From contig JAFEBS010000019.1 of NCBI GenBank assembly GCA_018242525.1, positions 248,001 through 312,000 on the forward strand: 64,000 nucleotides of DNA, read 5' to 3'. Of this stretch, positions 1-64,000 are shown one piece after another (position 1 is the first letter of the stretch; every line of letters starts with the position of its first letter). Source of the stretch: Planctomycetota bacterium (lineage in GTDB: Bacteria > Planctomycetota > Planctomycetia > Planctomycetales > Planctomycetaceae). Below the pieces are notes generated by a model, which had not been told where the DNA came from, did not search any database, and saw nothing but the letters and a program-made list of their open reading frames with translations. The translations under genes and the position numbers were made by a program.

Positions 1-2
1 CG

Positions 3-308
3 TTTTTCAATCTGTGGCAATCCGCTCCACTGAAAGGCCTGGGAGTCGACCCTGTTGGTTTTCATGGCGAGTGGAGTTTCGCGCTGGAGGCCGAACGGGG
101 CGAACTGAAAATCCGTTTTTATCATCAGGTTGACTCCGCGACAGACGAAACCGAAAGCGTCTGGATGTCCCTGACGACCAGTGGACCCGTGGACGATCCC
201 GAGACCCTGTTCGACGGCATGGACTACGGCCGCGAAGTCATCGTCCGCGGATTCAATGAACTGGTCTCTGCCGACGCCAAGAACTACTGGGGCGTTCGGC
301 CAAAATAG
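3..308 (+). CDS. C-terminal part of an unrecognised protein (possible TIGR04255-type)
   Basis: An open frame enters from the left edge and stops at TAG 306-308, giving about 101 residues; the start lies outside the window. The last 30 residues (…GREVIVRGFNELVSADAK.. then YWGVRPK) look like the C-terminus of the sporadically distributed TIGR04255 family, which from memory ends with a helix followed by a short WG-R tail. That assignment is by eye and tentative. No catalytic motif is visible. The downstream gene is convergent, so no operon context is available here. Confidence 0.55.
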   Translation, partial: FFNLWQSAPLKGLGVDPVGFHGEWSFALEAERGELKIRFYHQVDSATDETESVWMSLTTSGPVDDPETLFDGMDYGREVIVRGFNELVSADAKNYWGVRPK

Positions 309-434
309 AGGACAGTGCCCTCGACTCAATTCGAGCGACCGCTCGAGAACGGCAACCGCCGCTCCCGTTGGTCGCTCGCCACAGCCGTGCGCCCAAGACG
401 CGATCATCACATGATGAATGAGCGTTATTACAGC

Positions 435-1685
435 TCACTCTTGAAGCAATTGCCGCAGGGCCGGGATCCGGCGTTTTCCTTCGGCGGCCGCCTTGGCATC
501 CTGGCCATCCTCGACAATCGTTTCCCACAGTTCGATCGCGGCCTTGAGCATATCCGAGCGTTGTTTCGCGTACTGATCCGGCAGCTTGCCGGACGCATAC
601 CCATCCAGGGCCCTGGCACGCGCGACCAGAAACTTTCGCTGTTCGGCAATGTCGTCTGCTTCCCACGGTTTTTCGCGACGACCTTCGTACTCCAGCAGGA
701 TGCGTTTGGCGGATTCCGCCGCCGCCAGATCCGGCCAGCGAGTCATCACGCCCTGGAGTTGCATCAGTCCGGAATAGATCGTCTTCCGATCCTTGATCCG
801 GGATTCTCCCTCGGCCAGCAACAGCTTGGCCTGTTCCTCCCGGCTGGGGGCCTGATCGGCGGCAACTCGACTGGTGGGATGTTGCTGTGCCAGTTTGCGT
901 CGTTGGGCCACGGCCGCATCCAGCCATTCCAGGGCGGCCTGAAACGGCTTGGCGTCAGGAATGCCATGCCCCAGCCTGGGGACAACCGTGACGCGGGTGC
1001 GAATCCCCATGTCGGAAAACATCGGGCCGCGAAATCGTTCGACCTCGCCCAGATTGAAGTCTTCGGTCCCGGTCAGAAACGCCAGACTCAATCGATCGAT
1101 GGCACGATGACGCAGCCACGATTCCTCACGCAATTCGCCACCGGCACAGACCGGGATCGCACCACCGAACAGTTCCGGCAGGGCGAATGCGACGGCACAG
1201 GCGACTCGCCCCCCACCCGAGAACCCGGCGATGTAGGTTCGGTCTGGATCAATTCGATGCTGTTGACGGACATCATCGAGGACATCCAGCACCAGTCGCA
1301 CTCGTCGAGGCATCGGAGTATTGTTGCCCGCCCCGTAAGGACTGGCGAACACGATTCCCTTCTGCTTGCAGACACTTTCGAGCTGTTTCCACCCCGCCGG
1401 TGAAACTCCGGCGGAAACAAACAAGATCATCGGCAACCCGTCGTTTTTACCTTGGGGCGCGGCGGGGATGTACCGCTCGTACCGCTGCTGCCGGGACTCG
1501 TAACCGGCCAGCCAGTCGGCGGGTGGTTCGACGACGCTCTGGTTCGAAACAACAAATGTCCAGTCCAGCCGCGTCGGTTCAGCGACGGTGACTTCCTTCT
1601 GATAGCCCGACTCGGCCGCGAGACTGGCGTTGATCATCAGAAACAACAGAACGACAGCCGTTTCCACGCGTCCGAAGTACATCAT
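435..1685 (-). CDS. Secreted alpha/beta-hydrolase (PHB-depolymerase/feruloyl-esterase-like)
   Basis: A 416-residue protein beginning MMYFGRVETAVVLLFLMINA, a clear signal peptide ending near SLAA (residues 21-24). The nucleophile elbow G-F-S-G-G-G lies at residues 154-159 (Ser156) and a late GHG (…VPRLGHGIPD) fits the catalytic His. The order strand-nucleophile-His and the phrase LPMILFVSAGVSPAGW resemble the esterase/PHB depolymerase branch of alpha/beta hydrolases. The C-terminal 140 residues are helical and charged with no domain I recognise; they may be a TPR-like or planctomycete-specific extension. An AGGA-type ribosome site precedes the ATG. Substrate is unknown. Confidence 0.82.
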   Translation of the reverse strand: MMYFGRVETAVVLLFLMINASLAAESGYQKEVTVAEPTRLDWTFVVSNQSVVEPPADWLAGYESRQQRYERYIPAAPQGKNDGLPMILFVSAGVSPAGWKQLESVCKQKGIVFASPYGAGNNTPMPRRVRLVLDVLDDVRQQHRIDPDRTYIAGFSGGGRVACAVAFALPELFGGAIPVCAGGELREESWLRHRAIDRLSLAFLTGTEDFNLGEVERFRGPMFSDMGIRTRVTVVPRLGHGIPDAKPFQAALEWLDAAVAQRRKLAQQHPTSRVAADQAPSREEQAKLLLAEGESRIKDRKTIYSGLMQLQGVMTRWPDLAAAESAKRILLEYEGRREKPWEADDIAEQRKFLVARARALDGYASGKLPDQYAKQRSDMLKAAIELWETIVEDGQDAKAAAEGKRRIPALRQLLQE

Positions 1686-2421
1686 CGCAGATCCTCACAC
1701 TGGCCCGACGCGCGAGCGAGGGACCGAAAGTTGGACAGTCCACCTGATCTTTTCCCCGAAGGGGATGGATCGCAAAGCACAGGGTGCGCTTCGCACCCTG
1801 TGAAGCTGGTCGATCGGAATCGCCATTTTCCCCGAAGGGGATAGATCTCGGCACACAGGCAGATCGTGAGAATGTATCCCCTTCAGGGAAAAAGAAAAAC
1901 TCGATTCATACGACACAGGGTGCGAAGCGCACCCTGTGCTTTGCGATTCATCCCCTCCCCAGCCACCGAGTCGAACGCCGTTCCGCTCTCCACCGACCCC
2001 GCGTCGGTGGAAACACGACTGGTCAGCTACTCATCGCAATTGTTGCCACCTTTCTTCTTCCAACTTACTGGGCATGGACAATCGCACTGAGTCCGCTTGT
2101 GGCCAAATTCTGGGGGACGGGGAATCCCCCCTGGAGTGCTGCGGCTCGACGCAGCCCTCCATTGATCTGGAATGATCACGTCAATCGTCCCAAAAGCATT
2201 CGATCACAGAATCGCGGCCGAAAGCGATGGCTTTTCGAAATGCGAGAGTCATCGTTTTCATCCGTGGCCAACTGCCAGGGCAGAAACGGTGCTCGATTTC
2301 AACCTCGGAATCGCGTGTTCGTACCGGCTAACGGTCAAATCTGGTAGAAGTGTCATCGCCAGTCGGCGGTGACCTTGAACGGCCGCCGCACTCGAAAATC
2401 CATCTGATCGGGAGTGTTGAA
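1686..2421. other. 740-base intergenic region rich in palindromes, no convincing gene
   Basis: Frames through this stretch encode only translations of the repeats and have no ribosome sites or protein-like composition. It contains the palindromic units listed separately at 1749-1957 and a hairpin at 1990-2010 (CCACCGAC, 5-base loop, GTCGGTGG). The argH promoter should lie near its right end, but I cannot point to convincing -35/-10 boxes. Confidence 0.6.
1749..1957. repeat. Cluster of nested palindromic repeats (REP/BIME-like)
   Basis: CACAGGGTGCG-CTT-CGCACCCTGTG (1778-1802) is a perfect 11-base-stem hairpin. Its exact reverse-complement form, CACAGGGTGCG-AAG-CGCACCCTGTG, is at 1914-1938. 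The flanking sequence also matches in inverted orientation: GGGGATGGATCGCAAAG before the first copy corresponds to CTTTGCGATTCATCCCC after the second with one mismatch. Between them TTTTCCCCGAAGGGGATA (about 1827-1844) faces TATCCCCTTCAGGGAAAAA (about 1875-1893). The whole is an inverted pair of repeat units with a smaller inverted pair inside. Confidence 0.8.
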
Positions 2422-3807
2422 GTGTCTGCGAAAGCCTGGGGCGGAGCGTTTGATGAAAAGACCGATCCGCGCGTCGAAAAGTTTACGGAATCCATCAGCT
2501 TCGACAGCCGATTGGCCGCTGTCGACATCCGTGGTTCCCAGGCGCACGCCCGCATGCTCACCCAGTCCGGATTGCTGACCGCCGATGAGTGCCGGCAAAT
2601 CGTCGAAACACTGGACCTTATCGGCCAGGAAATCTCCCGCGGCGAAATGGTCTGGAAGACGGAACTCGAAGACATCCACATGCACATTGAGTCCGCACTG
2701 ATTGCGCGGATTGGCGATGTCGGCCGGAAACTGCATACCGCTCGCAGCCGGAATGATCAGGTTTCCACGGATCTCAAGCTGTACGTCCGCGATTCCCTGG
2801 CCGTGCTCGACGGTCTGCTCGCCGAATTGCAGCAGGCGTTTGTCGATCGGTGTGAAATTGATGTCGATGTTGTCTTGCCCGGGTTCACGCATCTGCAACG
2901 GGCCCAACCGGTCATGGCCAATCACTACTGGCTGGCCTATTGCGAGAAGTTCCAGCGCGACCGGGAACGGCTGGCCGATTGTCGGAAGCGAGTCAACGTG
3001 CTGCCGTTGGGGGCGGCGGCCCTCGCGGGAACGTCGCTTCCCATTGATCGCCAGGAGACCGCTCGATTGCTGGGTTTTGATGCTGTGGCGGCCAACAGTC
3101 TGGATGTCTCCAGTGACCGCGACTTCCTGGCCGAAGCGATTTTTGATCTCTCGCTGATCTCGGTCCACCTGAGCGGCTGGGCAGAAGAATGGATCCTGTG
3201 GTGTACGACGGAATTCGGATTTCTGAAACTGCCCGACGCGTACACGACCGGGTCGTCGATCATGCCGCAAAAGCGTAACCCCGATGTGCTGGAATTGATC
3301 CGCGGCAAGTCGGCGCGGGTGATCGCGGATGTCCAGCAGATCCTGACGCTGCTGAAGGGACTGCCGCTCGCCTACAACCGCGACCTGCAGGAGGACAAGC
3401 TCGCCTTCTTCGACGCCCTCGACACGGTCCAGGCCTGCCTGGAACTGGCACCCAGCATCGTTCGGCGAGCCAGGCTGCAGGTGGAAACGATCAACGCCCG
3501 ATTGGAAGAAGGATTCCTCGACGCCACGACGTTGATGGAATACCTGATCAGCAAGGGAGTCCCGATGCGTTCCGGCCACGAAGTCGTCGGAAAGCTGGTC
3601 CGAACCTGCGAATCACGACGGATCAAGCTGGCGGATCTGACGCTGACGGAACTTCAGCAGGCGTGCGACAAGATCGAAGCGGATGTCGCGGATTCACTGG
3701 GGGTTCGCAACGTGGTGTTGCGACTGAGCAGCTTCGGCAGCGGTGGACGTGACGCCGTGGCCGAACGCGTCGCCGCGTGGCGTCAACGGTTGACGGGGAA
3801 CGGATGA
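2422..3807 (+). CDS. argH: Argininosuccinate lyase
   Basis: Last step of arginine synthesis: argininosuccinate is split to arginine and fumarate in the cytoplasm as a homotetramer. The fumarate-lyase signature [11 protein letters not shown] is at residues about 277-287, HTARSRNDQ near 105 and THLQRAQP near 156 carrying the conserved His, all in family order. Starting at GTG 2422 ([20 protein letters not shown]) gives 461 residues, the usual length, and aligns with the MxLWGGRF start of known ArgH proteins. An in-frame GTG at 2350 would add 24 residues that fit nothing. GGGAG at 2410-2414 is a plausible ribosome site. The stop overlaps the truA start (ATGA), so the two are probably translationally coupled. 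Confidence 0.97.
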
Positions 3808-4709
3808 ACAGCCTGCCTGTGACCGATGCGACACCCGCCGGGCCGGTGCCGCGGACACTGCGCATGACTCTGTCTTACGACGGCACCAACTACTGCGGCT
3901 GGCAGGTGCAGCCGAACGGAGTCGCCCTGCAGGCGGTGGTCGAACAGGCGCTGCTGCAGTTCACCGGCGAGTCGATTCGCGTGGTCGCGTCCGGTCGTAC
4001 CGATGCGGCAGTTCATGCGATCGGCCAGGTGATCAGCTTTGTCACTCATTCGACAACCCCCTGTCGCGGCTTCCTGCATGGATTGCCGATTCATCTGCCG
4101 GGCGATGTGGTGGTCCGTGCGGTCGAAGAGGTGCCCCGGGGCTTCAATGCCCGTTACGACGCCCGTCGGAAATGGTATCGGTATGTGATCCACAACAACC
4201 CGATCCGCATCCCGTTCCTGCGCAACTACGCATTGTGGCAACGTTCACGACTGAACGAGCAGGCGATGCACGCGGCGGTGCAATGCCTGGTGGGAACGCA
4301 CGACTTCCGGTGCTTCGAAACGCAGTGGCCGAATCGTTCGTCCAGTATCCGGACTGTGTTCCATGCCAGTGTGACCCGCACGGCCGGTTGGAATGGCTGG
4401 GGGGCGAATGTTTCGACGCCAGGTTCTGTGAAGGAATTGAACTCGGCATCCGAGTCACCGTCGGTCGCGACACTGGCCGCTCGCGACGCGGTCAGCGAAC
4501 CATCGGCCGACTTTCTGTGTTTTGACATTGAGGCCGATGGATTCCTGTACAACATGGTCCGCGCGATCGCCGGTACGCTGATTCATGTGGGACGCGGCCG
4601 GTGGACTTCGCAAGACATGCGTCGAATCCTGGAGGCCGGCGATCGCACCATTGCCGGTGAAACCGCGCCCCCGCAGGGATTGTACCTGATGCAGGTTGGG
4701 TACGACTGA
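3804..4709 (+). CDS. truA: tRNA pseudouridine(38-40) synthase TruA
   Basis: Isomerises uridines 38-40 in the tRNA anticodon arm. The catalytic Asp is Asp67 in GRTDAAVHA (family GRTDAGVHA), preceded by [12 protein letters not shown]. The C-terminal catalytic-fold block [30 protein letters not shown] is intact. ATG 3804 overlaps the argH stop; an in-frame GTG at 3777 lies within argH and is less likely. At 301 residues it is longer than many TruA (about 250-270); roughly 30-35 residues of Ser/Ala-rich sequence sit between [12 protein letters not shown] and the DFLCF strand, an insertion in a surface loop. The function call does not depend on that loop. Confidence 0.95.
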
Positions 4710-4772
4710 TCGCGGTCCATGCGGCCCGCTGGCCATGGGATCGAGCCTGAATACCCTGTGGCGGCTGTTGAA

Positions 4773-5663
4773 TTACTTAGACGGTTCCAGCAGTTTCAAT
4801 TCACCCAACCACGCGAGGGATTGTTCCTGCCAGGCGTCCCACATGGGGCCCTTGTAGCCGTTCAGGCCGTGGCCTCCGGAAGGGAGTTCCAGATATTTGC
4901 CGGGGACCTTGTGGGCCTGCAGGGCGGCATAAAACATCTCCGAGTTTTCCGGGACGACGGCTTTGTCATCCTTGGCATGGGCCAGAAATGTGGGGGGTGT
5001 TTTTTCGGTGATTTGTTTTTCATTCGAGAACAGTTCCACCATTTGCGCGGTGGGATCCGCTCCCAGCAGATTGCGTTTGGAACCCTGATGCGTCTTGTCG
5101 CCCATGGTGATTACGGGATAGATCAGGATCCCAAAATCGGGACGGCAACCGACTCGTTCGACCGGGTCGGTGGCCTGGGGATTGCCATTGTCAAAATGGG
5201 TCACGGCGGTCGATGCCAAATGTCCACCCGCGGAAAACCCCATGATCCCAATGCGAGCGGGATCAATTCCCCATTCGCCAGCCCGAGATCGAACCGTGCG
5301 GATCGCTCGTTGAGCGTCCATCAACGGGACGAATGTCCGACCGGCTGGCAGGCGGTATTCCAGGACGACACCGGTCACTCCGTGTTTTCCCAGCCAGTCG
5401 GCGATTCCGTGCCCCTCGGCACCCGTAACCAGGCCGCCGTAACCACCACCCGGGCAGATGATGCACGCGGCACCATTCGACTGGGCGGGACGATGCACCG
5501 TGATGAAGACTTCGGCGTCCTGATATTTTCCGACACCGATGGGAGCGTGACCTCCCCAGATGTCGACGCGCACGGGCTTTTCGGCGGCAGTGGTCTGGGC
5601 CATCAAGTGGCCCGCTGGAACCAGGAACAGTGCGGCCAGAATCCAACGACCTGCGTTCATCAT
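4773..5663 (-). CDS. Secreted alpha/beta-hydrolase, acetyl-xylan-esterase/BD-FAE-like
   Basis: A signal peptide follows the tandem ATGs (MMNAGRWILAALFLVPAGHLMA). The oxyanion motif PGGGYGG and nucleophile motif GFSAGG, then LAHAKDDKAVVPENSE (Asp) and PSGGHGLNGYKG (His), give a complete triad in the order seen in endo-1,4-beta-xylanase-associated esterases and BD-FAE proteins. About 296 residues. An upstream extension to 5687 would overlap the preceding gene's stop at 5674 and lacks a ribosome site, so 5663 is chosen. It is 10 bases downstream of the DUF1080 gene, so probably in one operon, consistent with a role in carbohydrate or glycoside breakdown outside the cytoplasm. The substrate is not shown by sequence. 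Confidence 0.85.
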   Translation of the reverse strand: MMNAGRWILAALFLVPAGHLMAQTTAAEKPVRVDIWGGHAPIGVGKYQDAEVFITVHRPAQSNGAACIICPGGGYGGLVTGAEGHGIADWLGKHGVTGVVLEYRLPAGRTFVPLMDAQRAIRTVRSRAGEWGIDPARIGIMGFSAGGHLASTAVTHFDNGNPQATDPVERVGCRPDFGILIYPVITMGDKTHQGSKRNLLGADPTAQMVELFSNEKQITEKTPPTFLAHAKDDKAVVPENSEMFYAALQAHKVPGKYLELPSGGHGLNGYKGPMWDAWQEQSLAWLGELKLLEPSK

Positions 5664-5673
5664 TGTTGTTGCC

Positions 5674-6987
5674 TCAGGGAAGGTCACGAATCAAAATGCT
5701 TGAAAACTCAATCGGATCGCCGTGGTGCTGTAGTGCGATCGGACCGCGGGCGGCGACACCCGGCAGCAAGGCGTTTTCGATCACCAGTTCACCGTTCAGG
5801 CGAACGGTCAATCGGTCCCCCTTCATTGTGATGACAAATCGATTCCATTGACCGATCGGCTTGTCGGCCACTTTTTTCGGGGTGACACCGGCCCGGACTT
5901 CGGCCGGTTGACTGGCATCGGTGCGGTATCCATAAACTTCGCCGCTGCCCGCCGGGCGACACCACATGTTGACCTGACTTTTGCTGCTGCCCCGCAGATA
6001 GATGCCGCTGTCACCGGCATCATCGACTTCCACTTCGACCGGCTTGCCGTCGGGGCCGACTTCATCCAGGCCACTGGGCAGCGTCCTGGGCCATTTCTTC
6101 TTCGTGGGCTTGCCGGTCCAGCGCCAGTCGCAGATCAATTCGAAGTCGCCGAATTCTTCGTCGGTCCACAGATTGGGATCGGCCGCATCGCACTTGCCAT
6201 CATAGGTCAATCGCCAGTCCGCAGGCTTCCAGTGTGCCCGGTGTTGTTCGGTGACTTTCCAGCCGGTCAGGTCGAGTCCGTTGTACAGGGATCGATGTCC
6301 CTGGGCTTCGAGGGCGATTTCTTCCGGCTTGGGATTGGTCGAGGGAAGTTCCTTGATCCTGATGTTGCGGAAATGGCATTCGGAACCTTCCGATTCCAGG
6401 CACAAGTATCCCTTGCGCGGATTGCATTTGGTTCCGCCGCTGACTTCCCTGCCATTGACTTCCAGCTTGATCGTGCCGTCGTTGCAGGTGACGCGGTAAT
6501 GATTCCATTCGGGCGATGGCTTGCAGCGTTTTTCGGAAGGAAGGCAACGGTCCCAGCCACCCGGATGAGGCCGATCGGGGACCATCTTCGCTCCCCAGAT
6601 GGGAAAGATGTCGCCGTGGCTGGTGTAGTTGGCGGTTTCGTGCCCGTCCAGAATCTGGACTTCGATCCCGCGTGAGAAGGGCCCGCCGACGGCCGTGATC
6701 GGATCGCCCCAGACGAACAGGCCCGCGTTCCCCTTGGGGTGCATGTGTCGCCAATCCAGTTCGATGATGAAATTCTCATACATCCGGGGCGTTCGCAGGG
6801 TCCCTGTCGGGACGCCCGTGCTGACGACGATTCCGTCTTTTACGGAGAAGGTCGTCGCCGCGACATTGACCGGAATCCAGCCCGACAGGTCTTTGCCATT
6901 GAACATCGGCACAAACCCGTCCTCATCCGCCGCGAGCAATGGAAGCGCAGACACGAACAGCAGGCTGGCAGTTATCACCGTACGCAT
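5674..6987 (-). CDS. Secreted protein with two DUF1080 (3-keto-disaccharide hydrolase) domains
   Basis: Signal peptide MRTVITASLLFVSALPLLAA, then two copies of the DUF1080 concanavalin-like fold: first around residues 25-215 (FVPMFNGKDLSGWI … HFRNIRIKELP), second around 235-437 (HRSLYNGLDLTGWK … FSSILIRDLP). The opening Y/FNGxDLxGW and closing FRNIxI/SSILI motifs mark each copy. DUF1080 members include 3-keto-glucoside/3-keto-disaccharide hydrolases, which is family knowledge and not shown here. ATG 6987 is preferred over a TTG four codons upstream. It heads a probable operon with the esterase at 4773-5663. Confidence 0.88.
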   Translation of the reverse strand: MRTVITASLLFVSALPLLAADEDGFVPMFNGKDLSGWIPVNVAATTFSVKDGIVVSTGVPTGTLRTPRMYENFIIELDWRHMHPKGNAGLFVWGDPITAVGGPFSRGIEVQILDGHETANYTSHGDIFPIWGAKMVPDRPHPGGWDRCLPSEKRCKPSPEWNHYRVTCNDGTIKLEVNGREVSGGTKCNPRKGYLCLESEGSECHFRNIRIKELPSTNPKPEEIALEAQGHRSLYNGLDLTGWKVTEQHRAHWKPADWRLTYDGKCDAADPNLWTDEEFGDFELICDWRWTGKPTKKKWPRTLPSGLDEVGPDGKPVEVEVDDAGDSGIYLRGSSKSQVNMWCRPAGSGEVYGYRTDASQPAEVRAGVTPKKVADKPIGQWNRFVITMKGDRLTVRLNGELVIENALLPGVAARGPIALQHHGDPIEFSSILIRDLP

Positions 6988-7451
6988 GGCAGGCTCCAAC
7001 GAAGTGATCCCAACAGTATCTCTCCCGTCAGGCTACCAGCCACGCCACTTTTTTTCACGGCCACGTCTGGACGCCGCCACCAGCGGCGGGAATCCGTCGA
7101 CGAAGTCCATTCGAGCCGTTGGAAATCATCTGCCGCCAGGAACCGAGGCAACGTTTCTGAACCGGCCAACGCAGGACCAATCAACTGGGGCAACCGCCGG
7201 GTGCCCGTGGTTTGGCATTCTCTGGAAGAGTTGTTGCCTTGAAGACTGATCCGACATCGAATCAGGGGTGCCACGGTTTTGGAGTCTTCGACAAGGCCGT
7301 GCTGCCTTTCGTGTTTTCAGTCCCTGGCAGCGGTTTCCCGAGTCATTCATGATTGCCAATGCCTGATGAACTGGTACAAAAGATTGACATATGTATAGTG
7401 AACTGCAAGGATACCGCAGTGACATCGACGCGTTCAGATGGGTGAAATCCT
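6988..7451. other. Intergenic region with first copy of a 51-base repeat
   Basis: No frame here looks coding. It holds divergent promoters for the DUF1080 gene (-) and the lectin-like gene (+). A repeat copy lies at 7255-7305. The stretch before 7451 is relatively AT-rich (ttgacatatgtatag near 7383-7397), a plausible promoter for the + strand gene. Confidence 0.5.
7255..7305 (+). repeat. 51-base direct repeat, copy 1
   Basis: Starts CATCGAATCAGGGGTGCCAC and ends AAGGCCGTGCTGC. It matches 8215-8265 at 50 of 51 positions, exactly 960 bases apart, and the two copies bracket the lectin-like gene. GCCACGG near the left and CCGTGC near the right are partly complementary, so the unit can fold imperfectly. 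The core GGGGTGCCACGG…GTCTTCG…AAGGCCGTGC recurs at about 20703-20753. Confidence 0.85.
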
Positions 7452-8177
7452 ATGAAATCTCGCAACCTGGTGTGGTCAGTCGTCGTTTTCATCTTTACAG
7501 GTTCCTTGGTATCGGGCGATGACGCTCCGCCCGCAAAAGCCACTGTGACTGCCGACCAGCAGGCCGCATTTGCCACCAATCCGGTGATCAAAAAGGCCAA
7601 CGCGGCGTTTGAGGCGGAAATGAAGACAGCCGAAACCGTCTTTTCTGCTTCGAAACGCAAAGCGACCGAAAAACGTCTTGCTGTTTATCGTGAGCAACTC
7701 AAGACGTTTACGAAGTCTGGAGACTTCGACAGGGCTATGGCTTGCAAGGCAGCGATTGATGGAATTGAAACGAATCCGTCGGAAACGTCAGTTAACCGGC
7801 CTCGGCCGAAAGATGTTGTCAGGTTTGAAGGTCACACATATGCGTTGATCAGAGAGCCAGCAACATGGCACATGGCAAAACGTCGATGTGAGGAGATGGG
7901 TGGCCATTTGGCGTTCGTGAAGGGTGGGAAGGAGTATGGGTTTCTCTATAAGTTATGCGGTAAGACCAGAGCATACCTCGGCGCATCAGATGAGGAACAA
8001 GAAGGCCAATGGCGGTGGCTCGACGGAACACTGTGGACGCCAAATCCCTGGGAAACCGACAATGGCGGAACTACGATGGCACCGCAACACTATATGTCAT
8101 TGGACGGAGGCCGCAACGTTATGGATGACATCGGAGGATCCGAACGATTGGCGTACATCTGCGAATGGGACGACTGA
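7452..8177 (+). CDS. Secreted C-type-lectin-like domain protein
   Basis: 241 residues: signal peptide (MKSRNLVWSVVVFIFTGSLVSG), a helical region of about 80 residues rich in Lys/Ala/Glu (NPVIKKANAAFEAEMKTAET…), then a C-type lectin fold from about residue 120. Typical features are GHTYALIREPATWHMAKRRCEEMGGHLA, the core WRWLDG and the closing AYICEWDD, with two Cys positioned for the conserved disulfide. Calcium-binding EPN/QPD-type motifs are not evident, so sugar binding is not assured. It is exported and may bind ligands at the cell surface. It lies between the two 51-base direct repeats. Confidence 0.85.
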   Translation: MKSRNLVWSVVVFIFTGSLVSGDDAPPAKATVTADQQAAFATNPVIKKANAAFEAEMKTAETVFSASKRKATEKRLAVYREQLKTFTKSGDFDRAMACKAAIDGIETNPSETSVNRPRPKDVVRFEGHTYALIREPATWHMAKRRCEEMGGHLAFVKGGKEYGFLYKLCGKTRAYLGASDEEQEGQWRWLDGTLWTPNPWETDNGGTTMAPQHYMSLDGGRNVMDDIGGSERLAYICEWDD

Positions 8178-8214
8178 TTCCACGCCGCCAATCGCGAGGG
8201 ATCGTGATCGTTTG

Positions 8215-8265
8215 CATCGAATCAGGGGTGCCACGGTTTTGGAGTCTTCGACAAGGCCATGCTGC
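8215..8265 (+). repeat. 51-base direct repeat, copy 2
   Basis: Same as copy 1 at 7255-7305 with a single G-to-A change near the right end (AAGGCCATGCTGC). It begins 37 bases after the lectin-like gene stops. After the repeat the two flanks diverge. Confidence 0.85.
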
Positions 8266-8422
8266 TTTGGATTTCAGGTTCGCGGATCTGGCGGCACGGA
8301 GTCTCGGTCGATGGGGAACGGCCCTCTCTTAAATGGTAATCTTCCACAAGTCTGCGTTCTGCAGCAACTTCGCTCGTGCATCGCACGACACAAAGCGTGA
8401 CCAGATCAAGGAAACAAACGCA

Positions 8423-8648
8423 ATGAGTGCCAAGCTGGTTGGTTTGATGGTGAGCTTTTCGATCGCGTGTGTCGGCACGGCACTTCACGCCGAAGACATT
8501 GAGCCTGGATTGTACCTGAGAACAACCTACGCTTTCGGAAATCTTGCACACCGTGATGCCGTTCAACACCGCACTTGATCCCAAGAACGCTCAATTGAGC
8601 GACGAACACATGATTTTCGACAGTGCTAATCTCAAGCGCGAAAAGTAA
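8423..8648 (+). pseudogene. Frameshifted remnant of a small secreted protein
   Basis: ATG 8423 begins MSAKLVGLMVSFSIACVGTA-LHA, a convincing signal peptide, but the frame ends at TGA 8576-8578 after 51 codons with unlikely sequence (…NLAHRDAVQHRT). In another frame, bases up to TAA 8646-8648 read EILHTVMPFNTALDPK then NAQLSDEHMIFDSANLKREK, which looks like genuine protein. The parts cannot be joined by one obvious single-base change, so a deletion plus frameshift is likely. The family is not recognised. Confidence 0.5.
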
Positions 8649-8696
8649 GTAGGGGACTGCAAAAGGTCAATTTAATCTTAACCACACGGAGCCTGC

Positions 8697-11330
8697 TTAG
8701 TTGCCGTCGACATTTTTCAAAAACTCGGTGGCGGGTTTGAAATCGATCGTCTCCAGGGATTTGATCGAGCGAAGGACCTTCAGGAATTCGCGGTGGGCAT
8801 CGTTGCTGGGTTTGTAGGCGAAAAAGAAGAATCGCAGAGGCATATCTGCCACGATACGGATATCGGTGACTTTTGTGCCTTGGATATCAAGTGAGAGCAG
8901 TTGTTTTCCGGCAAGCGGCGACAAGTCAGACAGTGCGGAACTGGTGCAAATGAGGTGTGTGAGGGGGGCGTCACGGAGCGGTGACAGATCGGAGACCGAC
9001 ATCCCAATCCCACCGAATCGAACAATTCTCAACGGCATTTCCCGCAATGGCGCCAAACTGCTAACCTTCGTATGGATGAATTCGACCTCAGTCAGTGGCA
9101 TTCCCCGCAGCGGTTCCAGGTTCGCCACGCCCGAGTTGCCGAAGGCGACCGTGGTCAACTGGAGACCTTCAAGTGGCGATAAATCCTGAAATCTTGATTT
9201 CTTCCTATCGTTGCCGTTCATCTTCAGGTTAGTGATCCCTGACAGCGCCCTGATCGGAGAAATATCAGTTATGTTGTCCGTGGCAAATCCAAGGCCCGTC
9301 ACAATCCCGTTGGTAATGTTCGGTGGTTCCTTCCCGCGGTGACCTGTCAGCTTGCCATCAAATTCAGGATTTAATTCCACCAGCTTCTTGCTGACGGCTT
9401 CGAGTTGCATCCTGACAGGCATGGCCTGCACGTCCTTCGTCCATTGTGCAAAGGCGGGGTCGTGCATAAACAGCTTGCCGGATCCAGGACCCTTGGCGGG
9501 CATAAGGCCTGGAATTGGTTCACCTGAGCTCTTGGGGATCGGCAAATCGTCGACCTCGACATTCGATTCCGCCGGAGCTCCAGACGATGAAATCGCAGAT
9601 ACGGACGTAGTCGGTGGGCTGTTCCCCGGCCGACTGATTTCTTTTGTTGTCGATGTCGTCAGAGCCTTTTGCCGGATCGGCTGCTCGGCAATCACTTTGC
9701 CACCACTGTTGACGACCAGGTTGTCACCGATCAACTCGACTTTGACGCGAGTCTCCTTGCCCTTCTTGATCTCAAACGATTTGGTTGGAAAGGACAGGTC
9801 GCCACGAGTGACCAGCAGCGTCTTCTCGCCGACGCGCAAGGATACGGGATCGAGATCGGCGCCGTGGAACTTCAGGTCTGTCCCCTTGACCGTCATCTCG
9901 ACTTCCGGATCGAGGATCTCCACGCGCAAGGTGCCGTTCGGCGTCTGGAAGAGGAACACCGCCACCAGCAGCACCAGTACCGAGGCCACTCCGCTGGCGA
10001 TTTGCAGGCGTCGATCCTGAAACCACGGCGGTGATTTGACCATTCGGCCCTTCGGCCGTTGAAAACGCTGGGTCTCGCTGGCAGGGGTCGGCGGCATCGT
10101 TTCGTCCGTGGACGTCACGGTCGCCTGAGACCTGGCCGCCGTCTTCGCGCCGGTCATCGATGGGTTGGAGCGACTGCCACGCAGGCCTTCCGTTGGCGAT
10201 TCGATGTGCTGCAGGAAACTCTGAAACTCGTCGGGCCCCGTCGCGACCTCGGCGACGGCCATGGCTTTGATGCTCGCCCCCGTCCGGCAGGCCTGCAGAT
10301 CAACCAGTACTTCCGTCGCCGTCTGGTAACGGTCGGCTGGCTTCTTCGCCACCAGCTTCTGAAAGACGTGGTCGAGCGATTCTGGAACGTCGTCACGAAC
10401 GGCACGCAAGCTGGGAATGGGTTGGTCACGGTGAGCCAGCAGGCGTGCCATCAATGAATCTCCCTCGTAGGCCGACCTGCCGGTCAACAGGTACCACAAC
10501 GAAATCCCCAGGCTGTACAGGTCACTGCGTGCGTCGGCGTGCTTGGTGTTCAGCGCCTGTTCCGGGGCCATATAGTCCACTGTCCCCATTACCGCGCCGG
10601 TTCCGGTCAGATCGGCCTGCGTCGCCACGTCGGCCGCTTCGATTCGAGCCAGCCCCATGTCCAGAATCTTCACCACACCGCTGGTATCCATCAGCAGGTT
10701 CGCCGGCTTGATGTCGCGATGGATCACCCCTTGCTTGTGAGCGAACTCCAATCCCTTCGCGGCTTGGGCAATGCAGTCGATCGCCTGATCCAAGGACAAT
10801 GGCCCCTTCTTCCTGACGATCGATGACAAGTCGTCACCGGGAACGTATTCCATGACCAGGAACGGCGAACCGTTTGTTTCTCCCGCATCGAAGGCCCCGA
10901 CGATGTTCGGATGCGTCAACCGTGCCGCCGCTTCCACTTCCCGCTGAAACCGCTGCGACAGTTCCTTCGTTTTGGTGACCGCGGGCGACAATACCTTGAT
11001 CGCGACGAGTCGCTTCATCATCCGGTGCTCGGCCTTCAGCACCATTCCCATTCCCCCCTGGCCCAGCTTGTCCAGGACGAAATAGCTGCCCATCGTCAGT
11101 GACTTCCCCTTGCCCGAATAGACCACTTGGGCCTGATACGCGCTGATCTTCTTCTCTTTCACCAGGCGTTTGGCGAGTTGCTCGCCGTCAACGGGTTTGT
11201 CACCATCCGGCAGCTTGTCGAGGAATGCCCGCAGATCCTGCTCGGATAATACGCCGCTGTCCGCAAGCTGCCTGGAGAACTGCTCAAGTAAGACCGCCAT
11301 AAGGAAGGGGTTCCGTGCTGAACGGTTCAT
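8697..11330 (-). CDS. Membrane serine/threonine protein kinase with C-terminal leucine-rich repeats
   Basis: 877 residues. Kinase domain at about 81-345: glycine loop GQGGMGMV (90-97), Lys112 in VAIK, HRDIKPANLL (catalytic Asp206), KILDMGLA (metal site Asp224; DMG replaces DFG, a common planctomycete variant), and APEQ. An N-terminal helical domain of about 75 residues (LEQFSRQLADSGVLSEQDLRAF…AYQAQVV) precedes it. One transmembrane segment at 442-461 places the kinase in the cytoplasm and the rest outside. The outer part is a linker, then leucine-rich repeats at about 680-860 (DISPIRALSGITNLKMNG, LSPLEGLQL…, LSPLAGKQLLSLDI). It is probably a receptor-type kinase sensing an unknown ligand. An alternative start is Met11. 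Confidence 0.9.
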   Translation of the reverse strand: MNRSARNPFLMAVLLEQFSRQLADSGVLSEQDLRAFLDKLPDGDKPVDGEQLAKRLVKEKKISAYQAQVVYSGKGKSLTMGSYFVLDKLGQGGMGMVLKAEHRMMKRLVAIKVLSPAVTKTKELSQRFQREVEAAARLTHPNIVGAFDAGETNGSPFLVMEYVPGDDLSSIVRKKGPLSLDQAIDCIAQAAKGLEFAHKQGVIHRDIKPANLLMDTSGVVKILDMGLARIEAADVATQADLTGTGAVMGTVDYMAPEQALNTKHADARSDLYSLGISLWYLLTGRSAYEGDSLMARLLAHRDQPIPSLRAVRDDVPESLDHVFQKLVAKKPADRYQTATEVLVDLQACRTGASIKAMAVAEVATGPDEFQSFLQHIESPTEGLRGSRSNPSMTGAKTAARSQATVTSTDETMPPTPASETQRFQRPKGRMVKSPPWFQDRRLQIASGVASVLVLLVAVFLFQTPNGTLRVEILDPEVEMTVKGTDLKFHGADLDPVSLRVGEKTLLVTRGDLSFPTKSFEIKKGKETRVKVELIGDNLVVNSGGKVIAEQPIRQKALTTSTTKEISRPGNSPPTTSVSAISSSGAPAESNVEVDDLPIPKSSGEPIPGLMPAKGPGSGKLFMHDPAFAQWTKDVQAMPVRMQLEAVSKKLVELNPEFDGKLTGHRGKEPPNITNGIVTGLGFATDNITDISPIRALSGITNLKMNGNDRKKSRFQDLSPLEGLQLTTVAFGNSGVANLEPLRGMPLTEVEFIHTKVSSLAPLREMPLRIVRFGGIGMSVSDLSPLRDAPLTHLICTSSALSDLSPLAGKQLLSLDIQGTKVTDIRIVADMPLRFFFFAYKPSNDAHREFLKVLRSIKSLETIDFKPATEFLKNVDGN

Positions 11331-11485
11331 TAGAAATTGCGAGGTGCCGCATTATGGCAGGACGGATAAGTGTTTGCCAGTGCCTTGGCTTCTGACTGCT
11401 TCTGACTGAGCAGCGCAAGCGATTTTCCAGCGGTTGCTTTGGAAGATTCAAGGGCCATAAATGGGTGGTCCCGTTCGACCGGTCC

Positions 11486-11972
11486 CAAAGAACCATGTGT
11501 TGCTCGAACCGGATCGAGCAGCGCCAAATCGTCGACTCACTTGCTGTGAGAGTTGGACAACGGGGTAAAGTCGTACCCACTCGCCAGATTCTGTGACTCC
11601 TGCAGTGCAAACCAATTCCTGATATCCCCGCGACGGATGCGGGTACGTCATCACAGTAATGAGCACCTTGGTCGTCTGCGATGTATTCATGGATGGCTGC
11701 TATTTCAGATGTACTATTGGCAGACCCGTATTCCGACTGACAGGTTCATCAAACGCCTTGCCCGTTTGGTCAATCGCCGACACACCCCTCAAAGGGAGCA
11801 TGATACAAGTCAGCCCTGTCGCCGTTGCCGCCTTCCAACCAATCTCTTCTCCCAGCTTTCTGTTCTCTTCGACCGTCGTTCGCATCAGCGTCACGGTTGG
11901 GTTGTGCTGATAGAACTTTCGATCCTTAAACTTTTCGGGCACCGTGTTGCTCGGCCCAAAATTCACCATGTT
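11486..11972 (-). pseudogene. Decayed partial copy of the UPF0261/Tm-1-like gene, split by an insertion
   Basis: Bases 11725-11972 encode MVNFGPSNTVPEKFKDRKFY… to …GVSAIDQTGKAFDEPVSR, closely matching the C-terminal part of the intact gene at 13979-15256 (DMVNFGPRATVPEKFKDRKFY…). Similarity resumes at about 11486-11523, where AACCATGTGTTGCTCGAA parallels AGCCATGCGTTGCTCGAA at 14092-14109 and the translation RATHGS is shared. Between them about 200 bases have no counterpart in the intact gene and carry another gene fragment. Similarity ends abruptly at about 11972. There is no start codon context, and only about 85 codons of a 425-codon gene remain. Confidence 0.75.
11540..11690 (-). pseudogene. 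N-terminal fragment of a conserved hypothetical protein inside the UPF0261 remnant
   Basis: ATG 11690 begins MNTSQTTKVLITVMTYPHPS, continuing RGYQELVCTAGVTESGEW then VRLYP. The pattern K-V-L-I-T-V-x-T-Y-P-x-P-S…ELVCTAG…GEWVRLYP is one I recall as the N-terminus of a widespread uncharacterised protein family, normally several times longer. After RLYPVVQLSQQ the frame passes into unrelated sequence and stops at 11448, so only about 45 residues of the family are kept. Function unknown. Confidence 0.5.
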
Positions 11973-12012
11973 GTGGACGATTTAACCCACAGCGACCCCG
12001 CCGCTTCGACAG

Positions 12013-12456
12013 TCACTTTTCCTCCGGCTTTATTTGTTCGAAACCATTCGGGAACTCCACGTCGTATCCTCCATCTTTTGCCTTTGACAGGTAAACGCGA
12101 ACGGTGTCGCCCTTTTTCGGAATACCTCGATGTCCCGCTGATCTGGTCGGAGAAGGACTTTTTCCAATCCAGATGCTTTTCTCGTAACGGACCTTTGCGA
12201 CTTTGCCGGCCACGATTCCTTCGCCTTTTTCGCAAGTGGTCACCGTGATCTCGCAAACACCGTTGATGTCGTCGGTGTTTTCGGACTTTGTCGACGTCTC
12301 TGTGATCTTCGCAACCTTTCCTGTCACGATGTGAGTCGCGTCCTTTCTGAGAGCCTCCGGAGATTGATCGATAATCTCCGCTTGAAGGACGGCCGTAAGA
12401 GCCATCATCCAAAGGCCAAGCACAGTGGCGAACCGGGTGCGATACCAATTGCTTAT
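12013..12456 (-). CDS. Small secreted protein of unknown function, apparently with an ATA start
   Basis: The mature part (AEIIDQSPEALRKDATHIVTG…PNGFEQIKPEEK) is a soluble β-rich domain I cannot assign; it begins after a clear signal peptide SNWYRTRFATVLGLWMMALT-AVLQA. No ATG, GTG or TTG exists at the right place. AGGAG (12466-12462 on the minus strand) is followed after five bases by ATA 12456-12454, directly before SNWYRTR. From there the protein has 147 residues with a normal n-region, h-region and LQA cleavage site. An upstream TTG at 12519 would put 21 unlikely residues in front of it. Either ATA is used or an ATG has mutated. Confidence 0.6.
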   Translation of the reverse strand: MSNWYRTRFATVLGLWMMALTAVLQAEIIDQSPEALRKDATHIVTGKVAKITETSTKSENTDDINGVCEITVTTCEKGEGIVAGKVAKVRYEKSIWIGKSPSPTRSAGHRGIPKKGDTVRVYLSKAKDGGYDVEFPNGFEQIKPEEK

Positions 12457-12585
12457 GACGACTCCTTTGTGACGAATTGAACGCTGGGTGCGCGGATTTT
12501 GGGGCTCGGGAACAGCCAATCGTATTTGTGAGCGTTGAACAGCTGCGACAACACGGCCTGCTGCCGCACCGTCAGTGGTTGATAC

Positions 12586-13779
12586 TCATTTCGCAGGCGA
12601 GGCGAACAGAGCTTCAAACGCCACTGGCTCACCGGTCATCTTGTCCCAGACCGCTCGCTGGATGTCGCTCAACTGCTTTAGGGCGAGTTGAACGGTTTCC
12701 GCCTCGTACGCTCGTCGTGCGCGAAAGTTGTCGAGGGCTGACTTTTCGGTTGTCCGCACGGGCGATTCGGGGTTGGATGTGCGGTCTCGCAGCAACTGAT
12801 CCAGGCCATCTATCTGATCGTCGGTCAGCTTGGCCTCGTCACGAAACTGGCGATCGAGAATGGCGTCGGGACCATGTCCTTGAAACCGGATCTGAGCAAT
12901 GCGTTGCTTTTGAGTCTCGGTCAACGTGTCAATCAGGGTCTTCAGATAGTCTCCCCCCGCTTGGGACCGCCCCCTGGCTTGCTCCAGGTTCCTGTCTGCC
13001 GTTTGGCCGCGGGTTTTCGTCAACTCATCAAGCCTTTCGCCCGCTTCCGACAGCTTGGCGATTTGATCGGGCGTCAGCTTCAGGTCCGCCTGAATGGAGG
13101 GATGACGAAGATAGGAGTAAGGAATGTAAGGAGCGGCTGTGAGTTCGACCAACGGAGGCCTGACTCGTTGACCCGCCGGCGCGACGGCCGCAATGCGAGA
13201 ATGTGGTATCACTGCGGCCGACGGCTCTCCAATCAAATCATTCCACGCCTGGCGTTGCGCTTCACTCAAGATCTGATAACAAGCCACTCCAAAATCCGTC
13301 CCCTTCAAAGAACTGTCACGCTGCGCCTCCAAGATCCGCAGCCGCTGAGCCACCCGCAGATTCAACTTCTGCGTGATATCCGGCCGCAACAGCGCTCGAG
13401 CTCCGTCCTGCTGAAGCTCCAACTGTTCCAGTCGACGGAGTTGATCTTCAGCCAGGATCCGTTTCAACTTTTCTTCGCCATTCTGAACAAACTCGGCATC
13501 GGCCTTTCGGCGCTCTGTGACATCGGGGGTCTCGAGACGTTCGACCATCAGCGGGGGCGCGCGACGTACTTTCACATAGGCCGCACAGTCTTCCTGCAAG
13601 GCCGTGATGGAAACACGCTGGTCCTCGGTGATTTTTAGTTCGTCTGTCAGCCGACTCAACAAGCGGAGCTTCGGTTGCCATTGAGAGAATTTCGACAGCT
13701 CAGGGATCCGAGCCTGACTCCAGGCGATTGATTGCAGGCAGACCAGCAGTGACACCGTGAGAATGAGCTTCGTTTTCAT
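12586..13779 (-). CDS. Secreted helical protein of unknown function (LTxxQ/Spy-like spacing)
   Basis: 397 residues from ATG 13779: signal peptide MKTKLILTVSLLVCLQSIAWS, then long amphipathic helices with recurring phrases ELKITEDQRVSI, LKLTPDQIAKLSE, AKLTDDQIDGLDQ, TLTETQKQRIAQIRFQG and LSEAQRQAWNDL. This repeated L-T-x-x-Q pattern resembles LTxxQ-motif (Spy/CpxP-like) periplasmic proteins and the many planctomycete relatives that carry it in tandem. A periplasmic chaperone-like role is conceivable but not shown. A longer reading frame upstream to 13863 lacks a ribosome site. Confidence 0.75.
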   Translation of the reverse strand: MKTKLILTVSLLVCLQSIAWSQARIPELSKFSQWQPKLRLLSRLTDELKITEDQRVSITALQEDCAAYVKVRRAPPLMVERLETPDVTERRKADAEFVQNGEEKLKRILAEDQLRRLEQLELQQDGARALLRPDITQKLNLRVAQRLRILEAQRDSSLKGTDFGVACYQILSEAQRQAWNDLIGEPSAAVIPHSRIAAVAPAGQRVRPPLVELTAAPYIPYSYLRHPSIQADLKLTPDQIAKLSEAGERLDELTKTRGQTADRNLEQARGRSQAGGDYLKTLIDTLTETQKQRIAQIRFQGHGPDAILDRQFRDEAKLTDDQIDGLDQLLRDRTSNPESPVRTTEKSALDNFRARRAYEAETVQLALKQLSDIQRAVWDKMTGEPVAFEALFASPAK

Positions 13780-13871
13780 GAGACGCCCTGCGAGAGAACC
13801 CGAGAGATGAAGCGTTACGAGCCTAGCTCGGAGAAATCGTACTTTCAATCGCTTGCCGCCCATTTCTGATC

Positions 13872-13959
13872 GCGTAGGTGATGCTTCAGCATCACTTCTT
13901 CGGCGGTCCTGGTGGCCTTCAGCTGGTGCGTGAAGAGTGATGCTGAAGCATCACCTACC
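13872..13959. repeat. Perfect 23-base inverted repeat with self-palindromic arms
   Basis: The left arm 13872-13894 (GTAGGTGATGCTTCAGCATC then ACT) is the exact reverse complement of 13937-13959, separated by 42 bases. Each arm contains TGATGCT-TC-AGCATCA (or its complement), which can fold by itself. It lies between the stop of the UPF0261 gene (13979) and the start of the next gene on the same strand (13779). It could terminate transcription or be a mobile REP-like pair; no T-run follows, which argues against a simple intrinsic terminator. Confidence 0.85.
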
Positions 13960-13978
13960 AGACGGAATCGACTCGGCT

Positions 13979-15256
13979 TCAATTGCAAATCAACTCAAGT
14001 AACTTCCACGCGGATGTTTCAGCAAAGCCCCCATCGTTGATGTGGTTGTCCATCTCAATCAATTCCACAGAGCCATGCGTTGCTCGAATCCCATCGTACA
14101 ACGCTTGCCTCGCCACGGAATCATCAAACGCCTTCCCTGTCTGATCAATCGCCGACACTCCCTTCAGTGGAATCATAATGCAAGTCGGCCCCGTCGCCGC
14201 CGCAGCTTTCCGGCCGATCTCTTCTCCCAGCTTTCGATTCTCTTCAACCGTCGTGCGCATCAGTGTGACGTTGGCGTTGTGTTCGTAGAATTTGCGGTCT
14301 TTGAATTTCTCGGGGACTGTGGCTCTTGGCCCAAAATTCACCATGTCGAGGGCACCGACGGAAATCACCTGGGGCACACCGCGTTTGCCGGCGGCGGTCA
14401 GGCGGGTGGGGCCGGCGGTCAAGATGCCGCCGACGAGTTCGTCGGCCAGTTCGGTTGTTGTGATGTCCAGGACTCCGGCAATCAGGCCGTCGGCGATCAG
14501 GCCCTCCATCGCTTCGCCGCCGTTGCCGGTCGCGTGGAAGACCAGCACTTCGTAGCCAGCCGCCTCCAGGATCTTGCGGGCGTGTTCCACGCAGGGTGTC
14601 GTCACTCCAAACATTGTCGCGGCGATCAGGGGTTTGTCGGTTGGGTCGGATACCGAGGCTGGCCCCTCCACATCGGGCCTGAAAAAGGGGGCAGACCCCT
14701 TCAAAGCCAGGGGGTCAGGCCCCTTTTTCAGGCCCAGCGTGACCATGCCCGCCATCGCTCGGGCGGCTTCGCCCAGGACCAGACGGCTGATCCGATTGAT
14801 CCCGGCGATGTCGACCACCGCGTTTAACATCAGGATGTCCTTGCCGCCGACATACGGGCGCGTCTGGCCGGATGCCAGCGTGCTGACCATCAATTTCGGC
14901 AGGCCCAGCGGCAGGGCCCGCATGGCCGACGTGCCGATGGTGGTGCCGGCGGAACCGCCCAGGGCCAGGACTCCATCGACGTCGCCGCGGGAATGAGCGG
15001 CGGCGATCAGGTTGGCAGCGCCGGTGGCGGCGGCGGTGACGGCCTGACCTCGATCACTGACTTCACGCAGTGTGGCCAGGGAGACTCCGGCGGCTTCGAA
15101 CACCTGTTCGCGAGTTGTCTGGGCATCGATCGTCGGGGTCCCCAGGCAACCGGTGTCCACGACGTGCGTGGTGACTCCATACTCGTGCAGCAGATCGCGG
15201 ACGAAAGCGATTTCCTGTCCCTTGGTGTCGAGTGTTCCGAGGAGATAGACCGGCAT
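13979..15256 (-). CDS. UPF0261 / Tm-1-like ATP-binding domain protein
   Basis: 425 residues, opening MPVYLLGTLDTKGQEIAFVR and containing GGSAGTTIGTSAMRALP, KLMVSTLASGQT, DIAGINRISR, PLIAATMFGVTTPCVEHAR, VFHATGNGGEAMEGL and the closing DNHINDGGFAETSAWKLL, all hallmarks of UPF0261. The plant homologue Tm-1 binds ATP and tobamovirus replication protein; the bacterial role is not established. Family members often sit beside a TIM-barrel partner, which is absent here. Residues about 174-194 (LGLKKGPDPLALKGSAPFFR) are encoded by a 61-base palindrome absent from my recollection of homologues. A partial decayed copy lies at 11486-11972. Confidence 0.9.
   Translation of the reverse strand: MPVYLLGTLDTKGQEIAFVRDLLHEYGVTTHVVDTGCLGTPTIDAQTTREQVFEAAGVSLATLREVSDRGQAVTAAATGAANLIAAAHSRGDVDGVLALGGSAGTTIGTSAMRALPLGLPKLMVSTLASGQTRPYVGGKDILMLNAVVDIAGINRISRLVLGEAARAMAGMVTLGLKKGPDPLALKGSAPFFRPDVEGPASVSDPTDKPLIAATMFGVTTPCVEHARKILEAAGYEVLVFHATGNGGEAMEGLIADGLIAGVLDITTTELADELVGGILTAGPTRLTAAGKRGVPQVISVGALDMVNFGPRATVPEKFKDRKFYEHNANVTLMRTTVEENRKLGEEIGRKAAAATGPTCIMIPLKGVSAIDQTGKAFDDSVARQALYDGIRATHGSVELIEMDNHINDGGFAETSAWKLLELICN
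14675..14735. repeat. 61-base imperfect palindrome within the UPF0261 coding sequence
   Basis: GGGCCTGAAAAAGGGG (14675-14690) and CCCCTTTTTCAGGCCC (14720-14735) are perfect reverse complements. The 29-base centre contains a second partial dyad (CAGACCCCTT … AGGGGGTCAGG). The element keeps the UPF0261 frame open and adds about 20 residues between GMVT and DKPLIAATMFG, where I would expect only a short linker. GGGGTCTGACCCC-type palindromes of this kind are commonly dispersed repeats. Confidence 0.8.
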
Positions 15257-15508
15257 GGTGGGACCTTCTGATGTGCGGGGTCACAGCGGCGATGAATTGC
15301 CGTTCAGAAGGTCGCCGATTTTGGCCCGGATTTCCAGTGTGGTTTGGAAACGGAGCGATTGTGTGAGAAGAAACCTTGCGGTCGGGTAGTTCGGGACCCG
15401 CGCTGAGCGTGGACCTGTGCCGGGCAAGAGGAGAAGGAGACCTGCGGTCGGGCGTTTCGGCGGGGTCGGGAGACCCGCGCCGAACAGCGACCTACGCCGA
15501 GCGGCGCC
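15257..15508. other. GC-rich intergenic region with an imperfect tandem repeat
   Basis: No coding frame is convincing. Two imperfect copies of a block (CGGTCGGG … GACCCGCGC … AGCG … GACCT … GCCG) start near 15379 and 15448. The repeats could be a decayed duplication or the degraded end of the gene that starts at 15658 on the minus strand. Confidence 0.4.
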
Positions 15509-15658
15509 TCAGGCGTTATCGGCGGATTCCCGCGGTTTGGGGGATTCCTGCGGCTTGGACTGGCGGACCTTGGCCATGATCGAGTCGACCAGGGACGGAC
15601 GCTCCTGCAGCAGCAGGGCTGTGGACTGCAGACGGGGTTCGAACGCTCGCAGATTCAT
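15509..15658 (-). CDS. 49-residue protein overlapping the ECF sigma gene
   Basis: ATG 15658-15656 overlaps the sigma stop as ATGA. It reads MNLRAFEPRLQSTALLLQER then PSLVDSIMAKVRQSKPQES and ends …ADNA at TGA 15509. Composition is protein-like (amphipathic helix LVDSIMAKVRQ) and the overlap implies translational coupling. Position after an ECF sigma factor suggests an anti-sigma factor or a remnant of its N-terminal sigma-binding helix; no zinc motif or membrane segment is present, so the role is inferred only. Confidence 0.55.
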   Translation of the reverse strand: MNLRAFEPRLQSTALLLQERPSLVDSIMAKVRQSKPQESPKPRESADNA

Positions 15659-16188
15659 TGGTCTTGTTCCCGTTCCCACCAGAATTGGAGTCGCATGACC
15701 GCCCGTGAGATCTGGCGGGTCACCTGTTCCACCGGAGTTTCCTCCAACTCGGCAATTTCCTTCGGCGTGTGATTGTCGAAGTAACGCAGCCCGACCAGGC
15801 GGCGCTCGTCTTCCGGCAACCGCGCCACCAGGCCCAGGACATGCTCGTGCCCGATCCAGTCAGGATCGAAACCGTCGAACGACGCGTCCGAATCGTCGGA
15901 ACCGACCGCCGCTCCCACCCCGACGGGTGCCTTGCGAACGACTTCGATCGACTTTCGCCGTGCCAGGCGCAGCAGCCAGGGGCCGAATTGAGATCCGTCC
16001 GGCAGTTTCTCCAGGCGGCGATACGCGGACACCAATGTCGATTCGGTCAGTTTCTGAGCAGCGTCCGGATCCCGGACTTCCGCCAAAACCACCGCCAGCA
16101 CCGTTCGCTCATACCGTTCGACCAAGCGGGCATACGCCTGAATCTCGCCCGTTCGCACCCGGTTGACCAGTTCCAGATCGGTTGTCAC
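15655..16188 (-). CDS. ECF-type RNA polymerase sigma factor
   Basis: 177 residues. Region 2 lies at about 5-75 (LVNRVRTGEIQAYARLVERY … FGPWLLRLARRKSIEVVRK) and region 4 at about 115-170 (LVARLPEDERRLVGLRYFDN-HTPKEIAELEETPVEQVTRQIS), the usual helix-turn-helix for -35 recognition. The spacer between them is Asp/Ser-rich. A 49-codon gene overlaps its end. An AT-rich stretch upstream (16255-16350) is the likely promoter. The signal and regulon are unknown. Confidence 0.9.
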   Translation of the reverse strand: MTTDLELVNRVRTGEIQAYARLVERYERTVLAVVLAEVRDPDAAQKLTESTLVSAYRRLEKLPDGSQFGPWLLRLARRKSIEVVRKAPVGVGAAVGSDDSDASFDGFDPDWIGHEHVLGLVARLPEDERRLVGLRYFDNHTPKEIAELEETPVEQVTRQISRAVMRLQFWWEREQDQ

Positions 16189-16627
16189 GTGTTGGCCCTT
16201 CGTGAAAGTTCAAGCAGGCTCCGCACTTCGTAGACGGCCCGGAATGCGATTCATTGCAGAAAAACCGCTCGATAAACCCATTTTTCGGGGAAATTGTCGA
16301 ACTGTTTGCCAGATTGACTACTGTTTATACCGTAGAAAAGTACTAAATGAATAGTAGTGATGCAAGGCCGAAGTGGCGATCGCCAACCTTGGCGAAGTCA
16401 ACGCAGATTCTCGGGGGGTGGATCAAACTTTTTTTCTCAACCGGATACCGTGGATTCCCCCCAGACCTGACATCGCCAGTTTTCCCAACCAGCCGACACG
16501 GATCGATCATTTGGAATGGGAAAGTCGGCCGCCACGGAATTCATGGCGAATTCAGTCGCTACCGTGATTTACGAGCGGGCGTGACACCGTTTCGCTGACT
16601 TTGGGCGCGAAATTCGAACGAAACCCG
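16189..16627. other. 440-base intergenic region, AT-rich upstream of the sigma gene
   Basis: No gene seen. ACTACT (16317-16322) and AGTAGT (16353-16358) form a spaced inverted repeat around TGTTTATACCGTAG, a possible operator or promoter element for the sigma gene. The rest shows no strong structure. Confidence 0.4.
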
Positions 16628-18088
16628 TCAGGAAAACAGTTCGGTGACGGGTTTGCCCTGGCCGTCTTCGGTCGCGTAGAACGGTCGTTTTTCGATGTCG
16701 AACACCGTCCTGGGACTCATTCCCATTGCGTGGAAGATGGTGGCATGCATGTCTGAAACCGAGACGGGATTCTTGATCGCCAGGCAGGGCCGCTCGGCCG
16801 CGGTTTCGCCATACAAGAACCCTTTTTTGACTCCACCCCCAAACATCACGACCGAGGTCCCACCAGTGAAGTGCCGATGCAGTCCGTAATGCTTGGGCTC
16901 TTTCAGAATGTCGGTCGGGGCGGTCGCCTGATCACGCGCATTGGAACCGGGAACGCCTTCGATAATCATGTCGCGGCTGAATTCGCTGGCGATCACCACG
17001 AGTGTGCGATCGAGCAGGCCGCGGGATTCCAGGTCGCGGATCAATTGAGCGATCGGACGATCGATCTCCTTGTGCAGACGATCCACTGCCGCGTGACCAT
17101 CCGCATGCGTATCCCAATGCACGAACGGAATGTATTCCGTCGTCACTTCCACGAAGCGCGCCCCCGATTCCACCAGTCGCCGTGCCAGCAGGCATCCCTG
17201 ACCGAAGCGACCGGTGTTGTACTTCTCGTAGCTTTCCCTGGGCTCCAGCGACAGATCAAACGCATCGCGGTCCAGGGAACTGAGCAGCCGATGGGCGTTT
17301 TCCAGCGACCGCAGCATCGATTGCTGATGATAGTCACTCATGAACTGCCGCTGCGGATTCTGGTCGAGTAACTTGCGGAAGAACTTCTGGCGGTTTTCAA
17401 AGCGACCGGGTTCCATCCCCTTGGGAGGGCGAACCGCTCGCGCCGCTTCGTCGGGGTAGGGCAGGTTCATGGGACCATATTCGCTGCCGAAAAAGCCCCC
17501 CTGGGTGAACGCCTTGATCTCTTCGTTCTCGCCGATCCCCTCCAGTCGCTGCCCGATGTTGATGAACGGGGGCATGACGGGATTGCGCGGTCCCAGGACG
17601 CGTGCCATCCAGGCCCCGATGTGCGGGGCGGCGACCGTTTGCGGCGGCACATAGCCGGTATGCCAGTGGTACTGATGACGCGAATGCAGGATGCTGCCCA
17701 GGTCCGGCTGAAAGTGCGAGCGGATCAAGGTCGCCCGGTCCATCACACTGGCGATCTGTTCCATCCCTTCACAGATCTTGATGTTGTCCACGGCAGTATC
17801 AATGGACCGGAACGTGCTCATCACCTTCTCGACGGGAGTGCCGATCTCGAACGGATGATACCGCTTGGGATCGAATGTTTCCGGCGCGGCCATCCCCCCC
17901 GCCATCCACAGCAGAATGCAGGCATCGGCCGTCGGCTTGGGATGCTGGACCTGTTCTTCGCCGGCCGACAACAGCCGGGGGGCTCCTGACATCAATGCGG
18001 CCGTCGAAGCCGCGGTCAGTTGTTTCAGGAATGTGCGACGGGCGACCGCTTCGGCCAGGTCGGTTGGATTCTTCGACGGATTGGACAT
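16628..18088 (-). CDS. Tat-exported DUF1501 protein
   Basis: 486 residues. The twin-arginine signal VARRTFLKQLTAASTAALMS (about 15-34) leads into a sulfatase/alkaline-phosphatase-like DUF1501 fold: ACILLWMAGGMAAPETFDPK, later CEGMEQIASVMDRATLIRS, RFVEVTTEYIPFVHWDTHAD and VVIASEFSRDM. DUF1501 proteins of planctomycetes are nearly always encoded beside PSCyt1/DUF1549/DUF1553 proteins, as here (partner at 18152-20584, upstream on the same strand). The biochemical role of the pair is not known; a periplasmic complex acting on a polymer or glycan is speculation. Confidence 0.9.
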   Translation of the reverse strand: MSNPSKNPTDLAEAVARRTFLKQLTAASTAALMSGAPRLLSAGEEQVQHPKPTADACILLWMAGGMAAPETFDPKRYHPFEIGTPVEKVMSTFRSIDTAVDNIKICEGMEQIASVMDRATLIRSHFQPDLGSILHSRHQYHWHTGYVPPQTVAAPHIGAWMARVLGPRNPVMPPFINIGQRLEGIGENEEIKAFTQGGFFGSEYGPMNLPYPDEAARAVRPPKGMEPGRFENRQKFFRKLLDQNPQRQFMSDYHQQSMLRSLENAHRLLSSLDRDAFDLSLEPRESYEKYNTGRFGQGCLLARRLVESGARFVEVTTEYIPFVHWDTHADGHAAVDRLHKEIDRPIAQLIRDLESRGLLDRTLVVIASEFSRDMIIEGVPGSNARDQATAPTDILKEPKHYGLHRHFTGGTSVVMFGGGVKKGFLYGETAAERPCLAIKNPVSVSDMHATIFHAMGMSPRTVFDIEKRPFYATEDGQGKPVTELFS

Positions 18089-18109
18089 GAGATTCTTTCA
18101 TCGTGATTG

Positions 18110-18129
18110 GCTCGCCTGTTTTGGCGAGC
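18110..18129. other. Intercistronic hairpin
   Basis: GCTCGCC-TGTTTT-GGCGAGC is a perfect 7-base-pair stem between the DUF1549 gene stop (18152) and the DUF1501 start (18088). It may attenuate or stabilise the downstream message. It has no T-run and could be chance. Confidence 0.4.
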
Positions 18130-18151
18130 GACCAACGGGCACGGCCCTCAT

Positions 18152-20584
18152 TCAGCGAACAAGTTGAAATTCTGGCTGCATGAACAGAGCCCAGAGCAGA
18201 TCCTGGATCCGCTGCTCATCAGGCTTGTCTCCCAGTACCTCCTGGATCACGGTCGATTCGGCCTCGGTGGGATTGCGGGAATAGGCCGCGCGGAACAGTT
18301 TCCGTCCCAGTTTCGCAGCCGATGGCGACTGACCGTCCGCCAGCAGATTCGCCGCTCCGCGCGCCAGGTCGTCTGCCAGCGTTTGACCGTTGGCGAGATC
18401 AATCGCCTCCAGCGTCGTCAGGTCACTGGGACGCATGCTCACGATCTGGTCTCGATTGGGTCGTCCCAGCGAACGCATCAGGGCATCACTCTTGACCAGC
18501 GACGCCCGGACCATCCGGACCGAACCGCCGCTTTGATTCAGCAAATCCGCCATTTCGGGACCGACCCGGCCGGACCAGGTTTCTGGACTGCTGACAGGAA
18601 CCGCGGGCTTCCAGTCGGTGGGCGCCTGTTTGAATTTCCCATTGCCGTCGGGCAGAGACATCGTCCATTCCCATTCGGAATTGGTGACGATCGACTGTTC
18701 ACTTTTGTCTGGCATCCGCAGGCGGGTCTCAAAGATCAGCGCGGCCGGGTTCGGACTGGCACCCGCATTTTTCGCCACGATTACGATCTCGTTGTTCCCT
18801 GCCTTCAAGGCCGTTTCCAGCGGAACGGTTTCCACAGTCTCCCAGTTGGAGTCCGCCTGCAGTTTGCGACCATTCACGGACAAGGTGTATTCGTTGTCGC
18901 ACGTGATGACAGCCGTCGCCTGCAGCGGAGCGACCGGCAGTTTCAACTGGCGACGGAACGTCACCGATTCACCCGCCGGCGATCCCCCGGAATCGGCATA
19001 GGACCAGATCCATTGCGCCTGAACTTCGGCTGGGGGTCTGGCTCCGGGTGTGGTCGGCTGCGGTTCACGCTTCATCCGGACGACGACCGCGTCCGGGCGG
19101 GCGGGTGCCGCCCCCGTGATCTGCCAAACCGAGTCCATAAACTGTTCGGCGGTCATCCGTCGTGACAACGGGCCACGAAAGATGAACGCCGAATTGTCGG
19201 GTGAGGCTTCCAGGGAAAGCGTCTGAGCCTGATAGGCTTCCGAGGTGCAGATCAACGCAATCGTTTGCTTCAAGTCGTAATGATTCTCAGCCAGGTTCAC
19301 GGCGAGAAAATCGAGCAGATCGGAACTCCACGGCTGCGTGTGCATGGCATCCACCGGATGGACGATGCCGCGTCCCATCAGCCGGTGCCACAGGCGATTG
19401 ACGATGGTCCGGGTGAAGCGTCCGTTTTCGGGATGCGTCATCAATTCGGCCAGTTGCTTCAACCGTTCCGGCTGAGGGGCATCCGCATTGATCTGACCCA
19501 GTTCGGGAAAGATCCACGCGGCCGTGGCCTTGCGTCCGACGGGCTTGTCACACCGATGAATTTCCAGCGGTTGCGACGCATAGATGGCGGCCAGACCGTA
19601 CGCCTCATCCAGTTTCCAGCGATCGATGAAACTGTCGTGGCAGGACGCACATTTCATGTTGATCCCCAGAAAGGACTGGGAAATGCTCTGCGCAAACTGC
19701 ACTTCCACCGTCTGGCTGGAATTCACATCCCCGCGCCAGCGAATCCCCTGAATATACCCTTCCGATTCGGCAGTCGGAGCGATCAATTCGCGGACGAACT
19801 GGTCATACGGCTTGTTTTCGACCAGCGACCGATGCAGCCACGTCGTGATCTGCTTGCGGCCACCGGTGATAAAGCCGGTCCCGGTGTAATCGTTGCGCAG
19901 CAGATCATTCCAGAACGTCAGCCAATGCTCGGCATAGGCAATGTCGTCGCCGAGCAGATCCTGCACCCGTTGACTTCGCTTGCCGGGGCTGGCATCGGCC
20001 AGGAAGGTATCCAGAGTATCCGTCGTCGGGAGCAATCCGGTGATATCCATGGTCACCCGTCGCAGGAACACGGCATCCGCCGACGGCTGCGGCCGGGTGA
20101 TCTTGTTCTTCTGAAAATAGGCATCGACGATCCGATCGATCGGGTTCTGGCGTCCATCCACAACGGGCGGCAGAGTCACCAGTCGCGGCTGCAGAGGCGG
20201 CTCATAGGCGGCCGCTTTGAAGGCGAACCCCTCTTCCCACTTCACCCCGGCGTCGATCCAGGCGGTCAACAACGCGATCTTGTCGGCAGGAACCCGATCC
20301 CCTTCGGGGGGCATCCTGAGCGTCTTGTCGGAGGATTTGAGTCGTTGAATCAAATCGCTTTGCCCCGACTTGCCGGGAACAATCGCCTTGCCACCTTCTC
20401 CCCCCGCCAGCAACTGTTCTCGAGAGTTCATCGAGAACCCGCCCTGCTTCTTGTCCCCCGTGTGACATTGACCGCAATGTTGGCGCAGCACGGGGACAAT
20501 GTCGTGAGCGAAATCAATCTCCGCAGCGGTCGCCGAAGAGATCGAAGCCACAATCAGCAGCAGGACAGCAAACGGTCGGATCAT
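18152..20584 (-). CDS. Secreted PSCyt1/DUF1549/DUF1553 cytochrome-like protein
   Basis: 810 residues with signal peptide (MIRPFAVLLLIVASISSATA). A planctomycete cytochrome C domain follows with haem motif CGQCH at about 37-41 (…VPVLRQHCGQCHTGDKK) and a distal Met in LRMPPEGDRV. DUF1549 follows (ITRPQPSADAVFLRRVTMDI-TGLLPT … YAEHWLTFWNDLLRNDYTG), containing a second CASCHDSF motif, then a DUF1553 region at the end (MTAEQFMDSVWQITG…, AAYSRNPTEAE). An inserted β-rich portion (ITCDNEYTLSVNGRKLQAD…) interrupts DUF1553. It is predicted to be exported and to bind haem covalently. Partner DUF1501 gene follows after 63 bases. Confidence 0.9.
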   Translation of the reverse strand: MIRPFAVLLLIVASISSATAAEIDFAHDIVPVLRQHCGQCHTGDKKQGGFSMNSREQLLAGGEGGKAIVPGKSGQSDLIQRLKSSDKTLRMPPEGDRVPADKIALLTAWIDAGVKWEEGFAFKAAAYEPPLQPRLVTLPPVVDGRQNPIDRIVDAYFQKNKITRPQPSADAVFLRRVTMDITGLLPTTDTLDTFLADASPGKRSQRVQDLLGDDIAYAEHWLTFWNDLLRNDYTGTGFITGGRKQITTWLHRSLVENKPYDQFVRELIAPTAESEGYIQGIRWRGDVNSSQTVEVQFAQSISQSFLGINMKCASCHDSFIDRWKLDEAYGLAAIYASQPLEIHRCDKPVGRKATAAWIFPELGQINADAPQPERLKQLAELMTHPENGRFTRTIVNRLWHRLMGRGIVHPVDAMHTQPWSSDLLDFLAVNLAENHYDLKQTIALICTSEAYQAQTLSLEASPDNSAFIFRGPLSRRMTAEQFMDSVWQITGAAPARPDAVVVRMKREPQPTTPGARPPAEVQAQWIWSYADSGGSPAGESVTFRRQLKLPVAPLQATAVITCDNEYTLSVNGRKLQADSNWETVETVPLETALKAGNNEIVIVAKNAGASPNPAALIFETRLRMPDKSEQSIVTNSEWEWTMSLPDGNGKFKQAPTDWKPAVPVSSPETWSGRVGPEMADLLNQSGGSVRMVRASLVKSDALMRSLGRPNRDQIVSMRPSDLTTLEAIDLANGQTLADDLARGAANLLADGQSPSAAKLGRKLFRAAYSRNPTEAESTVIQEVLGDKPDEQRIQDLLWALFMQPEFQLVR

Positions 20585-20925
20585 ACGGTCACCAGAATCG
20601 CAGGTGTGTTTTCAGAGCGTCACACATAAAGAGTACGGGATTGGATGACAGACGCAACTCCAACACTGGCCCGAAGCAAGGCCATCGCCTGTTTCAAATT
20701 GGGGTGCCACGGGTGGCACGGTCTGACCGTCTTCGGGAAGGCCGTGCGAGTGCTCAACCGGCACGGCCATGTCGAGGACTCAAGAACTTGGTACACGATC
20801 CCCAATCTGAAACAGGCGATGGCCCTGCAACCCGACGTGTCAGCGATGGTCGAGTCACCCCCGTCACGCTAGAATCCCATTCGCTCTTTTGGTGGATGAG
20901 GAATTCGGTTGAGGAACGTGACAGC
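20585..20925. other. Intergenic region occupied largely by an inverted-repeat element
   Basis: No gene is supported. Bases 20682-20824 form the element described separately. Divergent promoters for the cytochrome gene (-) and the oxidoreductase (+) must lie at its two sides. Confidence 0.5.
20682..20824. mobile_element. MITE-like 143-base element with 25-base terminal inverted repeats
   Basis: GGCCATCGCCTGTTTCAAAT plus TGGGG (20682-20706) pairs with the right end 20800-20824 (CCCCAATCTGAAACAGGCGA plus TGGCC) as a 25-base inverted repeat with one mismatch. The interior holds GGGGTGCCACGGG…GTCTTCGGGAAGGCCGTGC, clearly related to the 51-base repeats at 7255 and 8215, and a further dyad GGCACGGCC. 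It encodes nothing, so any movement would need a transposase elsewhere. Confidence 0.65.
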
Positions 20926-21996
20926 ATGGCGGATCGAGTGCTCCGGGTTGGATTTGTGGGGGCTGGGGAGAACACCCGGCGGCGGCATATTCCGGGATTG
21001 CGCGGCGTGGCTGGCGTGGAACTGGCGGGAGTCGTCAATCGGACTGCGGAATCGACGGCCCGGGTCGCTCAGGATTTTGGCATCGCCAAACAGTATCCCC
21101 GCTGGCAAGACCTGGTGGCGGATGATCAGATCGACGCAGTCGTTGTGGGAACCTGGCCGAACCTGCATTCCGAAGTGACCTGTGCCGCGCTGGCGGCCGG
21201 AAAGCATGTCCTGTGTGAAGCCCGGATGGCGCGCGATGTCGCCGAGGCCCGGGCGATGATGGCCGCGTCACAGGCTCATCCGGACAAGATCGCGATGCTG
21301 GTCCCCAGTCCGTTCGGCCTGGAATGTGACACGGAAGTCGATCTGCTGCTGTTTCGAAACTTTATTGGCGACCTGCGGGAAATCGTGGTCATCGGCGCGG
21401 ATGATCAGTTCCAGGATTACACTCGATATCTGCACTGGCGTCAGGATGCGGCGATCAGCGGAGTGAACGTGCTGACACTCGGGATCCTGCATGAGACGCT
21501 GTCCCGCTGGGTGCCTCAGCCGACGCGTCTGTTTGCTCAGACACAAACGTTCGAGCCCGTCCGCCCCAATCCCGTGGATTCGGGCGACCTGCCGGTCACG
21601 GTCCCCGACAGCGTCCAGGTGCTGACGCAATACGCCAGCGGGGCGCGGGGCATCTATCATTTCAGCGGCACGACGCTGCTGGGCCCGGGCAAGCAGATTC
21701 ACCTGTATGGCAGCCTGGGAACCATCAAGATTCTGTTTGGCGAACACGACCGCGTGTTTGTCGGACGCAAGGTCGACACCGAATTGCGTGAAATTACGGT
21801 CCCCCCCGAAAAGCTGGGCGGGTGGCGCGTCGAAGCCGAATTCGTGGCCGCCATCCGGGGCGAAGGCCCCGTCCGCCGCACAGATTTCGCCGCGGGACTG
21901 CAGTACATGGAATTCACAGAAGCCGTGTCCACGAGCGCGCGTGACGGGATGCCGGTCAACTTGCCGCAATCCGATGAAGCTTGCCCGGTGGCCTGA
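20926..21996 (+). CDS. Gfo/Idh/MocA family NAD(P)-dependent oxidoreductase
   Basis: 356 residues from ATG 20926 (MADRVLRVGFVGAGENTRRR). The Rossmann motif VGFVGAG at about 7-13 is followed by the family block VVVGTWPNLHSEVTCAALAAGKHVLCE, in which the usual EKP is CEA/R: the catalytic Lys of the EKP motif is replaced (CEARMARD), an unusual feature. The C-terminal domain (LREIVVIGADDQFQDYTRYLHW … IYHFSGTTLLG…LYGSLGTIKI) has the expected β-sheet fold. Such enzymes oxidise or reduce sugars or cyclitols; no substrate can be read off. A longer frame upstream would cross the inverted-repeat element and is rejected. Confidence 0.85.
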   Translation: MADRVLRVGFVGAGENTRRRHIPGLRGVAGVELAGVVNRTAESTARVAQDFGIAKQYPRWQDLVADDQIDAVVVGTWPNLHSEVTCAALAAGKHVLCEARMARDVAEARAMMAASQAHPDKIAMLVPSPFGLECDTEVDLLLFRNFIGDLREIVVIGADDQFQDYTRYLHWRQDAAISGVNVLTLGILHETLSRWVPQPTRLFAQTQTFEPVRPNPVDSGDLPVTVPDSVQVLTQYASGARGIYHFSGTTLLGPGKQIHLYGSLGTIKILFGEHDRVFVGRKVDTELREITVPPEKLGGWRVEAEFVAAIRGEGPVRRTDFAAGLQYMEFTEAVSTSARDGMPVNLPQSDEACPVA

Positions 21997-22074
21997 CGAA
22001 ATGGCGATCGCACACCTGCTGGGGTGAGCCGGGATAAATTCTCTGAATCGCTGACCAATTCTGAAAAACCTCTT

Positions 22075-22126
22075 GTAATGCTACCGCACGTAATGCTACC
22101 GTGTGTAACACTACAGTCAGTAAAGG
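22075..22126 (+). promoter_or_regulatory. Iterated operator candidate upstream of the BlaI-type repressor
   Basis: GTAATGCTACCG occurs at 22075-22086 and 22090-22101, with a variant GTAACACTACAG at 22105-22116 and a further GTAAAGG at 22120. The period is exactly 15 bases. Each unit contains the dyad GTA-N4-TAC. Lying immediately upstream of a BlaI/MecI-family gene, which normally represses its own operon through TACA/TGTA dyads, this is a good candidate autoregulatory site. The last unit merges with the ribosome site AAAGG (22122-22126). Confidence 0.6.
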
Positions 22127-22135
22127 ATGCGACCG

Positions 22136-22549
22136 ATGTTCGGAAAGAAGAAGCCGCTGCCATCCGTCGGACCGCTGGAGAATGCGGTGATGCATATTCT
22201 ATGGGAACGAGGGACCGCTTCGGCAGACGATGTTCGGCTGGTGCTGGAACAATCGCGCAAAGTGAAGGAATCGACCGTACGGACATTGCTTCGTCGGTTG
22301 GAAACCAAGGGCCTGATCACGCACGACGTCGATGGTCGCACATTCATTTATCGACCCAGGGTGGCTGCCCGGAACATGGCGGCGCAGGCGGTGCGAGGAA
22401 TTATGGAACGATTCTGTGCGGGATCCGTCGAGGCGCTGCTGGCCGGGATGGTCGACAGTGAACTGATCACGCCCGCCAAGCTGCGTGAACTGGCCGAGAA
22501 GATTTCCAGGGCCGAACGCGAGGCTGAACAGCCGAAGGCAAAACGTTAA
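22136..22549 (+). CDS. BlaI/MecI-family transcriptional repressor
   Basis: 137 residues. The winged helix occupies about residues 10-75 (GPLENAVMHILWERGTASADD, VKESTVRTLLRRLETKGLI-THDVDGRTFIYRP), the standard BlaI arrangement with recognition helix STVRTLLRRLETKG. The C-terminal dimerisation helices follow (FCAGSVEALLAGMVDSELIT…). ATG 22136 fits the AAAGG site; an ATG at 22127 is too close to it. It lies 21 bases upstream of a BlaR1-type M56 protein, the classic pair in which the sensor protease triggers cleavage of the repressor. Confidence 0.92.
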   Translation: MFGKKKPLPSVGPLENAVMHILWERGTASADDVRLVLEQSRKVKESTVRTLLRRLETKGLITHDVDGRTFIYRPRVAARNMAAQAVRGIMERFCAGSVEALLAGMVDSELITPAKLRELAEKISRAEREAEQPKAKR

Positions 22550-22570
22550 CCTGCATCCAAGGCAACAATC

Positions 22571-25500
22571 ATGTTCGAATGGACTGTCTATTGGCCGGCG
22601 CTGGTCATCGATGTTTCATTGAAGACTCTGCTGCTGGCCGGCATCACGGGACTGACTCTGTCGGCGGTTCGTCTGCGCAACAGTGCCGCGAAGCACGCCG
22701 CCTGGACGGGCGTGCTCAGCGCGTTCCTGATCCTGCCGGTGATGTCGATGACTCTACCGGCCGTCCCGATGACGATCCCGAACTGGTTACTCCGAATCGC
22801 GGAATCCAGTTCGGACATCTCCGAGCCGGCATCGTCCTTGAATCCGGGCATCTCGCCCAGTTTGCAGGCCGCGTGGCGACACGAGGAGCCGGAGATGGAA
22901 TCCGGTGTCAGCCCGTACGTCATTCGCACCCCGGATGTGAACGCGCTCGCATCACTGACAAAACCTGTGTCGACCAGTTGGACTTTGCCGGCCTGGTTGC
23001 CAGTGATGACGTCGGTCTGGATCCTCGGGGCGATTGTCATGATGGCCCGACTGGGGTTTTCGATTGCCATCACGCGCCGATTGGTCGCACGGTCGACGGT
23101 GATTTCCCCAATGAATGAACGATTGTCTCGCAACAGGGAGGTTCGGCCGGACACCAGTCGACGAGCGAGCATAACCCTGCGGGAGAGCCCATTCGTGTTG
23201 GTCCCGATGACGACCGGCTGGTGGAGACCGAACATCCTGTTGCCCGTTGCGTGGCACACCTGGACGGCCGAGAAGCTGGGTCATGTGCTGGATCACGAAC
23301 GGGCACATCTTCGGCGCGGCGACAACTGGACTGCGCTGGCTGCCGAAGTCACCACATGTCTGTATTGGTTCCACCCGTTGTCCTGGTGGTTGCGACGGCA
23401 GCTTTCCGCCCTGGCGGAAGCATGCTGCGACGATGCAGCGATCGGCGTTCCAGAAAAGCGTGCCGCCTACGCCCGACATCTGCTGGAAATCGCCAGCGTC
23501 TTGAGTGGGCAACCACACCGTCTGCATTACGCGGGACTGGCGATAACGCGGCATTCCCAGGTCGAACGTCGCATTCTGGCGATTCTCGACACCAGCCGTC
23601 CGCTTTCAAAGCGTTTGTCGCGAACCAGGGCTCTGCTGTGGGTCGGCATTCTTGTCCCTGTACTGGCCGCATCAGCCGTCTTGAAGCCAACGATGGGAAC
23701 GAGTGCCGAACCGCAGGACATCGCCGCAGGCTCAGCGGTCTCAAGTGTCAAGCCTGACAATTCGGAAGCCGTCAACGATCAGGCCGCCGAAAGGTCAGTG
23801 GTGCCGGGCAGCGTGCCTGCAATTCGCGTTCACGGCCGGATCACTGTTCCCACGCATCAGGCGGCCGTCGGAGCATTCGTGGCGATCGTCGGCGAGACGT
23901 TGACGAATGATCGGGGAAGCATATCCGTCACGCTGGCCGAGGGGATGACCGATCAAGACGGTCAGTATGAACTCGCCGTGACCGGCGAGTCCACCAGGAC
24001 GGACGGTCGACCGCGCTTGATCGTACGAATGAAGGGCCGAGCTCTGGCAGAGCAGTCGGTCGACTTCGATCGGAAGGACTCACACATCGACCTGACACTC
24101 CAACCGGAGCAGGTGATCAAGGTTCGACTGGTGGATGCACAGGGAACGGGGGCATCCCACGTCGTCGCGGTGATCGCCGGAATCACGCCGGCCGCGGCAG
24201 CCTCTGACCGTCCATTCTGGTTGCTCGATTTGCAGCCTCTGGCCAGGGTCGTTCCCACGTTCGTGACTGATCAGGATGGTTTTCTGGAGATCCACCACGT
24301 TGCGGCCGGTTGCGGTGTTCACCTGCACATCCGTGGCAACGAGAAATTCGCTCCCCAACAGGTGTCGCTCAATACCGGAATGCCCGAATCGCGACCGGAC
24401 AATGATGCCACATATCGGCCATTCGTCAGAAACCTGCGGGCGGATGAAACGGCAACGATTCCGTTGGCACCGGCCACTCCGTTTGCGGGGATCGTGCGTC
24501 TTGGCAACACCGACAAACCCGCCGCAAACGTGAAGATAACCGTCTGGTCCGGTCAGCAAGAGATCGGGGGCTCCATGATTGCCCTCACCGGTGAAACGGA
24601 TGCGGATGGCCGGTTTCGTCTGAATCCGTATCCGGGGGTTCGATTCGGAATTGATGCGTTTCCACCGGCGGGAACTTCCTACCAGATTCGCCGCTTGCAA
24701 GATGTGAAATGGGAATCTGAAGCCAGTCAAAAGCTGGAGATCCGCCTGGCCCTGGGAGTCCTGGCCCAGGGAACCGTCATGGACGCCGTCTCCGGAAAAC
24801 CTCTCGCCGGGGCGTCGGTCCAATATCATCCTGAACAGGCGAATCCGAACGTGACGGACGACATCGTGACGGGGTGGCAAAGCATCCAGCAGACTGATGG
24901 AAATGGCCGATTCCAGATTCCGGTTGTTCCTGGACCGGGGACGCTGCTGGTTCACGCTCCTCAGGGAACCAGTTACATTCTGCAGCAGCGAGGCAGCCGG
25001 GAATTGCAGTGGGGTCAGCCAGGCGGGATTCGCTATTACGCGCACGCCTTTCAAAAAATCGATCCTGCCGCGAGTGCGCCGGGGACCGAGCCTTCGGTGA
25101 TGGCTCCACTGTCCATCAAGCTGCAACCCAGTGGAACCGTGACGGCGAATCTGGTCGATCTTGCGAGCAACTCCATCCAGGAAGCCATTTACACTTCGCG
25201 ACTCTTCATTCTGCCTTTAAATCCGTTCTGGCGAGCCTACTCAGAAAAAGCGAGAAATGGACAGGCGGTCATCCGGGGATTGGAGCCCGGGCAGCGATAC
25301 CCGGTCTGCTTCCTGGACGTCAAACGCCAGTTGGGAGCAACCGCCATGGTCTCGCTGGATGATCCCCAGCCCACGATTGTCCTGCAGCCATGTGCTGCCG
25401 CGAACGCACGGTATTTGTTACCGTCCGGCAAACCGGTGAAGCAAGGAACAATGTTCGGCTTGACCATGCTGGTCACTCCCGGGAAACCGAAATACACCAT

Positions 25501-25741
25501 TGACCCGGTGCAGAAAGAGGCCCTGGAAGCCGACGAAGACTTCTCGACGAATTTTGACGGATCCCGGAATCAGCGGGGTACCGACCAGAATGGCGTCGAA
25601 CATTACCAACTGCTGATTCCCGGGGCGACGTATCGATTCCTGAACCTGAATGGCGGCAAGGTCCAGGTGGCAAAGGAATTCATTGCGAAAGCCGGAGAGA
25701 TTCATGAATTGGGGGAGATCACCGTCAACCTTGAAAACTGA
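22571..25741 (+). CDS. BlaR1/M56-family membrane metalloprotease with a large carboxypeptidase-regulatory-like C-terminus
   Basis: 1056 residues. N-terminal hydrophobic helices (about 9-35, 45-65, 142-162) surround a peptidase M56 domain with the zinc motif HERAH at 242-246 (LDHERAHLRRGDNW) and the downstream AEACCDDAAI supplying a further acidic ligand. A last transmembrane segment lies near 350-372. Instead of the penicillin-binding sensor of BlaR1, residues about 410-1050 are a series of carboxypeptidase-regulatory-like β-sandwiches (IRVHGRITVPTHQAAVGAFV, GTVMDAVSGKPLAGASVQYHP, PSGTVTANLVDLASN). These are likely extracellular ligand-binding modules. It probably cleaves or triggers cleavage of the adjacent BlaI-type repressor when an unknown ligand binds. 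Confidence 0.9.
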   Translation: MFEWTVYWPALVIDVSLKTLLLAGITGLTLSAVRLRNSAAKHAAWTGVLSAFLILPVMSMTLPAVPMTIPNWLLRIAESSSDISEPASSLNPGISPSLQAAWRHEEPEMESGVSPYVIRTPDVNALASLTKPVSTSWTLPAWLPVMTSVWILGAIVMMARLGFSIAITRRLVARSTVISPMNERLSRNREVRPDTSRRASITLRESPFVLVPMTTGWWRPNILLPVAWHTWTAEKLGHVLDHERAHLRRGDNWTALAAEVTTCLYWFHPLSWWLRRQLSALAEACCDDAAIGVPEKRAAYARHLLEIASVLSGQPHRLHYAGLAITRHSQVERRILAILDTSRPLSKRLSRTRALLWVGILVPVLAASAVLKPTMGTSAEPQDIAAGSAVSSVKPDNSEAVNDQAAERSVVPGSVPAIRVHGRITVPTHQAAVGAFVAIVGETLTNDRGSISVTLAEGMTDQDGQYELAVTGESTRTDGRPRLIVRMKGRALAEQSVDFDRKDSHIDLTLQPEQVIKVRLVDAQGTGASHVVAVIAGITPAAAASDRPFWLLDLQPLARVVPTFVTDQDGFLEIHHVAAGCGVHLHIRGNEKFAPQQVSLNTGMPESRPDNDATYRPFVRNLRADETATIPLAPATPFAGIVRLGNTDKPAANVKITVWSGQQEIGGSMIALTGETDADGRFRLNPYPGVRFGIDAFPPAGTSYQIRRLQDVKWESEASQKLEIRLALGVLAQGTVMDAVSGKPLAGASVQYHPEQANPNVTDDIVTGWQSIQQTDGNGRFQIPVVPGPGTLLVHAPQGTSYILQQRGSRELQWGQPGGIRYYAHAFQKIDPAASAPGTEPSVMAPLSIKLQPSGTVTANLVDLASNSIQEAIYTSRLFILPLNPFWRAYSEKARNGQAVIRGLEPGQRYPVCFLDVKRQLGATAMVSLDDPQPTIVLQPCAAANARYLLPSGKPVKQGTMFGLTMLVTPGKPKYTIDPVQKEALEADEDFSTNFDGSRNQRGTDQNGVEHYQLLIPGATYRFLNLNGGKVQVAKEFIAKAGEIHELGEITVNLEN

Positions 25742-25809
25742 TCGTCTTCTCCTCGATCCGGTTCCAGTTGAGGTACAACTCACATGAAGCAGCCGGCCTG
25801 GAAGATTGG

Positions 25810-28800
25810 TCAGGGCCCGCCGCTCGCTCCAGTCGCCTGGTCGACTTTGACCTTCTGTGTGGCAGGGATGAATTCGATCCGCCGACCGCTCGCCTCACGA
25901 CGTTTCCCATGATCGTCCTGGGCAATCATGGCGCTTTGATTGCCATGCGCGCGCAACATGTACAGTCCCTTGGAACCGTCGAAACTGATTTCGTCGGCAT
26001 TGGCGTAGAACCCTTTTCCCTCGATCTGGGCATTTCCCTTGCCGACCAGTTGCTGGTACCCCTTGGGGTGAACAGGACTCTTGGGACCCTGTGAGAATTC
26101 GAGTGTCTTTTCACAGCGCATGCTGCCAGCATCGGGTGGCAGGTGGTCCGGGTCGATCGTCATGTTGGGCAAACTGACGGGCCCATGGACGATCTGGACG
26201 GAATCGTAGAACGTGGAGACCTGTTGCGTAATCTTGCCTTCCATGGAACCCTTGAAATCCACCTGGGTGTAGTCCCAATCCGACGACACAGTTCCAATCG
26301 GACGATTGGCTCCCTGAACAACCCCACGTGAATTGCCGGTCTGATGTCCCGTGCTGCCACGCTGCCAGACCTGCATTTGCCCGGGGCCTTGAGCGAACGT
26401 CTTGGATCTCAGTCGATCCAGCGTGAATTCCGCCACGCGTCCGCGCTGAACCTGGATCTGCTTACTTCCTTCATATTCCGAGTTCTCGAAGGAAACTTCC
26501 TCGCGGCAATGAATCTTCGCCAGTTCAGGCTGTTGCCGACTGTTCGGTTCGGTAAATGAGATCCGGGAAGACAAGGTGACGTCCATCAATTCGCAGCGCA
26601 TCCGACTCCACCCCAACTCCAGTTCGACCTTCCCGACAAACTTGGCAACCTGCCCGTCAAACTCCATGGATTCCCCCCATTTGACATCCAGATCCGGATC
26701 GTTGGTGGCCTGTCCGAACGATTCCAGTCCGGTTCCCGGTGGAACGGGCAACTGCAGCAACCCGTTTCCCTGGACTCTCACCCGATTGGTTTCGCGATTC
26801 AGCTGGACTTCGCGTCCTTCGACATGGATCCCTCGATCTCGCAAGTGCGCAGGATTTCCGAACAGGTGCACGATCTCGCGATCCTTGCCCCGATTTTGCA
26901 GTTGCAGGCGTTCCCCCTCGGCCGTCATCGGCGGTTCGCCCTTTCCGCGGTGCTGCACGATTTTCACATGCCCCGTCGTATCCACCTCCACCATTTCCGG
27001 CTCGGCCTTTCCGGCAATGCGCTGCATCCGCACGTTGATTCGGTCCGCGGTCACTCGGGGGGATTGCGCGACGGGCTTGGGTTGCGGTTGGACGTGAGCT
27101 GGGCCGACTGTGTCATCGCCTCCCGGCGAGATACTGATCGGGGGCCACAAGGAATTCTTCTGTTGATCCGCTGCGAAACCGGCCGGACTGACGCGGCCAG
27201 TGCCAGTCCTGCGTGGCCCGGGTTGTGTTCGCGCGGGACGAGCCTGGTTTGCCGGCTCGACAGGTTCTTCAAAAGTCACCAATTCCAGCGACGAACGAGA
27301 ATGCTGTCCGATGACGCGCGGGGTCCCCGTTGGTTCGAGGAATTCCACCGTCAGTTCGCTGGTGTTTGCCTCCAGTTGCGGACTGAACAGCGCCACGTTT
27401 CTTTCGGCGATCAATTGACGGGGTTGCAACTCGGGGCCGGGATGGGGGGTCACGGAATTGCGGTTGCCGGACGGGAGACCGACAGTGACCGGGACCATCC
27501 ACAGGCGAATCAAATCGGCGCCCAGGGCCGTTCCCTGGCTGGGTTGACGAAAGGTCGCCTGCTGTTCGAGTTGAATCAGGTCCAGCCCCTTGACCTGATC
27601 TGAAGACTTGTGAATCAGCAGTTGTCGAGCCCACGAAACGACGTACTGTCGGTCCCGGGCATTGGGGCGGGTCATCTCCAGCAATCCCACTCCCCGGCAG
27701 AAGACCTCGTTCAGGGAATTGTCGGAAAGCATGCGCGCTTCAATTTCCGGGACCACGCCCGGAGTCTGGTGCTTTGGATCAAATTCCATCGCCACCTTAT
27801 AGCCCTGCTGCAGGACCGTCACCTTGCTGGCATCGATCAACTGCAAGCGGTGTTCCGCCAGATCATAGGTCAGGCACTTCATCGTGGCATGCAGGTTGTT
27901 TTCCGTCGAGACAATCGAAACGGTCTGCCCCCGGGCGATCAGACGCTTGAACTCCAGGTTTGTTTCCAACTGTTGGAACGCTGGCGATTCGCCCTGTTCC
28001 TTGTTCTGCGCAACCGCGTCATCCGGCCTCGCGATAGCGCGTACCGGATCGAACTTCAGCCACAAATCATCGCATTCCAACTGGTCGTATCCAGCCCCGC
28101 TCGTACGCTGGTGAGCCCTCACCGCCTGGGTGAAGTGCGCCGTGTTCGATCCGACGTCGTATTCCAGATCGCCCGAGCAGCGGATCTGCGCCAGTTGCTG
28201 CTGACCCTGTTGTGGCATGCGAACGTCCAGTTGCACGTGCTCGAATTTCTGAGTCTCGGGATCACGACCACTGCCCAGGCGAATGGTCCGAATCCCGAAC
28301 ACATGTGGTCGATCCTGGCCCGGCGGTCCTTCCGCGGGAATCAGCTTCATGTTCAGTGACTGACCTCGACCCCGATGATTCGCGTACTCGAATCGGACCG
28401 GATTGGTGCTGACCAGCGACGGGGCAGATTCGTCAAACACAAACTGCTTCCCTTCGATCTCCAATCCGTCGGGCCCGGCGATGCGGACCTCACCATCCAG
28501 TACGGCGCCAACCACCCGACCGGGATTCGAATTGAACTGCTCGAATCCAAACTGAAACTTGAGCTGTGCGGATTCGCTGTGCAGCGAGACGGCCGACTCG
28601 CGACCTTCCTTGTCCTTCTGCCGCCAGACCATTGCAAACGGTGAAAAAATAAGGACGCGGGAATCGTCTTCCTTGTGTTTCCATTTTCGGGTGTAAATGA
28701 ACGCCCGTCCTTCGTCAGGGCCTGAGCGCAGCATGTACTTCGACTGCGCGACCCAGTGATAATTCTTCAGGTACGCTTCCGCCACCCGCACATTTTCGGC

Positions 28801-28950
28801 CGGTCGGTGCGTTTCCATCTGCTGCGCCGGTTCCGCGATGGCCGGCATCTCGGGAATCACCACCCACGGACGCATCATCACGGCGTATCCGGCGTACACA
28901 CCTGTCAGGCAGGCGGCCGTCGCTAACGTGAAGAGCAGGCGGTTATACAT
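25810..28950 (-). CDS. Very large LptA/OstA-like envelope protein
   Basis: 1046 residues with one N-terminal transmembrane or signal segment (LLFTLATAACLTGVYAGYAV). The remainder is almost entirely β-strand with recurring LptA/OstA-type phrases: TAEGERLQLQNRGKDREIVH, VEGREVQLNRETNRVRVQG, CRGVGLLEM, GNAQIEGKGFYANADEISFD and LYMLRAHGNQ. A mid-protein linker is Pro/Arg-rich. LptA, LptC and the LptD N-terminus form the β-taco bridge that carries LPS across the periplasm; here several such units seem fused. The kdsD gene ends 38 bases upstream of it on the same strand, strongly suggesting an LPS function. The identification is by composition, motif and context, not by full alignment. Confidence 0.65.
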   Translation of the reverse strand: MYNRLLFTLATAACLTGVYAGYAVMMRPWVVIPEMPAIAEPAQQMETHRPAENVRVAEAYLKNYHWVAQSKYMLRSGPDEGRAFIYTRKWKHKEDDSRVLIFSPFAMVWRQKDKEGRESAVSLHSESAQLKFQFGFEQFNSNPGRVVGAVLDGEVRIAGPDGLEIEGKQFVFDESAPSLVSTNPVRFEYANHRGRGQSLNMKLIPAEGPPGQDRPHVFGIRTIRLGSGRDPETQKFEHVQLDVRMPQQGQQQLAQIRCSGDLEYDVGSNTAHFTQAVRAHQRTSGAGYDQLECDDLWLKFDPVRAIARPDDAVAQNKEQGESPAFQQLETNLEFKRLIARGQTVSIVSTENNLHATMKCLTYDLAEHRLQLIDASKVTVLQQGYKVAMEFDPKHQTPGVVPEIEARMLSDNSLNEVFCRGVGLLEMTRPNARDRQYVVSWARQLLIHKSSDQVKGLDLIQLEQQATFRQPSQGTALGADLIRLWMVPVTVGLPSGNRNSVTPHPGPELQPRQLIAERNVALFSPQLEANTSELTVEFLEPTGTPRVIGQHSRSSLELVTFEEPVEPANQARPARTQPGPRRTGTGRVSPAGFAADQQKNSLWPPISISPGGDDTVGPAHVQPQPKPVAQSPRVTADRINVRMQRIAGKAEPEMVEVDTTGHVKIVQHRGKGEPPMTAEGERLQLQNRGKDREIVHLFGNPAHLRDRGIHVEGREVQLNRETNRVRVQGNGLLQLPVPPGTGLESFGQATNDPDLDVKWGESMEFDGQVAKFVGKVELELGWSRMRCELMDVTLSSRISFTEPNSRQQPELAKIHCREEVSFENSEYEGSKQIQVQRGRVAEFTLDRLRSKTFAQGPGQMQVWQRGSTGHQTGNSRGVVQGANRPIGTVSSDWDYTQVDFKGSMEGKITQQVSTFYDSVQIVHGPVSLPNMTIDPDHLPPDAGSMRCEKTLEFSQGPKSPVHPKGYQQLVGKGNAQIEGKGFYANADEISFDGSKGLYMLRAHGNQSAMIAQDDHGKRREASGRRIEFIPATQKVKVDQATGASGGP

Positions 28951-28988
28951 ACAGACTCCGAAAATCCCGTCTCATCAACAAGGTTTGG

Positions 28989-29993
28989 CTAGCCGATGCC
29001 GATCAGGTCGGTGATGTCCACCAGTCCGATCGGATGCCCGGCGGCATCGACGACGGGAAGTTCGCTGACATGCCGTGATCCCAGTAATTGCAGAACCTCT
29101 TCCAGGATTGCATCCGGACCAATCGTCAGCGGACGAACGGTCATCACTTCGGAAATGGGGTGATCAATTTGTTCGTCGCGTCGATGTTCCAGCAATCGCG
29201 CCAGATCGCTGTCCGTGAACAATCCGGAAAGCAGGCCATCGCCATCGACCAGCATCACTGCTCCCGTGCGACGACCGGGTCGCGACAATGTCACAAACAC
29301 TTCGCGAATCGTGGCCGACTCACTGGCGATTCGAACCTGATCCCCCGACCGCATGATGTCCTTCACCGAAGCCAACCGGCGTCCCAGGCTGCCCCCCGGA
29401 TGAAAGGCGGCAAACTGCTGGGGGGTGAAGTTTCGAACCTGGCTGATCACCATCGCCAGCGCATCACCGATGGCCAGCATCGCAGTCGTACTGGTGGTGG
29501 GAGCCAATCCGTGTGCCCCGACTTCCACCAGCCGTCCCAATTGAATCGTAATGTCTGCCGCAGCACCGAGCGAACTGGCATCGCTGGCCGTAATCGCCAC
29601 GATTGGAAGATCCCGTTCGCGAATGATCGGCAGCAGGCGCAGGATTTCTTCAGTCTCACCGCTGTTGGACAACATCAGCCAGACATCGCCGGGTCCAACG
29701 CAGCCCAGGTCTCCATGCAGAGCCTCGGTGGGATGCACAAAATGCGCCCGCGTTCCGGTGGACGACAGAGTGGCAGTAATCTTTCGCCCAATCAGTCCGG
29801 CCTTGCCGACGCCGGTGACCATTGTGCATCCGCCACACGCAGCCAGCAGATCGACCGCTTCGCAGAACTGGGTATCCAATCGACGCGCCAGCCCAAGCAG
29901 CGCCTGGCCTTCGTGGACAATGATTTCGCGCGCCTCACGCAATTGCGCCAGTCGCGAAGCAGAGACAATGGTATGTTCGGGGACCGCACTCAT
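28989..29993 (-). CDS. kdsD: Arabinose-5-phosphate isomerase (KpsF/GutQ/KdsD family)
   Basis: 334 residues. The SIS domain at about 40-180 contains MVTGVGKAGLIGRKITATLS, STGTRAHFVHPTEALHGDLG and LMLSNSGETEEI. FHPGGSLGRRL (about 202-212) is the linker characteristic of this family, and two CBS domains fill 215-334 (VKDIMRSGDQVR, ISEVMTVRPLTIGPDA, HVSELPVVDAAGHPIGLVDI). It interconverts ribulose-5-phosphate and arabinose-5-phosphate, the first step to Kdo, the LPS core sugar. It is transcribed ahead of the OstA-like gene. Confidence 0.95.
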   Translation of the reverse strand: MSAVPEHTIVSASRLAQLREAREIIVHEGQALLGLARRLDTQFCEAVDLLAACGGCTMVTGVGKAGLIGRKITATLSSTGTRAHFVHPTEALHGDLGCVGPGDVWLMLSNSGETEEILRLLPIIRERDLPIVAITASDASSLGAAADITIQLGRLVEVGAHGLAPTTSTTAMLAIGDALAMVISQVRNFTPQQFAAFHPGGSLGRRLASVKDIMRSGDQVRIASESATIREVFVTLSRPGRRTGAVMLVDGDGLLSGLFTDSDLARLLEHRRDEQIDHPISEVMTVRPLTIGPDAILEEVLQLLGSRHVSELPVVDAAGHPIGLVDITDLIGIG

Positions 29994-30230
29994 GCGTGCT
30001 TCCTTGCAACGCGGAACGCGCCTTCCATGCGCGGTGCGGGAGTGTATCTGGGTCGGGAGGATCGGTCAACGTGTCATGGGCAGGCGATAAGACATTCTCT
30101 TGAAAGAGGTTAGCGTGCCACCAATGTTGCCAGAAACCGCATTGGCAGAATCCCGGATGGGAATCAGCCCCGACGTCGTCGTCCAGATTCGCAATCGTGC
30201 GTCGATGACCGCTGGGAAGAACGGTTTCTG

Positions 30231-31421
30231 CTAGTGTCCGTGCGCGACCCGATCAGCCCATTTTCTCCAGACGGCAGCGGCCTGAGCGTCGCCCAGTTCT
30301 TCATGAACTGCCGCCAGTGTCTGGTACGTTGCCGGATCAACCGGGTTTTCTTCACGAGATTTCAACAACGCACTGATCTGCTTCTGCTTGTTGACGATGT
30401 CCGACGCTTGCTGACGGTATTTGGTGGCCAGTTTGTCACGTCCCAATCCTCGATATGCTTCTGACAATTTGAACCGGGCCGGCGCATCGAGCGGCTGCGC
30501 GGCGGCAACTCGTTCCAAATCCCTGGCAGCCTCGTCAAAACGACGCAGATCCAACAATACGACACCGCGTGTGAATCTCGGAAACGGTAGATCGGGGGCT
30601 TCGTCCACGATCGTCGTCACAATTTCCAGGGCCCGGTCGAGGTCGCCTTCCAACCGGCAGAGATAGACCTCGAGCCCGCGCGCTCGCGCCGATGCTCCTT
30701 CCTGGCTGATGAGTTCCGCAAGTTCCTTCCGGGCGGTCGTGGCATCACCCAGGTTCACCAATTGTTGAACCAGCGTGTATTGCAGAGATTGAAGTGCCTC
30801 CGCAGGCAATCCATGTCGCCGGGCTGCTCGAATCGCTTCGACGCTTTCTATCTCCAGGCCCATGGTGGTCAGGATCTCCACGCGCGCACCCCAACTCCGC
30901 GGATTCTCAGGCTGCAACTCCGTCAGCCGGGTGGCCGCGTCCAACTGTTTTTGACGCTGGCCCCATTCGCCGTAGTCTGCCAATAACAGGTCGCACGCCA
31001 GAGCGCTTTCACGCGAGTCCCGTCGCGCTGTCTCCTCCAGCGCCGCCAGGGATTCCGTTCGAAACCCGGTCTTCAGTCCATCCCGCCCCAAGGCCAGCAG
31101 CAGATCCGGTCTGCAGGTGGAAAGATCCAGTTTGGCGAACATCGCTTTCGCATCCGTCAGGGCGTTGCGGCGCACCATCAGGCGGCAAAGGGCGATCTTT
31201 GCCTGGTGGTCCCGGCCACCGGACAGGCGCACGACCCGACGCAATGTCCGCTCGGCGGCCACCGGATCGCGGCGGGATTCCCGGAGTCCCTGCTCCAGCA
31301 ATTGATCACGCGTGGGACTGAACATCAGCCACAGTCCTGTTCCGATGACACAGGTGATCACCAGGCCGCACAAAACACCGAGCAGTGGCTGCCACCGCGC
31401 TCTTGCTCGCAATTCATTCAT
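30231..31421 (-). CDS. Membrane-anchored TPR protein
   Basis: 396 residues. One N-terminal transmembrane helix (PLLGVLCGLVITCVIGTGLW), then TPR-type helical pairs throughout (RDPVAAERTLRRVVRLSGG, LDAATRLTELQPENPRSWG, RFDEAARDLERVAAAQPLD-APARFKLSEAYRGLGRD, PVDPATYQTLAAVHEELGDA). Likely a protein-protein scaffold outside the cytoplasm. Its start overlaps the stop of the FG-GAP/ASPIC gene by 8 bases, so the two are co-translated; this pair recurs in planctomycete genomes, but its job is unknown. Confidence 0.85.
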   Translation of the reverse strand: MNELRARARWQPLLGVLCGLVITCVIGTGLWLMFSPTRDQLLEQGLRESRRDPVAAERTLRRVVRLSGGRDHQAKIALCRLMVRRNALTDAKAMFAKLDLSTCRPDLLLALGRDGLKTGFRTESLAALEETARRDSRESALACDLLLADYGEWGQRQKQLDAATRLTELQPENPRSWGARVEILTTMGLEIESVEAIRAARRHGLPAEALQSLQYTLVQQLVNLGDATTARKELAELISQEGASARARGLEVYLCRLEGDLDRALEIVTTIVDEAPDLPFPRFTRGVVLLDLRRFDEAARDLERVAAAQPLDAPARFKLSEAYRGLGRDKLATKYRQQASDIVNKQKQISALLKSREENPVDPATYQTLAAVHEELGDAQAAAVWRKWADRVAHGH

Positions 31422-33186
31422 CCTCCAGTTTCCCCCTGCCTTCGATCAATGGCTGCAATCGTCGAGCACCTACTCGAAAAGTTTCACGTCGACGACCCGG
31501 CCATTCAACCCTGACATAGGCAGCGGTGGCATCAGCAGCCACGGGAAAAGTGAGTGCCGTGTCCGCCTGAGAAAAGAATCCGGTTCCGCGGACCACAAAC
31601 CGGGTGATGTGACGTCCGGCAAATTCGACGGAGACACGGGATCCGATCCCTGCGGATTCTCCCTCTCGTGCGGTCAGTTGCACCTGGATAAAGTTGGCTG
31701 CGGGACGGCGGTTTTTCAGGATCCGGACCGGTTCGTTCATCAGGACAACCACCAGATCCAGGGCACCATCACCATCCAGGTCGGCAACGGCATTGCCGCG
31801 GCCCGAATGGACTTCGCGAAAGAATGAACCGCCTTGAGCGGTCACGTCCTGAAATCGTCCGCCCAGGTTGCGAAACAATTGCGACTGCTGCAGAAAGGGA
31901 GATTGAGCCGCTGCATAGATCGGGTTGCCGTTGAGTACGAACAGGTCCGGTCTGCCGTCACCATCAAAGTCCGTCATTGCCGTCCCGAATCCGACCCGTT
32001 GACGCGAGACTCCCGACAACCCCGCAGCGACGGACGAGTGCAGAAACTGCCCCCGATCCAGGTTGCGGTACAAGGCATTGTCCTCCATCTCGAAATTTGT
32101 CACAAAGATGTCGGGACGACCATCCCCGTCGAAGTCGGCCACGTCGACGCCCATGCTCCCTTCAGCCTGTCCCCATTCGTTCACCGCCACGCCGCTGACG
32201 ACGCTGCTTTCCACGAATGGTAAGTCCGGTCCGCCGAGATACAGTTGGTTCGAAGTCACGTCGCTGGCCAGGTAAACGTCGACCCAGCCATCCATGTTCA
32301 GATCGGCCGCGACGACTGCCAGACCGTGAACACCTCCCCGCAGCCCAAACCGGGTTGACCAGTCTTCAAACTGTCCGTCACCGCAGTTGCGAAAGACCCG
32401 GCAACTGGTTCCCTCGTAGGATGTCGGGCCACACAGGTCGCGCACTCCCCTGGTGACACAGGCCACATCGGTCGCGGGTGTCCAGTCGGCGTAACGCGCC
32501 ACGATCAGATCGGGAAGTTGGTCGTGATCGATGTCCACAAACACAGCCGCCGTATGCCAGTCACTCTCGGGCAGTACGGCCCAGGGATTCACGTCCCGAA
32601 ATGTGCCGTCACCCAGGTTGTGATACAGACGGCTGCGACCGTAGCAACAAACGAACAGATCCAGAAATCCATCCCCATCGAAGTCGGCGACGGCACACCC
32701 TTGCGAGTACCCCGGTGGCTCACCAAAACTTGACACTTGGGAGACATCTTGAAACCTGGCGGCCCCGCGATTGCGATAGAGTGCCGAAGGGAGACCTCCG
32801 ATCGCCCCCGAAACTTTGTCGATGGTACCGCCGCCGGTGAAGAACAGGTCCACGGGTCCATCGCGATCGAAATCGAAGGCCGCGACACCACCGCCAAAGC
32901 TTTCGATCATGTAGCAGCGGTCGCCCTCACGACCATTGCGATGTGTGAACTGGATTCCCGTCGCTCCTGTCGCGTCCTCGAACCAGTCATCGGCACGTGC
33001 TGCCGACGCGGTCACCAGATCGCTCGCTTTGTTCGCCGGAGCACCCGCGCCCCCGACCTGGTGGCTCTTGAGAGGTGGTGCGGGATTCGATGGTGCCGAA
33101 GTTCCACACCCCATCAAGACACACACACCCCACAGCCAGGCAACGGACAGGCCGTTCCTCCTTCGAAGGGGAATCATTGGAACCAC
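31414..33186 (-). CDS. FG-GAP repeat lipoprotein with ASPIC/UnbV domain
   Basis: 590 residues. Lipoprotein signal with lipobox (…LWGVCVLMGC-GTSA; Cys about residue 27). A β-propeller of FG-GAP/VCBS repeats follows, each with the D-x-D-x-D-G calcium loop (FDFDRDGPVDLFFTG, ADFDGDGFLDLFVC, VDIDHDQLPDLIVA, ADLNMDGWVDVYLA, ADFDGDGRPDIFV, TDFDGDGRPDLFVL, ADLDGDGALDLVVV). The C-terminal ASPIC/UnbV domain is about 490-580 (NFIQVQLTAREGESAGIGSR … YVRVEWPGRRRETF). Probably an outer-surface binding protein. It overlaps the TPR gene downstream. Confidence 0.9.
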   Translation of the reverse strand: MVPMIPLRRRNGLSVAWLWGVCVLMGCGTSAPSNPAPPLKSHQVGGAGAPANKASDLVTASAARADDWFEDATGATGIQFTHRNGREGDRCYMIESFGGGVAAFDFDRDGPVDLFFTGGGTIDKVSGAIGGLPSALYRNRGAARFQDVSQVSSFGEPPGYSQGCAVADFDGDGFLDLFVCCYGRSRLYHNLGDGTFRDVNPWAVLPESDWHTAAVFVDIDHDQLPDLIVARYADWTPATDVACVTRGVRDLCGPTSYEGTSCRVFRNCGDGQFEDWSTRFGLRGGVHGLAVVAADLNMDGWVDVYLASDVTSNQLYLGGPDLPFVESSVVSGVAVNEWGQAEGSMGVDVADFDGDGRPDIFVTNFEMEDNALYRNLDRGQFLHSSVAAGLSGVSRQRVGFGTAMTDFDGDGRPDLFVLNGNPIYAAAQSPFLQQSQLFRNLGGRFQDVTAQGGSFFREVHSGRGNAVADLDGDGALDLVVVLMNEPVRILKNRRPAANFIQVQLTAREGESAGIGSRVSVEFAGRHITRFVVRGTGFFSQADTALTFPVAADATAAYVRVEWPGRRRETFRVGARRLQPLIEGRGKLEDE

Positions 33187-33340
33187 CAGACGGTACTCAC
33201 GGGATTGCGGCGTGCAAACATCTGCCAGGCATGGCGTGCAGGCGATCCAGGGGCGTCAGCGGCTGTGCCCGATGAACCGCCCCATGGATTCTTCCCGCAC
33301 CATGATAACAGATTGCAGAGTCGACGCCGTCCGCATGCAA

Positions 33341-33751
33341 TTACAGATCAAAATTGATCGCGGAGTTGTCGCCCGCCTTGATCTCCCAGGACAAGCCGCT
33401 CGTGGCTTCGCTCAGATACTGATTCGGCACGACAAACGGCTTGGTTTCCGGAGGAGGTTCTCCGGGCATGGGGGGCTTGGTCACCTTGGGGCCTGCGAAA
33501 TAGACCTTGTACGTAGCAGGCGGCAGGCTGGCAGTGATCTGGAATTTCCCTTCACTGTCCAAGGTTGAACTCGCCGAATACCCCTTCTCGGCCGCGATGA
33601 AATAGATCTCGCCCTCGGTCACGGGCTCACCCTTCAACTTCACCTGGCCGCTCGCCTTGGCGGTTTTCGGCGGCCCGGATGATCCACAACCGATCACGAG
33701 GCCCAGAGTCAGAGCAAGCACGCACGAACAGGACTTTGAGAAGCGAAACAC
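33341..33751 (-). CDS. Small lipoprotein, copy B of a duplicated pair
   Basis: 136 residues from GTG 33751, which has AAGGAG five bases upstream. Lipobox LVIGC (residues about 18-22) is followed by a Gly/Ser/Pro linker and a transthyretin/carboxypeptidase-regulatory-like β-domain (GQVKLKGEPVTEGEIYFIAA … ASLPPATYKVYFAGPKVTKP). It is the same length as its paralogue at 35372-35782, sharing EPVTEGEIYFIAAEKGYS/KPVTEGEIYFVAAEKGYS and PPATYKVYFAGP/PPANYRVFLAPP. It follows a DUF1559 gene by 35 bases. Function unknown. Confidence 0.85.
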   Translation of the reverse strand: MFRFSKSCSCVLALTLGLVIGCGSSGPPKTAKASGQVKLKGEPVTEGEIYFIAAEKGYSASSTLDSEGKFQITASLPPATYKVYFAGPKVTKPPMPGEPPPETKPFVVPNQYLSEATSGLSWEIKAGDNSAINFDL

Positions 33752-33786
33752 GATGACTCCTTGAATGATCGCATACGGATCTGGAA

Positions 33787-34752
33787 TTAGAATTCGCCGA
33801 TGACCTGTCCATCGTCCCGGGACGACAGTCGCAACAGCGTGTTCAAGTCCAGGTTGTTGGAGAGGAATCGAGTTGCTCCGTCCCCCATCAGTACGTGAGC
33901 TCCACCCACATGTGCGGAACGCAGCGGCAGATTCGCTTCCCATGTGTGAACAGCACCAGCGGGAGTTCCCTGGGTGTTGATCGGCCAGCGTACGGTGGTG
34001 ACTCCTGTACTCCACGAATCCGGGGCACCGGACCAGGGATTCTGGCTGATGGTGAAACCACCCCAGGCTCCGTAGTAGTTGGACCGAAGATCCGTTTTTG
34101 CGGTTCCACTGGTCGTGGTCATGTCCGAGTTCTCACCCAGAATCAGCGTGTTCGACGTTCCATCGGTTGCCGACGAGATATTCAAGCTCTGGAACACGCC
34201 CATCATCCCGTTTGCCCCGTAATACCCGCCATCGTAGTTGCTGGTGCTGACGACATTGGCTCGCCCCGCAGGATCTGGATACGCCCCGCCGATCGATACG
34301 TAGTCAATCAATTGAGGATTGCCGCCGCTCCAGCATTGTTCAGAACCGGCCAATCCGGTGATTGGACAGGGACTCGACGGACAATTCCAGCCGGGCAGTT
34401 TGATCCCCTGCAAAACCGTGTTGTTTCCGGAATACGGGGCGGTGAAGCTGGCGCTGAAATCGACCCTGTTGAACAACGGTGCCTGATCCAGTTGCGGAAG
34501 CAACGCGAACCGCCAATTCGGCCGGCTGACACTCCCCTGGGCTCCAATCGGAAACCGGTTGAAGATGTCGTGGTAATTGTGCAGCGCCAATCCCAACTGC
34601 TTCAGACTATTCTTGCACTGTGTTCTGCGTGCCGCTTCGCGAGCCTGCTGAACGGCGGGCAGCAACAGGGCAATCAGCACGGCGATGATCGCGATCACCA
34701 CCAGCAGCTCAATCAACGTGAATCCGAGCCTGCGAAACAAACGGGTCGTCAT
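33787..34752 (-). CDS. DUF1559 pseudopilin-like protein, copy B
   Basis: 321 residues from ATG 34752 (MTTRLFRRLGFTLIELLVVI) with GGAGT ribosome site. A type IV pilin/type II pseudopilin leader (G-FTLIELLVVIAIIAVLIAL) is cleaved by prepilin peptidase after Gly10. The DUF1559 β-rich domain follows (PAVQQAREAARRTQCKNSLK-QLGLALHNYHD … GTSNTLILGEN … GGAHVLMGDGATRFLSNNLD). DUF1559 families are greatly expanded in planctomycetes; the function is unproven. Same length and order as copy A at 35874-36839. Confidence 0.93.
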   Translation of the reverse strand: MTTRLFRRLGFTLIELLVVIAIIAVLIALLLPAVQQAREAARRTQCKNSLKQLGLALHNYHDIFNRFPIGAQGSVSRPNWRFALLPQLDQAPLFNRVDFSASFTAPYSGNNTVLQGIKLPGWNCPSSPCPITGLAGSEQCWSGGNPQLIDYVSIGGAYPDPAGRANVVSTSNYDGGYYGANGMMGVFQSLNISSATDGTSNTLILGENSDMTTTSGTAKTDLRSNYYGAWGGFTISQNPWSGAPDSWSTGVTTVRWPINTQGTPAGAVHTWEANLPLRSAHVGGAHVLMGDGATRFLSNNLDLNTLLRLSSRDDGQVIGEF

Positions 34753-35371
34753 TGACACTCCTTCGGTCCAGAAAAAAGGGACCACGATGAAACACACACG
34801 CGTAACAACTGATGTGGCAAAAGATGGATTCAGTAAAACATTTGAATCAAACTTGGCCTTTGCCCATTCACGCCGCAGGTCTCACAGTGCAAATGAAATT
34901 CCTGGAGGCCTGAAACCACGTCTGCCATCGGGAATCCGAAGAGCGGCGACTTTGATCGGTCCGGATTTTCCGATCACGAAAGCAAGTTGCCCGCACACGT
35001 GCCTAATCTCGTGGCGATGAGAGCACGAATGGGTCCCAGGCGCTTCGGTTTCCCGTTCTTTGACGGCGGGCTGAGATGTTTTCGGATTGAGCGCCGCACG
35101 GGAAAGTGGCGCAATGCATCGCACGGGACAATGAGCCGAGGCCGCTCAAGTACTCGTGACCGACTGCATCCCGACGATGATCGGGGGCTGGCCAAAAATG
35201 CGATCAAGTGAGCGGCACGGCACCGGCCACCGGTCATTCGGGTGCGAGCGAGAATACACCCGCGGCTAGTGCCTTTTGGCTCACAAAGGAATTGCCATTG
35301 GGCGCGAGTCAGCGAGGGCCCGGCGTTACAAGGCGACTGCTTTGTGCATCCGGACCCAGGCATCTGAAAAC
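34753..35371. other. Intergenic region between the two DUF1559/lipoprotein cassettes
   Basis: About 620 bases with no convincing gene. Frames here are not protein-like. The right side (35000-35370) has no obvious repeats; the promoter for copy B should lie near 34790-34870, which is AT-richer. Confidence 0.5.
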
Positions 35372-35782
35372 TTAATCGAGCTTGAAATCAAACTTGTTCT
35401 CACCCGGCTTGATTTCGGCTGTCAGGCCGCTGGTGCTCTCACTTTGGTACTTGGCATCAATCGTTGTTGGTTTCGCCTCGGGAGGAGCTTCGCCCAGCAT
35501 CGGTGGCTTCGTAATTCGAGGTGGCGCCAGGAAGACTCGATAGTTTGCCGGAGGGATTCCCGACGTGATTTCATATTGCCCGTCGGCGTTCAGGGTGCCA
35601 TTTCCTGAATAGCCCTTTTCCGCCGCCACAAAGTAGATTTCCCCCTCCGTCACTGGTTTTTCACCATGAGTCACCACGCCCTTCACTTTGGCGGACGGTG
35701 GTGGCCCGGAAGGGCCGCAACCAGTGATCGCGATCGCTCCCAACAGCAGACACAATGATCGAACAACCGAGGGTCTCAACAC
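35372..35782 (-). CDS. Small lipoprotein, copy A of a duplicated pair
   Basis: 136 residues from GTG 35782 (AAAGGA upstream). Lipobox AITGC (…LLLGAIAITGC) is followed by GPSGPPPSAK and a transthyretin-like β-domain (GVVTHGEKPVTEGEIYFVAA … GIPPANYRVFLAPPRITKPP). It parallels the copy at 33341-33751 across its length. It lies 91 bases downstream of the DUF1559 copy A gene on the same strand. Confidence 0.85.
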   Translation of the reverse strand: MLRPSVVRSLCLLLGAIAITGCGPSGPPPSAKVKGVVTHGEKPVTEGEIYFVAAEKGYSGNGTLNADGQYEITSGIPPANYRVFLAPPRITKPPMLGEAPPEAKPTTIDAKYQSESTSGLTAEIKPGENKFDFKLD

Positions 35783-35873
35783 GGTGTTTCCTTTAAGAAT
35801 CAGAGAGACACAGCAAATCGCGAATCGTGAGATCACACGCCCACGGACCGCTGACAACCACAATCCACGATGC

Positions 35874-36839
35874 TCAGAATTCCCCGATCGTCTGGCCATC
35901 ATCGCGTGCAGCCAGCCGCAACAACACGTTCAAATCCAGATTGTTGGAAAGAAAACGGGTCGCGCCGTCGGAGAGCAGCACATGCGCGCCTCCGGTGTGG
36001 GCCGATCGGAGTGGCAAGTTGGCTTCCCACGTATGAACTGCTCCCGCAGGCGTGGACTGAATGTTGATCGGGTAACGAACCGTTGTCACTCCGGTGCTCC
36101 AGGTGTCGGGTGCCCCGCTCCAGGGATTGGTCGGGATGGAGAATCCGCCCCAGGCACCGTAGTAGTTGGAGCGAATGTCGGTTCTCGTTGTCCCCGCAGT
36201 CGTAAAGTCCGAGTTCTCGCCGACGAGCAGTGTGTTGGATGTACCGTCCGTACAGACAGACAGGTTGTTGCACGTCGCCACGCTCAACATGCCATTGGCA
36301 CCGTAAATGCCTCCGTCGTAATTGCTGGTACTGTTGACGGTCGCTCGTCCGCCTGGATCAGGGCAGGCTCCCCCGATCCCCACATAATCCGCTTGCTGCG
36401 GGTTGCCGCCAGACCATCCGCCACCTTCCGTGCCAGGAAGTCCCGTCTGCACACAGGGACTGGAAGGACAATTCCAACCGGGCAGCTTCGTTCCCTGCAG
36501 AACGGTATTGTTTCCACCAAACGGAGCACGGAAGTCCTGCCCGAAATCGAGTCTGTTGAACAGCGGTGCCTGATCCATTTGTGGAAACACTGCGACACGC
36601 CAATTCGGCCGCACGACGCTCCCTTGTGCTCCAATTGGAAGCCGGTTGTAGATGTCGTGGTAATTATGCAGTGCCAATCCCAACTGCTTCAGATTGTTCT
36701 TGCATTGCGTTCTGCGTGCCGCCTCGCGAGCCTGCTGAACAGCAGGCAACAATAACGCGATCAGAACTGCGATGATGGCGATCACGACCAGCAACTCAAT
36801 CAATGTAAACCCAAGCCGGCGAAACAACTGACGAGCCAT
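35874..36839 (-). CDS. DUF1559 pseudopilin-like protein, copy A
   Basis: 321 residues from ATG 36839 (MARQLFRRLGFTLIELLVVI); an upstream extension to 36917 is not protein-like. Pseudopilin leader as in copy B, with strongly similar sequence (AAGAVHTWEANLPLRSAHTG, GATRFLSNNLDLNVLLRLAA versus copy B GATRFLSNNLDLNTLLRLSS). It and the following lipoprotein form cassette A of a tandem duplication. Confidence 0.93.
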   Translation of the reverse strand: MARQLFRRLGFTLIELLVVIAIIAVLIALLLPAVQQAREAARRTQCKNNLKQLGLALHNYHDIYNRLPIGAQGSVVRPNWRVAVFPQMDQAPLFNRLDFGQDFRAPFGGNNTVLQGTKLPGWNCPSSPCVQTGLPGTEGGGWSGGNPQQADYVGIGGACPDPGGRATVNSTSNYDGGIYGANGMLSVATCNNLSVCTDGTSNTLLVGENSDFTTAGTTRTDIRSNYYGAWGGFSIPTNPWSGAPDTWSTGVTTVRYPINIQSTPAGAVHTWEANLPLRSAHTGGAHVLLSDGATRFLSNNLDLNVLLRLAARDDGQTIGEF

Positions 36840-36962
36840 GCGAAACTCCTTCCGACCAGTAACAAACCAGAAATGAATTACGAAACGGTAATGATTGATG
36901 TAACGTTGCTTATACACCCGTGGTTCGGGCAGAGCAACTGGAATTCCTCGCGAGGATTCTGA

Positions 36963-38246
36963 TCAGCCGGCATCCACATAAGGACCACGAAAGAACCCGC
37001 TGTCCGCTGGTGCCGAGTACTTGACCCCCAGCGCGGGATTGCTGATGATCTTGCCTCCTTCATGTAACGATTGCATGGCCAGATCGGTCATCGTGGAGGT
37101 CAGTAGAGTCCGCTCGACCGGATATGGCGAACGACCGGATGCGAAGAACTTCTCGATGTTGTACGTCAGTGGATCAAAGAACCGCGCCCCCGGTGGTGCC
37201 GGCAGGTAGAAGCAACTGGAGACCGGTTCGGTCCGATCTGCAACCCGCGCCCCAATGGCGAACTCCGAAGTTTGTTCGATCAGATTCAACACGGCACCGC
37301 GTGTTCCGTCCTGGTATTCGACCAGGACCGCCTGCGGCTGCAGAACATTTTCGCGCAGGGGGCCCGTGTTTCGGCTCGCGCACCGCGACAGCGCGGCATC
37401 CAGCAGACGCTCTGACCAGCGACCTTGATCTCCCGCCTTCCAGACCGCCTCACCCTGCAGGAACTGGACGGATTTGACCCCGGTTTCCCCCCCGTGCCGT
37501 CGTTCCAGCATGCACTGCAGCACCTCCAGTGCATGGAACAAATAGATCTCCACGGTCCCCCGATCAAAACCAAAACAAACAACCGCTTCTTCAAACCGGG
37601 TTCCAACCGGCGGTTCGATTTCGGGACGACGCCACGTCACCGGCAGCGACGAACCTGCCATCAGACCAAATTTCATCTGCCGCGCCGTATCCACCATCTT
37701 CGCGGCCAATCGATGGTCATAGGACAGGTGCTTGTCCACAAACACGGGTACGCTGCGACCAGCCTGCTTGAAAACATCGACAATCTGTTCAAAGAATTCG
37801 TAACGCGGATACAGAATCTGGCCACGGTCGTTCGTCGGGTAGTCGCCATGTTCAATGATCAGCAGTACGGCATCCACATCCAGGCCGTTGTTGGCCCCCA
37901 GTGCCTCGGGAATCGTTTTCGTCAGTTCGATCTGATGTGTCTTGCAGACACTGGGTCCCAGGTCGTTTTCCGGTTGCTGGTGATTCCACATTCGAACCAG
38001 GTCGAACGGAGGCTGGTGATGAAAACCATTCCGCGTGTAGCCATGAATGAAGCGACCGGCAATGTGATACGCATGCGAGCGCAGGCGGTAGATCGAATTG
38101 ATCGCGGCAACGCGCGGACGTCGCACCGTTGAGGCCGGCTTCACGACTGATGGATTTTCAGCCGCCAGCAGGGTTCCGCTCACCAGCGCGGCCGAGGATG
38201 CTCCCAGAAACTGACGACGGGACACGGACTGCGGGATTTCCGGCAT
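36963..38246 (-). CDS. Tat-exported protein of unknown function
   Basis: 427 residues. Twin-arginine signal VSRRQFLGASSAALVSGTLL (about 8-27). The mature part (RPRVAAINSIYRLRSHAYHI, MWNHQQPENDLG, DAVLLIIEHGDYPTNDRGQI, YPRYEFFEQIVDVFK, VFVDKHLSYDHRLAAKMVDT) has alternating hydrophobic strands and helices, suggesting an α/β fold, and includes His/Asp motifs (EHGDYP, DKHLSYDH). I do not recognise the family, though similar secreted proteins are common in planctomycetes. There is no close partner: neighbours on both sides are separated by more than 120 bases. Confidence 0.75.
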   Translation of the reverse strand: MPEIPQSVSRRQFLGASSAALVSGTLLAAENPSVVKPASTVRRPRVAAINSIYRLRSHAYHIAGRFIHGYTRNGFHHQPPFDLVRMWNHQQPENDLGPSVCKTHQIELTKTIPEALGANNGLDVDAVLLIIEHGDYPTNDRGQILYPRYEFFEQIVDVFKQAGRSVPVFVDKHLSYDHRLAAKMVDTARQMKFGLMAGSSLPVTWRRPEIEPPVGTRFEEAVVCFGFDRGTVEIYLFHALEVLQCMLERRHGGETGVKSVQFLQGEAVWKAGDQGRWSERLLDAALSRCASRNTGPLRENVLQPQAVLVEYQDGTRGAVLNLIEQTSEFAIGARVADRTEPVSSCFYLPAPPGARFFDPLTYNIEKFFASGRSPYPVERTLLTSTMTDLAMQSLHEGGKIISNPALGVKYSAPADSGFFRGPYVDAG

Positions 38247-38382
38247 GAGGGGTCTCCTGTTGGGCGGGTCGTCTTCGAGCGGAGGTGTGACAGCGTAACC
38301 AAATCAATCCCCGCTTGGCCAACCATACCCGCCCTTGAATCCGGCGAGTACAATTCACAGATCACCCTAACAGGAGTCGACC

Positions 38383-40416
38383 ATTACCACTGCCGCGCAT
38401 CGCCATTCGCACTCAACACACCAACCGGCCCGTGGTGCCGAATCCGATGATTCGGCTCGCTGGACACTTTTCATGGGTCCGGCAATCTGCCTGTTGATGG
38501 TGATTGTCGGTGTCTGCATTGACCTGTACTTCCCGGCCGGTGATTCGAACAACATCAACTGGCCGCCAGGTCGCGTCGCGTCCCTGACAGCATTCCTGAT
38601 CGCGTTTGTGGCCGGGGGAACTCATATTTCGGGTCATGCGGTCGACGACCTGCGCAACGGGCGGGTCACCATCGATCTGTTGATGATCCTGGCTGCGGTG
38701 GGTGCGGCAGCAATCGGCGATTGGGCGGAGGGAGCGATTCTGCTGTTCCTGTTTTCGTTGTCGCATGCCCTCGAGCACTTTGTCCTGGGCCGAACCCGCC
38801 GCGCCATCCGCGCACTGATGCAGTTAACCCCGGAGGAGGCGATCGTCCTGCGAAATGGTCAGGAACGGACGATTCCGGTGGAGGCATTGAACTTCGGGGA
38901 CACCGTCATTGTCCTGCCCTCCGCCCGCATTCCCGCCGATGGCACGGTCACATTGGGACGCACCAGCGTCGATCAATCCCCCATGACGGGAGAATCGATG
39001 CCGGTCGAGAAGAATGTGGGTGACCCAGTGTTCGCCGGGACACTGAATCAACAGGGCCTGATCCAGATCGAAGTGATCCGTGCCGCCAGTGAATCGACAT
39101 TGGCTCGCATGGTGAAGCTGGTGGAAGAGGCTCAATCCGAGCGGGCCGCCAGCCAACAGTTCACGGATTGGTTTGGACAAACCTATACCTGGGTGGTCCT
39201 GGCGGTATCGCTGTGTGTACTGTGGGTTGGTTCCATCATCTTGCACGAATCGTTCTCCGATGCGTTTTATCGTGCCATGACAGTGCTGGTGGTGGCTTCG
39301 CCCTGTGCCGTGGTGATTTCCATTCCAGCGGCCATCCTGTCTGCCATTACCAGTGCGGCCCGCGGCGGAGTGCTGTTCAAGGGGGGCTCGCACCTGGAGC
39401 GTGCAGCCCTGTTGAAAGTCATGGCGTTCGACAAGACCGGCACGCTGACACTGGGTCGGCCACGCCTGGTGGACATCGTCCCCGCCCCGGGCATCCCTGA
39501 ACTGAAGCTGCTGTCAGCAGGTGCGGCGCTGGAAAAGCATTCCGAACATCCCCTGGCCCGGGCAATCGTGGAGGCGGCAGACGAACGGGAACTGATCGTC
39601 CCGGATGCCCATTCCGTTGAAGCCATCGTGGGTCATGGCATCATCGGTACCTGGAACGGCCAGAATCTTCGCGCCGGGAAGGTGAGCTGGTTTCGCGACA
39701 ATCAGATCACTCTGGACGAGGATCTCCTGCGACAAGTAGACACCTTACAGTCTGCCGGAAAGACCGTGATTTGCGTGAGTGATGAATCCCGCGCCTGGGG
39801 GTTACTGGCCGTCGCGGATACTCTGCGACCAACCGCCAGCGCCGCGGTACAGCAACTTCGTCAGTTGGGGCTGTCGCCGCTGGTCATGCTGTCGGGAGAT
39901 CACCCCGCCGTGGCGGGCCGGATCGCGGGCGAACTGGGAATCGAGTTTCAGGGTAGCCTGCTGCCGGAAGACAAACTTCGAATCATCGAGACCCTGCGAC
40001 GTGAGCATGGCCCGGTCGGAATGATCGGTGACGGAATGAACGATGCCCCGTCACTGGCTGCCGCCGACGTCGGTTTTTCGCTGGGTGGTGCCGGCACGGA
40101 TGTCGCCCTGGAAACGGCCGACATCGTCCTGCTGGCGGACGATCTGCGACGACTCCCCTATGCGATCGCACTCGCCCGACAAACCCAGCAGATCATCCGT
40201 CAGAACCTGGCCCTGGCATTTTCCGTCATGGGTCTGCTGCTGATCGCCGCGACGGTGACCCGGCTGCCACTGCCGCTGGCGGTGATGGGCCACGAGGGAA
40301 GTACCGTCGCTGTGATCCTGAATGGACTGAGACTGCTGGCGTTCCCCAAGCCCAAACCGCTTGCAGGTGAACTGCTTGATTCTGGCGATTCCAATCGATC
40401 TGACCTCCCCGGCTGA
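38383..40416 (+). CDS. P1B-4-type heavy-metal P-type ATPase, probably starting at ATT
   Basis: Core motifs (numbered from ATT): TGES phosphatase loop (MTGESMPVEK), SPC metal motif at 306-308 (VVASPCAVVISIPAA), phosphorylated Asp350 in DKTGTL, HP motif (KHSEHPLARA), GDGMNDAPSLA, and HEGST near 637 followed by NGLRLL. SPC plus HEG-T and no HMA domain mark the P1B-4 group (Co/Zn/Cd/Fe exporters such as CtpD and CzcP). ATG 38473 lacks a ribosome site. AGGAG at 38372-38376 is six bases from ATT 38383, the only plausible upstream start; it adds 30 residues including HRHSHSTHQ, a His-rich metal-binding tail. Total 677 residues. If ATT is wrong, use 38473. Confidence 0.85.
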   Translation: MTTAAHRHSHSTHQPARGAESDDSARWTLFMGPAICLLMVIVGVCIDLYFPAGDSNNINWPPGRVASLTAFLIAFVAGGTHISGHAVDDLRNGRVTIDLLMILAAVGAAAIGDWAEGAILLFLFSLSHALEHFVLGRTRRAIRALMQLTPEEAIVLRNGQERTIPVEALNFGDTVIVLPSARIPADGTVTLGRTSVDQSPMTGESMPVEKNVGDPVFAGTLNQQGLIQIEVIRAASESTLARMVKLVEEAQSERAASQQFTDWFGQTYTWVVLAVSLCVLWVGSIILHESFSDAFYRAMTVLVVASPCAVVISIPAAILSAITSAARGGVLFKGGSHLERAALLKVMAFDKTGTLTLGRPRLVDIVPAPGIPELKLLSAGAALEKHSEHPLARAIVEAADERELIVPDAHSVEAIVGHGIIGTWNGQNLRAGKVSWFRDNQITLDEDLLRQVDTLQSAGKTVICVSDESRAWGLLAVADTLRPTASAAVQQLRQLGLSPLVMLSGDHPAVAGRIAGELGIEFQGSLLPEDKLRIIETLRREHGPVGMIGDGMNDAPSLAAADVGFSLGGAGTDVALETADIVLLADDLRRLPYAIALARQTQQIIRQNLALAFSVMGLLLIAATVTRLPLPLAVMGHEGSTVAVILNGLRLLAFPKPKPLAGELLDSGDSNRSDLPG

Positions 40417-40446
40417 TTCCCAACTCTCCACGAAAGCGGATTCCTG

Positions 40447-41529
40447 ATGGTCCCGTCCACTGCCACCTATCGAATCCTGGATGCTGCCGCCAACCGCGCG
40501 GGTGAGGGATTACGGGTGGTCGAAGAGTATGCCCGCTTCGGTCTGAACGATGCGCATCTGTCACGCCTGCTGAAGGAATGCCGCCATGAACTGACGACGG
40601 CGCTGGCGGTGATTCCTGAATCCAGTCGGCTGGCCGCTCGAGACACACTCGGTGATGTGGGTACCAGCATTGGAACGGCAGCGGAATACCAACGGGGGAC
40701 GGTCCTTGACGTGGTTCGCGCCTCGTTCAAACGGGTACAGGAGGCGCTGCGGACACTGGAAGAATACGGGAAGCTGATCCAGCCGATCGCCGGCAGTCCG
40801 GCTTTCGCCCCGCGCATTGAGCAGGTGCGATACCGGATCTACACCGCGGAAAAGCTGGTTCTCAGAACTGCGACATCCGTAGAGCGATTCCACGACCGCA
40901 ATCTGTACCTGCTGGTCACCGGCACATCCTGTCTTCATGGACTCGAAACGACCGTTCACGCGGCGATTGCCGCTGGAGTGCGAATTATCCAATTGCGGGA
41001 AAAGCAACTGGCCGACCGGGCACTTCTGGAACAGGCACGACGCCTGCGCGACTGGACGGCGACCGCTGACGTGCTGTTGATCATTAACGACCGGCCGGAC
41101 ATCGCGGTTCTCGCCGAAGCCGATGGAGTTCACGTGGGTCAGGACGAACTGACGGTCCGCGATGCCCGCCAGATAGTCGGTCCCGACCGGTTGATCGGGG
41201 TCTCCACGCATACCATTGATCAGGCTCGACAGGCGGTGCTGGACGGTGCCGATTATCTTGGAGTCGGGCCGACATTCCCCAGCGGCACCAAGTCCTTCGA
41301 TCACTTCGCCGGCCTGGATTTCGTCCGACAGGTCGCCGCCGAGATCACGCTGCCCTGGTTTGCCATTGGCGGAATCGACGTGACGAATGTGGATTCGGTG
41401 ATCCAGGCGGGTGGCACTCGAGTGGCTGTGAGTAGTGCCGTGTGCAGCGCCGCCGATCCGTCGCAGGCCGCCGCCGGCCTGGTGCGACAATTGAGACGTC
41501 CTGCAGATTCTCTGGAAAAACCAGGTTAA
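40447..41529 (+). CDS. thiE: Bifunctional ThiD2-ThiE thiamine phosphate synthase
   Basis: 360 residues. Residues about 5-130 (YRILDAAANRAGEGLRVVEE-YARFGLND … ARDTLGDVGTSIGT … RASFKRVQEALRTLEEYGKL) match the ThiD2 domain found at the N-terminus of some ThiE proteins. From about 150 the thiamine-phosphate synthase barrel begins: LYLLVTG, IQLREKQLADR, LLIINDRPDIA, ADGVHVGQDE, VSTHTIDQA, DYLGVGPTFPSGTK, WFAIGGI. It joins HMP-pyrophosphate and the thiazole phosphate. No TPP riboswitch is visible in the 30-base upstream gap. Confidence 0.92.
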   Translation: MVPSTATYRILDAAANRAGEGLRVVEEYARFGLNDAHLSRLLKECRHELTTALAVIPESSRLAARDTLGDVGTSIGTAAEYQRGTVLDVVRASFKRVQEALRTLEEYGKLIQPIAGSPAFAPRIEQVRYRIYTAEKLVLRTATSVERFHDRNLYLLVTGTSCLHGLETTVHAAIAAGVRIIQLREKQLADRALLEQARRLRDWTATADVLLIINDRPDIAVLAEADGVHVGQDELTVRDARQIVGPDRLIGVSTHTIDQARQAVLDGADYLGVGPTFPSGTKSFDHFAGLDFVRQVAAEITLPWFAIGGIDVTNVDSVIQAGGTRVAVSSAVCSAADPSQAAAGLVRQLRRPADSLEKPG

Positions 41530-41605
41530 TGAATTGCAGTCCTGTCCGGTCAGTGTGCTGGCGGCGACGGAAACGTTCCTCACAGCACTTTCGGCAGGAC
41601 AAGCC

Positions 41606-42427
41606 ATGCACACAACCGAACAGCTTCAGCGCGAGTATGACCGGCTGGTTCAACACGGGACAGTCCTGGCCGGCGGACTGACCGAACTGGCGCAGCGAGC
41701 CACGGTGTACCACCATCTGTATGAGGATTCCGGGCGAAATCATATATTCCCGTTGATCGCCGCTCACGGAGCCTTATGGGCTCGCGGGTACTTTTCGTTC
41801 GGCCGGAACCTTGGCCGAGCCCTGGCCTGGCAGTTTCCGTTTTCGACGGCACGTCGTCACGAAGCCCTGGCCGGACTGCAGTCGTTCGCGGATGCCTTTC
41901 GAGAAATCAACCGTCGAGTTTGCGTGGATACTTACGCCTCATACCACTTCACCGCTCAATTCGGCAATCACCCCGAGGCAGGTCGATTTGTCCGCCCGTC
42001 GTTGCTGCAGGGATTAAACGGTCTGCACCAGGCCAATCGCGAGGGACGCCAACTTTCGGACGCGGAAAAGCGAACTGTGTTTGAGGCTCATTTTCTGAAT
42101 GAACAGGAGCATGTCGTTGGTCCACGTGTCGCACAGGCCATCGAGAACTTCGACTGGCCCCTGATGCAGTTCCTGGCATTGCGACCGCTGGTCCGATTTG
42201 CCTACTTTCCACACGGGACGTCTTTCTGGTTTCGACATTTCGACAATGCCGCGGAACGAATCCAAAGGGGGCTGAGGGCCTTCGATCTCGGCGCCCGTGT
42301 CGGATGGCGGCACGTCGAATCAACACTTCGTACATACGGAGTCTTGCCACAGGCCTTCTTCGCCGGATCGGCCCGCTACTTTGCTGATTTGCGGTCTGCG
42401 GTGCTGACTCAAGGTTTTGCGACCTGA
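41606..42427 (+). CDS. Protein of unknown function downstream of thiE
   Basis: 273 residues from ATG 41606 (MHTTEQLQREYDRLVQHGTV); an earlier frame start at 41534 has no ribosome site. Soluble and helical, with many aromatic residues, Arg and His (VYHHLYEDSGRNHIFPLIAA, YASYHFTAQFGNH, VRFAYFPHGTSFWFRHFDNA). No signal peptide or recognisable domain. The gene begins 76 bases after thiE on the same strand and may be co-transcribed. The family is not known to me. Confidence 0.7.
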   Translation: MHTTEQLQREYDRLVQHGTVLAGGLTELAQRATVYHHLYEDSGRNHIFPLIAAHGALWARGYFSFGRNLGRALAWQFPFSTARRHEALAGLQSFADAFREINRRVCVDTYASYHFTAQFGNHPEAGRFVRPSLLQGLNGLHQANREGRQLSDAEKRTVFEAHFLNEQEHVVGPRVAQAIENFDWPLMQFLALRPLVRFAYFPHGTSFWFRHFDNAAERIQRGLRAFDLGARVGWRHVESTLRTYGVLPQAFFAGSARYFADLRSAVLTQGFAT

Positions 42428-42682
42428 CAGCCCGAACGATTGACGTACGGCCACGGATGAAACACGGATATCACACGGATTCACCGAGTGTCATCGGCAT
42501 CAAACCCGACCGTGCCGTTGTTCCCAGCACAAAACCGTCATCCGGACTGAGTGGATTCAGCGAACACAAACTGGGCCAGCTCGTCATCACTTCCAATCAG
42601 GGCGGCAGGATTGTCCCGACAACCGGGCTGCGGATACCATGTGCCGCGACCCGCTTCTGTCCCTGATTGAGAAAGCCTTGAT

Positions 42683-43213
42683 ATGAAATCGATGTTGCCG
42701 ATTGTGTTCGCACTGCTCACCGGACTGTTCTGGGGGACTTATGGCCCCGTACTCTCCCAGGCACGTTTCTTCGAAAAGAGTGCTTTCAAACCGTACGTGA
42801 TGATTGGCGTGGCGTACCTGGTGTGGGGCGTCCTGGGCGGCCTGATTGGCATGGCCAGTACGAAGAAGGAGGGCGAGGCCCTGATGTCCTTCACTCAGGC
42901 CGGGATGTTCTGGGGTTTCGCCGCCGGAACACTCGGTGCCTGGGGAGCTCTCACGTTGACCCTGGCGATGTTCACCGGTGGTACCGCCATGCCACAAGTC
43001 GTCATGCCGATTGTCTTCGGTACCGCAGTCTCGGTCAGTGCTATTACCGCGGCGTTCACCACCAAGGCTGACACCAATCCGCTGATGTGGGTGGGAATCG
43101 CCGGAATGGCCGTGTGCATCGTCGTGGTGGCCTACTTCACGCCGCATCCGCATCCCCCTGCGAAGCCAGGTGCCCCCGCCAATCCGCATCCTGCGGCCGA
43201 TACCAAGGCCTGA
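42683..43213 (+). CDS. Small multi-pass membrane protein, EamA/GRP-like
   Basis: 176 residues with about five hydrophobic helices: MLPIVFALLTGLFWGTYGPV, VMIGVAYLVWGVLGGLIGMA, WGFAAGTLGAWGALTLTLAM, VVMPIVFGTAVSVSAITAAF, WVGIAGMAVCIVVVAYFT. The Pro/His tail PHPHPPAKPGAPANPHPA is unusual. The fold resembles half of a DMT/EamA-type transporter, but the family assignment is weak. It precedes the lactate permease by 168 bases. Confidence 0.7.
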   Translation: MKSMLPIVFALLTGLFWGTYGPVLSQARFFEKSAFKPYVMIGVAYLVWGVLGGLIGMASTKKEGEALMSFTQAGMFWGFAAGTLGAWGALTLTLAMFTGGTAMPQVVMPIVFGTAVSVSAITAAFTTKADTNPLMWVGIAGMAVCIVVVAYFTPHPHPPAKPGAPANPHPAADTKA

Positions 43214-43381
43214 GTCCGTTCATGGAGCAGATCACGAAACGCGGGATCCCCGTCATCGATGAGGCAGGAGTGACGACGCATCGATGCCGGAATTGCCGTG
43301 CAGAGTTCCCACCCCGCTCTTCGCTCCCCCAACACCGTTTCTTCCCTCCGCAGAACACACACCAGCCCGGGGCTCTCGACA

Positions 43382-45064
43382 ATGGATTGGGTTCAAGTTT
43401 ACGACCCGGTGGGATCTGCCTTCTGGTCAACCGTTCTGGCGGCCTTGCCGATCCTGGCGTTGCTGGGACTGCTGGCGGGGGGATTGAATGCCCCGATGTC
43501 GGCGCTGGCGGGATTGGTCACTGCCCTCGCCGTGGCGATCCTGGGATTTGGAATGCCCTTCAGTGCCGCGATCGCTTCAGCAGGTTACGGAGCCTGTTTT
43601 GGATTGTTGCCGATCGGCTGGATCGTTGTCGCGGCGGTCTTTCTGTTTCATTTGACGGTCAAGAGCGGGCATTTCGAAATCGTGAAGCGATCGGTGGCCG
43701 CCCTGTCTCCCGATCGTCGGGTTCAGGCGCTGCTGATTGCGTTCTGCTTCGGGACCTTCATCGAAGGGGCGGCCGGGTTCGGGACTCCCGTCGCCATCTG
43801 TGCGGCGTTGCTGATTGGCCTGGGCTTCTCGCCACTGTATGCCGCCGGACTGGCGTTGATCGCCAATACGTCACCCGTCGCGTTCGGGGCACTTGGGACA
43901 CCGATTATCACGCTGGCCAAGGTCTCGGGGCTGGATGAAATGACACTGTGCCAGATGGCCGGGCGTCAATTGCCGTTCTTTTCGCTGATCGTTCCCGCCT
44001 GGCTGGTCGCGGTAATGTCGGGTTGGCGGGGTGTGGTGGGATGCTGGCCGGCAATTGTCGTCTGCGGCGGAGTCTTCGCACTGCTGCAATTCCTGACGGC
44101 CAATTACCACGGCCCGACGTTGGTGGACGTCGTTGGTGGACTCGGGTCACTGATCGCGCTCGCCGTGTTGTTGCAATTCTGGCAACCGCGCGAGATCTGG
44201 CGTTTCCCCGACGAGGTACCCGCTGCCCGGATGCCGACGGAATCGCCACTGACGACTCACCAGGTCGTCACAGCCTGGATGCCGTGGGTGTTCCTGTCGG
44301 TCTTCGTGTTCCTCTGGGGTTGGCCCTCGGTCAAGGAGACTCTGGCCGGTGGGCCAGCCAGGAGTCCGAACATCCTTTCCGGATATGCAAAGTTCGCGAT
44401 TCCTGTCCCCGGACTGCATCAGCGTGTATATCGCACGGCCCCCGTCGCACCCGTGGAGCCGGGTTCCGACCGCGCCGCTGAGGCGGAAAAGGCGATTCTG
44501 GAAATCCCCTGGCTGGCGACCACGGGAACCGGGATTTTTCTGGCCGCGATTCTGACTGCGGTCTGGTTAAGGATCTCCGCACGCAATTTCGTCAATCAGT
44601 TTTGCCAGACCGTCTGGCAAATGAAGTGGGCCCTGTTCACGATTGCCACCATGCTGGCCCTGGCGTTTACCACCAAATATGGTGGCAGTGACGCCACGAT
44701 GGGTCTGGCGTTCACGCGGACTGGTCTGTTCTATCCGTTCTTCGCACCGCTGTTGGGGTGGCTGGGAGTGGCATTGACCGGCAGCGACACCTCATCGAAT
44801 GCCTTGTTCGGCAGTCTTCAACGGATCACCGCGGAGCAGTTGGGCTTGAATCCGACGTTGATCGTCGCCTCCAACAGCACCGGCGGAGTGATGGGCAAGA
44901 TGATCGACGCTCAAAGCATCGTTGTCGCCGCCGTCGCCACCCAGCAACGCGGGGGCGAAGGAAGAATCCTGAGGTTCGTGTTCCTGCACAGCGTTGTCCT
45001 GGCAATGCTGGTCGGAGCCCTCACCATGGTGCAGGCCTATGCTCTGTCCTGGATGATCCCGTAG
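43382..45064 (+). CDS. lldP: L-lactate permease (LctP family)
   Basis: 560 residues from ATG 43382 (MDWVQVYDPVGSAFWSTVLA) with 12 or more membrane helices. Family motifs include LLPIGWIVVAAVFLFHLTVKSG, FCFGTFIEGAAGFGTPVAIC, SPVAFGALGTPIITLA, FTKYGGSDATMGLAFT-type, PFFAPLLGWLGVALTGSDTSSNALFG and ASNSTGGVMGKMIDAQSIVV. It imports lactate (or glycolate) with protons. Followed by an Rrf2 regulator 129 bases downstream. Confidence 0.95.
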   Translation: MDWVQVYDPVGSAFWSTVLAALPILALLGLLAGGLNAPMSALAGLVTALAVAILGFGMPFSAAIASAGYGACFGLLPIGWIVVAAVFLFHLTVKSGHFEIVKRSVAALSPDRRVQALLIAFCFGTFIEGAAGFGTPVAICAALLIGLGFSPLYAAGLALIANTSPVAFGALGTPIITLAKVSGLDEMTLCQMAGRQLPFFSLIVPAWLVAVMSGWRGVVGCWPAIVVCGGVFALLQFLTANYHGPTLVDVVGGLGSLIALAVLLQFWQPREIWRFPDEVPAARMPTESPLTTHQVVTAWMPWVFLSVFVFLWGWPSVKETLAGGPARSPNILSGYAKFAIPVPGLHQRVYRTAPVAPVEPGSDRAAEAEKAILEIPWLATTGTGIFLAAILTAVWLRISARNFVNQFCQTVWQMKWALFTIATMLALAFTTKYGGSDATMGLAFTRTGLFYPFFAPLLGWLGVALTGSDTSSNALFGSLQRITAEQLGLNPTLIVASNSTGGVMGKMIDAQSIVVAAVATQQRGGEGRILRFVFLHSVVLAMLVGALTMVQAYALSWMIP

Positions 45065-45193
45065 GAATTCCTCCGGGAGTCACCGGGCCCCCGGCCCATC
45101 GATCACCGACTGGAGGATCCAGCCCGTTGACGATGATCAACCATCTCCATACTATTAGCATCATTGTCATAGATATTCCTTTGGTCGACCTCC

Positions 45194-45658
45194 ATGAAGC
45201 TCTCCCGGAAATCCGATTACGCCCTGCGGGCACTGATGACGTTGGTCGAGCGGTTTGGGAAGGGGCCGGTTTCCATCCGGGAATTGGCAGAGAAAAACGA
45301 CGTTCCCCGCGGCTTCCTTGAGCACATCATGCTGGACTTGAAGTCCCAGGGAGTCGTCAAAAGTATCGCGGGCCGGATCGGCGGGTTCATCCTGGCACGT
45401 GCCCCCGAATCGATCACGATGGGGGAAATCGTCCGTCATTTTGACGGGCAACTGGCTCCAATCGGGTGTGTGTCTGCCTCCCACTACGAGCCGTGTTCAC
45501 AAGAAGCAGTCTGCCGATTTCGACGTGTGCTGTTGGATATCCGCAACTACACCGCTCAGAAAATGGATGCCGCGACGCTGGCTCACGTGTTTGGTTCGGC
45601 CCCGGTCACGACCGACGAAGTTTTCTCGCCCGTATTCATTGGCGGCGACGGGATTTAG
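45194..45658 (+). CDS. Rrf2-family regulator with three cysteines (possible Fe-S sensor)
   Basis: 154 residues. The winged helix is at 1-70 (MKLSRKSDYALRALMTLVER, IRELAEKNDVPRGFLEHIML, GRIGGFILARAP). Cys92, Cys101 and Cys107 (CVSASHYEPCSQEAVC) sit where IscR/NsrR relatives coordinate an iron-sulfur cluster, although the spacing is 8 and 5 rather than 5 and 5. It could sense redox state or NO and control the adjacent permease or itself; target unknown. The upstream 45140-45180 stretch is AT-rich and likely holds its promoter. Confidence 0.88.
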   Translation: MKLSRKSDYALRALMTLVERFGKGPVSIRELAEKNDVPRGFLEHIMLDLKSQGVVKSIAGRIGGFILARAPESITMGEIVRHFDGQLAPIGCVSASHYEPCSQEAVCRFRRVLLDIRNYTAQKMDAATLAHVFGSAPVTTDEVFSPVFIGGDGI

Positions 45659-45817
45659 GGTGTTCTGGCCGTGAATCCTGAGGGGAATTGTCCAAAGAAC
45701 CCAAAAAACCGTAGGTCGGTGCTATTGTATATATGATTAATCAAGTGCTATATTTGTCGGTCGACGCAGAACCCGGATTGCAGTTATTGCTCGAACATTG
45801 GCAGCGAAACGGTGTCA
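45659..45817. other. Convergent intergenic region, AT-rich in the middle
   Basis: Short and without a gene. Two near-copies GTGCTATTGTATAT and GTGCTATATTTGTC occur around 45719 and 45745. No terminator-like hairpin with T-run was found. Confidence 0.4.
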
Positions 45818-47641
45818 TCAGTCGACGTCATTCAGTTGAAGGCGTGCGATGTCGCTGGAGGACAACTCGTAGACGCGAATCGTGGTTCCGATGTCGCCAA
45901 CCGGTTTCATGCCCATGAGATACGCATAACGACCGTGATTTGCGAAGAGATGCGCTACACTGATAGCATACTTGCCGGGTCGGGTCTCGGCTTCGTCGAA
46001 CCGTCGATGGTATGATTTGGACGCCCGAGACGGTACCGGTACCGTCGACACGCCGAGCATATGCGGTGTTACGACTCCATAAGTCAGAAGATATACACGA
46101 TCGCCCGTCTTCTCTTTCGCTTCCCGATACCAATCTGCGGCCTTGTAGACGTCCTGTCCCCAATCGCAGCTACTGTGAAGCAAGAAGTATGGTCCGCCTC
46201 CCAGCCGTGAAGCCCATCCGTTGAAAAAGGCGATCTGATTCGGATACGCGGAGAGACTCTCCGTAATTCCGACTATCAACAACAGGGCAAACGCGGAGCG
46301 GCTCCGTCGACTCATCGTTCCCATCGACAAGACGCTGCCAGATAGCACGGCGAGAAACGGCCAGGCCGGCAATACGTAGCGGTAATGAATCGTGAAGCCG
46401 TATTGGATGCTGACCATCGCGAAGATCATGCCGGCACCAAGCAATACCAGCAACTCGGGCAGAGCGGCTTTTCCCCTCCACCATCGACGCGCGAGAGCGA
46501 CGATGCCGCCAATAGTTAATCCTTGAAAGCCGATCGGCGTTTTGACTGCCCATCCGACGAGGTAGTAGTACCACCATCCGCGTCGGCTCCACTGTCCGAG
46601 CAGATACGAATCAAAAGGTGGTGCCTCAAAGTCCTTTTGCTGGAGATCGAGCCCCTGCACAAAGTCGCGTGGTAGTGGTACGGGAAGTCCGGTGAGAGCG
46701 GTCTCGCGGAATCTGTTTCCCCTGGGCGCATGCTGGCCGGCAAGTGCGAAGCTGAAGAATTCGTAGTCCCCCAGTCGATTCCACGTGCCGGAGAACCCAT
46801 AGCCGCCGTTGAGCACGATCACCGCCATCGCCACGATTGCAGCAACGAGTCCACGGTGCAGCCACCGAAAGGCCTGGTGGGCTCTACAGGGTGTGAGAAG
46901 AAACGCCAAAAGCAACAATCCAATGACCGGTACGCAGGTGGTGCGGGTGAGAATCGTCAACCCGGACGCCAGGCCCAGTAGAATCGCCTGAAGGCAGCCC
47001 GCATGTTCCCGAAACTCCAGAAATGCCAGGAATGTGGCCGCCAGCAATGCCGCTCCGGGCATGTCGTGATTTGCCGTCGCCCCGTGCCCCAGAATCATCG
47101 GGCAGAAACACCACACAAGCAGGGACGCCAGCCCAGCGTTCCGATCATAGAGTCTGCACGCGATCAGCAGTATGCTGACAGCACCCAGCAACGAGAACAG
47201 GGCCGCGACCGATCGGCTGGCAAAAAACATGACCTGCAAGCGCGCTGCGTTACGCCGGAGAAAGTCATACCCGTACTCGTATTCGATTCTCAAATCGGCA
47301 CGATTGCGAAACGATTCCCAGTCTTCGTCGATCTCGAACCCGAGCAGAGGCAGCGCGCACAACGTTCGACTGAACGGAGGATTGACCTGAGCGATGTCGA
47401 AGCGTCCGTATCGCAGGTGAACGTAACCCGCCGGGATGACGTTCACTTCCAGATCATTGGGAGAATGAATCCAACTGCCATACAATAGCAGCCCAAGATG
47501 GAGCATCAGCACGACGAACACGATGCAGGCAAACCATTGACCCAACCACGGCTCATGGTGACCGTCGCGTGAATCTGGCAGGACCGTGGCCGCGCCCCGA
47601 ATCCCCTCAGCGCCCGAAACAGAGTCCGTAGACCTGTTCAT
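45818..47641 (-). CDS. Membrane glycosyltransferase of the GT39/ArnT/PMT type
   Basis: 607 residues. Cytoplasmic N-terminus, then many transmembrane helices from about 33. The first periplasmic loop carries NDLEVNVIPAGYVHLRYGRF-DIAQVNPPFSRTLCALPLL; the HLRYGRFD…NPP pattern and D/E pair are typical of ArnT/PMT-like lipid-phosphate-sugar transferases. The C-terminal segment is soluble (DWGQDVYKAADWYREAKEKT). It likely transfers a sugar from a polyprenyl-phosphate carrier on the outer face of the membrane; donor and acceptor are unknown. Its ATG overlaps the preceding gene's stop (47638-47641), so it is last in an operon. Confidence 0.85.
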   Translation of the reverse strand: MNRSTDSVSGAEGIRGAATVLPDSRDGHHEPWLGQWFACIVFVVLMLHLGLLLYGSWIHSPNDLEVNVIPAGYVHLRYGRFDIAQVNPPFSRTLCALPLLGFEIDEDWESFRNRADLRIEYEYGYDFLRRNAARLQVMFFASRSVAALFSLLGAVSILLIACRLYDRNAGLASLLVWCFCPMILGHGATANHDMPGAALLAATFLAFLEFREHAGCLQAILLGLASGLTILTRTTCVPVIGLLLLAFLLTPCRAHQAFRWLHRGLVAAIVAMAVIVLNGGYGFSGTWNRLGDYEFFSFALAGQHAPRGNRFRETALTGLPVPLPRDFVQGLDLQQKDFEAPPFDSYLLGQWSRRGWWYYYLVGWAVKTPIGFQGLTIGGIVALARRWWRGKAALPELLVLLGAGMIFAMVSIQYGFTIHYRYVLPAWPFLAVLSGSVLSMGTMSRRSRSAFALLLIVGITESLSAYPNQIAFFNGWASRLGGGPYFLLHSSCDWGQDVYKAADWYREAKEKTGDRVYLLTYGVVTPHMLGVSTVPVPSRASKSYHRRFDEAETRPGKYAISVAHLFANHGRYAYLMGMKPVGDIGTTIRVYELSSSDIARLQLNDVD

Positions 47642-48834
47642 GGCGACTTTTCAGGAGGCCGCCTCCTGCGGAAAAAGATCGCCACCACGACGGCCACCAC
47701 CGCCAGGTTCACCCCTGCCAGCCAATAGAGCGAACTCCTGCGCTGTACGCTTTGACCGGGGTTCCGGACGGCGGCCGATGCCGCGTCTTCCTTTGTGCGC
47801 TCCACCACCAAGCCCATCAATTGGTTGTAGATGCCTTCGATCTCGTCCACATGAATCGGGGCAAATTCAGCTTCATTGGATCGAAACAACGACTTTGAGG
47901 AGTTGGGGTTAATCCCGTCAGAGTATTGCGTGTGTTTCGGCAGATGAATCGTCAGATCTTCTGCCGTCGGCTTGTAGGAAAGATCCAGATCCGTAACTCG
48001 CATTTCTCGCACTTCGACAAGCGTCAGTCCCGTGGAGGTGCGCATCGGAAAGACTTTGATCGCGTGCTTCGGAAAGAAACGGCCCTGGTCCTCCTGAACG
48101 TCCAGGATCCGCATTCGATGGGAGAGTTTGCCCGTCCCTTTTTCCGTGTATTCTGTGATGAAGTTCAGATACCCGCGATCTGGATCGATCCAATAGGCAA
48201 CATCATGGGAATCGTACACCGCTTTTTTTGTCATCTTGATGTACTTTCGTCCTTCATACAGTACATCCGTTTCCACGTTGAAAGTGGCACCCGCAAAGTT
48301 CCGTGCGGCAGCATAGTCAATCGCGCTGGCCGGGGTGACACCGTCCGAGTCGGAAGCAAGGTTGAACGGTTGATATCGAATTGCCAATCGTGAGTTCGCC
48401 GGAGAATGCACGATTGCAGTGTTGACGATTGGGTCGTGATCGATGGCAAACGGCCCCTTCCGGGCAATTGTCAGGGGAACAATCAGGCCATCCGGCGATG
48501 CCATTTCTGTGGCGAGCTTGTGGCCATCGAGTTCAACCTTGATTGTGAGAGCGTCACCATCGAAGTACAACGTGCTCTCGCGTTCAAGGTGATTCATCAG
48601 ACCATTCCACTTTCCCTCGATCGCCGCGGATTCCGTGTCGGCGCTCTGGATGGAATAGACGAAACTGCATTTGCCGTGCGTGAACGAGGAACGATTCGCA
48701 AGATAACCTTGCCGAATCATCTCCAACTCTGGAGGAACATCCCCGCCGAATGCGGTTGCCATCAGCAGGACAGATAGGCTCGCGACGATCAGGCCCCCAC
48801 AATTTGCAAGCCGGGATGTCAGGAATCGGTACAT
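47638..48834 (-). CDS. Secreted, C-terminally membrane-anchored protein of unknown function
   Basis: 398 residues with a signal peptide (NCGGLIVASLSVLLMATAFG), a large β-rich domain (SFTHGKCSFVYSIQSADTES, LYFDGDALTIKVELDGHK, YWIDPDRGYLNFITEYTEKG, THLPK-type strands) and a C-terminal transmembrane helix then Arg-rich stop-transfer (LAGVNLAVVAVVVAIFFRRR). The β domain resembles outer-membrane lipoprotein-sorting (LolA/LolB-like) planctomycete proteins but I cannot confirm it. It overlaps the glycosyltransferase by 4 bases (ATGA). Confidence 0.75.
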   Translation of the reverse strand: MYRFLTSRLANCGGLIVASLSVLLMATAFGGDVPPELEMIRQGYLANRSSFTHGKCSFVYSIQSADTESAAIEGKWNGLMNHLERESTLYFDGDALTIKVELDGHKLATEMASPDGLIVPLTIARKGPFAIDHDPIVNTAIVHSPANSRLAIRYQPFNLASDSDGVTPASAIDYAAARNFAGATFNVETDVLYEGRKYIKMTKKAVYDSHDVAYWIDPDRGYLNFITEYTEKGTGKLSHRMRILDVQEDQGRFFPKHAIKVFPMRTSTGLTLVEVREMRVTDLDLSYKPTAEDLTIHLPKHTQYSDGINPNSSKSLFRSNEAEFAPIHVDEIEGIYNQLMGLVVERTKEDAASAAVRNPGQSVQRRSSLYWLAGVNLAVVAVVVAIFFRRRRPPEKSP

Positions 48835-48961
48835 GTTCGTCAGCTCCCAAGATCGCTCAATTGAAACGGGGGCGGTTCGTACTTCGACTCAGAGGGGCCG
48901 AAGCGCTGACCGGCGGTGGCTCGCAAAAGCGAATGATGATTAACGTGGAATCAATCGGCGC

Positions 48962-49406
48962 TTAAGGTTTGCATTTCCCTGCAGCTGTGGCAATTCCGTC
49001 CGGCTTCGGACAGCGGTCTGCACAACTACCATTATCAAACACGGCGTATTTGTAGTCGACGTGGCAGACCATTTCCTTCGGGCTCTGACATTGCCAGCAC
49101 TTGTCATCCGGATTAGTCGTTTGGGGAGCCTGGCAGTCACCGACCTGGATGGAGCGACGATCATATCCTGCGGTGGCGACATCGACTTCGATGCCACCGA
49201 CCATTCTCTTACAGAGTGAACTATCTGAAGTACACGCAGTATTGGTTGAGATGTTACAGTTGGTCAGGTTCGCGCACTTCTGCAGTGGCTGCTCGCCAGG
49301 ATTGGAAATATTGTCACCTGTCTGAATCGCCCAGTGCAATATGCCGCCCCACCATCAAGAATGACATTGCAACAGCCAGCATCGAAAACGCTCGAACTCG
49401 ATTCAT
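48962..49406 (-). CDS. Cysteine-rich secreted protein, frameshifted near its signal peptide
   Basis: ATG 49406 opens MNRVRAFSMLAVAMSFLMVG, a signal peptide, but the frame stops at 49314. The mature protein lies in another frame: (L)HWAIQTGDNISNPGEQPLQK and onward CANLTNCNISTNTACTSDSS … CWQCQSPKEMVC … NGSCADRCPKPDGIA…KCKP, with about 12 Cys. Removing one G from the GGGG run near 49350-49353 joins them as …FLMVGGILHWAIQTG. Conserved spacing and absence of other disruption suggest the gene is genuine and the extra G is a sequencing error, a recent mutation or a switching tract. Function unknown. Confidence 0.6.
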
Positions 49407-49450
49407 GACATGTTCCGTTCAAAAGAAACCCCGAAACGACAGCCATCCAA

Positions 49451-50624
49451 CTATCCGCCACGCGGCGGTGCGATGACCTTGAAACTTTCTGTTACCGACA
49501 CAGGCGGATCGGCGTCTGCCAGTGAGATCTGCAATTTCACCGTCCCAACAAAGATCGTCTGGGTGGGGAGGCCCGTGGGATCGAGAGTCACTTCATATTC
49601 CGGCATCGAATCACTTGCTCCCGTAACCGACTGGACCCCGAGGCAGGGTTGCGAGCATTCGACCGACAGGACACGGATTGCCCGCCCCTGCGGGTGGACC
49701 AATGCGAACTTCTGGCGTAGTGGATCTGTGGAGGTGACCTCGTCCCTTTTCAGTATCCACCGGGGTGGATCGACACTGATCGGACTCCCCACAGCCCAGG
49801 TCACGCGCGTCGAAAAGTGATACCCGGCCCCCTCGTCGGTCACCGGAGCAAACGCAATCTCCGCAGAAACCAGGCCTGGTGCGGTCCCTGCAGCCACGGC
49901 AATCTCCAGATCATATTCCCGTCGCTGCAGTCGCCCTTCCGCAAAGGGTTCCATCCCACGTTCCGTGAGGGTGCAGGCGATCTCGTCGGAGCCCGGAACA
50001 GCAAGCCATTTTAGCTTTGGGGGGGGGCTCAGCGTTGGAGTACACTGTCAAGCGGTGTTTGCCGGACACTCGTGCCCCCGGTGCCAACTGACCGAAGGAA
50101 ATCGGCAGGTCGCGACCGCTGTCAAGCATTACCGGTGAATACGTCCACGATTGTATTTGGTAGACATGTGACGCACCGTCGTCGGTCTTGATTGTCACCG
50201 TCGCCTGCTTGTGGATGAGGCTGTTCGGCTTGACCTCAAGCGTCACTTTCGCAGCTTCCCCCGGCTTGATCACCTCACGATCGATCTTCGCACTCAAGCA
50301 GTCGCAGGACTTGGACTTCTGCTTGACGATCAGGTCCTGTCGACCTTCATTCTGTAGCGAAAAAACGTGGGAGTAATTCAAATCCGGCGACAAACGGACA
50401 CGCGGAGCGAACCGGGCGACGAATTTAACACCCTCAGGAGAAGCCACAGTTTCGACGACCGGATCAACGGAAGAATACGGGCGGTCGCCGGTAAGTACTA
50501 TGGACACGAAGGTCGTCAGTGTTGCCAATGACAAGACAGTCGCAAGGTAGCACGTCAGAGTTCGAAGCCCTCGCCGTTCAGGAGCAGCTCTTTCGGCCAT
50601 CAGCACAGGCAATTCACTAGTCAT
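49451..50624 (-). CDS. DUF1573-like membrane-anchored protein, frameshifted at a G9 run
   Basis: The upstream part (49911-50624) reads MTSELPVLMAERAAPERRGL, then one transmembrane helix (TCYLATVLSLATLTTFVSIV) and a DUF1573 domain (HVFSLQNEGRQDLIVKQKSK-SCDCLSAKIDREVIKPGEAA). It shifts into nonsense after EPPPKA. The second half (49451 to about 50017) continues in another frame: PPKLKWLAVPGSDEIACT… then LDPTGLPTQTIFVGTVKLQI. Reducing the nine G at 50019-50027 to eight gives …EPPPKLKWLAVPG with no gap. DUF1573 domains are ASH-like β-sandwiches of exported proteins with an SC-C motif. It is first in the operon that continues to 45818. Confidence 0.7.
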
Positions 50625-51241
50625 TTTCCATCACCGCGAGAAGCCGGGAAATCTTACTTGCATCATAAGTTGCTTTCAGAAACGCAATGACCCATTTAAG
50701 CACAATACATGCTGGATCTTCCGGAGTCAATGCTTCACTTTGGTGACACCGGAAAATACGGATCCGGTCGCAAGTGGATAAACCTGTCGTGTGACCATTA
50801 AATCAAACACGTAGATCGAATCAGCGTGGAGTTTTCCCCCCTCCTCAGAACTTTCTGGTTGTGAATCCTAAAGTGGCGTTTCCCAAAGAACCCGTCGAAG
50901 TCTGTGTCTTCGTGCCTCTGGTGCGTCAGGCGAAGCTTGACGTTTCTTATCAGTTGAAAGGAACTGATCATGTGAATTGTTCGTTCAGCATGTAGCGGAC
51001 CGAGCGTTTGGGGAGTGATCCCGAGGACGAAGCCTCGGCGAGCGAAGGTGTCAGCGCTTGAGAAGACAATTCTGATTTGAGGGATCGCGGCAGAGAATAA
51101 AATCAGCACGAAGTGACTCCGTCTTTGGGGTGGACGGACGCGTTCTTCCTGCGGGGCTGCATTTCGTCTGCAAATTGGTATCATCGCCACGATTCCCCGG
51201 CCACGGATGGAAAGTTCCCGCCTGATACGAAAGTCGTTGGA
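50625..51241. other. Intergenic region of about 620 bases with one clear hairpin
   Basis: Divergent promoters for the DUF1573-like operon (-) and the next cytochrome gene (+) must lie here. CCGAGG-ACGAAG-CCTCGG (51022-51039) is a 6-base-pair hairpin. The frames crossing it, including a long antisense one, are not protein-like. Confidence 0.5.
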
Positions 51242-53926
51242 ATGCGCATCCAATCGCACCGTCTGGCTCTGATGTCGTTGGGACTTTGGCTGGCCGCCAC
51301 GCCACACGTGTGGAGTCAGGAAGATGCCAAACCGAATCCGGCGAAGCTGGAGTTCTTCGAAAAAAAGGTTCGGCCACTGCTGGTCGACAACTGCTACAAC
51401 TGCCACTCGGCCGACAATAAAGCGGACGGGGGACTGCGAGTGGACGACCACCGTGGACTGATGCAGGGGGGCAAGCGGGGGCGTGCGATTGTCGTCGGCA
51501 AGCCGGAAGAAAGCCTGCTGATCAAGGCGGTTCAGCAGACGGACGACAAGCTGAAGATGCCCCCCAACAAACAGTTGACGGAAGAGCAGGTTGCCATTCT
51601 GCAGCAATGGATCAAAGATGGTGCCGCGTGGCCCGCCGACGAGATCCCTGCCGACTTGCTGGACCGACCGGCTGAATACGATCGACTGCTGAAGCAACAC
51701 TGGGCCTGGCAACCGTTGCAGGCCGTGACTGTCCCGGCTGACGTCAGCAATGGCTGGGCTCGCGATGATGTGGACCGGTTTGTCTGGGCAAAGCTGCAGG
51801 AGGTCGGGTTGTCCCCCGTCGCGGATGCGGATCGAGTCACCCTGCTGCGACGGGTGACGTTTGACCTGACGGGTCTGCCCCCGACCCCCGCCGAGATCCG
51901 GGACTTTCTGGCGGATCCGGCACCCACAGCCTATGAAACCGTCGTCGACCGCCTGCTGCGATCACCGGCGTTTGGCGAGCGTTGGGGACGACACTGGCTG
52001 GATGTCGCGCGGTTTGGCGAATCCACCGGTTCCGCACGCAACCTGCCGTTCCCACACGCCTGGCGCTATCGCGATTATGTCATTGATGCGTTCAACAAGG
52101 ACAAGCCGTACGACCAGTTCATCCGCGAACAGGTCGCAGGGGATCTGTTACCGGCCAAAACCGAGGAACAGCGCCGGGAACAATTGATTGCCACCGGCTT
52201 CCTGGCGATCGGTGTGAAGGACGTGAACCAGCGGTTCAAGGTCCGGTACATCATGGACAACATCGACGAGCAGATTGACACCGTCAGCCGGTCAGTGATG
52301 GCTCTGACCGCCAGTTGTGCCCGGTGTCACGATCACAAGTTCGATCCGATCACGACCAGCGAGTACTACAGCCTGGCCGGGATCTTCCAGAGTTCCGATG
52401 ATTGTGCCGGGCTGCGCAACAAGATGGGTGGCGGCGGACTGGACTACTACGATCCAAAGATGCTGCTGGTGCTGCCGGGAAGTTCCGAACCGAATCCCCA
52501 GCACGCAGCCAGACTGGCGGCGGCGCGGAAGGCGGCCGACGAAGCGAAGGCGGACTTCGAAAGAAGTCGCGACTCAGCCGACGCCGACAAGCCGGCTCCC
52601 AACGGAAAACCGAGGCGCCAGGTGGCTCGTCAGAAATGGAATCGACTGGAGGCCGAGTATCAGGCCCTCAACGATCCAACCGCATCGGGCGCAGTGGCGA
52701 TGGGAGTCCGCGACGGGGCTCAGATCGGTGACACCGAAATCCGGATCCGGGGTGAAGCGGAAAAGCTGGGCCCTGTCGTCCCGCGTGGATTCCTGAAAGT
52801 GGTCGACTTCGCCGGGCAACCGGTTGTCCCGACTGACAAGAGCGGTCGGTTGGAACTGGCGCAATGGCTGACCAGTCCGAAAAATCCGTTGACGTCACGA
52901 GTCATCGTCAATCGGGTCTGGCATCATTTGTTCGGTGCGGGACTGGTGACGAGCGTGGATAACTTCGGCGTCACGGGCGATACGCCGTCGCATCCGGAAT
53001 TGCTCGATCACCTGGCCACCAGTTTTGCGGCTGACGGCTGGTCGACCAAGCGATTGATCCGCCGCCTGGTGTTGACCCGTGCCTACGGACTCAGTTCCCT
53101 GGCGACGGAGCGGCATCAGACTCTGGACCCGGCCAATCGCTGGGTCTGGCGTCACAGTCCGCGGCGACTGGAAGCGGAAGAGATGCGCGATGCGACGCTG
53201 GCGGCTGCGGGCGTCCTCGACCGGTCACGTCCCCAGGGGTCCGCGGCCGCCGAGTTGAAAGTCGTGGAACTGCCCAACAACGGAGCGGAATCGCAACGCC
53301 TGCTGGCGGTTGCCCGAGCCAGCCATGCTCGCAGTGTCTACCTGCCGCTGTTAAGGACACTGGTGCCGACGTCGCTGGAGGTCTTCGATTTTGCCGATCA
53401 GGGACTGGTGACAGGAAGTCGCGAGACGACGACAGTACCGACTCAGGCGCTGTATCTGCTCAACGATGCGTTTGTCCGTCGGAATTCGCTGGTCCTGGCC
53501 GAGTCACTGCTGGCGGCAACGGACATGGAGGATCGCGGTCGCATTGAAGCTGCCTACCTGTCGGTGGTGGGTCGTTCCCCGTCACAGTCCGAAGTCGAAC
53601 GCGTGCAGTTCTACCTGCAGGACTACCAGGCCGCTGCCCATGAAGCGCTGGCCGCGGAATTCACCGCCGTGGCACAACGCGAAGCTAAAGCGCAGGCGGC
53701 ACGGCAGCGACCTGCCGATGCCTGTGCGCCCTTAAATATCGCCGACGAAACCCCTGCCGGTGGCGGTGCCAAAGTGGTGACCGATCAAGGGGCTGGTGTC
53801 GCGGTGAAGCAGGCTGAACCGCCACCAAAGTTGGAACCGGTCCAGCCCCGTGATGCCCGGACAGCCGCCTGGGCCAGCTTTGTCCAGGCATTGCTGGGTT
53901 CGGGAGATTTCCGCTACGTCCGATAG
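51242..53926 (+). CDS. Secreted PSCyt1/DUF1549/DUF1553 cytochrome-like protein
   Basis: 894 residues from ATG 51242 (MRIQSHRLALMSLGLWLAAT, signal peptide). Haem motif CYNCH (VDNCYNCHSADNKADGG) and KMPPNKQLTEEQVAILQQWI form the PSCyt1 domain. DUF1549 follows (RDDVDRFVWAKLQEVGLSPV … RRVTFDLTGLPPTPAEIRDF … SCARCHDHKFDPITTSEYY), and DUF1553 closes it (SGRLELAQWLTSPKNPLTSR-VIVNRVWHHLFG … TTTVPTQALYLLNDAFV). Exported, with two CxxCH motifs. A longer reading frame upstream lacks support. Its DUF1501 partner starts 56 bases downstream. Confidence 0.93.
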   Translation: MRIQSHRLALMSLGLWLAATPHVWSQEDAKPNPAKLEFFEKKVRPLLVDNCYNCHSADNKADGGLRVDDHRGLMQGGKRGRAIVVGKPEESLLIKAVQQTDDKLKMPPNKQLTEEQVAILQQWIKDGAAWPADEIPADLLDRPAEYDRLLKQHWAWQPLQAVTVPADVSNGWARDDVDRFVWAKLQEVGLSPVADADRVTLLRRVTFDLTGLPPTPAEIRDFLADPAPTAYETVVDRLLRSPAFGERWGRHWLDVARFGESTGSARNLPFPHAWRYRDYVIDAFNKDKPYDQFIREQVAGDLLPAKTEEQRREQLIATGFLAIGVKDVNQRFKVRYIMDNIDEQIDTVSRSVMALTASCARCHDHKFDPITTSEYYSLAGIFQSSDDCAGLRNKMGGGGLDYYDPKMLLVLPGSSEPNPQHAARLAAARKAADEAKADFERSRDSADADKPAPNGKPRRQVARQKWNRLEAEYQALNDPTASGAVAMGVRDGAQIGDTEIRIRGEAEKLGPVVPRGFLKVVDFAGQPVVPTDKSGRLELAQWLTSPKNPLTSRVIVNRVWHHLFGAGLVTSVDNFGVTGDTPSHPELLDHLATSFAADGWSTKRLIRRLVLTRAYGLSSLATERHQTLDPANRWVWRHSPRRLEAEEMRDATLAAAGVLDRSRPQGSAAAELKVVELPNNGAESQRLLAVARASHARSVYLPLLRTLVPTSLEVFDFADQGLVTGSRETTTVPTQALYLLNDAFVRRNSLVLAESLLAATDMEDRGRIEAAYLSVVGRSPSQSEVERVQFYLQDYQAAAHEALAAEFTAVAQREAKAQAARQRPADACAPLNIADETPAGGGAKVVTDQGAGVAVKQAEPPPKLEPVQPRDARTAAWASFVQALLGSGDFRYVR

Positions 53927-53982
53927 TCCGCGTGTTCTTGTAGAGATTTGACGTTCCTCATCGATGGCCAAGGAACTCTGGC

Positions 53983-55374
53983 ATGTTGAATTCAAACGAC
54001 CTGAATGGTGCCGATCTGTTTTCAAGGCGAGCGGCGCTGAAGACCGCCGGCACCGGGTTCGGTTACCTGGCCCTGGCGGGGATGCTTGGCCTGCAGAATC
54101 GCCAGGCGCAGGCGGGCGTTTCCCGTGTCGATGCGCCGCTGGCCCCGAAGGTGCAGCAACTGGCCGCGAAAGCCAAGCGGATCATTTTCCTGTTCATGGA
54201 AGGGGCGATGTCACACGTCGACACGTTCGACTACAAGCCCAAGCTGCAGGAGAGCGACGGCAAGCCTGGACACGGGGGCGGGAAGCTGGTGGCCTCAAAG
54301 TTCAAGTTCAGCCAGCACGGCGAATCGGGGACCTGGGTTTCCGAACTGTATCCGCACGTCGCCCGGCACGTGGACCGACTCTGTTTCATCCGCGGCCTGC
54401 ACACCGATACACCGGCGCATCCGCAGGCGGTCATCCAACTGCACACCGGGGCCCGAGTGGCGTCGTTGACCCGTCCGTCGATGGGTTCGTGGTTGTTGTA
54501 TGGTCTGGGGACCGAGAATCAGGATTTGCCCGGCTACATCACCATCAACCCCTCACCGAATTTCGGTGGAGCGGTGAACTATGGCAGTGCCTTTCTGCCT
54601 GCCCATTTCCAGGGAACCCGCATCAGCGACGCCGGCTTCTTGCCGAACTTGAAGCCCGAAGTGGTGACACCGCTACAGCGCCGCCAGATCGACCTGGTCC
54701 AGGAAATGAACCGCGACCTGCAGGCGATTCCGGGGGCACCGAGTGAACTGGACGGCGTGATCGAATCGTACGAACTGGCATTCCGCATGCAGGGCAAGGT
54801 TCCCGAACTGCTGGACATCTCGCGGGAACCGCAATCGGTGCTGGATGCGTACGGAGTGAAGCCGGGACCGGCCGGCAGCTTTGCCCGCCAGTGCGTGCTG
54901 GCGCGGCGATTGAGCGAGGCGGGAGTCCGTTTCGTCCAGATTCGACAGGGGGGCTGGGACCACCACAACAACCTGCACAAGGGTCTGATTGCGAATTCTG
55001 CCGCCACCGACCAGCCGACCGCCGCTCTGCTGGCGGATCTGGAACAGCGGGGTCTGCTGGATGAAACCCTGGTGCTCTTCGGCAGTGAATTTGGTCGACT
55101 GCCAACCGCGCAGGGGGCCGACGGACGAGATCACAACATCACCGGCTTTCCGATGTGGCTGGCCGGTGCCGGTGTGAGGCCGGGGTTCTCATACGGGGCA
55201 ACCGACGACTATGGGACTCATGCGGTCGAAGGGCGGATGCACACGATGGACCTGCACGCCACGCTGCTGGCACTGATGGGGCTGGACCACGAAGCGCTGA
55301 CGTTCCGGTACGCCGGACGCGACTTCCGCCTGACCGACGTGGGAGGCAACGTCGCCCGCGAAATCATGGCCTGA
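53983..55374 (+). CDS. DUF1501 protein
   Basis: 463 residues. Twin-arginine signal FSRRAALKTAGTGFGYLALA (about 13-32). DUF1501 motifs: RIIFLFMEGAMSHVDTFDYK (16-residue core GAMSHVDTFDYKP), LCFIRGLHTDTPAHPQAVI, RFVQIRQGGWDHHNNLHKGL, LVLFGSEFGRLPTAQGADGR-DHNITGFPMW and THAVEGRMHTMDLHATLLAL. The conserved DTFD, GWDHH and GRDHN resemble the metal-binding layout of the alkaline phosphatase/sulfatase superfamily. Paired with the preceding DUF1549/1553 gene. It ends 14 bases before the convergent cysE gene. Confidence 0.93.
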   Translation: MLNSNDLNGADLFSRRAALKTAGTGFGYLALAGMLGLQNRQAQAGVSRVDAPLAPKVQQLAAKAKRIIFLFMEGAMSHVDTFDYKPKLQESDGKPGHGGGKLVASKFKFSQHGESGTWVSELYPHVARHVDRLCFIRGLHTDTPAHPQAVIQLHTGARVASLTRPSMGSWLLYGLGTENQDLPGYITINPSPNFGGAVNYGSAFLPAHFQGTRISDAGFLPNLKPEVVTPLQRRQIDLVQEMNRDLQAIPGAPSELDGVIESYELAFRMQGKVPELLDISREPQSVLDAYGVKPGPAGSFARQCVLARRLSEAGVRFVQIRQGGWDHHNNLHKGLIANSAATDQPTAALLADLEQRGLLDETLVLFGSEFGRLPTAQGADGRDHNITGFPMWLAGAGVRPGFSYGATDDYGTHAVEGRMHTMDLHATLLALMGLDHEALTFRYAGRDFRLTDVGGNVAREIMA

Positions 55375-55388
55375 CCGAAATATCCGGA

Positions 55389-56321
55389 CTATGACGCCTG
55401 CCGCATTTTCAGTGTGGGCTTTTCGAGCGTCACGACAGTATTCGGCGGAACGCTTTCGTAGATTGAAGCACTCGCGCCGATGACGGAATTCCGGCCAATG
55501 GTGGTCGTGCCCCCCAGGACGGTCGCGTTCGCGTAGATCACGACGTTTTCTTCGATGGTCGGATGACGTTTGGAATTGCGGACCAGGTTTCCGTCATCAT
55601 CCTTGGCAAAGCTGAGAGCCCCGAGCGTCACCCCCTGATACAGTTTCACGCCGGCGGCAATTTCCGTTGTGGCACCGATCACCACGCCCGTTCCATGATC
55701 GATGAAGAACGAGGGGCCAATCGTCGCTCCAGGGTGAATGTCGATCCCCGTCTTGCCGTGAGCCCATTCGGACAGCATCCGTGGGATCAGCGGAACTTCG
55801 AGTTGGAACAGTTCGTGAGCCAGGCGATAGATCGTGATCGCTTCCAACCCCGGATAGCAGAAGATGATTTCGTCCAGGTTCCCGGCGGCCGGATCGCCGT
55901 CATAGGCCGCCTGCACATCGGTCGCCAGCAATTGACGCAAGTCGGGCAGTCGTTGCAGGAACTGGATCGCCTTTTCCTGTCCGAGAGCTTCGAAGTCGGG
56001 TTGGACTTCGCCGCAGTTCAGCAGGTTCCTGCGGCGGTAGTCATGTCGCAGGGCCCGGGCGATCTGTTGAGTCAGCCGGTCGTGCAGGGCATCGATCAAA
56101 TCGCCAACGTGATAGGTCACGTTGCCAAAATGCAGATTCTGCCGCTTCCGGTAACCCGGATACAGGATCTCCTGCAGCGACTCGGCAATCTCGACGACGG
56201 TCTCAACGCTGGGGAGCGGGCAGTGGCCCAGATGATTGATCGTGGCAATATCGTGATACGTATCAACGATCCGGTCCGTCAAATCCGGCAACAGGTCTTT
56301 CAAACGGATGTCAGTCGCCAT
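55389..56321 (-). CDS. cysE: Serine O-acetyltransferase
   Basis: 310 residues from ATG 56321 ([20 protein letters not shown]), with GGAAGG seven bases upstream; an ATG six bases earlier is too close to it. The N-terminal α-helical half is EpsC-like ([28 protein letters not shown]), and the C-terminal left-handed β-helix contains [40 protein letters not shown] and [20 protein letters not shown]. His of IDHGTG and the conserved Asp/Glu are present. It makes O-acetylserine for cysteine synthesis. Transcribed divergently from the CPBP gene. Confidence 0.95.
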
Positions 56322-56640
56322 TTCCATACCTTCCACGAGATCGCCCACCAACTCGACGCTTCATTGGAATCGGCGTCACAAACGAACCGGCTGCATTGAA
56401 TCCGACATCCGCCACAGGATGTGTGTTCGGAGTGGCCCGCAAAGTCGACAGCACCCTCAAATCTTACCGTGGCAGGCAAGGTTTCCCAGAACAGGGCCGG
56501 AACTTTCCCCGGCACAAATGGGGACTCAGGCCGAATGTACGGCCCCCCTGCAGGTTTTTGAATTCGTCCGGGGGGATGGACGATGACGAGCAAGTGGCGA
56601 CGTACCAAAATCCGATTGCAGGACACCAAGGTCTGACTGG
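56322..56640. other. Divergent intergenic region (cysE / CPBP protease)
   Basis: 319 bases without a gene, holding the promoters of both neighbours. GGCCGGAACTTTCCCCGGC is a small imperfect dyad near 56492. Nothing else stands out. Confidence 0.5.
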
Positions 56641-57477
56641 ATGACGTTTCGCAACTTGTTTGTCGACGCATTCGTCCCTCCGGAATCGTCCGAACCCCAT
56701 TACTGGTTCGAGACGCGTCGCCCATTCTGTAACCTGGTCTTCCTGTTGCCGTTGCTGCTGGCTTACGAGTTGGGAGTCGTATTGATCGGCGGTCCCAATT
56801 CCGATGCGTTCCGCAACGGTGCCGACGCCTGGATCCGGCAGTTCCTGCTGCATATGGGAATCGAACTGCTATGGGTGCTGCCGGCATCCCTGATCGCGGC
56901 CCTGATCGTCTGGCAGTGGGCCAGTCGGCAACCCTGGCGGATGTCGTGGGACACTTTGGGCGGGATGATCGCCGAGAGCCTGTTGTTCGCGTTCGCCCTG
57001 ATCCTGCTGGGCCAGGGAGTGGACTCGTGTTTTCGACAGCCCACGGCAAACCTGTTGCAAGTTGAGGGAGGTGGCTTTGCCAACAGTCTGATGATCCGTT
57101 CGGTCACATTTCTGGGGGCGGGGATCTATGAAGAATTCCTGTTCCGACTGTGCCTGATCCCGCTGACGTACGCCGCCTTCCGGGCACTGCTGGTTCCTCA
57201 CCGCTGGTCGGTGGGTGCCACGATCATTTTGACCAGCCTGGTCTTTTCGCTGGCTCACTATCTGGGAACGCCCGACGACGGATATTCATTCTCAATGCTG
57301 GCGGACGCCCTGACGCGCGTGCAATCGACGCGAGCACTGTGGTTCAGCTTCGTGTTTCGCACGCTGGCCGGCATGTTCTTCGCGGCATTGTTCTTTCTGC
57401 GCGGCTTCGGCATCACCGTCGGAGCCCATGCCGCCTATGATGTGATTGTCGGAGCGGTCCTGATCTCGGAGCTATAA
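56641..57477 (+). CDS. CPBP-family intramembrane glutamic protease (Abi/CAAX-like)
   Basis: 278 residues with about seven transmembrane helices. Catalytic motif E164-E165-x3-R169 (GAGIYEEFLFRLCLIPLTY) is followed by a second conserved His in TSLVFSLAHYLGT and the third block GITVGAHAAYDVIVGA containing H. These are the E-E-x3-R, F-x3-H and H-x3-D/N-type motifs of CPBP/Abi peptidases. Probably cleaves within or next to the membrane; substrate unknown. The first residues (MTFRNLFVDAFVPPESSEPH) form a cytoplasmic tail. Confidence 0.88.
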   Translation: MTFRNLFVDAFVPPESSEPHYWFETRRPFCNLVFLLPLLLAYELGVVLIGGPNSDAFRNGADAWIRQFLLHMGIELLWVLPASLIAALIVWQWASRQPWRMSWDTLGGMIAESLLFAFALILLGQGVDSCFRQPTANLLQVEGGGFANSLMIRSVTFLGAGIYEEFLFRLCLIPLTYAAFRALLVPHRWSVGATIILTSLVFSLAHYLGTPDDGYSFSMLADALTRVQSTRALWFSFVFRTLAGMFFAALFFLRGFGITVGAHAAYDVIVGAVLISEL

Positions 57478-57494
57478 GCGGCTTGCTAACAACA

Positions 57495-58427
57495 TTATCC
57501 CAAATGACGTTTCAACGCCTCGCCAATCTGCCCGATCGCCATGATCGCCGAGTCGAACTGGTCCACCCGTTTGATGAACGCATGAATCAATCCGTCGTAC
57601 CGATGCCGTTCGACGTCCACGCCGGCGGCGCGTAACGCGGCGGCATAGGCTTCCCCTTCATCCCGCAGAGGATCATATTCCGCGGTCAGGATGAATGCCG
57701 GAGGCAATCCCCGGAGCGATGTGGCCCGCATGGGCGACGCGTACGGTTCCAGCATCTGCTCAGGTGACGCCACATAGTGCTGCCAGAACCACCGCATCTG
57801 TGACGTCGTCAGGAAATACCCGTCGGCGTTCTCACCATACGACGGGCGGTTGAAGTCACAGTCGGTGATGGGATAGATCAATACCTGATAGGCAATCGGT
57901 GGCCCACCGCGATCGCGGGTCATCAGGCAGACGGCGGCGGCAATATTTCCGCCGGCGCTGTCACCACTGACGGCGATCTTGTCAGGTTTAATCTGCAGGT
58001 CCGCAGCGTTGGCCGCCACCCATTTCAATGCTTTGTACGCGTCTTCGACGGCCGCCGGATACTTGTGTTCCGGAGCCAGCCGATACTCGACGGAGACGAA
58101 GACACAGCCTGAAGCCTCTGCCAACCGCTGGGTCACGTCGTCGTGCGTGTCAATGTTGTTCAGCACCCAGCCACCTCCGTGGAAATACAGGCACGCTCCG
58201 AACGGTCCCTGGCCGTGTGGCCAATAGATGCGAACCTTCAGATCGTCGCCATCGGGACCGGGGATCGTGCGTGTTTCGATGCGAGCCAGCGATGCGGGGG
58301 CTCGTTTGACGGCGCTGGACAGGACCAGGGCCTGACGCGTCAGTTCAATCGGAACCGATTCCATGGGAGGACTGTTCAGTCGGCTCAGTTGTTCCAGAAA
58401 CGTCGCGGCTTGAGGATGCAGGGGCAT
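57495..58427 (-). CDS. Alpha/beta-hydrolase fold-3 esterase (hormone-sensitive-lipase family)
   Basis: 310 residues (MPLHPQAATFLEQLSRLNSP). The family IV signature HGGG (YFHGGGWVLNN) builds the oxyanion hole; GDSAGG (KIAVSGDSAGGNIAA) holds the Ser nucleophile; TAEYDPLRDE and the late HAF (YDGLIHAFIK) supply Asp and His. Cytoplasmic, no signal peptide. A much longer frame upstream to 59135 overlaps other genes and is non-coding. It lies 18 bases from the end of the convergent CPBP gene. Confidence 0.93.
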   Translation of the reverse strand: MPLHPQAATFLEQLSRLNSPPMESVPIELTRQALVLSSAVKRAPASLARIETRTIPGPDGDDLKVRIYWPHGQGPFGACLYFHGGGWVLNNIDTHDDVTQRLAEASGCVFVSVEYRLAPEHKYPAAVEDAYKALKWVAANAADLQIKPDKIAVSGDSAGGNIAAAVCLMTRDRGGPPIAYQVLIYPITDCDFNRPSYGENADGYFLTTSQMRWFWQHYVASPEQMLEPYASPMRATSLRGLPPAFILTAEYDPLRDEGEAYAAALRAAGVDVERHRYDGLIHAFIKRVDQFDSAIMAIGQIGEALKRHLG

Positions 58428-58538
58428 GGCGGCAGATTTTTCCTGTGGACGATGGAGGCGTCCCCCGAGTTCCTGAGTGAGGGATTCACGGTTATGATAC
58501 TTGCGGGCGGCACCGGAACCAGTCCGAAGGGAAGAACA

Positions 58539-59063
58539 ATGTCTGTGGCAGGCAAGCGGATCCTGATCATCGTGGGTGACGACTACGAAGATCTGGAATT
58601 GTGGTATCCCAAGTTGCGGCTGATCGAAGCGGGCGCACATGTCGTGGTCGCGGGTCAGCAGGGGGACAAGGTCTATCACGGCAAGAACGGCTATCCCTGC
58701 AAGTCCGATGCAACGTTGTACGACCAGGATTCGGCTGATTTCCAAGGCCTGTTGTGTCCCGGTGGCTGGATGCCCGACAAGCTGCGCCGCGATCCGAAGG
58801 TGCTCAGCCTGACTCGTGAATTTGCCGCCGCCGGAAAACTGGTCGCCGCCATCTGTCACGGCGGCTGGATCCCCATTTCGGCCAACGTCTATCGCGGCGT
58901 CAAGGTCACTGGTTCGCCCGGAATCAAGGACGACTTGATCAACGCGGGGGGCCTGTTTGAAGACTCGGCCGTGGTCGTCGACCGCCATTTCGTCAGCAGC
59001 CGCAAACCGGATGATCTGCCGCAGTTCTGCATGGGGATGCTGCAGGTGCTGGGCGGGAGATGA
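58539..59063 (+). CDS. DJ-1/PfpI family protein
   Basis: 174 residues from ATG 58539, with AAGGGAAG upstream. Starts MSVAGKRILIIVGDDYEDLE (VGDDYEDLEL fits the early Glu of the family), and Cys106 sits in the nucleophile elbow AAICHGGWI. The conserved HG follows. Family members are cysteine hydrolases, glyoxalases/deglycases or stress proteins; the exact activity is not readable. Divergent from the esterase gene, with the start codons 111 bases apart. Confidence 0.93.
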   Translation: MSVAGKRILIIVGDDYEDLELWYPKLRLIEAGAHVVVAGQQGDKVYHGKNGYPCKSDATLYDQDSADFQGLLCPGGWMPDKLRRDPKVLSLTREFAAAGKLVAAICHGGWIPISANVYRGVKVTGSPGIKDDLINAGGLFEDSAVVVDRHFVSSRKPDDLPQFCMGMLQVLGGR

Positions 59064-59129
59064 TCTCTGCGGGGAACTCTGGTTGTCACTTGCAGGCAAT
59101 CTGCTTTCAGAATCTGTCCGGAAAAACAA

Positions 59130-60065
59130 ATGCACCGTCTGGCATCATCCATTGCAGTTCTCGCCACGCTCGCGATTGCCGATGCACGAGCGTGCATTAA
59201 CGAATACGGCACATCCGTTGACGGCTCTGTGAAGGCGCGATCGCACATTCACGGTTCCGTTCCGGGATCGCTCCCCGTCAACGCCGACTACTACAGGAAG
59301 CAGGTTAAATCGCTTTCACCGCGACTGGCTCACTCCCCAACTCATGAAGAGCTCTCTGATCTGGCCGTTGCGTATCTGTACCTCGGAAAAACGGATCGCG
59401 CGATTGAGCTTCTCGTGCAGGCAGAGGCGCAAAAACCCAATGAATATGTGATCGCTTCAAATCTGGGCACTGCCTACGAACTTGCTGGCCGGAACGTTGA
59501 GGCTCTGAAATGGATCGAAGAGGGAATCCGCCTCAATCCCGGCTCGCACGACGGCAGCGAGTGGATTCACGCAAATCTACTTCGGGCCAAGATTGCCATG
59601 AAGGATGATCCCGAATGGATCCGGTCCAATTCTGTGACGGGGCTGCATTTTGGCAATGGTCCGATACCAGACTTCGATGCGACGTTATCACGACCCAACT
59701 GTCCGAAATCGCCAGAAGTCATCACGTCGCATCTGTGGCATCAACTGTCGGAACGTCGAAAGTTCATTCCTGGACCCGACCCCATCGTCGCTGCGCTGAT
59801 GTTTGATTTGGCGAATGCGACTGCATTGTCGGATACTGTCGAGGATGCGTTGCCAATCTATGTCGCAGCGCGAGACCTCGGGTACGACGACACAGTCTTG
59901 CTGAACAAGAGGTTCGGGGAACTCAAGAAACGTCAACGCGGGAACTTGCTGATGGGATGGAGTCTTGATTCGATTGCTTCGTTCGCCGTTGGTCTGGCCT
60001 TCTTTCTGGGGTTTTGCGTTTGGCGCGCCAGGTATGCCATGCTCCGTTCGGCGCGAGTCTCCTGA
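59130..60065 (+). CDS. Secreted TPR protein with C-terminal membrane helix
   Basis: 311 residues. Signal peptide (MHRLASSIAVLATLAIADAR), TPR pairs at about 65-145 (HEELSDLAVAYLYLGKTDRA-IELLVQAEAQKPNE, VIASNLGTAYELAGRNVEAL-KWIEEGIRLNPG), then a less regular region, and a C-terminal transmembrane helix (IASFAVGLAFFLGFCVWRAR). It probably anchors in the membrane with TPRs outside. It is transcribed ahead of the cytochrome-like gene at 60188. Confidence 0.8.
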   Translation: MHRLASSIAVLATLAIADARACINEYGTSVDGSVKARSHIHGSVPGSLPVNADYYRKQVKSLSPRLAHSPTHEELSDLAVAYLYLGKTDRAIELLVQAEAQKPNEYVIASNLGTAYELAGRNVEALKWIEEGIRLNPGSHDGSEWIHANLLRAKIAMKDDPEWIRSNSVTGLHFGNGPIPDFDATLSRPNCPKSPEVITSHLWHQLSERRKFIPGPDPIVAALMFDLANATALSDTVEDALPIYVAARDLGYDDTVLLNKRFGELKKRQRGNLLMGWSLDSIASFAVGLAFFLGFCVWRARYAMLRSARVS

Positions 60066-60187
60066 CCCTGCCGAACGCGAGATTGCATTCCCGCTGGGTC
60101 AATTCCATACTCCTGTTGAGGCCTTCGCTCAGCGTGTCAGCCGCGGAGCCATCGTACTTCCCATGTCGTCACCAGAGTCACGTTTCC

Positions 60188-62542
60188 ATGACGCACAAAG
60201 GCATTTTCGTCGTGCTCTTCGTGGCGAGCCTGGCCTCGCCGAGTAGGGCTGATGAGCCTGCCGCAGGCCAGATCGAGAAAGCCTCACCCGTTCTGAAACA
60301 GTTGATCCAGTCGCATTGCCTGGCCTGTCACGACAAGTTGACCAGGAAGGCCGGACTCGTACTGGAGGAACTGCTGGCCGCCGACATGGATCGCAATGCC
60401 GAAGCGTGGGAGAAAGTTGTTCGAAAGCTTTCAGCGCGACAAATGCCTCCTCCGGATTCACCGCGACCCACGGAAGTCGATTTTGACGCGGCCATCTTGG
60501 CGATGATTTCGTCGCTCGATGCCGTTGCAGTGAAGTCACCGAATCCGGGACGCACCGAAACGTTTCGGCGGCTCAATCGCACGGAGTATCAGAACACCAT
60601 CCGCGATCTGCTGGGATTGGACGTCGACGTTGCTGCGCTGTTGCCGGCGGATGAATCCAGTCACGGCTTCGACAACGTGACGGTCGCCGATCTCTCGCCG
60701 ACTCTGCTGAACCGTTACATCTCGGCCGCGCAGAAAATCAGCCGCCTGGCGGTCGGCACCACGTCGCGAGTTCCCTCCGCGGAAACGGTGCGGGTGCGGC
60801 CTGACATCACGCAGGACGTTCCCATCGACGGTCTGCCGATCGGCACGCGCGGCGGGACCTTGATCAAGCATCACTTTCCACAGGATGGTGACTATGAGAT
60901 TCAAGTCCACCTGATGCGAGACCGGAATGAAGGGGTCGAGGGCCTCAGTGAACTTCACGAGATGGAAATCCTGTTGGACCGCCAGCGGGTGGAACTGTTC
61001 ACCGTGAAGCCCCCCGCCAGGGGGCAGAGCGATCAGGCGGTCGATGCGAATCTGAAGTCGCGGATCCACGCATCGGCCGGGCCGCACAAGCTGGGTGTCG
61101 CCTTTTTGAAGAAGTCGTCGTCGCTGCTGGAAACGACCCGGCAACCGCTGAATGTGCATTTCAATTACTACCGGCATCCGCGACTGGGCCCGGCCATTTA
61201 CGAGGTCTCCATCATCGGCCCGATGGAAGCCACAGGGCCGGGCCAGACTCCCAGTCGACGTCGGATCTTCATCAGTCATCCCGAGAACCCCGATGACGAA
61301 CAGGACTGTGCCCGACGAATTCTGTCCAATTTGACTCGACGAGCCTATCGGCGACCCGTTGATGATGCCGACTTGCGGGGGCCGCTGGCGTTCTACAAAC
61401 AGGGGCGCCAGGAAGGTGGCTTTGATGGCGGGATTGAAGCGGCACTCAGTTCGTTGCTGGTGAATCCGCAGTTTCTGTTTCGCATCGAGCGTGATCCTCC
61501 GGGCATCAAGCCGGGGACCCCTTATCGCATTTCGCAAATTGAATTGGCTTCGCGCCTTTCGTACTTCCTGTGGAGTAGCACGCCCGACGACGAACTGCTC
61601 GATCTGGCCACTCGCGGCACACTGAGCCAGCCCGAGGTGCTCGAGCAGCAGGTGAGACGAATGCTGGCGGATGGTCGTTCGCGGTCACTGGCCACCAACT
61701 TCGCAGGACAGTGGCTGTACCTGCGAAACCTGGAGGCGGCGATTCCCGACATGCGCCTGTTTCCGGACTTTGATGACAACCTGCGTCAGGCACTGCGTCA
61801 GGAAACGGAACTGTTCTTCGACAGCATCCTGCGTGAGGACCGTGATGTGCTGGAACTGATCCAGGCCCGGTACACATTTTTGAACGAGCGATTGGCCAAA
61901 CACTATGGCATTCCTCATGTGTACGGCAGCCAGTTCCGCCGAGTGGCGGTTGACGATGAAAGTCATCGCGGCGGGTTGCTGCGCCACGGAAGTATCCTGA
62001 CGGTGACCTCGTATGCGACACGCACATCGCCCGTGCTGCGCGGTCACTGGGTGCTGCAGAATCTGGTGGGAGCGGCACCGCCACCGCCTCCGCCGGATGT
62101 CCCCGCACTAAAAGACAATACAGTCTCCAGCTTGCTCTCGATCCGTGAGCGGTTGCAGCAGCATCGCGCCGATGCAGCCTGTGCCAGTTGCCATCAGCAG
62201 ATGGATCCGGTCGGATTCTCTCTGGAGAACTTCGATGCGGTGGGCCGCTGGCGGGAAATGGAAGGGGGCCAGGCGATCGACGTGACCGGCGGCCTGATCG
62301 ACGGCAGCGAATTCAAGGGCGTGTCCGGTCTGGAAACCGCGTTGCTCAGTCGCCCGGAATTGTTCGTGCGAACGCTGACCGAAAAACTGTTGACCTATGG
62401 GCTGGGCCGGGGTGTCGAGTACTATGATGCACCGGCCGTCCGCCAGATTGTGCGCGACGCCCGCAACGACGACTATCGATTTTCGAGCCTGATTGTGGGC
62501 ATCGTCAAAAGCACGCCGTTTCAGATGAGGAACGCTCCATGA
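60188..62542 (+). CDS. Secreted cytochrome-like protein with DUF1587/1592/1588/1585 domains
   Basis: 784 residues from ATG 60188 (MTHKGIFVVLFVASLASPSR, signal peptide). The N-terminal PSD1-type haem motif is CLACH (LIQSHCLACHDKLTRK) with MPPPDSPRPT. The planctomycete domain series follows: DUF1587 (FRRLNRTEYQNTIRDLLGLD), DUF1595/1592 (NLTRRAYRRPVDDADL…, LASRLSYFLWSSTPDDELLD … FAGQWLYLRNL), DUF1588 (YATRTSPVLRGHWVLQNLVG, CASCHQQMDP with a second haem motif) and DUF1585 (LTEKLLTYGLGRGVEYYD). Its stop overlaps the DUF1552 start (ATGA). Confidence 0.93.
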   Translation: MTHKGIFVVLFVASLASPSRADEPAAGQIEKASPVLKQLIQSHCLACHDKLTRKAGLVLEELLAADMDRNAEAWEKVVRKLSARQMPPPDSPRPTEVDFDAAILAMISSLDAVAVKSPNPGRTETFRRLNRTEYQNTIRDLLGLDVDVAALLPADESSHGFDNVTVADLSPTLLNRYISAAQKISRLAVGTTSRVPSAETVRVRPDITQDVPIDGLPIGTRGGTLIKHHFPQDGDYEIQVHLMRDRNEGVEGLSELHEMEILLDRQRVELFTVKPPARGQSDQAVDANLKSRIHASAGPHKLGVAFLKKSSSLLETTRQPLNVHFNYYRHPRLGPAIYEVSIIGPMEATGPGQTPSRRRIFISHPENPDDEQDCARRILSNLTRRAYRRPVDDADLRGPLAFYKQGRQEGGFDGGIEAALSSLLVNPQFLFRIERDPPGIKPGTPYRISQIELASRLSYFLWSSTPDDELLDLATRGTLSQPEVLEQQVRRMLADGRSRSLATNFAGQWLYLRNLEAAIPDMRLFPDFDDNLRQALRQETELFFDSILREDRDVLELIQARYTFLNERLAKHYGIPHVYGSQFRRVAVDDESHRGGLLRHGSILTVTSYATRTSPVLRGHWVLQNLVGAAPPPPPPDVPALKDNTVSSLLSIRERLQQHRADAACASCHQQMDPVGFSLENFDAVGRWREMEGGQAIDVTGGLIDGSEFKGVSGLETALLSRPELFVRTLTEKLLTYGLGRGVEYYDAPAVRQIVRDARNDDYRFSSLIVGIVKSTPFQMRNAP

Positions 62543-63888
62543 TCGTCCTGAAAAAGGCGTTGTCCCGACGCACCTTCCTGCGGGGTGTGGGTGCGACGCT
62601 GGCGCTGCCACTCCTGGATGCCATGATCCCGGCCCTGACCGCGCTGGCGGATACGCCGGCCAACCCGGCTCAACTGCGTCGACTCGGTTTTGTCTACATG
62701 CCAATGGGCTGCGATGTGACCCGCTGGGCTCCGCCCGGGGCGAAGTCGCTTGAGGAATTGTCTCCCACGCTGAATCCGCTCGCGCCGGTGAAGAACAAGG
62801 TGGCGGTGATTTCCAATCTGGAGTTGCGAAACGCGTACCCGGGTACTCATGCGACTTCCAACTCCGCTTTCTTGAGTGCTGCGACAGCCCGACGGACGGA
62901 AAGTACAGACTACCATCTGGGCACCACAGTCGATCAGATCGCGGCGAAACAGATCGGTCGCGATACTCAGCTTCCTTCGCTCGAACTGTCGATGGACCTG
63001 CTGTCCGTCGTCGGTCAATGTGATAACGGCTATGCCTGCGTCTATCAGAACAACCTGTCGTGGTCATCTCCGACGACACCCTTGCCAGCGGAAGCTCATC
63101 CGCGAATTGTGTTTGAAAGCCTGTTCGGCGGAGAAGGAGGGGCCGCGGACCGTCAAGCGGCGCTCCGGAAACGAGCCAGCCTGCTCGATTCTGTGAACGA
63201 CGAACTCGTGCGACTGCAGAAGACGCTCGGTCCCGGCGACCGCAATCGAGTCAACCAGTACCTGGATTCCGTGCGCGACGTCGAACGCCGCATTCAGCAG
63301 GCTGAAGCGGTTGCCGGACAAAATCCCGTGCCGGACATCGATCGTCCTGCAGGCGTCCCCGCTTCGTACGCCGACCATGCCCGACTCATGTTCGACCTGC
63401 AGGCGGTCGCTCTGCAGGGGGACATCACGCGTGTGGTGACGTTCCAACTGGCACGGGAAACCAGCAATCGGACTTATTCCGACATCGGCATTTCCGAACC
63501 GCATCATCCGTTGACGCATCACGGCAACGATCCCGACAAGATTGCGAAGGTTGCCAGGATCAACCAGTTCCATGTTTCGCTGTTCGCCGGATTTCTGCAG
63601 AAGCTGCAGTCGATTCCGGAAGGGAACGGCTCACTGCTGGATCACGTGCTGTACCTGTATGGCAGCGGGATGGGGAATCCGAATGTTCACGACCACGTCA
63701 ACCTGCCAATCATTGTCGCAGGAGGAGCAGCCGGGAACATGCAGGGGGGGCGGCATATCCGTTACAACGATGCAACACCGCTGGCCAATCTGCACTTGAC
63801 GCTGCTCGACAAGGTCGGCGTCAAACTGGACTCGTTCGCCGACAGCAACGGGAAAGTCGACGAGCTTTTTAAACCAGTGCCCCTCTGA
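62539..63888 (+). CDS. Tat-exported DUF1552 protein
   Basis: 449 residues. Twin-arginine signal LSRRTFLRGVGATLALPLLD (8-27) fits DUF1552. Motifs: RLGFVYMPMGCDVTRWAPPG, NKVAVISNLELRNAYPG, SFLSAATARRTESTDYHLGT, TRVVTFQLARETSNRTYSDI and VLYLYGSGMGNPNVHDHVNL. DUF1552 proteins accompany DUF1592/1588/1585 proteins, as here, with 4-base overlap. Function unknown; they form the analogue of the DUF1501 partner. Confidence 0.93.
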   Translation: MIVLKKALSRRTFLRGVGATLALPLLDAMIPALTALADTPANPAQLRRLGFVYMPMGCDVTRWAPPGAKSLEELSPTLNPLAPVKNKVAVISNLELRNAYPGTHATSNSAFLSAATARRTESTDYHLGTTVDQIAAKQIGRDTQLPSLELSMDLLSVVGQCDNGYACVYQNNLSWSSPTTPLPAEAHPRIVFESLFGGEGGAADRQAALRKRASLLDSVNDELVRLQKTLGPGDRNRVNQYLDSVRDVERRIQQAEAVAGQNPVPDIDRPAGVPASYADHARLMFDLQAVALQGDITRVVTFQLARETSNRTYSDIGISEPHHPLTHHGNDPDKIAKVARINQFHVSLFAGFLQKLQSIPEGNGSLLDHVLYLYGSGMGNPNVHDHVNLPIIVAGGAAGNMQGGRHIRYNDATPLANLHLTLLDKVGVKLDSFADSNGKVDELFKPVPL

Positions 63889-63908
63889 CGCCGCGGAGAC
63901 GATTCGTC

Positions 63909-64000
63909 ATGCATCGAATGCCAATCGCCGTCTGTGCGACCGTGCTGCTGATGGCCAGTTCGACGTGGGCTGCGGAGACTCCGTTGGCAGACGCCGTTGA
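63909..64000 (+). CDS. Start of a secreted protein, probably ankyrin-repeat (truncated by the window)
   Basis: ATG 63909 begins MHRMPIAVCATVLLMASSTW then AAETPLADAVE, cut at the window edge. The first part is a signal peptide ending near WAA. PLADAVE is the start of an ankyrin-type helix (SPLADAAEKGD in many planctomycete proteins), and ankyrin genes commonly follow the DUF1592/DUF1552 pair. 20 bases separate it from the DUF1552 stop. Confidence 0.6.
   Translation, partial: MHRMPIAVCATVLLMASSTWAAETPLADAV

Follow-up and report, generated by a model that had tools for sequence, protein, structure and literature searches.

In other bacteria the small proteins LptC and LptA convey lipopolysaccharide (LPS) from the inner membrane towards the outer one. 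In E. coli, LptA is one small soluble protein and lptC lies after kdsD(-kdsC); to our knowledge, the number of LptA units in the bridge, and what sets the length of that bridge, are still open questions in model bacteria. The Lpt system of planctomycetes has been characterized in a profile survey as largely reduced (PMC8871954), and six fusion-type terms have 0 occurrences in the text of a paper on an Lpt-like system in Borrelia (PMC10353723). Within a 64,000-nucleotide stretch of planctomycete DNA, referred to here as the window, we examined a gene whose product, P0001, is probably a single-chain LptC-(LptA)3 LPS transport bridge protein. A sequence-only reading had pointed to a giant protein of 1046 residues, and the open reading frame at 25810–28950 on the minus strand does encode 1046 amino acids; its assignment as LptC-LptA-like draws on this frame, a domain match, a structural model, fold matches and hhalign comparisons. 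Since relatives of similar length can be aligned to it down to ~20% identity, P0001 is not a chance open reading frame.

An AlphaFold2 model built from 51 sequences (mean pLDDT 82.2) contains two helices, at residues 2–26 and 51–60, and 58 β-strands of at least three residues. The first helix (28873–28947, minus strand) is the sole predicted membrane anchor; 50 of the 51 aligned sequences have a hydrophobic stretch somewhere in their first 90 residues, and a simple pattern search of P0001 found no lipobox. The β structure is interrupted by the longest disordered stretch, a linker of ~80 residues separating the two halves of the protein (residues 543–623, pLDDT <50; 27082–27324, minus strand), which varies from 22 to 104 residues across the 51 sequences. 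The earlier description of the protein as almost all β behind one anchor therefore holds save for this linker. Both the interruption and the pTM of 0.64 for the whole model, at which the relative placement of the two halves is not fixed, count against a bridge; the C-terminal half is predicted as a single unit, with pTM 0.85. Averaged over the alignment, the hydrophobicity alternation of the predicted strands was significant in all four parts of the protein, its value being reached by 5, 8, 36 and 14 of 4,000 shuffles, which favours a bridge; for P0001 as a single sequence it was not significant in modules 1 and 3 (303 and 629 of 2,000 shuffles), which counts against one.

The predicted fold is that of the Lpt proteins, a β-taco (twisted jellyroll) as in LptA. 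All of the top 23 rows of the VIA-align list for the P0001 model, and all of the top 15 for the C-terminal half, are LptD, LptC, LptA or LptH chains, among which we take 4q35, titled only ‘membrane protein’, to be LptDE. LptC (4b54) fits residues 82–255, where LptA (2r1a) fits equally; LptH (4uu4; rmsd 2.2) covers residues 160–350, overlapping the start of module 1; and LptA (2r19) matches residues 11–163 of the C-terminal-half model with an rmsd of 2.1 over 120 residues (Z 14.9). The best single match of that half is the N-terminal domain of LptD (Z 15.4, rmsd 3.3, 155 residues). On these predicted models the fold cannot separate LptC from LptA, since each of them fits the N-terminal part as well as the C-terminal half. 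The expectation of a continuous β-taco is thus borne out as to fold, which resembles LptA, LptC and the LptD N-terminal domain, and not as to continuity, given the linker and the whole-model pTM. A structural or adhesive periplasmic β protein merely resembling LptA might give some of the same signals: Morn1 aligns to most of the C-terminal half (model residues 57–428, Z 11.9, rmsd 3.0), a radial-spoke chain aligns to it with Z 10.0, and teneurin and Rhs chains appear among the Foldseek matches. We consider such a protein highly improbable, however, because relatives of P0001 pass the Pfam LptC and LptD_N models, and because the family profile (A1) retrieved 8 distinct PDB sequences at E ≤1, all named LptA/YhbN, two of them at E <0.001 and with matches in two regions of the profile. 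It took the family profile to retrieve them, as phmmer with the single P0001 sequence gave only chance-level matches to PDB sequences.

P0001 as a whole passes the LptD_N/LptA model PF03968 (26.4 bits, cut-off 20.4), its best stretch being residues 632–722, with no single stretch significant alone. Against a bridge, it falls below the cut-off of the LptA equivalog TIGR03002 (33.7 bits against 71.7) and has no match to LptC PF06835 at E ≤1 (curated cut-off 21 bits). Among 51 class members, the Pfam LptC model matched six N-terminal halves (E ≤0.05) and one C-terminal half, and LptD_N matched 16 N-terminal halves (E ≤0.05) and 26 C-terminal halves (E ≤0.01). When residues 1–260 were compared with seven LptC-positive planctomycete proteins by hhalign, the score was 89.7% (E 1.8e-6, 73 columns), with 0.5% for the reversed control; together with the 4b54 fold match, this points to an LptC-like region at approximately residues 70–255 (28186–28743, minus strand). 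Three LptA-like modules are predicted to follow on the same strand: module 1 at approximately residues 265–540 (27331–28158), module 2 at about residues 628–790 (26581–27069), which contains the LptD_N match and the 2r19 fold match, and module 3 at approximately residues 795–1046 (25813–26568). The three score 95.1–96.5% against one another, module 1 reaching 95.1–96.2% with modules 2 and 3, and module 3 reaching 95.7–96.5% with modules 1 and 2. Reversed controls gave 0.1–3.2%, except that residues 240–542 scored 40% against their own reverse. Values of that size were set aside for this reason, including those of module 1 against the LptC set (36.7%, itself unfavourable to a bridge) and against the N-terminal part of the LptD-like protein (49–61%); a 90.1% match between residues 1–260 and 240–542 was discarded, as it rests on the stretch they share.

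P0001 shares features with three known proteins. With LptA it has in common the β-taco fold and the sequence match over residues 632–729, but far from being small, soluble and periplasmic it is a predicted membrane-anchored protein of 1046 residues with about three modules per chain. With LptC it shares the layout, by prediction, of a single N-terminal helix followed by a taco domain, but it carries some 800 further residues. It resembles the N-terminal domain of LptD without having a match to the Pfam LptD barrel, and its genome encodes a separate LptD-like protein, P0003. The family of P0003 is present in 59 of 59 class genomes and its profile matches LptD 8h1r (E 1e-4); P0003 itself scores 16.2 bits with LptD_N, under the 20.4 cut-off, and PF04453 (LptD) matched nothing in the genome at E ≤10, P0003 included. 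The same genome encodes LptB, above cut-off, and two LptF/G proteins.

Separate complete lptA and lptC genes would have spoken against the sequence-only reading, and in this genome neither was found: there was no match to PF06835 at E ≤10 and none to OstA_2 (PF13100), and the PF03968 genome search listed no separate LptA, although it was insensitive enough not to list even P0001. That insensitivity leaves some room for P0001 being an enlarged LptC, the inner-membrane anchored part of a bridge completed by a separate, diverged soluble LptA, as homology searches are weak at such divergence. We regard this as unlikely, because the chain already has three LptA-like modules and the LptA candidates in the genome come down to the LptD-like protein and a marginal PF03968 match (C88, E 0.71), a 369-residue frame that by eye does not look like LptA. 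At another locus of the phylum sample, L183, kdsD-kdsC is followed by LptC as a protein of its own (174 residues), and in a further genome (L189) an LptA-like frame of 168 residues stands separately after an LptC-like one; some other phylum genomes thus seem to have separate genes, which favours an enlarged LptC over a one-chain bridge. A further locus, L185 (G215), seemingly has lptC, lptA, lptB and rpoN separately in a row; it looks alphaproteobacterial by eye and was not used.

Conservation came out as the sequence-only reading would have it. A single-sequence search with P0001 matched 148 of 198 class genomes, and all 20 of the 20 misses that were retested matched the family profile. Among ten relatives scanned from other classes, five (L143, L145, L152, L161 and L149) pass Pfam LptC and LptA/LptD_N in one open reading frame, in the order seen in P0001; these proteins, of 641–1115 residues, differ in that their LptC part is still recognized by Pfam, and all except L149 have kdsD-kdsC upstream.

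The earlier interpretation as a whole is therefore partly supported. Sequence and prediction together support a putative anchor, an LptC-like then LptA-like order, an LptA/LptC/LptD-N fold, linkage to Kdo genes and the other Lpt parts; we infer that LPS is what the protein carries, that it docks at either end, that its halves stack across the linker and that one chain suffices, which alone would span the periplasm. An inner-membrane helix would lead into an LptC-like β-taco docked on LptB2FG, and the three LptA-like β-taco modules next in the chain would hand LPS on to the taco at the N terminus of LptD, with lipid A lying within the groove. We give even chances to a broader proposal: that merged LptC and LptA, lengthened by module duplication, form an anchored chain of ~1000–1400 residues that, together with the LptD N-domain, constitutes the entire LPS bridge of the periplasm, with the gene rather than LptA oligomerisation determining how long it is. 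The planctomycete Lpt system would then not be reduced, and the survey's description would be partly explained, because the parts would be present but fused and diverged. A one-chain bridge of gene-encoded length would make the question of LptA number and bridge length testable.

Immediately upstream on the same strand, 38 bp from the P0001 gene, lies a kdsD/KpsF-type sugar-phosphate isomerase gene (28989–29993, minus strand; 334 residues, SIS and two CBS domains). The two genes adjoin, but as separate open reading frames, which rules out a fusion of the giant protein with kdsD. The isomerase passes the KpsF/GutQ model TIGR00393 (251.7 bits, cut-off 203.7) and lies under the cut-off of the KdsD equivalog NF008141 (253.2 bits against 505). 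Of the 73 class genomes that could be tested, 72 have kdsD upstream within 3 kb on the same strand, with kdsC between it and the giant gene in 31; the place after kdsD(-kdsC) is also that of lptC in E. coli. Because the cargo does not follow from the β-taco shape by itself, a bridge-like conduit for an envelope lipid other than LPS might look the same; this linkage, a Kdo transferase domain present in the genome and the ubiquity of the LptD-like protein in the class make it quite improbable. A contig scan with P0001 as query gave no match, and one with the isomerase matched five Schlesneria records.

The 1046-aa giant protein (P0001; window 25810-28950, minus strand) is encoded 38 bp downstream of a 334-aa SIS+CBS isomerase (window 28989-29993, minus strand), both assigned from ORFs and domain scans. 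The isomerase scores above the cut-off for the KpsF/GutQ subfamily but below that of the KdsD equivalog, so we name it kdsD-type; the named records that it matches are five Schlesneria assemblies, at 71-88% identity. Whole P0001 exceeds the LptD_N/LptA Pfam cut-off (PF03968; 26.4 bits against 20.4) and reaches 33.7 of the 71.7 bits needed for the LptA equivalog. Searched against PDB chain sequences, its family profile matched nothing but LptA/YhbN at E ≤ 1: eight different sequences, two of them with E below 0.001, which align to positions 359-418 and 698-744 of the profile. When parts of P0001 were compared by hhalign with an alignment of seven LptC-positive planctomycete proteins, residues 1-260 scored 89.7% (73 columns), 240-542 36.7%, 624-800 4.6% and 790-1046 0.2%, while the last three parts matched one another pairwise at 95.1-96.5%; reversed-alignment controls gave 0.1-3.2%, except for one self-reversal at 40%. 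Drawn from these comparisons, the predicted order is an anchor, an LptC-like part, one LptA-like module, a linker and two LptA-like modules, with approximate limits. Across 51 sequences the linker spans 22-104 residues, and 50 carry an N-terminal hydrophobic stretch; one further stretch elsewhere in P0001 lies just at threshold (1.41), as in six other sequences. On the plus strand, window 22127-25741 encodes a 1056-aa BlaR1-type M56 peptidase with carboxypeptidase-regulatory-like domains, preceded by a short regulator-like ORF recognised by eye.

AlphaFold2, run on P0001 with 51 sequences, gave a model (mean pLDDT 82.2, pTM 0.64) with helices at 2-26 and 51-60, 58 strands (31 before the linker, 27 after) and its longest disorder at 543-623; the C-terminal half modelled alone reached pLDDT 88.8 and pTM 0.85. 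If 16 strands are taken for LptA of E. coli, the strand count equals about 3.6 LptA lengths. Foldseek with the whole model placed LptD at ranks 1-7, LptD mixed with unrelated beta proteins (teneurin, Rhs) below, and the earliest LptA and LptC at ranks 30 and 31 (E ~0.003). The top 23 VIA-align rows are Lpt chains, counting 4q35, which we take to be one; several top rows are whole-model alignments with rmsd >30, and we quote close alignments alone: LptH at 160-350 (Z 10.3, rmsd 2.2), LptC 4b54 at 82-255 (Z 9.9, rmsd 3.2), LptA 2r1a at 80-245 (Z 10.0, rmsd 3.2) and LptA 2r19 at 628-780 (Z 9.8, rmsd 2.2). Structural alignment of the C-terminal-half model, in its own numbering, recovered LptD at 14-231 (Z 15.4, rmsd 3.3, 155 residues), LptA at 11-163 (Z 14.9, rmsd 2.1) and 55-206 (Z 13.7, rmsd 2.0), and LptC at 13-163 (Z 10.8); Morn1 also aligns (57-428, Z 11.9), and known taco proteins match the last 200 residues of P0001 less surely. 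The modelled fold is an Lpt taco, one that does not tell LptA from LptC in a given part, because both align to the same parts. Together, sequence comparison and model indicate that P0001 is a real single-chain LptC-(LptA)3-like protein.

We found such a protein in every genome of its class, Planctomycetia, that was profile-searched. As a single query P0001 matches 148 of 198 class genomes, its own included, and profile search of 20 of the 50 misses recovered it in all 20, in open frames of up to 1440 aa (the retest set also held G036, a genome already matching the single query). In a 149-genome phylum sample the family profile matches 52 genomes, eight of them in the class; Pfam LptC occurs in 38 at E ≤ 0.01 (33 above cut-off), none being P0001's own genome or the seven other class members sampled. 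Domain scans of ten long proteins from other classes found LptC and LptD_N both passing in five (L143, L145, L152, L161 and L149), LptD_N alone in two, LptC alone in one and neither in two. Among eight class proteins LptD_N passes in four, is below cut-off in one and is absent from three; LptC is below cut-off in two, lying N-terminally at 162-214, followed by LptD_N at 269-400, in one (L008), and C-terminally at 714-761 in the other (L047). Of 51 class members, 26 show LptD_N in the C-terminal half at E ≤ 0.01; at E ≤ 0.05 the N-terminal halves show LptD_N in 16 and LptC in six.

Loci were examined in 82 class genomes, comprising best matches and our own choice. Of the 73 genomes with at least 900 bases upstream, 72 have kdsD in the same orientation no more than 3 kb ahead of the gene, and in 31 of these kdsC lies between the two; the sole exception (L210) has a split ORF and kdsC further upstream. 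At 20 loci outside the class, some of them short, kdsD and kdsC lie upstream in eight, kdsC alone in seven and neither in five, with ORFs of 343-1182 aa. Since the E. coli order is kdsD-kdsC-lptC-lptA-lptB, the giant-protein gene fills the slot after kdsD(-kdsC) that lptC-lptA holds there. Separate genes do occur in the phylum: in a 2.1 Mb genome, kdsD and kdsC precede a short LptC gene of its own (174 aa; L183 6507-8469, minus strand), whose product carries a cysteine close to where its signal-like start ends. In a genome that is 69% complete, an LptC-like frame comes before an LptA-like ORF of 168 aa that is separate from it (L189 6091-6992, plus strand), with neither kdsD nor kdsC seen within the 12 kb of that locus, perhaps the unfused state. 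By eye, G215 contig 37 (L185), filed in the phylum, shows an apparent row of separate lptC, lptA, lptB and rpoN, and reads like a contaminating alphaproteobacterial contig.

P0001's own genome (8.45 Mb in 99 contigs) encodes one LptB above cut-off (302.6 bits against 240), two LptF/G proteins (157.1 and 111.9 bits) and a Kdo-transferase N-domain (203.1 bits); profile searches of it found no LptC, OstA_2 (PF13100) or LptD barrel (PF04453). The PF03968 search gave two weak matches and missed P0001 itself, so a diverged LptA may also have escaped it. One weak match led to an LptD-like protein of 1023 aa (L037 6304-9375, plus strand), which PF04453 does not recognise and whose family is present in 59 of 59 class genomes. 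Against the PDB this family's profile matched one LptD (E 1e-4) plus LptA and LptH chains; the LptA match lies around positions 46-95 and that to LptD is confined to 283-428, which points to a long region ahead of the barrel. The LptD-like protein fits the LptD that Speth et al. report in planctomycete genomes (PMC3422733), in the text of which LptA and LptC do not occur; the planctomycete Lpt set has elsewhere been termed largely reduced (PMC8871954). Listings and term searches of the open PMC library turned up no account of an LptC-LptA fusion or giant protein of this kind from planctomycetes. From its sequence and model, P0001 is likely to serve as the LPS bridge protein; that it makes the bridge alone, as the sequence-only reading proposed, is possible, with the balance even. 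Downstream of one LptF/G gene, and overlapping it, lies a gene for a PAP2-family phosphatase (L039 7078-9127, minus strand), which might act on an envelope lipid phosphate.

Follow-up and report, generated by a model that had tools for sequence, protein, structure and literature searches.

Frame loss at a nine-cytosine run in a planctomycete DUF1573 gene and its possible origin in the decay of a spare operon copy

The window analysed here is a 64,000-nucleotide stretch of contig C10 in a draft assembly of a Planctomycetota bacterium (99 contigs, 8.45 Mb), and it contains a DUF1573 gene on the minus strand that loses its reading frame at a run of nine cytosines (C9, or G9 on the plus strand; positions 50019–50027). 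The best explanation, to which we assign a probability of about one half, is a recent loss-of-function frameshift in a redundant, decaying operon copy. Replication slippage at the C9 run probably caused the frameshift, and the window copy of this multi-copy planctomycetal operon would be the spare one, in which decay has begun. The product would be a truncated protein of 237 residues that keeps its membrane anchor and its DUF1573 Ig-like domain and has lost its C-terminal half; the second gene would be deprived of an in-frame signal peptide, with the third and fourth genes still intact.

The minus-strand open reading frame at 50624–49911 encodes 237 amino acids, with the frame lost at the C9 run and the last ~36 residues being nonsense (49911–50018, stop included). 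The N-terminal part (50025–50624, minus strand) contains a signal anchor helix at residues 20–44 and a DUF1573/Ig-like domain at residues 84–152 that matches Pfam PF07610 (E 2.9e-13; 50.1 bits against a gathering cutoff of 26.1), placing it within the DUF1573 family. A single-sequence AlphaFold model of the 237-residue product contains the helix at 20–44 and a beta domain with strands at 66–160, and as its confidence is low (mean pLDDT 44) only its helix and central strands are relied on. Past the tract, the +1 frame stays open for 189 codons (50020–49451), with coding-like codon use and no further lesion. No Pfam or NCBIfam model fits this C-terminal half, which is recognised through two intact homologues in a second, related genome (G035), one of 405 aa on contig 160 (E 6e-7) and one of 369 aa on contig 77, where its residues 29–147 align to residues 224–337 (weak alone, E 0.012). 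The N-terminal half aligns just upstream in the same G035 proteins, with residues 86–200 matching residues 83–196 of the 369-aa homologue (E 3e-7). The matches are colinear and their offset fits a single continuous protein, so the alignments show that both halves belong to one DUF1573 gene. Its frame is broken relative to the intact homologues, as in a pseudogene, and within the gene itself no additional stop or frame loss was found beyond the tract. The earlier note was correct in placing a G9 run (C9 on the coding strand) at the split of a DUF1573-like gene, in calculating that eight G would restore the frame into an intact C-terminal half, and in describing the product as an exported, membrane-anchored protein of an envelope-type operon.

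The DUF1573 gene is followed by genes encoding a small Cys-rich exported protein, a 398-aa protein with a C-terminal transmembrane anchor, and a PMT-like glycosyltransferase. The last two are intact: the third gene (47638–48834, minus strand) encodes all 398 residues, including a signal peptide and the anchor, and has a homologue on contig 77 of G035 (E 5.8e-13, residues 37–391), and the fourth (45818–47641, minus strand) encodes a 607-aa protein that matches PF13231 (E 4.2e-10) and is 33% identical to its G035 homologue over residues 11–570. In the second gene, a signal peptide, MNRVRAFSMLAVAMSFLMVGRHIALGDSDR, starts at 49406 and is followed by a stop (49314–49406, minus strand), and it is out of frame with the Cys-rich mature part (48962–49354, minus strand), which lies in the +1 frame and is open only after 49354. 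The frame change is confined to 49317–49354, where the longest run is G4. Equal hydrophobicity together with a charged start was found in one of 1402 short ATG open reading frames in 273 kb of the genome, a set that includes the 49406 candidate, and this one is presumably that candidate. The Cys-rich gene thus appears to carry a second frame break that is not at a slippage-prone run; the assignment is based on signal-peptide logic and codon scores, with likeness to a homologous signal peptide being only suggestive. Because the signal peptide and the Cys-rich part differ in frame, and the DUF1573 gene is split at C9, two adjacent genes are broken, and the frame break next door is the kind of extra lesion expected where a pseudogene's neighbourhood is decaying.

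Intact copies are present elsewhere. Contig 77 of G035 has the identical four-gene order with an intact DUF1573 gene (369 aa), and the window's own genome has two further operon copies with intact DUF1573 genes, on contigs C1 (373 aa) and C15 (375 aa). The operon copies would then be redundant. The earlier note had proposed comparing the tract among relatives, and the run is not shared: none of the four intact DUF1573 genes in G035 and the window's genome (L086, L087, L160 and L162) has a run of G or of C as long as six. These homologues are single open reading frames, and they provide no conserved shift site of the type used in programmed frameshifting. When 169 other genomes from the order are compared, just one (G035) has a relative of the C-terminal half (E≤0.001); the operon copy is therefore sporadic, and either accessory or fast-evolving. 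The closest relatives are ~25–35% identical and none is a close orthologue; contig scans for same-species genomes and of 169 further genomes of the order returned no close orthologue with the tract, and the genome-contig scans found no other genome of the same species.

The window operon (45818–50624) and the L086, L087, L160 and L162 copies represent a recurrent, highly diverged planctomycete cassette of DUF1573, Cys-rich, transmembrane-anchored and PMT-like genes, the order of which varies; no family model was found for its small Cys-rich and anchored proteins. In one G035 copy (L087 3253–4803), a DUF1573 domain and a peptidase C39 domain (PF03412, E 9e-12) form a fusion close to the Cys-rich gene, an arrangement which suggests that the small protein is processed or exported. 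A serine-recombinase-like gene adjoins the G035 operon at L086 5409–6929, and the cassette may be mobile.

A further locus in the window's genome, on contig C65, appears to be a relict of this kind of cassette. It is degraded (L088 9503–11569), with a PMT fragment covering only residues 250–411 of 607 and a Cys-rich frame that has no signal peptide. It contains a C9 run (C65:36573–36581) within a 387-aa open reading frame, and a C-terminal membrane anchor, SWMPIVLSVNGAVLALLIGIGLIRYRSQKRK, lies in another frame just past the run, with the frame offset in the opposite direction to that at the window tract. The third-gene proteins of the window and C65 have a common architecture (signal peptide and C-terminal anchor), and BLAST finds no similarity between them at E≤1e-3.

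Long G or C runs are not in excess in this genome, and a G9 lies within what chance would give. The 8.45 Mb contain 122 runs of at least 8 and 29 of at least 9 (totals derived from genome-wide match counts), compared with Markov expectations of 104–201 and ~20–50 (21–49), respectively, for orders 2 to 5, and of 404 and 110 for a first-order model. All 29 runs of at least 9 were checked for frame, as were 56 of the 93 of exactly 8. Nine of the coding runs of at least 9 keep their frame, seven as judged by script and two by eye, and the window tract and C65:36573–36581 do not. Splits whose downstream part is short can escape the script, as the C65 tract did; it was found by eye. Some 30 coding runs of 8 keep their frame and none was found off frame, with three that were flagged being cleared by eye. 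Those flagged automatically at G8 in L132 (PyrE) and L135 (a membrane-fusion protein) read through in frame, and L053 and L057 proved to be boundaries between genes. At L058 (G10, contig C43) a further large split gene was suspected, and the site turned out to be the end of a PQQ-repeat gene adjoining a pyruvate phosphate dikinase gene; a length change in this G10 (2500–2509) would alter the last residues of the PQQ-repeat protein. The genome's longest G run is a G14 directly after a T9 (L046 2493–2515; C19:44242–44264), apparently outside any convincing gene. Runs of 9–11 G/C lie shortly upstream of likely start codons in L044, L068 and L069, where length changes could affect expression.

Recent decay of the window copy is favoured because there are two clustered lesions, a redundant operon, a relict copy, and no enrichment of long runs. 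The clustering emerges from a codon-use frameshift scan that covered 416 kb and a further 199 kb (~0.6 Mb, with slight overlaps), in which candidates without a nearby start codon were inspected; it is sensitive to mid-gene breaks with at least 50–60 codons on each side and not to lesions near gene ends. No other mid-gene frameshift was found in the ~0.6 Mb, and the breaks are therefore concentrated in the window operon; apart from the window tract itself, the candidates inspected were natural gene boundaries or antisense shadows. There are points against decay. The C-terminal half has no further lesion and retains coding-like codon use, two of the four operon genes look fully functional, and local assembly errors would give an identical picture. 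As the C-terminal half is intact, the lesion is either young or an assembly error, and any decay of the DUF1573 gene would be very young.

The most serious competitor, with roughly half the standing of decay, is a sequencing or assembly error, such that the gene is in frame in the real genome and the run was miscounted in the 99-contig draft. Long G runs are a classic site of such errors, no decay is seen in the C-terminal half, and both operon breaks are of the same sign. A GeneTack study also expects unclustered, homology-validated frameshifts to be mostly sequencing errors (PMC3711429). Against this, ~0.6 Mb of the assembly has no other mid-gene frameshift, and the frame holds across nine other coding runs of at least nine and ~30 of 8. 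At the C65 tract the frame is shifted the other way from that at the window tract, so one systematic over- or under-call cannot explain both. Moreover, the second break does not fall on a long homopolymer, and the site is ~17 kb from the contig end. If decay is the correct explanation, the breaks would be real mutations that have become fixed.

The earlier note had favoured a phase-variation switch, in which rapid gain and loss of bases at the run by slipped-strand mispairing toggles between the full-length and the 237-aa truncated, membrane-anchored protein. The run is of suitable length and lies within a reading frame; in Campylobacter, seven or more G/C is the cutoff for phase variation and nine is the commonest tract length (PMC6321876). 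The product is membrane-anchored, and the sole other off-frame coding tract found is also a C9 in the same operon family (C65), where it would toggle a C-terminal anchor; C-terminal switching has been described in Helicobacter canadensis (PMC2823697). However, long runs are not enriched across the genome, the tract is absent from the four intact homologues, the break in the neighbouring gene involves no long homopolymer, and the C65 locus appears to be a relict. We thus find the switch unsupported and regard it as unlikely. A broader version, in which the operon family uses C9 tracts as contingency switches, acting on the DUF1573 C-terminal half in the window and on the C-terminal anchor of the third protein in C65, takes account of the fact that just two off-frame coding tracts were found genome-wide, both nine long and both in this family, and is more doubtful still.

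Least probable, and only a slim prospect, is that ribosomes slip on the proline run CCC CCC CCC AAA in a leaky +1 frameshift, by which some of them would give the full-length protein: the required direction is +1 and Pro-tRNA on CCC-N is a known +1-slip site in other bacteria, with CCC-AAG among those tested (PMC3617221; PMC4519876), so some full-length DUF1573 protein may be made in this way, but the slippage in PMC3617221 was observed in suppressor mutants and tRNA-modification mutants, RNA past the tract shows no unusual degree of structure (z = 0.02), and homologues do not conserve the site.

The window gene would then be an ordinary lesion and also a warning that a homopolymer beside a frame loss is insufficient to claim phase variation; it was the genome-wide scoring of long runs and the reading of the neighbouring gene that changed the verdict. 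We found no literature relevantly linking phase variation to a planctomycete, judging by titles and abstract openings, and none of the DUF1573 literature, judging by titles, concerns this operon. If tract-length variation were real, it would represent contingency switching on an uncharacterised multi-copy envelope operon in a phylum for which we found no report, and C9 contingency switching would be the first reported in the Planctomycetes, as far as the titles and abstract openings searched indicate.

The site resembles +1 frameshifting at CCC-N proline codons (PMC3617221, PMC4519876) in direction and codon context, and differs in that no stimulatory element was found and there is no conservation. 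With the poly-G/C phase-variable genes of Campylobacter and Helicobacter (PMC6321876, PMC2823697) it shares a run of nine in an envelope-protein reading frame, with the frame set by run length. Unlike those systems, the genome has no excess of runs, the tract is not conserved in homologues, the coding strand has poly-C rather than poly-G, and the adjacent gene is broken without a run. Compared with the DUF1573 (PF07610) HYDIN/ASH-like Ig-domain proteins, the N-terminal half is a clear member and the C-terminal half falls outside the family models. A homopolymer-indel frameshift pseudogene is also not a perfect match, as the window DUF1573 gene would be very young, with neither half further decayed, and is known here from assembled sequence, but it has the same single break at a run, a recognisable downstream half, intact homologues elsewhere, and a second lesion next door.
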